From NCBI GenBank assembly GCA_017436225.1, contig JAFSDM010000025.1, positions 1-37,644 on the forward strand: a stretch of DNA of 37,644 bases. The letters run 5' to 3'. The notes under the pieces were generated by a model that worked only from the letters and a program-made list of their open reading frames with translations, searched no databases and was not told the origin of the DNA. Below, in pieces: positions 1 to 37,644 of this stretch. The number at the start of each line of letters is the position of its first letter. Positions within the stretch are counted from its first letter, which is position 1. Origin of the DNA: Clostridia bacterium. GTDB taxonomy: Bacteria; Bacillota; Clostridia; Oscillospirales; Acutalibacteraceae. The translations under genes were made by a program, and so were the position numbers.

Positions 1-32
1 ATTTTAATTTTTATTTTTTATTAGAACTGTTG

Positions 33-419
33 CTACATTTTAATTTTGCAGCAATCAGAACATTTACCATAAAAAACTATATTGTGACTTTCAATTTCTG
101 CGCCCGTATGTGTGGCGCTTTTTTTTGCAAAATCCTCCACAAAAGGAATATCCAAATCAACTATCTGCCTACAAGCTGTACAACACAGATGAGGGTGAGG
201 ATTGCAGGTAGCATCGTAATGCTCGCTTCCGTCAAATGCCTTAAAGGCTAGTATTTCGCCCGCCGAACTAAGCTCTGAGAGATTTCGGTATACCGTGCCA
301 AGGCTTATATTAGGTATTGCTTCCCGCGCCCTTTCATATATTGTAGTAGCGTTTGGATGGAGCTTTGTGGAACGCAAAATTTCTAAAACTACTTCACGTT
401 GCTTTGAATATCGTTTCAT
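33..419 (-). CDS. perR: Fur family transcriptional regulator, PerR-like
   Basis: 128-residue metal-dependent repressor with an N-terminal winged helix and a C-terminal dimerisation domain. Two CxxC pairs (C80/C83 and C120/C123) form the structural zinc site. By alignment from memory with Bacillus PerR, the regulatory metal ligands are present as H21, D69, H75, H77 and D88. An Asp at the last position is typical of peroxide-sensing PerR, whereas Fur usually has Glu there. The start is set by AAGGAG 7 nt upstream. It has its own promoter and a dyad over the probable transcription start, suggesting autoregulation. It is transcribed away from DUF951-prfA, and no catalase, peroxidase or rubrerythrin gene is adjacent. 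Family membership is sure; PerR rather than Fur or Zur is likely but inferred. Confidence 0.88.
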   Translation of the reverse strand: MKRYSKQREVVLEILRSTKLHPNATTIYERAREAIPNISLGTVYRNLSELSSAGEILAFKAFDGSEHYDATCNPHPHLCCTACRQIVDLDIPFVEDFAKKSATHTGAEIESHNIVFYGKCSDCCKIKM

Positions 420-444
420 CTCCTTAGCTCCTTAAATCTAAATA

Positions 445-455
445 GTAATCATTAC
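445..455 (-). promoter_or_regulatory. Per-box-like operator at the perR transcription start
   Basis: GTAATCATTAC is a perfect 5-1-5 dyad placed just downstream of the -10 box. Its TAAT-N-ATTA core equals the centre of the Bacillus PerR box (TTATAATNATTATAA); the outer positions mostly differ. The position would block transcription initiation, so autorepression is the natural reading. This is inferred from the sequence only. Confidence 0.5.
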
Positions 456-462
456 TGTTATT

Positions 463-491
463 ATAATACCAAATGCTTTCTGATTTGTCAA
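463..491 (-). promoter_or_regulatory. SigA promoter of the perR-like gene
   Basis: On the reverse strand, TTGACA (486-491) and TATTAT (463-468) are separated by exactly 17 nt. This is a near-consensus housekeeping promoter about 45 nt upstream of the start codon. Confidence 0.75.
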
Positions 492-549
492 GTGTTTTTT
501 TGAAAAAATTTTAAAAAAGTTTCTATTCTATTTATTCCTAATAAAATAC

Positions 550-578
550 TTGTATTTTTATATATATTAAGGTATAAT
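550..578 (+). promoter_or_regulatory. SigA promoter of the DUF951-prfA operon
   Basis: TTGTAT (550-555) and a perfect TATAAT (573-578) with a 17-nt spacer, 25 nt upstream of the DUF951 start. It probably drives the run of same-strand genes through the M18 aminopeptidase. Confidence 0.65.
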
Positions 579-603
579 AATAAGTTGAAAAGGAGTGCGG
601 AGA

Positions 604-786
604 ATGGATATTAAGGTTGGCGACAAGTTGATAATGAAAAAGCCACATCCCTGCGGCGGAAACCGATTTACCGTACTGCGCATTGGTATGGATTTTAAAC
701 TGCGTTGCGATGGTTGCGGTCACGAAATAATGGCTCCCCGCTCTAAAATAGAAAAACGCATTAAAAATATTATTACCGAAGAATAA
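604..786 (+). CDS. DUF951 family small zinc-ribbon-like protein
   Basis: 60-residue protein that begins MDIKVGDKL and carries a CDGCG motif followed by a basic [13 protein letters not shown] tail, the hallmark of DUF951. The family is widespread in Bacillota and its function is not established; the paired cysteines and basic tail suggest metal and nucleic-acid binding. The ATG at 604 was chosen over the in-frame GTG at 595 because AGGAG (591-595) sits 8 nt before the ATG and overlaps the GTG. It is first in the operon, 17 nt before prfA. A translation-related role is suggested by context only. Confidence 0.85.
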
Positions 787-803
787 TTTCAAGGAGTAAA
801 ATT

Positions 804-1880
804 ATGATAGAAAAGCTTAAAGCAGTTGAAAAGCGTTATACCGAAATTGGCGAGGAGCTTATGCTTCCCCAAACCGTTTCGGATAATAATCTTTATAAAA
901 AACTGATGCAAGAGCACAAGCACCTTACCCCTATTGTAGAAAAATACCGCGAATACATTGCCGCCGAGCAGTCTTATGAGGAAGCAAAGGAGCTTCTTAG
1001 TGAAGGCGGTTTAGATAAAGACTTTAAAGAGCTTGCGGAAGAAGAGCTTAAAGAGTCCAAAGAAAATATGGAAGTTTATTTTGAAGAGCTTAAAATCCTT
1101 CTTCTGCCCCGCGACCCTAATGATGACAAAAACGTTATTATTGAAATTCGCGGCGGCGCAGGCGGTGAAGAGGCGGCACTTTTTGCGAACTCACTTATGA
1201 GAATGTACACCATGTACGCCGAATCTAAGCGTTGGAAAAACGAAGTTTTAAGTATGAACGCTACCGAGCTTGGCGGTATTAAAGAGGTTAGCTTTATGAT
1301 AAGCGGTGACGGCGCTTACTCACGTTTTAAGTATGAAAGCGGAGTGCATCGTGTTCAGCGTGTTCCCGAAACCGAAACCTCAGGCAGAATTCACACCTCC
1401 ACCGTTACCGTTGCTGTTTTACCCGAAGCAGAAGAAGTTGATTTTGACATTAACCCTACCGATTTGAAGATTGATACTTACCGTTCAAGCGGCGCGGGTG
1501 GTCAGCATGTTAATACCACCGACTCGGCTATTCGTATAACCCACCTGCCCACGGGCGTTGTTGTTGAATGTCAGGATGAGCGCAGTCAGCACAAAAACAA
1601 AGACAAAGCTATGCGACTTTTACGCAGCCGCTTACTCGAAGCCGAAATGCAAAAGCAAACTGAGGCTATTGCAGGTGAGCGCCGTGCTCAGGTTGGCACA
1701 GGTGACAGAAGCGAAAGAATAAGAACCTACAACTACCCACAAGGCAGAGTTACCGACCACAGAATTGGTCTTACACTTTATAAAATCGACCAAATTTTAA
1801 ACGGCGATTTAGATGAAGTTATTGATAGTCTTATTACCCACTACAGAGCAGAGATGCTTAAAGAGCAGGGTAGTATTTAA
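804..1880 (+). CDS. prfA: Peptide chain release factor 1
   Basis: 358-residue class I release factor that recognises UAA and UAG and triggers peptidyl-tRNA hydrolysis. The GGQ catalytic loop is at residues 232-234. The codon-recognition tripeptide is PET at about 188-190, in the position of the PxT motif of RF1; RF2 would carry SPF. The C-terminal [13 protein letters not shown] segment is typical. RBS AAGGAG lies 8 nt upstream. The gene sits between DUF951 and sua5, with a 14-nt gap to the latter. No programmed frameshift is present, as expected for RF1. Length matches the family. Confidence 0.97.
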
Positions 1881-1894
1881 TAAAGAGTGATTAT

Positions 1895-2923
1895 ATGAAA
1901 ACCCTACACCTTAAAGCTATGGATGAAAATGCCGTAAACGAAATAACCAAAGCTGCCGAAATACTTAAAAACGGCGGCTTGGTTGCCATTCCTACCGAAA
2001 CGGTTTACGGACTTGCGGCATCAGCTTTTAATGAAAGTGCAGTAGCTAACATATTTAAGGCGAAGGGCAGACCTAACGATAACCCGCTTATCGTTCATAT
2101 AGCAGAAATAACAGAGCTTGAAAAAATAGCAAAAGATATAACCCCCATAGCAAAAAAATGTATGGACTCCTTTTGGCCCGGTCCCTTTACGGCGGTTTTG
2201 CCCAAAACAGAGGTTATACCCGCCTCGGTTTCGGGCGGTCTTAATACCGTAGCAGTGCGTATGCCAAACAACCCCGTTGCAAGGGCTATTATTAAAAAAT
2301 CGGGGCTGCCCTTAGCCGCTCCTTCGGCAAACCGCTCCGGCTCACCCAGTCCATCCACCGCAAACCACGTTATAGATGATTTAGATGGCAGAATTGATGC
2401 CGTTGTAATATCTGAAAATTGTGAGGTTGGTGTGGAGTCAACCGTTGTTACCTTTGCTACCGAACCGCCAAGACTTCTTCGCCCCGGTGCGGTTACGGCA
2501 GAACAACTTAAAGAGCTTATACCTGATCTTATTATTGACCCCGCAGTTACTGCCGAGCCCGAAAAGGGTGTAGCGGTTGCCTCCCCCGGTATGAAATACA
2601 AACACTATGCTCCCAAAGCAGAAGTTATTATGGCGGTGGGAAGTATAAACTCCTTTTGTGAATATTGTAACACCCACAAGGCTGATTTTGATTTTGCCCT
2701 TTGCTATGATGAAGATGAAAAAAATCTTTTAATCCCCCACCTATCACTTGGCGAAAATGAAAACCACGAAAAACAAGCCGAGCTTTTATTCAAATACTTA
2801 AGGGATATTGATAAAAAAGGCTACAAAAGGGTTATTGTTCACGCACCTCTTAAGGAAGGGGTTGGCCTTGCGGTTTATAACAGACTTATTCGCGCCGCCG
2901 GCTTTAAGGTGATTGATTTATGA
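1895..2923 (+). CDS. L-threonylcarbamoyladenylate synthase (Sua5/TsaC, long form)
   Basis: 342 residues. The N-terminal YrdC domain (about 15-205) contains PTETVYGL (33-40), KGRPNDNP (57-64) and a SANRSG motif. A C-terminal Sua5 domain follows, after the HYAPKAEV linker. The enzyme makes threonylcarbamoyl-AMP from Thr, bicarbonate and ATP, the first step of t6A37 tRNA modification. The length shows the two-domain Sua5/YwlC form rather than the short TsaC. Its TGA overlaps the coaE start (ATGA), implying translational coupling. mtaB, at 14544 in this window, encodes the enzyme that methylthiolates t6A. Confidence 0.95.
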   Translation: MKTLHLKAMDENAVNEITKAAEILKNGGLVAIPTETVYGLAASAFNESAVANIFKAKGRPNDNPLIVHIAEITELEKIAKDITPIAKKCMDSFWPGPFTAVLPKTEVIPASVSGGLNTVAVRMPNNPVARAIIKKSGLPLAAPSANRSGSPSPSTANHVIDDLDGRIDAVVISENCEVGVESTVVTFATEPPRLLRPGAVTAEQLKELIPDLIIDPAVTAEPEKGVAVASPGMKYKHYAPKAEVIMAVGSINSFCEYCNTHKADFDFALCYDEDEKNLLIPHLSLGENENHEKQAELLFKYLRDIDKKGYKRVIVHAPLKEGVGLAVYNRLIRAAGFKVIDL

Positions 2924-3507
2924 AAATAATTGGACTTACGGGACCTAGCGGAACGGGTAAAACCACCGTTTCGGATATTGCCGCTAATTTGGGTTACGCT
3001 ATAATTGATTGCGACAAGGTAGCAAGGGAGGTTGCAAACGACCCCGAGCTTTTAAGCACCCTTGAGGCAGAATTTAAGGGCGTTACCGAAAACGGAATTC
3101 TAAACCGAAAGGCTCTTGCCGAAAAGGCGTTTGCCACAAGCAAAGCCACCGAAAAATTAAACAGCATAATGCTACCCGTTATAGCAAATGCTATTGATGA
3201 AAAAATTAAAAATTTTGAAAAAATCGGTACAGAATACATCCTTTTAGATGCTCCCACCCTTTTTGAAAGCGGAGAGGACAAAAAATGTGATGCCGTAATT
3301 GCGGTACTTGCAGATATTGAAATCCGAGCCAAGCGTATAAAGGCAAGGGATAATTTAACCCCCGCTCAGCTGGAGAGCCGACTAAAGGCAACAAAACCCG
3401 ACTCTTTTTACAAAGAACGCACTAAATATATTATATGTAATAACGGTAATCTGTTTGATTTACAATCAAATGCAATAAATATTTTAAAAAAATTTAAGGA
3501 GATGTAG
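2920..3507 (+). CDS. coaE: Dephospho-CoA kinase
   Basis: 195 residues. It phosphorylates the 3'-hydroxyl of the dephospho-CoA ribose, the last step of CoA synthesis. A P-loop GPSGTGKT lies at residues 8-15, followed by IDCDKVAREV and the LDAPTLFESG segment characteristic of CoaE, and a helical lid rich in Arg/Lys (RIKARDNL). It overlaps sua5 by 4 nt and lies 4 nt before the M18 gene, so it is embedded in one transcript. Length is normal for the family. Confidence 0.94.
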   Translation: MKIIGLTGPSGTGKTTVSDIAANLGYAIIDCDKVAREVANDPELLSTLEAEFKGVTENGILNRKALAEKAFATSKATEKLNSIMLPVIANAIDEKIKNFEKIGTEYILLDAPTLFESGEDKKCDAVIAVLADIEIRAKRIKARDNLTPAQLESRLKATKPDSFYKERTKYIICNNGNLFDLQSNAINILKKFKEM

Positions 3508-3511
3508 CTTT

Positions 3512-4903
3512 ATGGAAACAAAAGAACTTAAAGATATGCTGTTTTACAAACGCAAAAACGGTTATTCCGTAATTAGTGATGAGGTTAAAACTGCCGCTTT
3601 TGATTTTGCAGAGGGTTATAAAAACTATTTAAATAATTCCAAAACCGAACGCAGAGCAGTTACTACCTCTATTGAAATTGCAAAGGCAAAGGGATTTAAG
3701 GAATTTGACCCCAAATCCACCTACAAAGCAGGCGAAAAGCTTTACATTAACAATCGCGGCAAGGCTGCGGCATTTGTTGTTATTGGTGAGGAGGATATTG
3801 AGCTTGGTGCAACCGTTACCGCCGCTCACATTGACTCTCCCCGTTTAGACCTAAAGCCAAACCCACTTTATGAAGATATTGAGCTTGGACTTTTTAAAAC
3901 CCACTACTACGGCGGTATTCGTAAATATCAGTGGACTGCCGTTCCCCTTGCTATTCACGGCGTATTTGCTAAAAAGGACGGCACCGTGGTTGATGTTACA
4001 ATCGGCGAGGATGAAAACGATCCCATTTTTGTAATAAACGACCTTTTGCCACACCTTGCTGCAGAGCAAAACAAACGCCTTTTACCACAAGGTATTGCGG
4101 GTGAAGAGCTTAACGTTTTGGTTGGCAGTATGCCCTTTAAGGATGACTCTGAAAGCGAACTTGTAAAGCTTAACCTTTTAAATATTCTTTATGAAAAATA
4201 CGGTGTTACCGAAGCCGATTTCCTTTCTGCCGAGCTTGAGTGCGTACCCGCATATAAGGCGAAGGATTTAGGTTTAGACCGCTCTATGATAGGCTCCTAC
4301 GGTCACGATGACCGCGTTTGCGCCTACCCCGCTTTAATGGCAATCACCGAGCTTGGCGTTCCTAAGAAAACCGCTATTTGCGTTTTAGCCGACAAGGAGG
4401 AAACAGGCTCCAACGGCAACACAGGTCTTAGCTCCGATTTCCTTTATCATATTATAGATGACCTTTGCCGTAATCAAAATAAATCCACCACCTTGGCGCT
4501 TCGCAACAGCGTTTGCCTTTCTGCCGATGTTAATGCTGCAACCGACCCCACCTTTAAAAATGTTATGGAGCCTAAAAATGCTTCCTACCTTAATTACGGT
4601 GTTGTTATTACCAAATACACAGGTTCAGGCGGTAAGGGTGGCACATCCGACGCTTCTGCTGAATATGTTGGCAAGGTTCGCGCAATGCTTGATAAAAACG
4701 AAATTATATGGCAAACAGGCGAGCTTGGTAAGGTAGATGCAGGCGGCGGCGGAACTGTTGCAAAATACGTTGCAAATTTAGGCTTAGACGTTGTAGACCT
4801 TGGCGTTCCCGTTCTTTCCATGCACGCACCCTTCGAAACCGTTTCAAAGCTTGACGTTTATATGACCTACCTCACAATGTCTGCCTTCCACAAGGATTTT
4901 TAA
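3512..4903 (+). CDS. M18 family aminopeptidase
   Basis: 463-residue zinc aminopeptidase of the M18 (aspartyl aminopeptidase-like) family, expected to be cytosolic. Visible sites are AAHIDSPR (H106 as a metal ligand), SYGHDDRVCAYPAL (261-274, bridging Asp) and DKEETGSNGNTG (catalytic and metal Glu 296-297). Near the end, SMHAPFETVSKLD gives the last His. RBS AAGGAG is 10 nt upstream. It ends the forward cluster and its stop codon abuts that of the convergent M14 gene with no spacer and no visible hairpin. Which N-terminal residue it prefers cannot be told from sequence. Confidence 0.94.
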   Translation: METKELKDMLFYKRKNGYSVISDEVKTAAFDFAEGYKNYLNNSKTERRAVTTSIEIAKAKGFKEFDPKSTYKAGEKLYINNRGKAAAFVVIGEEDIELGATVTAAHIDSPRLDLKPNPLYEDIELGLFKTHYYGGIRKYQWTAVPLAIHGVFAKKDGTVVDVTIGEDENDPIFVINDLLPHLAAEQNKRLLPQGIAGEELNVLVGSMPFKDDSESELVKLNLLNILYEKYGVTEADFLSAELECVPAYKAKDLGLDRSMIGSYGHDDRVCAYPALMAITELGVPKKTAICVLADKEETGSNGNTGLSSDFLYHIIDDLCRNQNKSTTLALRNSVCLSADVNAATDPTFKNVMEPKNASYLNYGVVITKYTGSGGKGGTSDASAEYVGKVRAMLDKNEIIWQTGELGKVDAGGGGTVAKYVANLGLDVVDLGVPVLSMHAPFETVSKLDVYMTYLTMSAFHKDF

Positions 4904-5797
4904 TTAAAACAGGCAGGAGAGGGTTAAAAGCTCCCTTAGCCTTGCATACCAATAGGTAAGCTCGCTGCAATCGGGAACCAATTTGCCCCCTATTTTTACA
5001 GTAATAGCCGGCTTTTCAAATTCATAGGCGAACCAATCTGAAAAATTTAAATTTTTGTTTGTAATTGGCGGCGTTATGCTAAATGAAGTAACCGCCGCCA
5101 TAATTTCTGCCATTTTCACACTTCTTTCAGGCTCTGCAAATCCGCTATACATAACAGTTTTATCACCCACCGCAAGGCTTATTAGCTGTCGCGCCCTTTT
5201 GTTTCGGCAAAAATTGGCAAGCGCTACCGTTTCAGCCTCTGATTCGGGTCGGTATCCGCTAAACCCTGCAAAGCTAGGTCCCGCTATATGTAGCTTTTGC
5301 TCCTCAAGGCGCCTTTGCTTAAAGCCTAAAAAGAAGTTTCGTGAAATCTCTACGCCACGCAAATTCGCCCGCCACTTTGAAAAATCGCCATAGCAGAGCT
5401 TTGATATTTTATCTGCCATATTCCCGCAACCGTTCTGACCTCTCAGCGCTATTTCGTACCCATCGGGGTTAAGAAGCGGTAAAATCATAACACCTCTGCC
5501 AAACATTGCTCTTCTTATATTTATTCCGCACATTTCATCGCCCACCAGAATTTTTTCACTAAGCTCCGCAATAAACTGCAATAGTATAAGAGTAGCAATT
5601 CTAAAGGCGGGGTCATCCCCCGTTACAAACAGGGTAAAATCACTAGTGCTGCCCAGACTTAGCACCTGTATATCTCTGCCCGCTACCGATTTGCCTATGC
5701 TTTCTACCCCAACAAAGGGGTATTTGCGAGTTATGAGCGCAATTAATCTTTTAATCTCAAAATAACTGTAATCTATCCCGTGAATTTTACTTTCCAT
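4904..5797 (-). CDS. M14 carboxypeptidase-fold protein lacking zinc ligands (probable pseudoenzyme)
   Basis: 297 residues with clear M14 landmarks: an SIGKSVAGRDI N-terminal strand, PLLNPDGYE (107-115), GVEISRNF in place of the usual GVDLNRNF (148-155), and a SEAET segment. The catalytic apparatus is gone. The HxxE zinc motif is replaced by DPAF (62-65), the third ligand His region ISxH reads ISLAVG (206-211), and the catalytic Glu near the C terminus is Lys 268 (ITVKIG). The relatives act as gamma-D-glutamyl-diamino acid endopeptidases on peptidoglycan peptides. No signal peptide is visible. The frame is intact and has AAGGAG 9 nt upstream, so it looks like a maintained non-catalytic protein rather than a decayed gene. 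Confidence 0.8.
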   Translation of the reverse strand: MESKIHGIDYSYFEIKRLIALITRKYPFVGVESIGKSVAGRDIQVLSLGSTSDFTLFVTGDDPAFRIATLILLQFIAELSEKILVGDEMCGINIRRAMFGRGVMILPLLNPDGYEIALRGQNGCGNMADKISKLCYGDFSKWRANLRGVEISRNFFLGFKQRRLEEQKLHIAGPSFAGFSGYRPESEAETVALANFCRNKRARQLISLAVGDKTVMYSGFAEPERSVKMAEIMAAVTSFSITPPITNKNLNFSDWFAYEFEKPAITVKIGGKLVPDCSELTYWYARLRELLTLSCLF

Positions 5798-5869
5798 ATT
5801 AATCTGCTCCTTTTGGCGTACATATTATTATATATTATGCTGTAAGAAGCCCTTTTAGGAGGATTTTTT

Positions 5870-6412
5870 ATGAATTTAGAGGAAAAACAATTATCATTTG
5901 AATATAAATTTAAAGGCAGAATAATAAATCTCCGTGTAGATGAAGCTCTGCTTCCAAACGGAGCTACCGCGTCAAGAGAAATTGTTGAGCATAACGGCGG
6001 TATTTGCGTTGTTCCCCTTACCGAAAACAATGAAATTTTAATGGTAGAGCAGTTTCGCTACCCATACGGCGAGGTTGTTTTAGAAATCCCCGCAGGCAAA
6101 CGCGATGGCAACGAAGAGCCACTAGACGGCGGCAAACGTGAGCTTAAAGAAGAAACCGGCGCCACCGCCGAAAGCTATACCTTTTTAGGTGAGCTTTACC
6201 CATCACCCGGATACTGCGGTGAAATCATTTATATGTACCTTGCAAAAGGTCTTTCTTACGGTGAAACCGACCCCGATGAGGATGAATTTTTAAATGTTAA
6301 AAAGATCCCCTTAGAAAAGGCGGTTGATATGATAATGAAGGGCGAAATTAAGGATGCCAAAACTCAAACCGCTATTTTAAAGGTTGAAAGGATGCTTAAA
6401 AATGGTTTCTAA
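5870..6412 (+). CDS. Nudix hydrolase, ADP-ribose pyrophosphatase type
   Basis: 180 residues. The Nudix box GX5EX7REUXEEXG is complete at residues 76-97, starting GKRDGNEE and ending RELKEETG. Upstream MVEQFRYPYGEVVLEIPAG is typical of the ADP-ribose/NDP-sugar pyrophosphatase subgroup that yields AMP plus ribose 5-phosphate. The RBS is AGGAGG, 7 nt before the ATG. The next gene starts inside its last codons (11-nt overlap), so the two are translationally coupled. The substrate is inferred from the subgroup. Confidence 0.92.
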   Translation: MNLEEKQLSFEYKFKGRIINLRVDEALLPNGATASREIVEHNGGICVVPLTENNEILMVEQFRYPYGEVVLEIPAGKRDGNEEPLDGGKRELKEETGATAESYTFLGELYPSPGYCGEIIYMYLAKGLSYGETDPDEDEFLNVKKIPLEKAVDMIMKGEIKDAKTQTAILKVERMLKNGF

Positions 6413-7268
6413 GAGAATAATAATTGATGAAGCGAATAATGTTTATTTAGATTGCTATCTGCACGAAAATCCACCCGTTGCCTTTAAAGAAGAACTGGCA
6501 CGACCTGCCGTTGTGGTATGCCCCGGCGGCGGATACAACCATTTAAGTGAGCGTGAAGCCGATCCTGTTGCATTTGAATATTTAGCAAAGGGATATAACG
6601 CCTTTGTTCTTTATTATTCTTTAAAGGAAGCCGCCACTTTTCCAAAGCCTATTGTAGATTTATCCAAGGCGCTTAAAATTATCCGCGAAAATGCTGATGA
6701 ATGGCATATTATTAAGGATAAAATTGCAGTTTGCGGTTTTTCGGCAGGCGGTCATTTATGTGCATCGCTTGGCGTTCATTGGAATTTACCCGAAGTGATG
6801 GGAAAATCCGACTGCTTTAACGGCGAAAACAAGCCTAATGCTTTAATTCTTGTGTATCCTGCAATTACCACACGCGGTTGGCTTAACGAAAAGCACCAAC
6901 GTTTTACTGATGAATATCATTCCTTCGAGGATGTAAAAAAGCTTTTAGATTGCTCCTTGCACGTTGGCAAACACACTCCCCCAACCTTTTTAACCCACTG
7001 TTTTTCCGATAATGTTGTACCCGTGCAGGAAAGTCTTGCCTTTGCAAACGTTTTAGAAGAAAATGATATTCCGTTTGAGCTTCACGTTTTTCCAAACGGA
7101 CTTCACGGTATGGGTCTTGGCAATCTTGAAACCTATCGCTTTGAAGATAAGTCATACGCTAAATGGATGGAGCTTTCTGTTCTTTGGCTTGACCGACTTT
7201 TTTCTGATGAATTATTTGAGCCACAAAAAAGCTATCCCGATATTCCAAGAGCAAGATTTTTAGTATGA
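6402..7268 (+). CDS. Alpha/beta hydrolase, acetyl-esterase-like
   Basis: 288 residues. The oxyanion region is CPGGGY (40-45), the nucleophile elbow is GFSAGG with Ser 114, and probable acid and base are Asp 203 (FSDNVVP) and His 235 (GLHGMG). The arrangement matches small cytoplasmic carbohydrate or xylan acetyl esterases related to BD-FAE/Axe enzymes. There is no signal peptide, so intracellular deacetylation of imported oligosaccharides is plausible. The ATG at 6402 is chosen because AAAGGA lies 9 nt before it; an upstream in-frame TTG at 6384 has no such site. A strong terminator follows immediately. Confidence 0.87.
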   Translation: MVSKRIIIDEANNVYLDCYLHENPPVAFKEELARPAVVVCPGGGYNHLSEREADPVAFEYLAKGYNAFVLYYSLKEAATFPKPIVDLSKALKIIRENADEWHIIKDKIAVCGFSAGGHLCASLGVHWNLPEVMGKSDCFNGENKPNALILVYPAITTRGWLNEKHQRFTDEYHSFEDVKKLLDCSLHVGKHTPPTFLTHCFSDNVVPVQESLAFANVLEENDIPFELHVFPNGLHGMGLGNLETYRFEDKSYAKWMELSVLWLDRLFSDELFEPQKSYPDIPRARFLV

Positions 7269-7272
7269 TTTT

Positions 7273-7309
7273 AGCAGGTAGATTTTAAATGAAATCTACC
7301 TGCTTTTTT
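7273..7309 (+). terminator. Rho-independent terminator after the esterase gene
   Basis: A 13-bp perfect stem (AGCAGGTAGATTT, 7273-7285, with its complement 7292-7304), a 6-nt loop and a run of six T. It closes the Nudix-esterase unit. Confidence 0.92.
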
Positions 7310-7413
7310 ATGAATACTTTACAGATTTAGCACTTTAAATAGTTAAATTGTATAATTATTTTAAAAATATAGCTTTTATAACTGTGCAAACCTTAAATTT
7401 ATCATTAAAAAGG

Positions 7414-7441
7414 TTGACAAATCATTATATTTTGTTATAAT
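7414..7441 (+). promoter_or_regulatory. SigA promoter of the ilvA T-box operon
   Basis: Perfect TTGACA (7414-7419) and perfect TATAAT (7436-7441) with a 16-nt spacer. The transcript would start near 7448 and carry about 330 nt of leader before ilvA. Confidence 0.85.
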
Positions 7442-7732
7442 AAGTTGTATATAATTTAAAATGCTATGATAGGGACAGTTCTTTTATTTTTGGTAGTTTT
7501 CAGAGAGTCGGCGGTTGCTGTGAGCCGATAACGAGAATTTAAAAGCATCCCCCTTAAGCAGACGGCTGAAACGGTTATTTTTGTAATTTTCCGCGTGTAA
7601 GCCTGTACGGGTTCGACCGTTATATCGAAGGTGTATTTTTTGTACATCATGAGTGATCGCATATTTGCGGTAATACGAGTGGTACCACGGAACGATTTTT
7701 TCTTCCGCCTCGATTTTCGGGGCGGATTTTTT
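7442..7732 (+). promoter_or_regulatory. T-box riboswitch leader, probably sensing uncharged tRNA-Ile
   Basis: Stem I hallmarks are AGAGAG (7502-7507) and a GGTTGCTGTGAGCC distal region. The conserved T-box/antiterminator element TGGTACCACGG is at 7680-7690. A competing terminator hairpin (7705-7725) with a T-run precedes ilvA. CTTTTA (7481-7486) can pair with TAAAAG (7540-7545), and the internal loop just 3' of that helix contains ATC (7547-7549), an Ile codon in the place expected for the specifier. The TGGT bulge would pair with ACCA, fitting a tRNA with discriminator A. Class identity is strong; the Ile specifier is read by eye from an unmodelled fold. The rest of 7269-7780 holds only the terminator and promoter listed separately. 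Confidence 0.93.
7705..7732 (+). terminator. T-box regulated terminator
   Basis: CCGCC(T)CG paired with CGGGGCGG followed by TTTTTT, immediately after the T-box element. It forms when the antiterminator is not stabilised by uncharged tRNA. Confidence 0.85.
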
Positions 7733-7780
7733 AAAAATAGTTCGTCTCGAGCTATTTTTTATATTTTGGAGGAAATCTCA

Positions 7781-8974
7781 ATGTTAAGTTTAGACAAAAT
7801 CTATCAAGCCGCATTTACACTTAAAAACGTCATCCGACCCACAAATCTTATTTCTGCCCCGGGTCTTAGCAATAATTGTGAAGTCTATTTAAAGCCTGAA
7901 AATCTTCAAATAACAGGTTCCTTTAAGGTTCGCGGCTCTGCTTTTAAAATTTCTCAGCTGAGTGATGAGGAAAAAGCCAAGGGCGTTATCGCCTGCTCTG
8001 CAGGTAATCACGCGCAGGGCGTTGCGCTTGCCGCAACAAAACAGGGCATAAAATCTATAATCTGCTTGCCAAATACCGCCCCTATTTCTAAGGTGGAGGC
8101 AACTAAAAACTACGGCGCAGAGGTTTGCCTTGTTAAAGGTGTTTATGATGATGCTTATAAAAAAGCGTTAGAGCTTAAAGAAGAGCACGGCTATTCCTTT
8201 GTTCACCCCTTTGATGATGAAGACGTTATTGCAGGTCAAGGCACCATAGGTTTAGAGATTTTAGAAGAGCTTGACAGCGTTGATGCAGTAGTTGTTCCAA
8301 TCGGCGGCGGCGGACTTATTTCGGGTGTTGCTTTTGCGGTTAAAGCACTCCGCCCCAACGTAAAGGTTTACGGCGTTCAGGCTGAAGGCGCACCATCAAT
8401 GTTAAATTCAATCAACAATAATGAAATTCAAACCCTTCCCAGTGTTTCTACCTTTGCAGATGGTATTGCAGTTAAATCTCCGGGTGAAAACACCTTCCAC
8501 TACTGCAGTCAATATGTAGATGAAATCGTTACAGTAAACGAGGATGAAATTTCTACCGCAATACTTACTATGATGGAGCAACAAAAAACCATCGCAGAGG
8601 GTGCGGGTGCCGTATCTGTTGCGGCTGTTTTGGCAAATAAGCTTCCGCTTGACGGCAAAAAGGTTGTTTGCATTGTTTCGGGCGGTAATATTGACGTTAC
8701 AATTCTCTCCCGCGTTATTGAGCGTGGTTTGCTTAACTCAGGCAGAACTTCTCAGCTTTGCATTGAGCTTACCGACCGTCCCGGTCAGCTTCACGAGGTT
8801 TCGGGTATCATTGCCGAATGTGGCGGTAACGTTATTGCGGTTTACCACGAACGCGCCAGCGAAATTAAAGAAATTAACGGTTGTTACCTTAGAATTAGTA
8901 TTGAAACACGTAACTTTGAGCATATTGAACAGATAAAACAAGCTCTTATTAAAAACGGCTTTAAGTTAGTTTAG
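7781..8974 (+). CDS. ilvA: Threonine ammonia-lyase (threonine dehydratase) with ACT domain
   Basis: 397 residues, PLP-dependent. It converts Thr to 2-oxobutanoate, the entry to isoleucine synthesis. The PLP lysine is K49 in GSFKVRG; a phosphate-binding glycine run GGGGLISG follows. A single ACT domain occupies about residues 330-397. This is the roughly 400-residue form (short type), but the T-box and the ilvBNC neighbours argue for a biosynthetic role. The start at 7781 follows GGAGG; the open frame extends upstream only because it runs through the leader. It is 12 nt from ridA. Confidence 0.95.
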   Translation: MLSLDKIYQAAFTLKNVIRPTNLISAPGLSNNCEVYLKPENLQITGSFKVRGSAFKISQLSDEEKAKGVIACSAGNHAQGVALAATKQGIKSIICLPNTAPISKVEATKNYGAEVCLVKGVYDDAYKKALELKEEHGYSFVHPFDDEDVIAGQGTIGLEILEELDSVDAVVVPIGGGGLISGVAFAVKALRPNVKVYGVQAEGAPSMLNSINNNEIQTLPSVSTFADGIAVKSPGENTFHYCSQYVDEIVTVNEDEISTAILTMMEQQKTIAEGAGAVSVAAVLANKLPLDGKKVVCIVSGGNIDVTILSRVIERGLLNSGRTSQLCIELTDRPGQLHEVSGIIAECGGNVIAVYHERASEIKEINGCYLRISIETRNFEHIEQIKQALIKNGFKLV

Positions 8975-8986
8975 GAGGAAAGATTT

Positions 8987-9364
8987 ATGAATATCCAAAA
9001 AATTCACACCGAAAAAGCTCCCGCTGCAATCGGTCCCTATTCCCAAGCTGTTAAGGTTGGTGATTTTATTTTCACTTCAGGTCAAATAGCATTAGTGCCC
9101 GAAAGCGGTAATGTAGAAGCTGAAGGTATAGTCGCTCAAACCGAACAGGTTATGAAAAATCTTTCTGCAGTGCTTGAAGCCGCAGGAAGCTCTATGGAAA
9201 AGGCTGTAAAAACAACCTGCTTTTTAGCAGATATGAACGATTTTGCCGCTTTTAACGAAGTTTACGGAAAATACTTCACCTCCAAACCCGCAAGAAGCTG
9301 TGTTGCAGCTAAACAGTTACCAAAAAACGTTCTTGTTGAGGTTGAGGTTATAGCTTTAGCTTAA
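8987..9364 (+). CDS. ridA: RidA/YjgF reactive enamine/imine deaminase
   Basis: 125 residues. It hydrolyses the 2-aminoacrylate and 2-aminocrotonate intermediates released by PLP dehydratases such as IlvA, protecting other PLP enzymes. Family marks are AIGPYSQAV (14-22), FTSGQ (29-33) and the catalytic Arg 103 in [22 protein letters not shown] is 9 nt upstream. Placement 12 nt after ilvA fits this role exactly. Trimeric cytosolic proteins of this length are the norm. Confidence 0.95.
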
Positions 9365-9375
9365 TCCCATTCGCT

Positions 9376-9391
9376 TAAGCAAATTTGCTTA
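9376..9391. repeat. 16-nt perfect palindrome upstream of ilvB
   Basis: TAAGCAAATTTGCTTA is a gapless perfect palindrome in the 51-nt ridA-ilvB gap, 10 nt before the ilvB Shine-Dalgarno. It could be a repressor operator or, in RNA, a small hairpin at a processing site. No T-run follows, so it is not a terminator. Confidence 0.6.
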
Positions 9392-9415
9392 GAATATTAA
9401 AAGGAGAATTCGATT

Positions 9416-11077
9416 ATGTTACTTACCGGTGCAGAAATTATTGCCGAGGTTTTAATTGAACAGGGTGTTGACACCGTTTTTGGTTATCCCGGTGGCTCGG
9501 TTTTAAATATTTACGATGCACTTTATCTTTATAAGGATAAAATAAATCACTATATGTCTGCGCACGAGCAAGGCGCTTGTCACGCGGCAGACGGCTACGC
9601 CCGTTTAACAGGCAAAACAGGCGTTGTTATTTCCACAAGCGGCCCCGGTGCTACAAATCTTGTTACAGGTATTGCCACCGCTTATATGGATAGCGTGCCC
9701 CTTGTTGCCATTACAGGTAACGTTCCTACTTCACTTATAGGTAAGGATAGCTTTCAAGAGGTTTACATAGCAGGTATCACAATGCCTATTACCAAGCACA
9801 ACTTTACCGTTCGCTCGGTAGAAGACCTTGCCGATACCCTTCGCTCTGCCTTTAAAATTGCAAACAGTGGCAGACCCGGTCCCGTTTTAGTTGACGTACC
9901 TAAGGATATTACAAGCAACAAGGCTGAGTTTTCCAAAAAGCCCGTTACCCCTGAGCCCGTAGAGCAAAAAAGCTTTAAGAATTTAGAAAAGGTTGCAAGC
10001 CTTATTAACTCGGCTAAATTCCCCGTTGTTTATTTGGGTGGCGGCGTTAGAATTTCCTCTGCCGAGCAGGAGCTTTTTGAGTTTCTTAAAAAAGCCGATA
10101 TCCCCGCTACCTACACAATTATGGCGGCAGGCGTTTTAGGCTACGGCGATGAGCTTAATATGGGTCTTATAGGTATGCACGGTAGTAAAACCGCTAATCT
10201 TGCGGTAGATAACGCCGATTTAGTTCTTGCAATAGGCACTCGTTTTAGCGACCGTGTTGCACTCAATCCGCAAAAATTCGCCCGTCGTGCAAGAATTGTT
10301 CATATTGATATTGACCCAAGCGAAATTGGAAAAAATGTTCCCGCAGACGTTTCAATTATAGGCGATGTTAAAAAGGTTCTTACCGAGCTTTTGCCTATGG
10401 TTAAAAAGGCAAAGCACGCCGACTGGTTAAGCCAAATAAACGAGTGGCGTAAAAAGGACTACTGCCCCACCGATGATGATTCGGTGTTAAAGCCCCATCA
10501 GGTTATGGCAGCTATATGCGATGCCGCAGGTGAGGATGCAGTTTTCATTACCGACGTTGGTCAGCATCAAATGTGGGCGGCTCAATATATTCGCCACATT
10601 AAAACACGCAGCTTTTTAACAAGTGGCGGTCTTGGTACTATGGGCTACGGTTACGGCGCCGCGCTTGGTGCCGCAGTTGCCGATAAAGAAAACCGCCCCA
10701 TTATTCACATTACAGGCGATGGCTCCTTCCATATGAATATGAATGAGGCTTGCACCGCAGTAAGCTACAATCTTCCAGTTATTACAGTTATTATGAACAA
10801 CTCGGTTCTGGGTATGGTTCGCCAGTGGCAAAAAAGCTTCTACGGTAAGCGTTTTTCTTCTAGTGAGCCCGAAAGAAAAACCAACTATAAAGCCGTTGCC
10901 GAGGGCTTTGGTCTTACCGGCTTCAGATGCGAAAACTTAGCCGAATTTAAGGAGGCTATGGATAAAGCATTAAAGCTTGGCGGCCCCGTTTGGATAGAAT
11001 GTGTTATTGACCGTGAAGAGGCAGTTTTACCTATGATTCCTGCCGGCGGCTCGGTTGATGATATTATAATAAACTAA
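9416..11077 (+). CDS. ilvB: Acetolactate synthase, large (catalytic) subunit
   Basis: 553 residues, ThDP-dependent. It condenses two pyruvates to acetolactate (Val/Leu) or pyruvate plus 2-oxobutanoate (Ile). N-terminal catalytic Glu 51 lies in SAHEQGACHAADGYAR. A central FAD-type domain follows, and the ThDP motif GDGSFHMN...NN sits near residues 440-465. C-terminal GMVRQWQ is typical of AHAS rather than catabolic ALS. RBS AAGGAG is present. It is 16 nt from ilvN, the regulatory subunit, as usual. Confidence 0.97.
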   Translation: MLLTGAEIIAEVLIEQGVDTVFGYPGGSVLNIYDALYLYKDKINHYMSAHEQGACHAADGYARLTGKTGVVISTSGPGATNLVTGIATAYMDSVPLVAITGNVPTSLIGKDSFQEVYIAGITMPITKHNFTVRSVEDLADTLRSAFKIANSGRPGPVLVDVPKDITSNKAEFSKKPVTPEPVEQKSFKNLEKVASLINSAKFPVVYLGGGVRISSAEQELFEFLKKADIPATYTIMAAGVLGYGDELNMGLIGMHGSKTANLAVDNADLVLAIGTRFSDRVALNPQKFARRARIVHIDIDPSEIGKNVPADVSIIGDVKKVLTELLPMVKKAKHADWLSQINEWRKKDYCPTDDDSVLKPHQVMAAICDAAGEDAVFITDVGQHQMWAAQYIRHIKTRSFLTSGGLGTMGYGYGAALGAAVADKENRPIIHITGDGSFHMNMNEACTAVSYNLPVITVIMNNSVLGMVRQWQKSFYGKRFSSSEPERKTNYKAVAEGFGLTGFRCENLAEFKEAMDKALKLGGPVWIECVIDREEAVLPMIPAGGSVDDIIIN

Positions 11078-11093
11078 AGAAAGGGATAGCATT

Positions 11094-11594
11094 ATGGAAA
11101 AACATTACTTAAGCGTTCTTGTTGAAAATAATGAAGGTGTTTTGGCTAGAATTTCATCCCTTTTTTGTCAGCGTGGTTTTAATATTGACAGTCTTACCGT
11201 TTCTGCCACCGACAACCCCGAAATTTCCAGAATTACAATAGTTACAACAGGTGATGAGGCTTCCTTCCGCCAAATCAGAAAGCAAACTGAAAAGCTTGTT
11301 GAAACAAAAACTTTGTTTCCGCTTAATCTTCGCACCAGTCTTCTTCGTGAGCTTCTTTTAATAAAGCTTCGCTCTAACACCGAGATTAAAAACAAAATTG
11401 AAAAGCTTGCAGAAAAAAACGGAGCAGTTGTTATTGATGTTTCGGTTGGTTGTGTGGTTTTAGAGCTTACGGGAGAACCCGAAAAAATCGATAAATTCTT
11501 ATCAAAGCTTAAAGATTTTGAAATTATTGAAATGTGCCGAACAGGTGTTACCGCTATGGAACGCGGTGAAGCCACTTATTCATTAAGTGTATAA
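11094..11594 (+). CDS. ilvN: Acetolactate synthase, small (regulatory) subunit
   Basis: 166 residues. An N-terminal ACT domain (HYLSVLVENNEGVLARISSLF..., about 3-77) binds the feedback inhibitor valine in relatives, and a C-terminal AHAS small-subunit domain activates IlvB. The length fits the IlvN/IlvH single-ACT form. It follows ilvB directly and precedes ilvC by 81 nt. That gap shows no terminator or clear promoter, so ilvC is probably on the same transcript. Confidence 0.95.
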   Translation: MEKHYLSVLVENNEGVLARISSLFCQRGFNIDSLTVSATDNPEISRITIVTTGDEASFRQIRKQTEKLVETKTLFPLNLRTSLLRELLLIKLRSNTEIKNKIEKLAEKNGAVVIDVSVGCVVLELTGEPEKIDKFLSKLKDFEIIEMCRTGVTAMERGEATYSLSV

Positions 11595-11675
11595 ATTTCA
11601 ACTTTGTGCGTGTTACGACTAACGACTCGGAAACGCTCTGAAATAACAAATATTTTTTTAAAGGAGATTTTTTAA

Positions 11676-12671
<996 letters not shown>

Positions 12672-12700
12672 TTCAAAAATTTTTAAGATAAAACTTATTT

Positions 12701-12729
12701 AAACCGCTTGGTTAAACCCGAGCGGTTTT
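12701..12729 (+). terminator. Terminator after ilvC
   Basis: AAACCGCT (12701-12708) pairs with AGCGGTTT (12721-12728), extended by TGG/CCG pairs, and is followed by a short T-run. It separates the ilvA-ilvC unit from ilvD. Confidence 0.75.
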
Positions 12730-12753
12730 CTTCTGCATTACGCCTCTTTCCCC

Positions 12754-12783
12754 TTGACTGCAAGGGTATCTTTGTGCTAATAT
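12754..12783 (+). promoter_or_regulatory. Probable promoter of ilvD-mtaB
   Basis: TTGACT (12754-12759) and TAATAT (12778-12783) with an 18-nt spacer, just after the ilvC terminator. The leader then contains GCTGAC...GTCAGC, a 6-bp stem with a 17-nt AT-rich loop, ending about 12 nt before the ilvD start and close to its RBS. I see no T-box element here, so ilvD is probably under different control from ilvA-C. Confidence 0.5.
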
Positions 12784-12879
12784 ATTAGTATGGCGTTTTA
12801 TAAATAATTTATAATTTATATAAGCAAAATACTGGCTGACAAGTTTTTTTATTAACCGTCAGCAGAAATGAGGTATATT

Positions 12880-14544
12880 ATGAACAGAAAAAGTGATAAC
12901 GTAACAAAAGGTGCTGAACGCGCACCCAACAGAAGCCTTTTTTATGCAATGGGCTACACTAAAGAGGAATTGGAACGCCCTCTTATAGGTGTTGTTTCGG
13001 CTCACAGTGAAATCGTGCCCGGCCACATTCATTTAGATAAAATTGCAGAGGCTGTAAAGGCAGGTATTCGCTCTGCAGGCGGTACTCCCATTCAGTTCCC
13101 CGCAATCGGTGTTTGCGATGGTATTGCAATGGGTCACATTGGTATGAAATATTCTTTAGCAAGTCGTGAGCTTATTGCAGATAGCGTAGAAACTATGACA
13201 ATAGCTCATCAGCTTGATGGTTTAGTGCTTGTTCCAAACTGCGATAAAATCGTGCCCGGTATGATTATGGCGGCAGTTAGAATGGATATTCCCGCAGTTG
13301 TATGCAGCGGCGGTCCTATGCTCGCAGGTAAATGGGGCGGCGAAGAGGTAAGTCTTTCTAAAATGTTTGAAGCGGTTGGCGCAAACAAGGCAGGTATGAT
13401 GAGTGACTGCGAGCTTGAGGCTTGCGAGCAAAGCGTTTGCCCAGGTTGCGGTAGCTGTGCGGGTATGTACACCGCAAACAGTATGAACTGCCTTTCTGAA
13501 GCCATTGGTATTGCGCTTCCCGGTAACGGAACAATACCCGCAGTAAGCGGCAGAAGAGTTATGCTTGCAAAACGTGCAGGTGCCGCCATTATGGATATGG
13601 TAAACAAGGGCATTACCGCACGTCAGATTGTAAATCAAAAATCACTGGAGAATGCTATTGCTTGTGATATGGCTCTTGGTTGCAGCTCCAACAGTGTATT
13701 ACACCTTTTGGCCATCGCAAACGAGGCAGGCTCACCCATTGAGCTTAAAACCTTTAACGAAATCAGCGCAAAGGTGCCTAACCTTTGTCACTTGGCACCT
13801 GCAGGTCACACTCACATTCAGGATTTGGATGCCGCAGGCGGTATCAGAGCCGTTCAAGCCGAGCTTTTAAAGGGCGGATATATTGATGGCTCTGCCATAA
13901 CCGTTACAGGCAAAACAGTTGCTGAAAACGCAAGCGGTGCTAAGATTTTAGACGAAGGCTCCATTAGACCACTTAGCAACCCATATAGTGAAACAGGCGG
14001 ACTTCAAATTCTTTGGGGTAATCTTGCCCCCGAGGGATGCGTTGTTAAGCGTTCTGCCGTTGCACCCGAGATGCTCACCCACACAGGCAGAGCAAGAGTT
14101 TTCAACAGTGAGGATGAAGCCATTGCCGCTATTTACGGTGGCAAAATTGTAGATGGTGACGTTGTTGTTATTCGCTACGAAGGTCCTAAAGGTGGCCCCG
14201 GTATGCGCGAAATGCTTAACCCCACCAGTGCTTTGGCAGGTATGAAGTTAGATAAAACCGTTGCACTTATTACCGATGGCCGTTTCTCGGGAGCAAGTCG
14301 TGGCGCTTCTATCGGTCACGTATGTCCCGAAGCCGCAGATGGCGGTGTAATCGGTTTGGTTGAAGAGGGCGACCAAATTGAAATAGATATTCCCGCTGCT
14401 AAAATTACCCTTTTAGTATCAGACGAAGAACTTGCAAAAAGAGATGCAAACAGAGTATTCCCCGAGCCAAATATTAAAACAGGTTGGCTTTCTCGCTATG
14501 CAAAACAGGTTAGCGGCGCAAACTTTGGCGCAATTATGAAATAA
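12880..14544 (+). CDS. ilvD: Dihydroxy-acid dehydratase
   Basis: 554 residues. It dehydrates 2,3-dihydroxy-isovalerate and -methylvalerate, the fourth step of Val/Ile synthesis. Cluster cysteines are seen in [11 protein letters not shown] and [10 protein letters not shown]. The first-cysteine position of [2Fe-2S] homologues (TPCN) reads VPGHIHL, as in the oxygen-sensitive [4Fe-4S] E. coli enzyme. The start at 12880 is preferred over the ATG at 12868 because TGAGG lies between them, 6 nt before the second ATG, and the protein then begins [11 protein letters not shown] like relatives. The stop TAA overlaps the mtaB ATG (TAATG). Confidence 0.95.
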
Positions 14545-15830
14545 TGAGAGTATTTTTTCATACTTTAGGTTGTAAGGTTAACCGTTATGAAACCGAAAAA
14601 ATGCTTGAACAGCTTTCTTCTATCGGCTTTGTTTTAACAAACGATGCAAAATCTGCCGATTTAATTGTGGTAAATTCCTGCACCGTAACCGCCGAAAGTG
14701 ACCGTAAAACCCGTCAGCTTACCCGCCGATATAAAAGGCAGAATGAAAATGCCGCTTTGCTTCTTACAGGCTGTATGCCTCAAGCATTCCCCAACGATGC
14801 CCAAAAGCTCCCCGCAGATATAATTTTAGGCAACTCAAGTGACAGAGATGTTGTGAGCGCGGTGACCAATTATTTTAAAAACAAAAACCGCCTAATAAAT
14901 GTTTTTCCCCACCAAAAAAGCGAAGCCTTTGAAACGGGTGTGCTTGAAGATTTTAGCGAACGCACAAGAGCATATATGAAAATTGAAGATGGGTGTGACC
15001 GCGGTTGCACCTACTGCATAATCCCAAAAGCAAGAGGCAGAGTAAGGTCAAGAAGTCTTGAAGATATTAAAGCCGAAGCCGAAAACCTTGCAAAAAAGGG
15101 CTTTTGCGAAATTGTTTTGGTTGGTATAAATCTTTCATCGTTCGGTAAGGGTAGTTCACTTTCCCTTGCCGATGCCGTTAAAACCGTAGCTTCGGTTTCG
15201 GGTATTGAAAGGGTGCGTCTTGGCTCCCTTGAGCCTGACCTTACCGATGATACTCTTCTTGCAAATCTTAAAGAGATTAAAGAATTTTGTCCACAGTTTC
15301 ATCTTTCGTTGCAGTCGGGCTCGGATGCTACCTTAAAAAGAATGAATCGCCTTTACACTGCCGATGAATATTATAAGCTAACCCAAAAAATTAAATCTAT
15401 TTGGCATAACGCTTCAATCACCACCGATATTATGGTTGGCTTTATCGGCGAAAGCGATGAAGAATTTAACGAGTCGCTTGAATTTGCCAAAAAGGTTGGT
15501 TTTTTAAAGGCGCATATCTTCCCTTATAGCGTAAGAGAAGGCACCTTTGCCGCAAATATGGATATAAAGCAAAGGGTTGCCGAAGATATTAAAAATCGCC
15601 GTGCCGCCATTATGGCTGAAGAATGTGACAAGGCTTCAATCAAACTTTTAGACTCACTAAAAGGTGAGCAAAGAAGTGTGCTTTTTGAACGCTTTGACGG
15701 TGCCCTTTCGCACGGTTACAGCGAAGATTATATCCCCGTTTATTTAGAAAACGAAAATTCATCGGGCAAAATTAAAACCGTTGAAATCCTAGGTAGCTTT
15801 AGCGACGGTGTAAAAGCAAAGATTGTGTAA
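14544..15830 (+). CDS. mtaB: tRNA t6A37 methylthiotransferase MtaB
   Basis: 428-residue radical-SAM enzyme converting t6A37 to ms2t6A37. The N-terminal UPF0004 domain supplies the auxiliary cluster cysteines C10, C46 and C77. The radical-SAM cluster motif CDRGCTYC uses C151, C155 and C158. A C-terminal TRAM-like region follows. The MtaB-type start RVFFHTLGCKVNRYE distinguishes it from MiaB and RimO. It is translationally coupled to ilvD (1-nt overlap), an odd functional pair that may simply share a promoter. Sua5 at 1895 makes the activated intermediate for the t6A substrate. Confidence 0.94.
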   Translation: MRVFFHTLGCKVNRYETEKMLEQLSSIGFVLTNDAKSADLIVVNSCTVTAESDRKTRQLTRRYKRQNENAALLLTGCMPQAFPNDAQKLPADIILGNSSDRDVVSAVTNYFKNKNRLINVFPHQKSEAFETGVLEDFSERTRAYMKIEDGCDRGCTYCIIPKARGRVRSRSLEDIKAEAENLAKKGFCEIVLVGINLSSFGKGSSLSLADAVKTVASVSGIERVRLGSLEPDLTDDTLLANLKEIKEFCPQFHLSLQSGSDATLKRMNRLYTADEYYKLTQKIKSIWHNASITTDIMVGFIGESDEEFNESLEFAKKVGFLKAHIFPYSVREGTFAANMDIKQRVAEDIKNRRAAIMAEECDKASIKLLDSLKGEQRSVLFERFDGALSHGYSEDYIPVYLENENSSGKIKTVEILGSFSDGVKAKIV

Positions 15831-15833
15831 AAA

Positions 15834-15873
15834 AATAGCCTTAAATGTCAAAAAACTGTCATTTAAGGCTATT
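15834..15873. other. Long inverted repeat after mtaB with the T-run on the opposite strand
   Basis: AATAGCCTTAAATG (15834-15847) and its perfect complement (15860-15873) form a 14-bp stem with a 12-nt loop. On the forward strand it is followed by AAAATAAC, with no U-tract. Read on the reverse strand, the A-run at 15829-15835 gives a good U-tract, so it would terminate reverse transcription. Both neighbours are forward. It may still attenuate or protect the mtaB mRNA end. Confidence 0.7.
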
Positions 15874-15905
15874 AAAATAACTTTGGTAACAAAGGAATGA
15901 TAATT

Positions 15906-17213
15906 TTGAAATTAAATTACAAAAGAACGGTGCTTATTGGCTTTGCATTTATGGGTATACTTTGCTTTTGGCAGTTTTACGACCAAGTTATACCCTTTTT
16001 GCTTGAAAACAAATTTGGGCTTTCCACCCTTGCAGCAAACTCGGTAATGGCGGTAGATAATGTCCTTGCAATTTTTATGTTGCCGCTTTTTGGTGCAATT
16101 TCTGACAAAACGCACACCAGACTAGGCAAGCGAACCCCCTACATTCTTTTTGGTACGCTCGCTTCGGTTATGCTTTTGGTAACGCTTGGCATTTTTAACG
16201 AGCTTACAAGTCTTTGGGGATTTATGATTACCCTTTTTGCCCTTCTTTTTGCAATGTCTGTTTACCGCACCCCCGCGGTTGCTTATATGCCTGATGTTAC
16301 ACCAAAGCCGCTTCGAAGCAAGGCAAACGCCGTTATAAATCTTGTTGGTTACATAGGCGGAATTTTTGCCACAGGCATTATGATGTTTATGCTTAAAAGC
16401 GAAAAGGGCGAGGGCGGCGAATCGGTTTACTCCGACGGACAGTCCTTCCTTCCAATCTTTTTAATAGTAGCCGCCTTTATGTTAATTTCGGTTATTATTA
16501 TGGTTTTATCTCTTAACGAAAACAAGCTTTTAGCCGAAACCAAGGTTGATGACAGCCAAGAAGAAATTTTGGAAAACGACAAAAAAGAAAAGCTTTCAAG
16601 GCCCGTTTTTAAAAGCCTTGTTTTAATTTTATTGTCGGTATTTTTATGGTTTATGGCTTATAACGCCGTTACCACCGCATTTTCACGCTACTGTGTTGAG
16701 ATTTGGAAAACCGACCTTAGCACATCTTCAAGCTATTTGTTGGTAGCAACCGTTTCGGCAATTATTTCCTTTGTTCCGCTTGGCTTTTTATCAAGCGCAG
16801 TTGGCAGAAAAAAGACCATTCTTTTAGGAATAACCCTTATGACAGTTTGCTACCTTATTGCAGTGTTTATTAAACAACAAACGCCTGTTATGTACCTTAT
16901 TTTTGGTCTTGTTGGCATTGGTTGGGCGGCAATAAACGTAAACTCCTTCCCTATGGTTGTGGAGATGTGCCGCGGCTCTGACGTTGGTAAATACACAGGC
17001 TTTTACTACACCTTCTCTATGGCGGCGCAAATAACCACTCCCCTGCTTTCAGGTCTTCTTATAGATAATTTGGGCTTTGGTTATTCGGTACTATTCCCCT
17101 ATGCCGTTTTATTCTCAGTCCTTTCCTTTGTAACAATGCTTTTTGTAAAGCACGGAGATTCTAAAGCTGAGCGCAAGGCTTCTTTGCTTGAAAGCTTTGA
17201 CCTTGAGGACTAA
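15906..17213 (+). CDS. MFS transporter, GPH/SLC45-like sugar type
   Basis: About 435 residues with 12 predicted membrane helices and a charged central loop (EKLSRPVFKSL, near residue 235). The first cytoplasmic loop, GAISDKTHTRLGKRTPYILFG, fits the glycoside-pentoside-hexuronide or sucrose (SLC45-like) branch, so a cation-coupled sugar or glycoside is the probable cargo. Start choice: AAAGGA (15891-15896) abuts the ATG at 15897 with no spacer but is 9 nt from a TTG at 15906, so the TTG is preferred; the ATG alternative adds three residues. It is 3 nt before the GDPD gene, so the two are co-transcribed. Confidence 0.85.
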   Translation: MKLNYKRTVLIGFAFMGILCFWQFYDQVIPFLLENKFGLSTLAANSVMAVDNVLAIFMLPLFGAISDKTHTRLGKRTPYILFGTLASVMLLVTLGIFNELTSLWGFMITLFALLFAMSVYRTPAVAYMPDVTPKPLRSKANAVINLVGYIGGIFATGIMMFMLKSEKGEGGESVYSDGQSFLPIFLIVAAFMLISVIIMVLSLNENKLLAETKVDDSQEEILENDKKEKLSRPVFKSLVLILLSVFLWFMAYNAVTTAFSRYCVEIWKTDLSTSSSYLLVATVSAIISFVPLGFLSSAVGRKKTILLGITLMTVCYLIAVFIKQQTPVMYLIFGLVGIGWAAINVNSFPMVVEMCRGSDVGKYTGFYYTFSMAAQITTPLLSGLLIDNLGFGYSVLFPYAVLFSVLSFVTMLFVKHGDSKAERKASLLESFDLED

Positions 17214-17216
17214 AAA

Positions 17217-18038
17217 ATGACTGCAATTTTAACTTTTGGTATAGCTATATTGCTTTTTGTTTTGGTGATTGGATTTTTAATTCTACCTTCTAACCGAAAT
17301 CACCCCGACCTTAAAAAGCTAAATGGACTACTTATTGCTCACAGGGGACTTCACCAAAACCAAAACGGCATTCCCGAAAATTCCTTAAAGGCGTTTGCCA
17401 CCGCAGTTGAAAACGGTTTTGCGATTGAAAACGACATTCACATAACCAAGGATGGCGAAATTGTAGTTTTTCACGATGACACACTGAAACGTATGTGCGG
17501 CGTGGATAAAATTATAGAGGATTTAACCCTTGAAGAGATAAAAAAATATCCTCTTTTAAATAGCAATGAATATATTCCAACCCTCAAAGAATGCTTGGCG
17601 CTTATTGATGGCAAGGTACCGCTTTTGGTGGAGTTTAAGTGTAGAAGTCTTATAAGCTGCACCGAGCTTTGCGAAAAGGCAAACGAAATTTTAAGCAATT
17701 ATAATGGCAAATATTTTGTGCAGTCCTTTTACCCGTTTGTAATTAAGTGGTATCGCAAAAACCGCCCCGATATTTTAAGAGGGCAATTGGCGGAAGCCTT
17801 TAAGGGCGAAGAAATTTACAAAAGGGCGCTTGGCAATATGCTACTGAACTTTATATCCCGCCCCGATTTTATTTCATACAGGCATAATCATAAAGATAAA
17901 TTTATGTTCAGACTCACTAAAAAGCTTGGCGGTTTTCCTGTTGGGTGGACCTTTACTTCGCAAGAAGAAATAGATGCTTCAAAATCGGATTTCAAGGCAT
18001 TTATATTTGAAAACTTTAAAGCAAATTTAAAAGACTAA
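17217..18038 (+). CDS. Membrane-anchored glycerophosphodiester phosphodiesterase
   Basis: 273 residues. A single N-terminal transmembrane helix (about 3-23) is followed by a GDPD TIM barrel. Active-site residues are H42-R43 (AHRG), E54 in PENS, E71 and D73 (IENDIH) and H86 (FHDD). It hydrolyses glycerophosphodiesters to glycerol 3-phosphate and an alcohol. The helix tethers the domain to the membrane; with no positive cluster near the N terminus, the side is uncertain. It is transcribed with the MFS gene and followed by a bidirectional terminator. A phospholipid or teichoic-acid turnover role is inferred. Confidence 0.9.
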   Translation: MTAILTFGIAILLFVLVIGFLILPSNRNHPDLKKLNGLLIAHRGLHQNQNGIPENSLKAFATAVENGFAIENDIHITKDGEIVVFHDDTLKRMCGVDKIIEDLTLEEIKKYPLLNSNEYIPTLKECLALIDGKVPLLVEFKCRSLISCTELCEKANEILSNYNGKYFVQSFYPFVIKWYRKNRPDILRGQLAEAFKGEEIYKRALGNMLLNFISRPDFISYRHNHKDKFMFRLTKKLGGFPVGWTFTSQEEIDASKSDFKAFIFENFKANLKD

Positions 18039-18044
18039 ACAAAA

Positions 18045-18083
18045 AAGCGTTGCGGTAGAAAAACTACTGCAACGCTTAATTTT
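18045..18083. terminator. Bidirectional terminator between GDPD and M20 genes
   Basis: AAGCGTTGCGGTAG (18045-18058) and CTACTGCAACGCTT (18064-18077) form a 14-pair stem with one G-T pair. It has an A-run on the left and a T-run on the right, so it can serve both convergent genes. Confidence 0.88.
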
Positions 18084-18094
18084 TTAATTTTATT

Positions 18095-19288
18095 TTAGGG
18101 TGAGCAGTCAAACCCTAACTCATTAAATACGTACTGACAGGTTACAAGCGCCGCAGTTTGTATAGCGCTTTCATTAAAAACAATGTTGGCGGAATGTAGG
18201 GTTAAGGAGGTTCTTGGGTCCTCTGAGCCGTTACCGACTACGTAGCGAACGCCCTGAACCTTAGTTAAAAATTCGGAAAAATCATCAGATGCGGAGTTAG
18301 GCTCGGGAAGTAAAATAATCTTATCCTCGCCAATAGTTTGCCTGGTGGCAAGAGCTAGACCATCAATTACCTCTGCATCGTTAATAAGTGGTGCGATTGA
18401 GGCGTTAACGGTTACTTCGGCGGTGGTTCTCATACTTTCACAGTGCAACTTGCAAATGCGCTTAATACCTTCAAGCATATAGGCTCTTGTTTCGTGGTCA
18501 AAGGTGCGTAGCGAACCGGATATTTCAACGCTATCGGGAATTATGTTAGCTTTAGTACCGCCAACGATTTTGCCAAAGCTTAACACCGCGGGCTTAAACG
18601 GGGAAATCTCCCTTGAAATTAGGGTTTGAAGCTGTGTAATTAAATATGCAGAAGCAACGATTGGGTCAATTGTACTGGCAGGGCGAGCGCCGTGACCGCC
18701 AACGCCGTGCACCTTAATATCAATCATATCTGCGCCGGCATTTGCAGAGCCTTTAATAAGCCCAACGTGACCTAACGGCAGTAGTGGGTCAACGTGAACG
18801 CCCACAATCTGCTCCATAACGGGCTCCCAAGTAAATGCGCCCTTTTCAATCATATATTTTGCGCCAACGCCAAGCTCTTCTGCGGGTTGGAACAACAGGC
18901 GTACGTTACCTGCCAATTCTTCTTTGCAGCCTTGCAAAACCTTACCAACAAGCAATAAATAAGCGGTGTTAATATCGTGTCCGCATGAGTGACAAACTCC
19001 GGGATTTTTTGAAGCAAATTCAAGTCCGCTTTCTTCATTCATTGGCAGAGCGTCAATATCGGCCCTAAGACCAATGGTTTTACCGGGCTTGCCGCCGCGG
19101 ATAATGGCGCTTACGCCTACCTCTAAACCGCGTTCTTCAATTTCAATTCCGCTTTCTTCAAGCACTTTTTTAATTAACGCGGTGGTTTCAAATTCCTTCA
19201 TTGAAACTTCGGGGTTTTGGTGAATCTTACGGCGAATTTCTATTATTTCGTCCATAAAACCATCGATAAGATTTTTTAAATTTTCCAC
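18095..19288 (-). CDS. M20 family amidohydrolase (HipO-like)
   Basis: 397 residues. Metal site residues are present: D77/D79 region RADIDALP, CHSCGHD (C102, H104), FQPAEELGVG (Glu pair), VGVHVDP and LTLHSANIVF. A dimerisation domain is inserted in the middle (GGHGARPAST). Relatives hydrolyse N-acyl amino acids or peptides (hippurate, N-acetyl-diaminopimelate). The usual GHDxHT reads GHDINT, with His replaced by Asn, which is not a metal ligand. It follows leuD by 27 nt on the same strand and so is probably in the leuCD transcript. The true substrate cannot be assigned. Confidence 0.9.
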   Translation of the reverse strand: MENLKNLIDGFMDEIIEIRRKIHQNPEVSMKEFETTALIKKVLEESGIEIEERGLEVGVSAIIRGGKPGKTIGLRADIDALPMNEESGLEFASKNPGVCHSCGHDINTAYLLLVGKVLQGCKEELAGNVRLLFQPAEELGVGAKYMIEKGAFTWEPVMEQIVGVHVDPLLPLGHVGLIKGSANAGADMIDIKVHGVGGHGARPASTIDPIVASAYLITQLQTLISREISPFKPAVLSFGKIVGGTKANIIPDSVEISGSLRTFDHETRAYMLEGIKRICKLHCESMRTTAEVTVNASIAPLINDAEVIDGLALATRQTIGEDKIILLPEPNSASDDFSEFLTKVQGVRYVVGNGSEDPRTSLTLHSANIVFNESAIQTAALVTCQYVFNELGFDCSP

Positions 19289-19315
19289 TATAAAATCCCC
19301 TCTCTGTCGAGCGTT

Positions 19316-19816
19316 TTATTTTATAAATCTTGCCTTCATCATAGGCTTAATTCCGCCTGCTTCTAAAATTTTAAGGGTTTGACCATCAAACTTATCGCAG
19401 GGGTATACCTTACCTGTTTCTTTAACGGTAACGGTGCCTTTTTCAAGGTCAAGAGTTAAGGTTTGTCCACTTTCTACTTCTTTACTAATTCCCTTACACA
19501 CAACAAGCGGAAGACCCAGATTAATCGAGTTGCGGAAGAAAATCCTTGCAAAAGAATCGGCAACAACTGCCACCGCACCCATATTTAAAAGAGCAATTGG
19601 TGCGTGCTCACGGCTTGAACCACAACCGAAGTTTGTTCCCGCTACAACAATTCCACCTGTAGGGAAGCTTTTAGCAATATCTTCATCAACGCCACAAAGA
19701 CAGTGACTACCAATCTCCTTAGGGTCGGTGATAGCTAAAAAGCGACCGGGATAAATCTGGTCTGTATCAATATTATTTCCAACTATAATAATTTTTCCGG
19801 TCATTTCGGTTTGCAT
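19316..19816 (-). CDS. leuD: 3-isopropylmalate dehydratase, small subunit
   Basis: 166 residues: the swivelling aconitase domain IV subunit. Signature segments are NNIDTDQIYPGRFLA near the N terminus, NFGCGSSREHAPIAL (the active-site SSREH loop) and FARIFFRNSINLGLP. With LeuC it converts 2-isopropylmalate to 3-isopropylmalate. RBS GGGAGG lies about 8 nt before the start, 15 nt after leuC. The short clostridial/archaeal form also resembles homoaconitase and dimethylmalate dehydratase subunits; leucine synthesis is favoured by the nearby ilv genes. Confidence 0.93.
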   Translation of the reverse strand: MQTEMTGKIIIVGNNIDTDQIYPGRFLAITDPKEIGSHCLCGVDEDIAKSFPTGGIVVAGTNFGCGSSREHAPIALLNMGAVAVVADSFARIFFRNSINLGLPLVVCKGISKEVESGQTLTLDLEKGTVTVKETGKVYPCDKFDGQTLKILEAGGIKPMMKARFIK

Positions 19817-19831
19817 ATGGCTTTCCTCCCT

Positions 19832-21094
19832 TTATTTCAAATATTCTCTTGGGTCTGTAATGCGACCGTTTAAGATACTTGCCGCAACGGTTGCGGGACT
19901 GGCAAGATAAATTTGTGCCTCGGTGGAGCCCATACGACCGGGGAAATTTCTGTTTGTGCTTGTAATACATACTTCGTTAGGTGCCAAAACGCCTTCATGT
20001 GCGCCCAGACACGCGCCGCAGCCGGGAGAAGTAATGGTAGCGCCCGCCTTCATTAAATCCTGTATGTAGCCTTTTTCAATGCAAGCAGTCAATACTTCGG
20101 CAGAAGCAGGAACTACAACCAATCTTGTGTATTTAGGAATATGTTTTCCACGAAGAATTTCTGACGCAATAGCAATATCTTCTTCTCGACCGCCTGTGCA
20201 ACTACCGATATAGCCTTGGTCAAGCTTGATTTCACCCTTTGCAACAATGTTTGCCAAGGTGTCGACATTATCTACGCTATGCGGACAAGCAAGTTGCGGC
20301 TCCATTTTGGAAACATCAAATACATAGCTTTCTTCATATTTAAAATCGGGGTCGGTGTACTGCACTTCATAGGGGCGAACCGCACGTTTTTCAACGTAAT
20401 CAAGAACATCTTCATTAGGCTGCATATAAGCAGTTTTTGCGCCCATTTCTACCGCCATATTACATATTACCATACGACCTGCAACGTTAAGATTTTCTAC
20501 ATAGCTACCTGTGAAATCGATAGCCTTATATACTGCGCCGTCTGCCTTGATTTTTCCAAGAACATTCAAAATAACGTCTTTAGGATAAACGCCTTTGGGT
20601 GCTTCGCCATCAAGACGAATTTCAATAATTTCGGGAACACGGAACCATAGCTCACCCGTCATAAGAATGGTTGCCATATCGGTTGCGCCGCAGCCTGTGC
20701 CCATTGCACCAAATGCGCCGTGGGTGGTTGTGTGGCTATCGGTAGCAACAACAATCATACCGGGATAAATTACGCCTGCTTCGGGCATAACCTGATGGCA
20801 AACGCCGCACTCTGTATCAAAATGGAATTTTAAGTTATTCTTTTTTGCAAACTCGCGCATTTCTTTATGGTTAGCTGCGCTCTTCATATCAGGAGCGGGG
20901 GCGTAATGGTCGAAAACAAATGCCGCCCTTTCGGAGTCCCAAACCTTTTCTCCGCCCATTTCATAGAAGGAATAAACGGTTTGTAAATATAGGTCATTTA
21001 TTTCAGCAAAATCAACTTTAGCGGTTATAATTTCACCAGTAGCTACAGTTTCACGCCCACTATTTTTAGCGAGAATTTTCTCTATGGCATGCAT
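19832..21094 (-). CDS. leuC: 3-isopropylmalate dehydratase, large subunit
   Basis: 420 residues with the start taken at MHAIEKIL (21094). GGGAGG lies 9 nt upstream, and the length then matches the roughly 420-residue HACN-type LeuC; the open frame continues upstream without homology. Aconitase marks include DSHTTTHGAFGAMGTGCGATD and the cluster cysteines in GSCTGG and SPGCGACLG. It forms the [4Fe-4S] isomerase with LeuD. It has its own promoter, divergent from the HAD hydrolase gene. leuA and leuB are not in this window. Confidence 0.94.
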   Translation of the reverse strand: MHAIEKILAKNSGRETVATGEIITAKVDFAEINDLYLQTVYSFYEMGGEKVWDSERAAFVFDHYAPAPDMKSAANHKEMREFAKKNNLKFHFDTECGVCHQVMPEAGVIYPGMIVVATDSHTTTHGAFGAMGTGCGATDMATILMTGELWFRVPEIIEIRLDGEAPKGVYPKDVILNVLGKIKADGAVYKAIDFTGSYVENLNVAGRMVICNMAVEMGAKTAYMQPNEDVLDYVEKRAVRPYEVQYTDPDFKYEESYVFDVSKMEPQLACPHSVDNVDTLANIVAKGEIKLDQGYIGSCTGGREEDIAIASEILRGKHIPKYTRLVVVPASAEVLTACIEKGYIQDLMKAGATITSPGCGACLGAHEGVLAPNEVCITSTNRNFPGRMGSTEAQIYLASPATVAASILNGRITDPREYLK

Positions 21095-21146
21095 AGCTTC
21101 ATGCCTCCCGTTAGCTTTAAATTTATAAATAAAATATACATAGATA

Positions 21147-21175
21147 ATAATAACACAACATTCTGAATATCGCAA
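21147..21175 (-). promoter_or_regulatory. Promoter of leuCD-M20
   Basis: On the reverse strand, TTGCGA (21170-21175) and TATTAT (21147-21152) are spaced by 17 nt. The leader is only about 45 nt, with no room for a T-box, so leuCD is regulated differently from ilvA. Confidence 0.6.
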
Positions 21176-21218
21176 CCCTTTTAACGTAAAAATATGGTAT
21201 TTTGCGCTGTGCGTACAA

Positions 21219-21248
21219 TTGACAAAGCCTTTGCTTTTTTGATATAAT
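21219..21248 (+). promoter_or_regulatory. Promoter of the HAD hydrolase gene
   Basis: Perfect TTGACA (21219-21224) and perfect TATAAT (21243-21248) with an 18-nt spacer, 32 nt before the start codon. It is divergent from the leuCD promoter; 43 nt separate the two -35 boxes. Confidence 0.75.
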
Positions 21249-21280
21249 ACCAATATACTAAAAAATATAGGAGAATAAAT

Positions 21281-21952
21281 ATGTATAAGCTTATTACCTT
21301 TGATATATATTCAGCAAGTCTTGATATTAACGGCAGTGCTACTCCCATTGTAAAGGAAGTGCTTGGTTGGGATGATGAAAAATCCCTTGAATTTTTCAAA
21401 ACCTGGAGAGCGCAACAGTGGAACTTCCTTCTTTTAAACAACAGTATGAGCGTAGGCTTTGAAAGCTATCGCAGTATTACCACTAAATCATTGGAATATG
21501 CTATTAAAAAGTTTGAAATAAGCCTTACCGAAGAGCAGAAAAACAGACTAATGGAAATTTGGGGTTCCTTTAAGGCTTGGCCCGAGGCAAAAGAAGTTAT
21601 TGCTGAAATTAAAAGGCGCGGCTACAAGGTGGCAATGCTCTCAAACGGCGATAAGGATATGTTGGAGCCTTTACAAAGCTCATCGGGAATTCAGTTTGAT
21701 TACGTATTTTCTGCCGAGAGCGCCAAGGCATATAAGCCTTCGGCATCGGTATATGATATTCCCTTTTTAGAAACCGGCATTAAAAAAGAAGAGATGCTCC
21801 ACGTGGCAGGCTCGATGTTTGACGTAATGGGCGCAAAGGCAGCAGGTTGCAACTGCGCGTGGTCAAACCGCTACTCCGACTACGTTTTAGACCCAAAATT
21901 TGAGCCTGATTATAATATGAAAAGCTTAAGCGAACTATTAAACTTCTTATAA
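21281..21952 (+). CDS. HAD superfamily hydrolase, haloacid dehalogenase type II-like
   Basis: 223 residues. Nucleophile Asp 8 lies in TFDIYSASLD, the DxY form of motif I found in L-2-haloacid dehalogenases rather than the DxD of phosphatases. Motif II is LSNGD, motif III Lys is in AKAYKPS, and motif IV region is HVAGSMFDVMGAKAAG, again as in type II dehalogenases. The C-terminal 37 residues are duplicated downstream in a remnant at 22963-23076. RBS AGGAG precedes the ATG, and a terminator follows at 22055. Substrate unknown; dehalogenase activity is possible but not certain. Confidence 0.86.
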   Translation: MYKLITFDIYSASLDINGSATPIVKEVLGWDDEKSLEFFKTWRAQQWNFLLLNNSMSVGFESYRSITTKSLEYAIKKFEISLTEEQKNRLMEIWGSFKAWPEAKEVIAEIKRRGYKVAMLSNGDKDMLEPLQSSSGIQFDYVFSAESAKAYKPSASVYDIPFLETGIKKEEMLHVAGSMFDVMGAKAAGCNCAWSNRYSDYVLDPKFEPDYNMKSLSELLNFL

Positions 21953-22054
21953 TGATTAAATTTAATAACTAATCTATGTGCAACATAAATTATTAGGGAT
22001 GTAAAAAGCAAGATTTATTAACCGCCTTTAAATAAGAATAAAATTAAAAGAAAC

Positions 22055-22101
22055 ATCTGCAACGAAAAGCGTGAAAAAAGCACCTTCGTTGTAGATTTTT
22101 T
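22055..22101 (+). terminator. Terminator downstream of the HAD gene
   Basis: ATCTGCAACGAA (22055-22066) pairs with TTCGTTGTAGAT (22085-22096) through one G-T pair, followed by six T. The remainder of the 376-nt gap 21953-22328 contains no recognisable gene; it is AT-rich, with only this hairpin and the one at 22286. Confidence 0.75.
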
Positions 22102-22285
22102 GTTTATAAATATTCAAAAATACGTGCAACTGTAATTTAGATTATCTTAAACTAAAAAAGCAAGGCAAAGCCGAGCAAAAAACACTTATTATCTATTTTT
22201 CTTACTTGCACCAATTTAGATATCGGTTATTCAAAAATTTGTATACCCTTGCATTTTAATAGAAAATAAATTTATTTATAAACGA

Positions 22286-22317
22286 AAAAGATTCGCCTGC
22301 TTTGAGACGAATCTTTT
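22286..22317 (-). terminator. Terminator of the small membrane-protein gene
   Basis: AAAAGATTCG (22286-22295) and CGAATCTTTT (22308-22317) form a perfect 10-bp stem. Read on the reverse strand it follows the stop codon by 11 nt and ends in CTTTTTCG. Confidence 0.75.
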
Positions 22318-22328
22318 CAAAACAAAAT

Positions 22329-22661
22329 TTATTCTGCGCTAACGTTTTTATTGCAGATTTTATAAGGAATACTTCCAATTACAAAAGGCAATACAATCAA
22401 ACCTATCCATGCTGCTAAAAGCACTTTTATAATTACCATAAATATACCTGCAGACGTATCAATATTGCGTACAACCTTCCATCCACAAACAAAACCTACT
22501 ACGCAAAGTACCAATACAATAATTTCGTATACGCCTAAAGAGAAACTACCTGTTGCAAAGCTGAGATTATTTATTATCTTTGGTAAAATAAACACATAGC
22601 AACCATAAGCCACAAGAACTAAAAGAAAGCGCATCCAGCCAGAAGTAAAAACTTTTTTCAT
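22329..22661 (-). CDS. Small hypothetical membrane protein
   Basis: 110 residues that I do not recognise. Three hydrophobic segments are visible at about 8-27, 40-61 and 70-96, with a basic start (MKKVFTSGWMR) and a polar tail ending KNVSAE. The ATG at 22661 is chosen because GGAGGTG lies 7 nt before it; an ATG 15 nt upstream overlaps that site. It has a good SigA promoter and its own terminator, so it is a stand-alone transcription unit. It lies between the HAD gene and the HAD 3' remnant, in a gene-poor island. Confidence 0.75.
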   Translation of the reverse strand: MKKVFTSGWMRFLLVLVAYGCYVFILPKIINNLSFATGSFSLGVYEIIVLVLCVVGFVCGWKVVRNIDTSAGIFMVIIKVLLAAWIGLIVLPFVIGSIPYKICNKNVSAE

Positions 22662-22741
22662 CAATTTCACCTCCATCCCTATTAAAACCTAAAACTCCGC
22701 CTACAAAAATAGGCGCAATACAACCAAAATCATTTATGAGT

Positions 22742-22770
22742 ATTATAAATTAAACGTTATCTTTTGTCAA
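22742..22770 (-). promoter_or_regulatory. Promoter of the small membrane-protein gene
   Basis: On the reverse strand, perfect TTGACA (22765-22770) and perfect TATAAT (22742-22747) with a 17-nt spacer. The 5' untranslated region includes a small hairpin, CGCCTA...TAGGCG (22698-22715). Confidence 0.75.
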
Positions 22771-22962
22771 GATAAACGGATAGTATAAAGATAACTTTTA
22801 CTCTAATTTAAGTCCTCCCAGAAAGCCGTTTTTGGAAGCAGGATATCTACAAAATTCAACTGCAAAAACACAAAGCAAAGCCGAGCGGGGTTAAATCACG
22901 CGCAGCGTGTATGTAATCAAGCCGAAAAAATGAATGCCATAGAATCAAAGGTCTCACCCGTG

Positions 22963-23076
22963 GCGGCGGGTTGCAACTGTGCTTGGTCAAACCGCTACTC
23001 CGACTACGTTTTAGACCCAAAATTTGAGCCCGATTATAATATGAAAAGCTTACACGAGCTTTTAAACTTCTTATAA
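22963..23076 (+). pseudogene. Remnant of a second HAD hydrolase gene (3' end only)
   Basis: These 114 nt align without gaps to 21839-21952, the end of the HAD gene, with 105 identical positions. They encode AAGCNCAWSNRYSDYVLDPK... and the same stop codon. Of eight changed codons seven are synonymous and one is Ser to His, so the copy diverged while still under selection and was then cut. Homology stops abruptly at 22963 and no start or upstream HAD motif is present. Nothing else recognisable lies in 22662-22962 apart from the promoter and hairpin of the membrane gene. Confidence 0.88.
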
Positions 23077-23094
23077 CTATATTGCTTTTTATAG

Positions 23095-23124
23095 GTCTGC
23101 ACACTTCCCCGTGCAGACTTTTTT
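23095..23124 (+). terminator. Terminator after the HAD remnant
   Basis: GTCTGCAC (23095-23102) and GTGCAGAC (23111-23118) form a perfect 8-bp stem followed by six T. It is probably the original terminator of the truncated second HAD gene. Confidence 0.85.
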
Positions 23125-23155
23125 ATAAACCAAACCCCTTAAAAACGGCGAAAAA

Positions 23156-23188
23156 AGCGGGCTTTCAAGCATAACCTGAAAGCCCGCT
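23156..23188 (-). terminator. Terminator of the pgi operon
   Basis: AGCGGGCTTTCA (23156-23167) and TGAAAGCCCGCT (23177-23188) form a perfect 12-bp stem. On the reverse strand it is followed by TTTTTT (23150-23156) and closes the pgi/P-loop unit. Confidence 0.9.
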
Positions 23189-23208
23189 AAAACTTTTACT
23201 TTTTTTAA

Positions 23209-23625
23209 TTATAATTTGGTTGCAACCTCAAAGATTTTTGCAGGAAGCTCTGCCTCATCACAAGAAACGGTGAAGGTAAATCTTACATTGCTATCCTCTG
23301 CTACTGCAGAAAGTCTGTCAAGGAAGGCAGCGAGTTCATCGTAATCTCTGCTACCAAGACGGAGGGTTGCATCTACAAAAATATCGGTAACGTCATGATT
23401 TGCAGACTGAATACCGCAAAGGAGAGCGTAAAGCTCGCCATAACCGGAAATGCCATAGCTTTCGGCATCTATCAAACGTGCTTTATGTGTAATACTAAAT
23501 GTTAAAGTATCGCCCTTTTCAACGCAAACAACATTACCCTTGCTGGCCTCTGTTGCAGCATTAACCAAGTCGATTAATTTTTTTGTTTTTCCAGAACCTT
23601 TTTTCCCAATAATAAGCTGAATCAT
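23209..23625 (-). CDS. Small P-loop NTPase of unknown function
   Basis: 138 residues beginning MIQLIIGKKGSGKTKKL, a Walker A motif at residues 7-14. A hydrophobic strand ending VTDIFVDAT (residues near 80) may hold the Walker B aspartate, and a C-terminal strand, VRFTFTVSCDE, resembles a sensor strand. Homologues in Clostridia are often labelled PilT-like ATPase, but there is no pilus gene here and it lacks the extra PilT domains. It is 54 nt downstream of pgi with GGAGTG before the ATG, on the same transcript. Its role is unknown. Confidence 0.8.
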   Translation of the reverse strand: MIQLIIGKKGSGKTKKLIDLVNAATEASKGNVVCVEKGDTLTFSITHKARLIDAESYGISGYGELYALLCGIQSANHDVTDIFVDATLRLGSRDYDELAAFLDRLSAVAEDSNVRFTFTVSCDEAELPAKIFEVATKL

Positions 23626-23679
23626 TATTAGCTCACTCCTTTATATTATTAACCGTTTAAAACGGTAATTGCCTAAAAC

Positions 23680-25020
23680 TTATTTGCCAAGACGCTTTTC
23701 TAAAGCTTCTTTTTCTCCCTCATAACCGGGTTTGCCAAGCAAAGCAAACATATTCTTTTTATAGCTTTCAACACCGGGTTGGTCAAAGGGGTTAACACCC
23801 AAAAGATAACCCGAAATTGCACAAGCCTTTTCGAAGAAATAAATAAGCCTGCCTAAATGCTCCTCATCTGCTTTAGCTACATCTAAAACAAGGCAAGGAA
23901 CCTTACCGTCGGTATGGGCTAAGATTGTGCCCTCGAATGCCTTCTCATTTACAAATGACATTGACTTACCTACAAGGAAGTTAAGTCCGTCGCCATCTTC
24001 GGCGTCCTCTTTAATTACAACGTCGCTACCGCAGTCGCCGATATTTACCACCGTTTCAAACAAAATTCGGCGGCCATCCTGCACGTACTGACCCATTGAA
24101 TGAAGGTCGGTAGAGAAGATTGCGGATGCGGGGAAAATACCCTTGTTATCTTTACCCTCGCTCTCGCCAAAGAGTTGCTTATACCACTCTGCAAACATTG
24201 TAAAGCGTGGTTCGTAAGAAACCATAAACTCAATTTCCATACCCTTACGATAAAGGGCGTTGCGGAGAGCTGCATAACGGTAACAATCGTTCTTTTCAAG
24301 GTCTGCTACGTTATATTCTTCAGCCGCTTTGGCTGCACCTTGCATTAAAGCATCAATATCGGCACCTGAAACTGCTATTGGTAAAAGACCAACCGCTGTG
24401 AGCACCGAGAAACGACCGCCTACGTCATCCGGAATTACGAAGCACTCGTAGCCCTTTTGGTCTGCCAAGGCTTTAAGTGTACCGCGAGCCTTATCGGTAG
24501 TACAATAAATGCGTTTTGCAGCTTCGGCTTCGCCATACTCTTTTTCAAGATATTCACGGAATACTCTGAAGGCTATTGCGGGTTCGGTAGTTGTGCCTGA
24601 TTTTGAAATAATATTCACAGAAACACGTTTACCCTTACACATAAGTAAAAGGTCATTAAGTGTAGAGCCGCTTATGCTATTACCTGCGAAATAGATTTCG
24701 GGGTTATCGCCCCTTAAATTGTTATAATATGGGGATTTTAAAAACTCAATCGCCGCACGTGCGCCAAGATAAGAGCCGCCGATACCGATTACTATTAAAA
24801 CATCAGTATCCTCTTTAATTTTTTGCGCCGCTTTTTTAATGCGAGCAAATTCTTCTTTATCATAATCGAAGGGAAGATTTACCCAACCTAAAAAATCGTT
24901 TCCTAATCCACTTTTATCAGAAAGCTGCTTATGGGCTGCAAGAACCTGAGTTTCAAGGCCCTTTAGCTCATTTGCTTGAAAAAAGCTTTTTGCATAATTT
25001 TCATTAAATTTAACTGCCAT
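23680..25020 (-). CDS. pgi: Glucose-6-phosphate isomerase
   Basis: 446 residues. It interconverts glucose 6-phosphate and fructose 6-phosphate. The phosphate-binding region [14 protein letters not shown], the [14 protein letters not shown] loop and the catalytic segment [28 protein letters not shown] are all present, as is the C-terminal [12 protein letters not shown]. The length is the shorter Gram-positive form. RBS AAGGAG lies 8 nt before the start. It is driven by a promoter at 25054-25082 and followed by the P-loop gene. Confidence 0.97.
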
Positions 25021-25053
25021 AATTTACTCCTTATTTGCTACTGGGTTTATTAT

Positions 25054-25082
25054 ATTGTACAATACATTTACTATTTTTGCAA
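25054..25082 (-). promoter_or_regulatory. SigA promoter of pgi
   Basis: On the reverse strand, TTGCAA (25077-25082) and TACAAT (25054-25059) with a 17-nt spacer, 34 nt from the start codon. Confidence 0.65.
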
Positions 25083-25178
25083 TAGAATTTTTTGTGATTT
25101 TTATTATTTTTTACATCTTTTTAATATTTAATTACACTTTTTATCGGCAAAATGCTTAAAAAAGTAGGTATTTGAGGA

Positions 25179-26411
25179 TTACGGTGTTACAGCAGAAGTG
25201 AATATTAGCTCAAAGGCATTTAAAAAAGTTACCCTTTCCACCGTATTTGCCGAGCAAAGCGGCAGTTCGCCTATTTGCTTACCGTCAAGCGTGAATTTAA
25301 CACTACCTATTTTATCACCCGTAAAAATCGGCGCTTCAATATTTTCTTTAAGCTCAATAGATTGAACTATTTCATCCTGCTTACCCTTTGGAAGCAAAAG
25401 AGATATCTGATTTGTTCCGACATCGACAGATATTTGGTTTCCCATACCCTTTGAAACCGCAACGCTTGTTAAATTTTTAAGGTCGGGCGTAAGAGAGATA
25501 AAAGACCAATTTGCAAAACCGTAATCGAGCAGTTTTTTAGCGCCTGTAAAACGCTCGTTACTGTTATCTGCACCCATTACAACTGCCACAAGCTCCATAC
25601 CGTCGCGCTCAGCGGTGGCGGCAACACAGCACCCCGCTTTGGAGGTTGTGCCCGTTTTAAGACCCGTTGCACCACTGTAATATCTGACTAATTTATTGGT
25701 GTTTGTAAGCTCACTTTTACCATCTCGAAGGGCGTCCATCCACACGGTTGAATACTTCTTTATAAGGCTATGCTTAATAAGTGCAGATGCCATTATTGCA
25801 ACATCCTTGCCTGTTGTGAGATGACCTTCCTCATCCAAACCGCAGGAGTTTTTAAAGGTGGTGTTTTTCATACCAAGTTCTTTTGCTTTTTTATTCATAA
25901 GCTCTACAAAGGCTTCCTCACTGCCCGAAACGGCTTCGGCTAAGGCTACCGTTGCATCGTTTGCACTTGCGATTACCGATGCTCGTAGAAGCTCATCAAC
26001 CGTCATTTGCTCACCTACCTCAAGCCAGATTTGAGAACCGCCCATTGAAGCCGCATGCTCACTGCAGTTGACCTTTGTGGTAAGGGTTAGTTTTTCATTT
26101 TCTATTGCCTCCATAACAAGAAGCAGCGACATTATTTTAGTTATGGATGCGGGGGCAAGCCGCTCATCGGGATTTGTTTCATAAAGCACCTTGCCTGTGT
26201 GCGGCTCTATTAGTACCACGCTTTTTGCCTTTATTTCAAGCGCGGTACTGACCGTAGCAGAGGCAGAAATCCCCCCAATATCGGTTAGCAAATCATCACT
26301 CAAAAATTCGGTTGAAAGACTGGTTTTAGCTACTGCCGACATAGAAAAAAGCGGCATTACAAGTAGCACAGCCACCATAAATACCGCTAAAATTTTTCTG
26401 CATTTTTTCAT
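25179..26411 (-). CDS. D-alanyl-D-alanine carboxypeptidase, S11 family (DacF-like)
   Basis: 410 residues, exported. An N-terminal signal peptide (MKKCRKIL plus a hydrophobic core to about residue 28, AVA-K) is followed by the penicillin-binding catalytic domain with SITK (S89, K92), SAN (149-151) and KTG (252-254), then a C-terminal PBP5-like beta domain. It trims the terminal D-Ala of peptidoglycan pentapeptides. The start at 26411 is preferred because GGAGGTG lies 7 nt before it; the ATG at 26426 overlaps that site. It is 47 nt downstream of the LUD gene and probably shares its promoter. Confidence 0.94.
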   Translation of the reverse strand: MKKCRKILAVFMVAVLLVMPLFSMSAVAKTSLSTEFLSDDLLTDIGGISASATVSTALEIKAKSVVLIEPHTGKVLYETNPDERLAPASITKIMSLLLVMEAIENEKLTLTTKVNCSEHAASMGGSQIWLEVGEQMTVDELLRASVIASANDATVALAEAVSGSEEAFVELMNKKAKELGMKNTTFKNSCGLDEEGHLTTGKDVAIMASALIKHSLIKKYSTVWMDALRDGKSELTNTNKLVRYYSGATGLKTGTTSKAGCCVAATAERDGMELVAVVMGADNSNERFTGAKKLLDYGFANWSFISLTPDLKNLTSVAVSKGMGNQISVDVGTNQISLLLPKGKQDEIVQSIELKENIEAPIFTGDKIGSVKFTLDGKQIGELPLCSANTVERVTFLNAFELIFTSAVTP

Positions 26412-26458
26412 TTTAAGCACCTCCATATATATTTTAAATATATGAAAGGCTTTTGATT

Positions 26459-27109
26459 TTAATAACCCAGATTTTCCTTGCAGATTATAACCTTTATTCT
26501 GTCCTTAATTCTTTGATAACCGCTTACAACATAGGTTGAGCAAATTCTGCCCTCGTTCAGACAACCATCACACATTTCTCGCTCTTCATTTTTAAGGGAA
26601 ATACATTCATTAGTTTTAAAACAGGGTGTTTCAATACCGAGGCGTTTACAGTTTAGCGGCGCCGCGATGGTTTTAACCCTTTGCTCTGCCGCCTTTAAAT
26701 CCTTAACAATTTTGTTTGCGCCAACAACCACGATAACTTTTTTAGGACCAAAGCAAAATGCCGCAACACGATTTCCGTTACCGTCTACGTTATAAAGCTC
26801 GCCGCTCTCAGTTACGGCGTTTGATGATGTTATAAAGGCATCGGCAAGTAAGGACTGCCGCATAACCTCTACTGCCTCATCGCGGGAAAGACCTTCGGCA
26901 TAGCGGTCAAAAAATTTGTAATTGCCCTCACGCAAAAAGGTAAGAACCCCTACCTCGTTTAGCGTTACCGAACCGCCAACACCAACCGATGTGCCATCAT
27001 CTAAAAGGCTTTTTAAAAGTGGTAAAACCTCTTCCTTGCTTTCTACCACAAAAGCTTCCATATTATTTTTATTAAGATTTTCTGCAACCTTGTTAATTAA
27101 ATTATTCAT
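26459..27109 (-). CDS. LUD domain protein (LutC/DUF162-like)
   Basis: 216 residues with GVGGSVTLNEVGV (near 40-55), the FDRYAEGLSRDEAVE segment, ADAFITSSNAVTESGELYNVDGNGNR and VVVGANKIV, all typical of stand-alone LUD proteins annotated as lactate utilisation. The C terminus has a cysteine cluster (CFKTNEC...CDGCLNEGRICS) that could hold a metal centre. lutA and lutB partners are absent nearby, so lactate oxidation is not supported by context. Start chosen at MNNLI, 6-7 nt after AGGTG; ATG or GTG codons 6 and 9 nt further upstream are possible. Confidence 0.85.
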   Translation of the reverse strand: MNNLINKVAENLNKNNMEAFVVESKEEVLPLLKSLLDDGTSVGVGGSVTLNEVGVLTFLREGNYKFFDRYAEGLSRDEAVEVMRQSLLADAFITSSNAVTESGELYNVDGNGNRVAAFCFGPKKVIVVVGANKIVKDLKAAEQRVKTIAAPLNCKRLGIETPCFKTNECISLKNEEREMCDGCLNEGRICSTYVVSGYQRIKDRIKVIICKENLGY

Positions 27110-27125
27110 TTTCATCACCTGTTAA

Positions 27126-27154
27126 ATTATAAAGTTTATTGAAATTTTAGTCAA
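27126..27154 (-). promoter_or_regulatory. Promoter of the LUD-dacF unit
   Basis: On the reverse strand, TTGACT (27149-27154) and perfect TATAAT (27126-27131) with a 17-nt spacer. The -35 overlaps the stop codon of the metallophosphoesterase gene upstream. Confidence 0.7.
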
Positions 27155-27855
27155 TAGGAGTTTGAAATTTTTATTTTTAAAATTTCGGGTGGATTATTTA
27201 TTTTTGGAACAAGGTAAAGATTGCCAAGTCCGCGTGAAACCACAAGTCTTTTTTCGTAAACACCACTAGTATACTTAGGAAAGATGCCCTGACCCGGCGC
27301 ATAAATTCCCATCCCGAAAAATCGCCACTGACCACCGTGTGCATGACCCGAAAAGATTAAATCAATGGGTAAATCCTTAATATATTTAGGGTAATATTCG
27401 GGATGATGACAAAGCAATAGTTTGAATCCCTTAAGCTGACTAAATTCGGTTAAAAAATCAACATTGGGCTGATTTTGATTTTCAGGATAAAACCTACCGG
27501 AGGTAAGCCCACCTATACTTATACCCTTAAAGCTTACAAAATCATTATCCAAAAGGATTGTGCCGGTTTTTGAAATTCTTTTTCTTAAATCTCCCAAATA
27601 TCCTATTTCGTGATTGCCAAGAGAGCAAAAGGTAGGTAGCATTTTTGAAGCTGAGCTTAAAAATTCAAAACCCCTCTCACAAATAAAATTATTATGAATA
27701 AAATCCCCGCCAAGCAAAATGGCATCCACATCCATAGAAGAAATTGCATCTAAAATCGGACCGTTTGGGTAGTTGTGTAAGTCTGATACAAATGCAAAGC
27801 TAACATTCATTTTTTCTTTTGCAGAAAAAATATATTCATTTATGCTTAACTTCAT
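27151..27855 (-). CDS. Calcineurin-like metallophosphoesterase
   Basis: 234 residues with the complete dinuclear-metal set: FVSDLHN (D, H), LLGGDF, LGNHE, LCHHPEY and FSGHAHGGQ. The fold belongs to the YkuE/YaeI-like phosphoesterases, but the N-terminal membrane helix of those proteins is missing (it begins MKLSINEYIFSAKEK), so it is probably cytosolic. Its ATG overlaps the TGA of the MFS-GH2 fusion gene, so the two are translationally coupled. A role tied to sugar use, such as a phosphorylated product of the upstream enzyme, is possible but unproven. Confidence 0.9.
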   Translation of the reverse strand: MKLSINEYIFSAKEKMNVSFAFVSDLHNYPNGPILDAISSMDVDAILLGGDFIHNNFICERGFEFLSSASKMLPTFCSLGNHEIGYLGDLRKRISKTGTILLDNDFVSFKGISIGGLTSGRFYPENQNQPNVDFLTEFSQLKGFKLLLCHHPEYYPKYIKDLPIDLIFSGHAHGGQWRFFGMGIYAPGQGIFPKYTSGVYEKRLVVSRGLGNLYLVPKINNPPEILKIKISNSY

Positions 27856-30800
27856 TTTTCGCCCTCATTATTATGAATTTTATAGAATTCTTTATAAATC
27901 TCATCAAAAACAGGCTTTAAATCTGACTCTTTTAGCTTTTGCACCCTGCGGTCATAGGTTAAAATTCCGTTTGTTTCATCTTCCACATCACTAACCTGTG
28001 TTAAAACGGTAGCAGAAAGTCCTTTGCTTACGGCGGGTAAAATTTCATTTGAATATAGCTTTTTCACAGCCGATTTAAATGCTTCACTATCTTCAAATTT
28101 TTTGTAGCCGTAGGTTTTATCCAGGTTAAAGCTATGCTCCTTAATTTTATAAGAATAACCTCCAAATTCCGATAAAAACAGCACCTTTTCGGGACTTGGA
28201 GTAAGCTTTATTGGTTTAAAATAAACGTGCTCGCTTTGGAAATCACTCTTTCGAGGTCTGAACCAACCCGAAGCTGTATCGTAAAGTCTTGTGGGGTCAA
28301 GGCTTTTAAGCTCGTTATAAATACGCTCATCATCATACTGCCCCCAACCCTCGTTAAAAATGGTGTACTGCACCACCGAGGGGTGGTTATAAAGATGGTT
28401 TACCGTTTGCTTTGCGGCGGTTTCAAAAAAGTATTTTCTTTGCTTGGTGGCTTTATGGCGAATGCCTGATTTTAGCCCCACAGTTGGCAGAGCAGTATCA
28501 ATAAAAAAGCTGTATTTACCGCTGTTTACCATATCTTGAAAAACTGCCATACCGTATAAATCGCAGTAATAATAGAAAATCTGCGGCTCGATTTTAATGT
28601 GTTTTCTAAGCATATTAAAGCCGAGCTTTTTCATACTTAAAATGTCATTTTTATAGCCTTCGGGAGTGGCAGGAAGATAAATTCCGTCACTAAAATAGCC
28701 TTGGTCTAAAAGTCCGTTCCAAAAATACGGCTTGCCGTTAAGCGCCATATATGTGTACTTGCCGACCTTTTTGCTTTTCACAGTGCGAAGCGCAAAATAA
28801 GAGCTTATTTTATCCTCTCCCGAGGTTAAGGTGAAGTAATATAGGTAAGGATTTTCGGGAGTCCAATTTATTGGGTTTTCTATTTTCAAAGTAAATTCAT
28901 TACCCGAAAACTCTTTTGTTATTTTAGTATCTTTGGTTTCAATCTCTAAAGTTTTTGAGCTTTCGCCGCCATCTATTTTAAAGGTTACTTTATCAAGGTC
29001 GGCGGTGATTTTTAAATCCTTAATATATTTTTTCGGTCTTGCTTCAAGCCACACCGACTGCCATATTCCCGAAATTGGGGTGTACCACATACCGCCGCGA
29101 TTTATTCTTTGTTTGCCGTAGGGCAGCTCGCTATCGGTTTTGTCGGTTATTTGAACCAAAAGGTGATTTTTGCCCCAATTTAAAAGGTCGGTTATTTCAA
29201 ATTCGGCAGGTAAATATCCGCCTGAGTTTTTGCCTAAAATTTTGCCGTTTAGCTGTACCGTTGTATGAAGGTCTGCGGCATCAAAGGTTAAAAATACTCG
29301 TTTGTTTTTAAAATTTTCGGGTAAAGTAAAATCTCTTTCATAAACCAAGGTGTCGCCTTTTTTAAAGCTTTTACCCACTCCCGAAATTCTTGATTCAGGT
29401 GGAAAGGGCACCCTTATTTCTGATGAAAAAACATCCCCTTTTTTGCCCACTACCTTAAATTTCCATTTGCCGTTAAGGGATAAAAAATCTTGCCTTTTCA
29501 TTTGGGGGCGTGGGTGTTCGTTATATGGGATTTCGGGGAGATTTTCTTCAAACGCGGTGGTAAGTAAGACAGTTTTTGGATTTGATTTTTTTGCAAAAAC
29601 AACTACCAGAATTAAAACAATAACCGCCGCCGCTAAAGCCGCAAAGAATATGTTTTGATTTGGAACAAATGAAAAGGTGCCATCATTATTTTGCACCGTT
29701 TCGGCATTCGCTAAAACAGTTTTACCAATAAACGGACCTATAACGCCCGGAATTAAAACCTGTGCAAAAATTCTTATTCCCTGCAAACTGCCAACCTTTC
29801 CCTCGGGAGTGTTATCTCTTATAACTGCGCCGAAAACCGCCATGCCCGAAAGGTAGCCGCACATCATTAAAAGTGAGCCTATAAAAACTAAAGCGGTTGA
29901 TTTGAAAAGACCTAAAATTATAAAGCCTACAATAAGCCATAAAACAGCAATTACAGAAGATGTTTTAAAACCTTTTTTATCATAAAATCTGCCCCAAAAA
30001 GCAGTTACCACAGAAGCTATGATAATTGCAGGCGCCATTATTAAAACGTAATCTGCCATACCTAATGAAACTTCATAATAAAGAATTAGATAGGGCATAA
30101 AAATTTGAATTGCGATATTAAATATAACAAAAACTGCAAGCGGGAAATAAAGCGATTTGTTTTTTGCTACCGTTGAAGGCTTAAAGCCGTAAAAAATAGA
30201 ACTGAAATATCCTCCGCTTGATGCCTTTATATCAGGCTCCTTAATAATGAAAAAGCCTAATATGCCAACAAGCAAGGTTGCGGCACCGATTATAGCGAAA
30301 ATAATTGACCAATCTTTCGATTTTCCTAAATCGAACCCCATAAAACCGCCAAATACTGCCAATATCGCAACAAGCGGCATCATAGCGTTTATGCCTTCTG
30401 CCGCACCGCGATTTGTACTATCGGTGCTATCGGTAAGCCAAGCGTTAAAGGCGGCATCATTAGCGGTTGAGCCAAAGAAGGTCATAATACAGTCAAGCGC
30501 AATGGTAAGGCTTATTCCCACCGTAGCCGCCGAAACGGTTGCGGGAATAATTTTGTTTAAAATATCACTGCGGAGAAAAACAAAGCAGAAAATTGAAATT
30601 CCCCACAAAATATATCCGCCGCAGATAAACAGCTTTCTTTTGCCGATTTTATCGGACAGGGCGCCCATAAAAACGGTGGTTAGGGTTGCTGCAACTGCAC
30701 TTGCCGCCACCATTAGCGAAATATCGCCCGCCGAAGCGTTAAACATTTTATAAATGAAAACGTTGAAATACATATTTTCAACAACCCAGGCAATTTGACC

Positions 30801-30857
30801 CATAAGGCTGAAAATTGTAAGTGCCGCTAAAAATCTAGGCGAAAGTTTTGTTTTCAT
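27852..30857 (-). CDS. MFS transporter-GH2 glycoside hydrolase fusion protein
   Basis: 1001 residues in one uninterrupted frame. Residues 1-424 are an MFS domain with 12 hydrophobic helices, the loop GALSDKIGKRKLF (65-77) and NDAAFNAWLTD (133-143). A short linker (425-447) follows a positive KKSNPK. Residues 448-1001 are a GH2 enzyme: a sugar-binding jelly roll starting LNGKWKFKV, the family signature GMWYTPISGIWQSVWLE, an Ig-like domain, and a TIM barrel with acid/base Glu about 836 (FNEGWG) and nucleophile Glu about 897 (LSEFGG). Specificity within GH2 (galactoside, glucuronide, mannoside) is not evident. The start at 30857 follows AAGGGA. With 12 helices and a cytoplasmic N terminus, the hydrolase would be cytoplasmic, coupling uptake to cleavage. 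Confidence 0.9.
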   Translation of the reverse strand: MKTKLSPRFLAALTIFSLMGQIAWVVENMYFNVFIYKMFNASAGDISLMVAASAVAATLTTVFMGALSDKIGKRKLFICGGYILWGISIFCFVFLRSDILNKIIPATVSAATVGISLTIALDCIMTFFGSTANDAAFNAWLTDSTDSTNRGAAEGINAMMPLVAILAVFGGFMGFDLGKSKDWSIIFAIIGAATLLVGILGFFIIKEPDIKASSGGYFSSIFYGFKPSTVAKNKSLYFPLAVFVIFNIAIQIFMPYLILYYEVSLGMADYVLIMAPAIIIASVVTAFWGRFYDKKGFKTSSVIAVLWLIVGFIILGLFKSTALVFIGSLLMMCGYLSGMAVFGAVIRDNTPEGKVGSLQGIRIFAQVLIPGVIGPFIGKTVLANAETVQNNDGTFSFVPNQNIFFAALAAAVIVLILVVVFAKKSNPKTVLLTTAFEENLPEIPYNEHPRPQMKRQDFLSLNGKWKFKVVGKKGDVFSSEIRVPFPPESRISGVGKSFKKGDTLVYERDFTLPENFKNKRVFLTFDAADLHTTVQLNGKILGKNSGGYLPAEFEITDLLNWGKNHLLVQITDKTDSELPYGKQRINRGGMWYTPISGIWQSVWLEARPKKYIKDLKITADLDKVTFKIDGGESSKTLEIETKDTKITKEFSGNEFTLKIENPINWTPENPYLYYFTLTSGEDKISSYFALRTVKSKKVGKYTYMALNGKPYFWNGLLDQGYFSDGIYLPATPEGYKNDILSMKKLGFNMLRKHIKIEPQIFYYYCDLYGMAVFQDMVNSGKYSFFIDTALPTVGLKSGIRHKATKQRKYFFETAAKQTVNHLYNHPSVVQYTIFNEGWGQYDDERIYNELKSLDPTRLYDTASGWFRPRKSDFQSEHVYFKPIKLTPSPEKVLFLSEFGGYSYKIKEHSFNLDKTYGYKKFEDSEAFKSAVKKLYSNEILPAVSKGLSATVLTQVSDVEDETNGILTYDRRVQKLKESDLKPVFDEIYKEFYKIHNNEGEK

Positions 30858-30888
30858 AACGCACCATCCCTTGTGTAAATATACTTTA

Positions 30889-30917
30889 ATTATAATATTT
30901 AAAGTCGCATCGGTCAA
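30889..30917 (-). promoter_or_regulatory. Promoter of the MFS-GH2 fusion gene
   Basis: On the reverse strand, TTGACC (30912-30917) and perfect TATAAT (30889-30894) with a 17-nt spacer. I see no clear operator or CcpA-type cre site in the short leader. Confidence 0.72.
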
Positions 30918-30997
30918 TAGCAGTTTAAAATATCTGTTTTTATTAAAATCTTACCAAAAATACTGCAAAAACGGTACCCTAAAAACCTAATTTTTTC

Positions 30998-31026
30998 TTG
31001 ATAAAAACACTAAACTATGTTATAAT
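30998..31026 (+). promoter_or_regulatory. Promoter of the lepA operon
   Basis: TTGATA (30998-31003) and perfect TATAAT (31021-31026) with a 17-nt spacer, 33 nt before the lepA start codon. Confidence 0.75.
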
Positions 31027-31059
31027 TAATCGAATATATTTAATTAGGAGAAATGCGTT

Positions 31060-32865
31060 TTGGCTATTCCACAAGACCATATAAGAAATTTTTGCATTAT
31101 TGCACATATTGACCACGGAAAATCCACCCTTGCCGACCGCCTTTTAGAGCTTACTGAGTCGGTTACTCAAAGGGAAATGGAAGACCAGCTTTTAGACAGT
31201 ATGGATTTAGAAAGGGAACGCGGCATTACCATTAAAGCCCACGCTGTTACCCTTTATTACAAGGCAAAAAATGGCGAAGAATATGAATTTAACCTTATTG
31301 ACACTCCCGGTCACGTTGACTTTAACTACGAGGTTTCCAGATCTCTTGCCGCTTGTGAGGGCGCCGTTTTGGTTGTTGATGCTTCTCAGGGAATTGAGGC
31401 GCAAACCCTTGCCAACACCTACCTTGCGGTTGACCACAATCTAGAGCTTTTGCCGGTTATAAATAAAATTGACCTTCCCAGTGCCGACCCCGACCGAGTT
31501 GTTGCTGAGATTGAAGATATTATTGGTATTCCTGCCGATGAAGCGCCACGTGTTTCAGCAAAAACGGGCGAAAACATTGGCGAGATTTTAGAAAAGCTTA
31601 TAACCGAAATCCCTGCCCCTACAGGCGACTCCAGCGAGCCGCTCAAGGCACTCATTTTTGACTCTTACTATGACCCCTACAAAGGCGTTATTGTTTATTT
31701 CAGAGTTGTTTCGGGTGAGATTAAAACCGGTCAGGTAATTAAGATGATGGCAAGCGGCGCAGAGTTTACCACCGTTGAAGTGGGCAGAAAAATGGCTACC
31801 GCTATGGTGCCCTGCGACTGTCTTAAAGCAGGTGAAGTTGGCTACCTTGCGGCATCTATTAAAACTGTTGGCGATGCCAGAGTCGGTGATACCATCACCT
31901 GTGCTGAAAATCCCGCAGCCGAGCCGCTTGAAGGCTACCGCAAGGTTAACCCTGTTGTTTTTTGCGGTATTTACCCCGCCGATGGCGCTCACTATTCCGA
32001 CCTTAGAGAAGCGCTTGAAAAGCTTCAACTTAACGATGCCTCGCTTCTTTTTGAAGCCGAAACCTCACAGGCCTTAGGCTTTGGTTTCCGTTGCGGCTTT
32101 TTGGGACTTCTGCATATGGAGATTATTCAAGAACGTCTTGAGAGAGAATATAACATTGACCTTGTTACCACCGCTCCAAGCGTTGTTTATAAATTTGAGC
32201 TTACAAACGGCGAGGTGGTTAGCGTGGATAACCCCACAAACTACCCCGACCCCGCAACAATAGCTTCGGCTATGGAGCCTGTTGCCGACGTTCACATTTT
32301 CTCCCCCCGTGATTATATTGGCGATATTATGGGTCTTTGCCAAGAGCGCAGAGGCGAATATCAGGATACAAAATATATGGGTGACCGCGTAGATTTGCAT
32401 TACGTTATGCCTATTGGCGAAATTGTCTACGACTTTTTTGATGCTCTTAAATCCCGTACTCGTGGCTACGCAAGCTACGACTACGAAACCAAGGGCTACC
32501 AAAAATCAAAGCTGGTTAAGCTTGACGTTATGCTTGCGGGAGATGTTGTAGATGCGCTTTCATTTATTGTTCACTCGGACAACGCCTATGCAAGAGCCAG
32601 AAGAATTGCCGAAAAATTAAAAGAGTTTATTCCGCGTCAGCTTTTTGAAGTGCCCGTTCAGGTGGCAATCGGCGGTAAGATTATTGCCCGAGAAACCGTT
32701 AAGGCTATGCGCAAGGACGTTTTAGCAAAGTGCTACGGCGGTGATATAACCAGAAAGAAAAAACTTCTTGAAAAGCAAAAAGAAGGTAAAAAACGTATGC
32801 GCCAGTTAGGCTCTGTTGAAGTGCCGCAAGAAGCCTTTATGGCGGTTCTTAAACTCGATGAATAG
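31060..32865 (+). CDS. lepA: Elongation factor 4 (LepA) GTPase
   Basis: 601 residues. It is a ribosome-associated translational GTPase thought to back-translocate or aid ribosome assembly. GTPase motifs are AHIDHGKST (15-23), DTPGHVDF and NKIDLP, followed by EF-G-like domains and the LepA-specific C-terminal tail ([37 protein letters not shown]). The start is a TTG at 31060 placed 9 nt after TAGGAG; the nearby ATG at 31053 is in another frame. The last codons overlap apbE by 8 nt. Confidence 0.97.
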
Positions 32866-33856
32866 AAGAAAATCTATAATTTATGCATCTATTTTCGTCT
32901 TGCTTTTGGCGGTGATGCTGTCATCTGCCGCTACGCTTAAGGGGTGCTTTTCAAAAACCTTATCCCGCACATTTTTTGCGGCGGACACGGTATGCACCAT
33001 AACCCTTTATGACGGAAACGAAGATGCTTTAGATGGCGCGGTGGAGCTTGTAACGACTCTTGCGAATAGGCTGAGCTGTAAGGATGAAGCTTCTGAGCTT
33101 AATAAACTTAATACTGAAAGCTCTGCTTTATCCCCCTCTTCCGAGTTGTTAGACGTTATTCAAAAAGGGGTATATTTTTCCAATATAAGTAACGGTGTTT
33201 TTGATATTACGGTAAAGCCGCTCAGTGATTTATGGGATTTTAAAAATGCAAAAATCCCAAGCAATGCAGAAATTTTATCGGCTACCAAAAAAATTGATTT
33301 TAAAAACATTAAAATTCAAAATGGTTCGGTTTCCCTTGAAAACGGCGCTAAAATAGATTTAGGCGGTATCGCAAAAGGGTATATAGCTGATAAAATTAGC
33401 GATTTTCTATTAAAAAACGGCGTAAAATCAGCAATTATTAACCTTGGCGGTAATGTTACGGTTGTTGGCAAAAATAAGGGTGAAAAATTTAATATCGGTA
33501 TTCAAAAGCCGTTTGAGGATGGAACCGCCGCCCTTATTTCCTGCTCTGACACCTCGGTTGTAACAAGCGGAATTTATCAGCGTTATTTTGAAGAGAATGG
33601 CAAAATTTACCATCACCTTTTAAACACAAAAACAGGTTACCCCGAACAAAACTCTCTTTATTCGGTAACAATAATTTCACCTTCTGCCACCGCTGCAGAT
33701 GCTCTTTCCACCCTTTGCTTTTTAAAGGGGCTAAAGGAGGGCTTAGCCTTTATTGAGCAAACCCCGAACACCGAAGCAGTATTTATTGACCAAAACCAAA
33801 AGCTGCATTTATCAACGGGACTTAAAATGAATAATAATTTAATAGAAATAAAATAA
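32858..33856 (+). CDS. apbE: FAD:protein FMN transferase (ApbE)
   Basis: 332 residues. It attaches FMN to Thr/Ser of flavoprotein targets such as NQR/RNF subunits. An N-terminal hydrophobic stretch (about 5-26) with a downstream Cys in TLKGC suggests export, perhaps as a lipoprotein, though the residue before Gly is unusual for a lipobox. ApbE marks are [43 protein letters not shown] and the Mg-binding [12 protein letters not shown]. The ATG at 32858 overlaps the lepA end. No RNF or NQR gene is in the window, so its target lies elsewhere. Confidence 0.92.
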
Positions 33857-33877
33857 AAAATATCGGAGGTCTTTTTT

Positions 33878-35260
33878 ATGGATTGCAAACAGTTTTTTAA
33901 CAGCATAGCCGATAAGCGCATTGCCCTTTGCGGAATTGGTATAAGCAACACCCCGCTAATTTTAAAATTTTTAAAATTAGGCGCCAGAGTTTTTGCTTGT
34001 GACCGCCGTGACCGCAAGGCAATAGGCGAGGTTGCCAACACCTTAGAAAAAGCAGGCGCGGAGCTACGCCTTGGCGAAGACTACCTTAAAAATCTTGAAG
34101 TGGATGTTATTTTCCGTACCCCCGGTATGAATTTTAATCTTCCCGAGCTTGAGGAAGCGCGCAGAAACGGTATCGCCGTAACTTCTGAAATGGAAGTGTT
34201 TTTTGACCTTTGCCCTGCTACAATCTTTGCAGTAACCGGCTCGGACGGTAAAACCACAACCACTACACTTATTGCAAAAATGCTTGAAGCGGCAGGCAAA
34301 AAGGTACACGTCGGCGGTAATATCGGCAGACCTCTGCTCCCCGAGCTTGACAACATCTCTCCCGAGGATTTTGTAGTTGTAGAGCTTTCCTCATTCCAGC
34401 TTATTTCTATGAGAAAAAGTCCCGATGTTGCCGTTATTACCAACGTTGCGCCCAATCATTTAGACGTTCATAAGGATATGGATGAATACATTGGCGCAAA
34501 GAAAAACATTATGCTTCATCAAAATGCTTTTTCTCGCACCGTGCTTAATTTAGATGACGAAATCACCAAAGGCTTTGCTAAGGATGTTAGAGGTCAGCTT
34601 CTTTATTCAAGTATGACCGAACGCATTAAAAACGGCGCTTGGATAGATGGTGAGGGCAACATTTTTATGAGCTACCGCTCAATAAACGCTCCTATAATGA
34701 ACAAAAAGGATATTGCCCTTATGGGTGAACACAATGTTGCTAACTATCTTTCTGCAATTTCTGCCGTATGGGGCTATGTTGGCGCAGAAGAAATCCGCAA
34801 GGTTGCCAAAGAGTTTAGAGGTGTTGAGCATAGAATTGAGTTTGTCAGAGAGCTTGATGGCGTTAAATACTACAATGACTCCATTGCAACAAGCCCAACA
34901 AGAACTATTGCAGGTCTTAAATCCTTTGAAAAGGATGTTATTTTGCTCGCAGGCGGATATGATAAGCATATCCCGTTTGAACCCATGGTGCCTTACATTA
35001 TTGATAAGGTTAAGGTTTTAATTTTAACAGGTCCCACTGCCGATAAAATTGAAGCCGCAGTTAAAAAGGATGCTCGATATATGGGCTACAACCCCAACAT
35101 TATGCGCGCCGCCAATTTAGAGGAAGCGGTAAAGCTTGCCCACAAAAGCGCCGTTTCGGGTGACGTAGTAACCCTTTCCCCCGCCTGCGCAAGTTTTGAT
35201 GTTTACCCCAACTTTGCAGTAAGGGGCGACAAATTCAAGGAGCTTGTAAACGCTCTTTAA
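33878..35260 (+). CDS. murD: UDP-N-acetylmuramoyl-L-alanine--D-glutamate ligase
   Basis: 460 residues. It adds D-Glu to UDP-MurNAc-L-Ala in the cytoplasm. An N-terminal Rossmann domain (ALCGIGISN) is followed by the ATP-binding loop TGSDGKTTTTT (120-130), GGNIGRPLL, the ELSSFQL metal/substrate region, NVAPNHLDVH and a C-terminal ligase domain with YNDSIATSP and AGGYDKH. RBS GGAGG is 8 nt upstream. It is followed closely by two peptidase genes, an arrangement not typical of the dcw cluster, where mraY and ftsW would be neighbours. Confidence 0.96.
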   Translation: MDCKQFFNSIADKRIALCGIGISNTPLILKFLKLGARVFACDRRDRKAIGEVANTLEKAGAELRLGEDYLKNLEVDVIFRTPGMNFNLPELEEARRNGIAVTSEMEVFFDLCPATIFAVTGSDGKTTTTTLIAKMLEAAGKKVHVGGNIGRPLLPELDNISPEDFVVVELSSFQLISMRKSPDVAVITNVAPNHLDVHKDMDEYIGAKKNIMLHQNAFSRTVLNLDDEITKGFAKDVRGQLLYSSMTERIKNGAWIDGEGNIFMSYRSINAPIMNKKDIALMGEHNVANYLSAISAVWGYVGAEEIRKVAKEFRGVEHRIEFVRELDGVKYYNDSIATSPTRTIAGLKSFEKDVILLAGGYDKHIPFEPMVPYIIDKVKVLILTGPTADKIEAAVKKDARYMGYNPNIMRAANLEEAVKLAHKSAVSGDVVTLSPACASFDVYPNFAVRGDKFKELVNAL

Positions 35261-35272
35261 GGATTGATTTTT

Positions 35273-36262
35273 ATGGATTTGAATAAGCTTATAACCGAGC
35301 TTTCCGCCGCAAGCGGAATAGGTCATATTAGTGAAGTTAAAGAGGTTGCAAAAAACTATCTTTCAAAATTTTCTAAAATAACCGATACAGAAAATTATCT
35401 TTTGGCAGAAATTGGTGAGGGCAAGCACTTGCTTATGCTTGAAGCCCATTTAGATGAGGTTGGTATGATTGTTACCGACATTTCTGATGACGGCTTTTTA
35501 ACCGTTACCAATGTCGGCTCAATTGATACTCGTTTTTTACCCTCAATGCCCGTTAAAATTTACGGCAAAGAGGTTATAAAGGGCGTATTCACAAGCGTAC
35601 CGCCACACCTTAAAAAGGATAATGCCGTACCAACCTTTGATATTTGCAAAATTGATACAGGCAGAAAAAATATTAAAGAGATGGTTTCTCTCGGTGACTA
35701 CGTTTTATTTGACTACGCACCCACAAAGCTTTTAAACGGCAAAATCACCTCAAAGGCTTTGGATAACCGCGCAGGTATGGCGGCGGTTATTGCGGCAGGC
35801 GAAAAAATTTCGCAAATGAAGCTCCCCTTTAAGGTTTGTCTTTTGTTCCCAAGCGGAGAAGAGCTTGGTCTTCGCGGTGCAAGAGTAGGCGCATTCACCG
35901 CCACCCCTGAAAAGTGCATTTCGGTAGACGTTAGCTTTGGCGACTGCCCTGATGTTCCTCCCGCAAAAACAAGAAAGCTTGGTAGCGGTGCTATGATAGG
36001 TGTTTCCCCCATTCTTAGCCGCGGTATTTATAAAAGACTAGAGGCGGTAGCTAAGCAAAAGGATATACCCTACACCCTTGAAATTATGGGCGGTGCCACT
36101 TCAACCGATGCCGATGTTATTTCCCTTACCAAAAGCGGTATTCCTACGGGACTTGTTTCCATACCGCTCAGAAATATGCATACCCCTTGTGAAGTGGTTA
36201 GCATAAGTGACGTTCAGACCGTTGCAAATCTTCTTGCAGAATATGCAAAGGAGGAAAAATAA
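35273..36262 (+). CDS. M42 family metallo-aminopeptidase (first copy)
   Basis: 329 residues of the FrvX/TET endoglucanase-aminopeptidase group. Metal and catalytic residues are AHLDEVG (H59, D61), KALDNRAG (D164), SGEELGLRGA (E196-E197), VDVSFGD (D219) and NMHTP near the C terminus. The ATG at 35273 follows AAGGA; a TTG at 35264 is in frame but less likely. Relatives form dodecameric tetrahedral cytosolic particles that degrade short peptides. It is directly followed, without spacer, by a divergent paralogue. Confidence 0.92.
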   Translation: MDLNKLITELSAASGIGHISEVKEVAKNYLSKFSKITDTENYLLAEIGEGKHLLMLEAHLDEVGMIVTDISDDGFLTVTNVGSIDTRFLPSMPVKIYGKEVIKGVFTSVPPHLKKDNAVPTFDICKIDTGRKNIKEMVSLGDYVLFDYAPTKLLNGKITSKALDNRAGMAAVIAAGEKISQMKLPFKVCLLFPSGEELGLRGARVGAFTATPEKCISVDVSFGDCPDVPPAKTRKLGSGAMIGVSPILSRGIYKRLEAVAKQKDIPYTLEIMGGATSTDADVISLTKSGIPTGLVSIPLRNMHTPCEVVSISDVQTVANLLAEYAKEEK

Positions 36263-37291
36263 ATGGATAATCTTTCTTTGCTTTTAAAAAAGCTCTGTGA
36301 GCTTAACGGACCATCGGGTAACGAAAATGCCGTTAGAGATTTTATTCTCAGTGAAATTGCCCCCTATTGTGATGCAAAAGTTGACCAAATGGGCAACATT
36401 ATAGCCTTTAAAAAGGGTGATGAAGCTCCCAAATATAAGGTTATGCTTGATGCGCATATGGATGAGGTTGGCGTTATTGTAAACGGCATTACCGCCGATG
36501 GCTTTATTAAATTTGAAACTGTAGGCGGTATTGAAACCGAAGCGCTTATTGCTAAGAAGGTGCGTTTTGGTAATATAGTCGGCGTTATTGGCGCAAAGCC
36601 TGTTCATCAGTCATCACCCGATGAACGTAAAAAGCTGCCCTCTATTGATAGTCTTTATATTGACATTGGCGCCAACAGTAAAGAAGATGCCGAAAACTTT
36701 ATAGGTCTTGGTGATATTGGCACCTTTGAAAGTGAGTGGGCAGACCTAAGCGATGATATTTTTCGCAGTAAAGCGGTTGATGACCGCGTTGGCTGTGCAG
36801 TTTTGATAAATCTTTTAAAGGCTCCCGCAAAATACGATTTTTACGCCACCTTTACCATTGGCGAAGAAATCGGACTCAGGGGCGCAAGAACTGCAACCTA
36901 CTCGGTTGACCCCGATTTTGCGATTGCGCTTGAGTGTACCACCGCCGCAGATATTGGCAAAAACACCGAAAACCCCGTTACAAAGGTTGGCGAAGGCGTT
37001 GCAGTTTCATTTATGGATAGAGCCACACTTTACGACCGTGAGCTTTATGATTTTGCAATAAAAACCGCATCCGAAAAGGGAATTCCTCTTCAAATTAAAA
37101 CTGCTGTTTCGGGCGGTAACAATGCAGGTGCAATTCATTTAACAAAAGGCGGTGTTCGCACCATCACCCTGTCTTTACCCGGTAGATACATTCATTCTTC
37201 GGGTGTGGTTGGCAGTAAAAGTGACCTTTTTGCTGAACACGATTTGGCAAAAGCACTGCTCAACGCCTTTGCAAGTGGCAGTTTAGACTAG
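36263..37291 (+). CDS. M42 family metallo-aminopeptidase (second copy)
   Basis: 342 residues. Sites are DAHMDEVG (H65, D67), KAVDDRVG (D173), IGEEIGLRGA (E201-E202), ALECT, and RYIHSSG (H near 317). The ATG follows the preceding stop directly, with AAAGGAGG 9 nt upstream inside the first copy. The two copies are clearly alignable but quite diverged, so the duplication is old; they could build a mixed TET particle. A truncated gene begins 2 nt after its stop codon. Confidence 0.93.
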   Translation: MDNLSLLLKKLCELNGPSGNENAVRDFILSEIAPYCDAKVDQMGNIIAFKKGDEAPKYKVMLDAHMDEVGVIVNGITADGFIKFETVGGIETEALIAKKVRFGNIVGVIGAKPVHQSSPDERKKLPSIDSLYIDIGANSKEDAENFIGLGDIGTFESEWADLSDDIFRSKAVDDRVGCAVLINLLKAPAKYDFYATFTIGEEIGLRGARTATYSVDPDFAIALECTTAADIGKNTENPVTKVGEGVAVSFMDRATLYDRELYDFAIKTASEKGIPLQIKTAVSGGNNAGAIHLTKGGVRTITLSLPGRYIHSSGVVGSKSDLFAEHDLAKALLNAFASGSLD

Positions 37292-37292
37292 T

Positions 37293-37644
37293 ATGATTAC
37301 TATAATCGACCCTTTAAAGCTCCCCGCTTTAAATTTTAAAGATGAATTTTTATCTGCAAAAATTAAGGCAAATTTTCTCTCTTACGGCGGTAACTGCTCC
37401 TTTTTATTTCTTTGGTGCCAAAAATCTAATCAGGATATAACCGCTATTATTTGCAAGTTTGAACAGAGCGTTATTATAGTAGCGAATGATGATGCGGATT
37501 TTGGTGAAATTAAAGATTTTTTGAATGTGGTTGGCTTTAGCTCCATACAGTCAAGTCCCGTAGTTTTTAAGAGCTTGGGACTTGACTATACCGAATATCA
37601 GGTGGTTTTTAAAGCTTCCAAATTAGGTGGCGCTTTACCCCCTA
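37293..37644 (+). CDS. Truncated gene at window edge, possibly GNAT acetyltransferase-like
   Basis: An open frame of 117 codons runs from ATG 37293 to the end of the window. It begins MITIIDPLKLPALNF and includes the segments SYGGNCSFLFLW and IKDFLNVVGFSSI. The start is 2 nt after the M42 stop and no strong RBS is seen, so translation is probably coupled. I do not firmly recognise it. The layout loosely recalls the N-terminal half of Clostridia GNAT-family proteins, which is a weak guess. Confidence 0.6.
   Translation, partial: MITIIDPLKLPALNFKDEFLSAKIKANFLSYGGNCSFLFLWCQKSNQDITAIICKFEQSVIIVANDDADFGEIKDFLNVVGFSSIQSSPVVFKSLGLDYTEYQVVFKASKLGGALPP

Follow-up and report, generated by a model that had tools for sequence, protein, structure and literature searches.

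Bringing in an intact glycoside and letting a partner enzyme cleave it in the cytoplasm is familiar from the classic symporter and glycosidase operons MelB/MelA and LacY/LacZ. Unlike the locus described here, which joins an MFS transporter to a GH2 glycoside hydrolase, these pairs consist of two proteins, act on pyranosides and use other transporter families. We know of no earlier transporter-glycosidase fusion. In a literature search of titles and the openings of abstracts, no MFS-GH2 fusion was described, and the words "transporter", "MFS" and "fusion" are absent from the main text of a paper dealing with GH2 group III (PMC12243196). A likeness in organisation is offered by LplT-Aas, in which an MFS transporter is coupled with a cytoplasmic-side enzyme that processes the transported substrate; the two genes are adjacent in many bacteria and apparently form one ORF in some (PMC11416262). 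That system differs in its lipid substrate, in using an acyltransferase rather than a glycosidase and in belonging to Gram-negative bacteria (PMC11416262). The present locus has the same kind of organisation, an MFS protein plus a cytoplasmic enzyme encoded by adjacent genes or one ORF, and no homology is claimed. Our preferred reading, to which we give a probability of roughly 0.55, is that the fusion would serve as a one-protein import-and-hydrolysis unit, with a furanoside as the most likely substrate and a beta-D-galactofuranoside as the first choice.

One frame for transporter and hydrolase

The window, i.e., the whole stretch of 37,644 nucleotides that was analysed, contains a minus-strand open frame (27852..30917) encoding an MFS transporter and a GH2 enzyme in one ORF. 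Its features and those beside it are as follows.

27852..30857, minus strand: MFS-GH2 fusion gene, 1001 aa, ATG at 30857, stop included; related loci carry fused ORFs
29586..30857, minus strand: MFS transporter half (residues 1-424), with 12 helices and both termini in the cytoplasm in our reading
29523..29585, minus strand: linker, residues 425-445, where split relatives have a stop codon and a GH2 start
29034..29354, minus strand: GH2 sugar-binding domain, residues 502-608, Pfam PF02837 (Glyco_hydro_2_N)
28785..28994, minus strand: GH2 central domain, residues 622-691, Pfam PF00703 (Glyco_hydro_2)
27915..28652, minus strand: GH2 TIM barrel, residues 736 to about 981; Pfam Glyco_hydro_2_C (PF02836) covers 736-861, and the 9j6n alignment reaches 980
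28350..28352, minus strand: E836 codon, predicted acid/base (NEGWG), invariant in 69/69 rows, aligned with NEGWGQYD of 9j6n
28167..28169, minus strand: E897 codon, predicted nucleophile (SEFGG), invariant in 69/69 rows, aligned with GEFGG of 9j6n
27999..28001, minus strand: T953 codon, by alignment possibly the Thr that takes the place of the -1 subsite Trp in group III
30889..30917, minus strand: promoter-like TTGACC-17-TATAAT upstream of the fusion, a consensus match only (11/12)
30864..30872, minus strand: likely ribosome-binding site AAGGGATGG, found by eye, ending 6 nt upstream of the fusion ATG
27151..27855, minus strand: calcineurin-like phosphoesterase, overlapping the fusion stop (ATGA); a genus-level neighbour, not counted in the system

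MFS_1, Glyco_hydro_2_N, Glyco_hydro_2 and Glyco_hydro_2_C all exceed their Pfam cut-offs in the fusion protein, the three GH2 models (PF02837, PF00703 and PF02836) lying above the gathering score. The junction in the window holds neither a stop nor a frameshift, and an uninterrupted fusion ORF is present in 68 of the best 80 related loci (of 536 relatives). The original prediction of a one-frame fusion with a complete GH2 enzyme and both catalytic glutamates was thus confirmed; N835, E836 and E897 are invariant in all 69 rows. Release of a free GH2 enzyme from an internal start was rejected for the window, as the first in-frame ATG near the junction is that of M453. The fusion's upstream region contains 18 promoter-like sites, compared with 12.5 +/- 3.8 in shuffled sequences, so the consensus match argues only weakly for a promoter.

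Joined, adjacent and distant forms of the two halves

In eight of the best 80 loci (of 536), a stop at the junction is followed 0-9 nt on by an in-frame GH2 start. The relatives search favours single-frame matches and the best 80 of 536 were used, which biases the ratio of fused to split loci. The record titles of many relatives mention the gut of herbivores. Within Acutalibacteraceae, the family of the window, the fusion occurs in 7 of 150 genomes, being cut by a contig end in one of the seven. The question of how common the fusion is, left open by the original prediction, is partly answered by these counts.

The two halves go together well beyond the fused loci. Among the 150 family genomes, 46 carry the MFS part and 54 the GH2 part; GH2 is present in all 46 MFS genomes, whereas it stands alone in 8 and MFS alone in none. 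Removal of the 7 fused and 7 adjacent genomes leaves the pairing intact (32/32 MFS genomes), the genes being neither fused nor adjacent in 32 of the 46. Of the genome hits, 40 regions were used, and the Fisher tests on co-occurrence ignore relatedness. Since relatives carry the halves as one gene, as neighbours or as distant genes, the MFS and GH2 parts very likely work together as functionally linked halves. Through these three arrangements, an uncharacterised MFS family is linked with a furanose-acting enzyme branch, which suggests a testable function for both halves in many uncultured gut bacteria.

Trees of the two parts were prepared without the same-genus loci L001-L030. Before this step, L061 (internal stop), L074, L092, L093 and L094 (cut or broken) and the duplicates L127, L129, L130, L145, L146 and L148 were dropped, and L149 was taken as a copy of L095. 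The fused or adjacent state requires six changes on the GH2 tree and seven on the MFS tree, with four and three changes, respectively, forced by well supported branches. The two trees also conflict in places: some genomes have their MFS genes (L118, L122 and L123) in a mostly fused clade and their GH2 genes (L119, L121 and L124) in an adjacent-gene clade. The patristic correlation between the trees is 0.79, with shared ancestry uncontrolled.

These changes are what would be expected if the halves shared a pathway while their covalent link was near-neutral, such that the genes repeatedly join and part and the enzyme is simply held at the membrane, receiving no substrate directly from the transporter. 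The closely spaced same-frame genes in 8 of the best 80 relatives (of 536) and the 32 of 46 MFS genomes that keep the genes apart agree with this alternative, which we consider possible and no better than that. Against it, the fused form is kept in a large clade (57 of 60 rows fused, support 88) and, separately, in an Oscillospiraceae clade of 8 (support 100), so that, at a minimum, the fusion is not disfavoured. For some relatives, the main difference is a stop codon between the parts, which makes them a natural test bed for any benefit of joining a transporter to an enzyme.

The putative furanosidase half and its candidate substrates

By sequence comparison, the enzyme half falls within "group III" of the CAZy family GH2, its furanosidase branch, and lies nearer the solved GH2_18 enzyme. 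Its best PDB relatives are 9j6n (7e-99, a beta-D-galactofuranosidase), 9j6m (1e-98), 7sf2 (2e-98, untyped) and 7xyr (4e-53), the only four distinct sequences below 1e-40; the next best match over the whole protein is at 1e-24. Activity of the LacZ or GusA type is not favoured, as those relatives are far weaker. The closest named relative is the beta-D-galactofuranosidase of Streptomyces sp. JHA19 (GH2_18, PDB 9J6M/9J6N), with which the blocks LDQGY, RKHIK, NEGWGQ, EFGG and DVExExNG are shared; unlike the enzyme half here, the solved protein is not joined to a transporter. The untyped 7SF2 is as close to the enzyme half as 9j6n, but it is a stand-alone protein, and it is closest to an unlinked relative, L139 (E 6e-164).

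According to the group III paper, the -1 subsite Trp is replaced by Thr in this group, which comprises GH2_18 and GH2_19 (PMC12243196). Position 953 of the fusion is T in 53 of 54 rows and aligns with T in 9j6n; it may correspond to the Thr that is meant. About 80% of GH2_18 and about 10% of GH2_19 proteins are predicted to be secreted, in an analysis from which proteins with transmembrane domains had been filtered out (PMC12243196). The enzyme half, with its predicted cytoplasmic location, therefore differs from GH2_18 and is placed more like GH2_19, a sister subfamily mostly without secretion signals (PMC12243196). The GH2_19 structure 7XYR, labelled beta-glucuronidase, is farther from the fusion's enzyme half, and its protein lacks the NE motif (PMC12243196) that is intact in the fusion. 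A stand-alone GH2_19-like enzyme (L010) occurs in the fusion's own genus.

Membership in the furanosidase branch makes a furanoside the most likely substrate, with beta-D-galactofuranoside as the first choice among these. In the fusion's own genome, two genes are galactokinase-like and one GalT exceeds a subfamily cut-off; this assembly, 87.8% complete, gave no match to AraA (L-arabinose isomerase). The galK model matches in 23 of 24 carriers (5 over cut-off), but control genomes also match, 12 of 14 of them in all and 8 over cut-off; thus, matches below cut-off are not diagnostic and the galactokinase argument is weakened. AraA itself occurs in 6 of 24 carriers and in 5 of 14 controls. GalT2, the only GalT type searched, has matches in 9 of 24 carriers. 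Galactokinase adjoins the gene in 3 of the 120 loci L031-L150, some of which are duplicates (Poisson 0.0009, post hoc, assuming one galK per 2 Mb). In one of these, L084, the separate MFS and GH2 genes have a GPH-family symporter on one side and, on the other, a galactokinase that exceeds its cut-off, while a GH36 alpha-galactosidase lies upstream; the galactokinase of L132 is a partial gene at a contig end, and that of L037 lies on the opposite strand. Uronate-type genes adjoin in L034 and L090. Taken as a whole, the genome evidence does no more than suggest galactose rather than arabinose.

The unit might instead import and cut alpha-L-arabinofuranosides, such as arabinan or arabinoxylan fragments, and yield L-arabinose. 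Group III also includes alpha-L-arabinofuranosidases (PMC12243196), and the herbivore gut named in many record titles would suit such substrates. AraA, the arabinose route covered by the search, is however limited to 6 of 24 carriers (4 at E below 1e-60) and was not matched in the fusion's own assembly; we regard an arabinofuranoside as rather unlikely.

In the preferred import-and-hydrolysis reading, the MFS half, probably a cation-coupled symporter, would bring a small intact glycoside across the membrane, and the GH2 half, held on a short linker at the cytoplasmic side, would cut it by a two-glutamate retaining mechanism. Free galactofuranose converts to the pyranose form. The resulting galactose could then feed the Leloir pathway, of which galactokinase-like and GalT genes are present in the genome. 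Gains from tethering may include a fixed 1:1 ratio and local capture of the substrate. Direct hand-over to the active site is possible, though many relatives do without a covalent link. A bolder proposal, which we advance tentatively, is vectorial hydrolysis in gut Clostridia: a widespread unit, repeatedly joined and parted, might hand a galactofuranoside, or another microbial or plant furanoside, straight to its furanosidase along a private, loss-free route. If so, this would be the first transporter-glycosidase fusion known to us, and GH2 furanosidases would have a dedicated role in the cytoplasm. Galactofuranose is a sugar tied to non-mammalian species (PMC11084152); were it the substrate, this would suggest that gut bacteria use the glycans of other microbes or of fungi as food.

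Topology, transport direction and neighbourhood

The MFS half matches PF07690 (MFS_1) over residues 30-375 with 110.9 bits against a cut-off of 33.4. Between helices 2 and 3 lies the loop ALSDKIGKRK, which we take to be the motif-A-like loop of the major facilitator superfamily. Among solved structures, no close MFS was found with the single sequence, and one appeared at E 0.005 with a profile. Hydropathy averaged over 54 fusion proteins has 14 peaks, which we read as 12 helices by taking two weak peaks (101 and 266) as shoulders. Under this reading, K+R of the printed loops in the 54 proteins amounts to 21.7 inside (16.4 minus the C-terminal stretch) versus 2.6 outside. In addition, 26 of 28 separate GH2 ORFs have no hydrophobic segment ahead of the PRP motif (mean over 15 residues < 0.6), the exceptions being L140 (0.96) and L135 (2.35, perhaps with an overlong ORF start). 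Charge distribution, hydropathy and the N-termini of separate relatives therefore support a cytoplasmic enzyme, as had been predicted, and do not favour one outside the cell.

Could the MFS half export the hydrolysis product or aglycone, the GH2 substrate entering by another route? Weak matches to drug-efflux models, far below cut-off, hint at this, but models of metabolite/H+ symporters, lactate transporters and MFS_2 sugar transporters match just as weakly; for PF13347 (GPH/MFS_2 sugar symporters), the window scores 17.1 bits, below the cut-off of 27, and the relative L067 is marginal at 27.1. Moreover, among the neighbours scanned, no other transporter is conserved beside the fusion, and we consider export improbable. 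No conserved operon was found around the fusion or its relatives in 83 loci, 60 of them with same-strand neighbours, and PfkB, the commonest family in a Pfam scan of 94 of the 148 listed neighbours, accounted for 5 of 94.

The overlap between the phosphoesterase ATG and the fusion stop makes translational coupling plausible in the window, and the phosphoesterase had been proposed to act on the hydrolysis product. This role did not hold up as a general feature, since adjacency in the loci examined was limited to those of the same genus. Among the loci examined by tblastn, matches were confined to L001, L003, L004, L031, L032 and L012; L031 and L032 show identities equal to those of L003 and L004 and were treated as the same records, and in the genome of L012 (G004) the phosphoesterase lies on a different contig from the cut fusion. 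The stretches examined in L005 (G002) and L066 contain none. Thus, the phosphoesterase is probably irrelevant to the system.

An assembly or gene-calling artefact, conceivable for a fragmented draft of 47 contigs, can be dismissed with near certainty, as the 68 fused loci come from other records, including the named strains [Clostridium] fimetarium DSM 9179 and Bacterium D16-50, and same-genus orthologues at 72-77% identity span both halves in one frame. Two-gene relatives, which the original prediction would have taken as a sign of such an artefact, do exist in some genomes, but they point to functional pairing of the halves.

A single-frame fusion and its occurrence

The fusion gene on the minus strand encodes, in order, MFS_1 and the sugar-binding, central and barrel domains of GH2, every one above its Pfam cut-off, as had been claimed from the sequence for a transporter and a glycosidase sharing one frame. 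Both catalytic glutamates named in that claim are present: N835, E836 and E897 are invariant across an alignment of relatives (69 of 69 rows). The fusion and its intact catalytic residues are established computationally, and the ATG at 30857 is likely its start codon.

Features of the fusion gene
27852–30917, minus strand: open frame, single and uninterrupted
30857, minus strand: likely ATG start of the fusion (1001 aa), with AAGGGATGG upstream of the ATG
30917–30889, minus strand: promoter-like site, consensus match only

The transporter–glycosidase fusion is real and widespread. Relatives were sought in contigs of one genome per species, a search that favors single-frame matches; among the best 80 of the 536 found, 68 encode both halves in one unbroken ORF of 900 aa or longer. 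The fusion is therefore not an assembly artefact, the alternative that the original prediction had proposed to check in related genomes. Named strains with the fused ORF include [Clostridium] fimetarium DSM 9179 and Bacterium D16-50. Among the 12 of the best 80 without an intact fusion, two loci leave their contigs (L074, L092), one has a frameshift (L093) and one an early stop (L061). In eight others (L052, L062, L063, L077, L081, L084, L094, L095), a stop codon sits between the halves, and the GH2 ATG comes 0 to 9 nt later in the same frame. In L061 (1449–4382), the early stop is an in-frame TGA at residue 136, where relatives nearly always carry Trp; it may reflect a sequence error, a pseudogene or recoding.

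Within the genus (8 genomes), a full-length match was found in four, the window's own genome counted; in a fifth (G004) only residues 1–300 are present, beside a contig end, and the remaining three match GH2 stretches only. At class level, at least 25 of 391 genomes match at 1e-100 or better, and in a phylum sample at least 2 of 299, the own genome among them; both counts are lower bounds, as at most two candidates were scored per listed genome. Listings from searches of open-access papers contained no description of an MFS-GH2 fusion. By organisation, the closest precedent is LplT-Aas: according to PMC11416262, this MFS transporter and its partner enzyme are encoded by neighboring genes in many bacteria and apparently by a single fused ORF in some.

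Pairing and evolution of the two halves

The MFS and GH2 halves belong together, a pairing also established by computation. When each was searched separately in 150 Acutalibacteraceae genomes, the MFS half matched in 46 (E up to 1e-50) and the GH2 half in 54 (E up to 1e-80); all 46 MFS genomes had GH2, eight had GH2 only and none MFS only. The 46 comprise 7 fused (G128 cut by a contig end), 7 adjacent and 32 apart. In most of the last group the halves fall on separate contigs of a draft assembly; in G104 they share a contig, about 690 kb from each other. Without the fused and adjacent genomes, co-occurrence is still 32/32. In the seven adjacent pairs, coordinates place GH2 in a different frame from MFS, often overlapping, so joining them would need more than stop loss.

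Trees were built by a quick method for GH2 (101 rows: 72 fused, 15 adjacent, 14 apart) and MFS (95 rows). Separating fused from adjacent rows requires six changes on the GH2 tree, four of them forced by well supported branches, and seven on the MFS tree, three so forced; these counts do not separate gain from loss. Joining and parting probably both happened, since the split locus L052 lies within a well supported clade with 42 of 45 rows fused, and a clade of eight Oscillospiraceae fusions, Oscillibacter included, groups with unlinked relatives. The main groups are shared by the two trees, though agreement is not complete. Among nine listed fused relatives, the MFS half is the more conserved (67–74% identity versus 53–57% for GH2).

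Three MFS genes with no GH2 attached (L118:1983–3263, L122:3373–4428, L123:3795–5162) sit in a mostly fused clade of the MFS tree, and the GH2 genes of their genomes (L119, L121, L124) lie on other contigs and among adjacent-gene rows of the GH2 tree; in one reading, the GH2 half was lost and another copy is used. The fusion L086:5974–9150 comes from a MAG assigned to Treponemataceae and falls with Lachnospiraceae rows in both trees, through either gene transfer or a mis-binned contig.

Topology, enzyme type and candidate substrate

Topology and GH2 branch were likewise shown computationally. The mean hydropathy profile of 54 fused proteins has 14 peaks, read as 12 helices with two weak peaks taken as shoulders. 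On this reading, K+R is concentrated in inside loops (about 21.7 versus about 2.6 outside), which places both MFS ends and the GH2 half in the cytoplasm, in agreement with the original prediction. A hydrophobic N-terminus is absent in 26 of 28 separate GH2 relatives.

The nearest solved proteins to the GH2 half are the beta-D-galactofuranosidase 9j6n (E 7e-99), an untyped GH2, 7sf2 (2e-98), and 7xyr (4e-53). Lebreton et al. (2025; PMC12243196) assign 9J6M to GH2_18 and 7XYR to GH2_19, jointly "group III", describe beta-D-galactofuranosidase and alpha-L-arabinofuranosidase activities as specific to that group, and give secreted shares of about 80% for GH2_18 and 10% for GH2_19. In its cytoplasmic location the window enzyme is the more GH2_19-like, although by sequence it is nearer to 9J6N. 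Elsewhere in the genus, L010 encodes a stand-alone GH2_19-like enzyme.

The MFS half probably imports the substrate, which is probably a furanoside; galactose, if released, would enter the Leloir pathway, and tethering of the halves might bring a benefit. The choice of sugar leans weakly towards galactose. Among 24 carrier genomes, whose genes are fused or adjacent, 23 matched a galactokinase model, only 5 of them above its cut-off; the weak matches prove little because 12 of 14 control genomes also match. L-arabinose isomerase was found in 6 of the 24 carriers (4 strongly) versus 5 of the 14 controls. In the window's own genome (87.8% complete), two galactokinase-like genes fall below cut-off, their best matches being galactokinase models; a GalT exceeds one subfamily cut-off, and arabinose isomerase gave no match. 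The substrate is a reasoned guess, since, L084 aside, neighborhoods of the relatives are not conserved and uronate-type genes adjoin L034 and L090.

L084 (847–11067), from a horse-faeces MAG, is a compact galactoside-type operon with separate MFS and GH2 genes. In order, it holds a GH1-like gene, a GH36 alpha-galactosidase, a GPH-family symporter, the MFS, the GH2, a galactokinase that exceeds its cut-off and lastly a gene whose start resembles a sugar kinase. In L041 (2132–5889), an additional GH2 of a different type, with DUF4982, is encoded immediately upstream of the fusion, and an MFS_2 symporter precedes this GH2; L053:3–1241 is a closely similar GH2 stretch. The downstream calcineurin-like phosphoesterase gene, predicted to be translationally coupled, does overlap the fusion stop in the window but is a neighbor at genus level only. 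An ApbE-like ORF at 32816–33856 (TTG start as listed) overlaps the lepA end by 50 nt, and its true start may lie further in.
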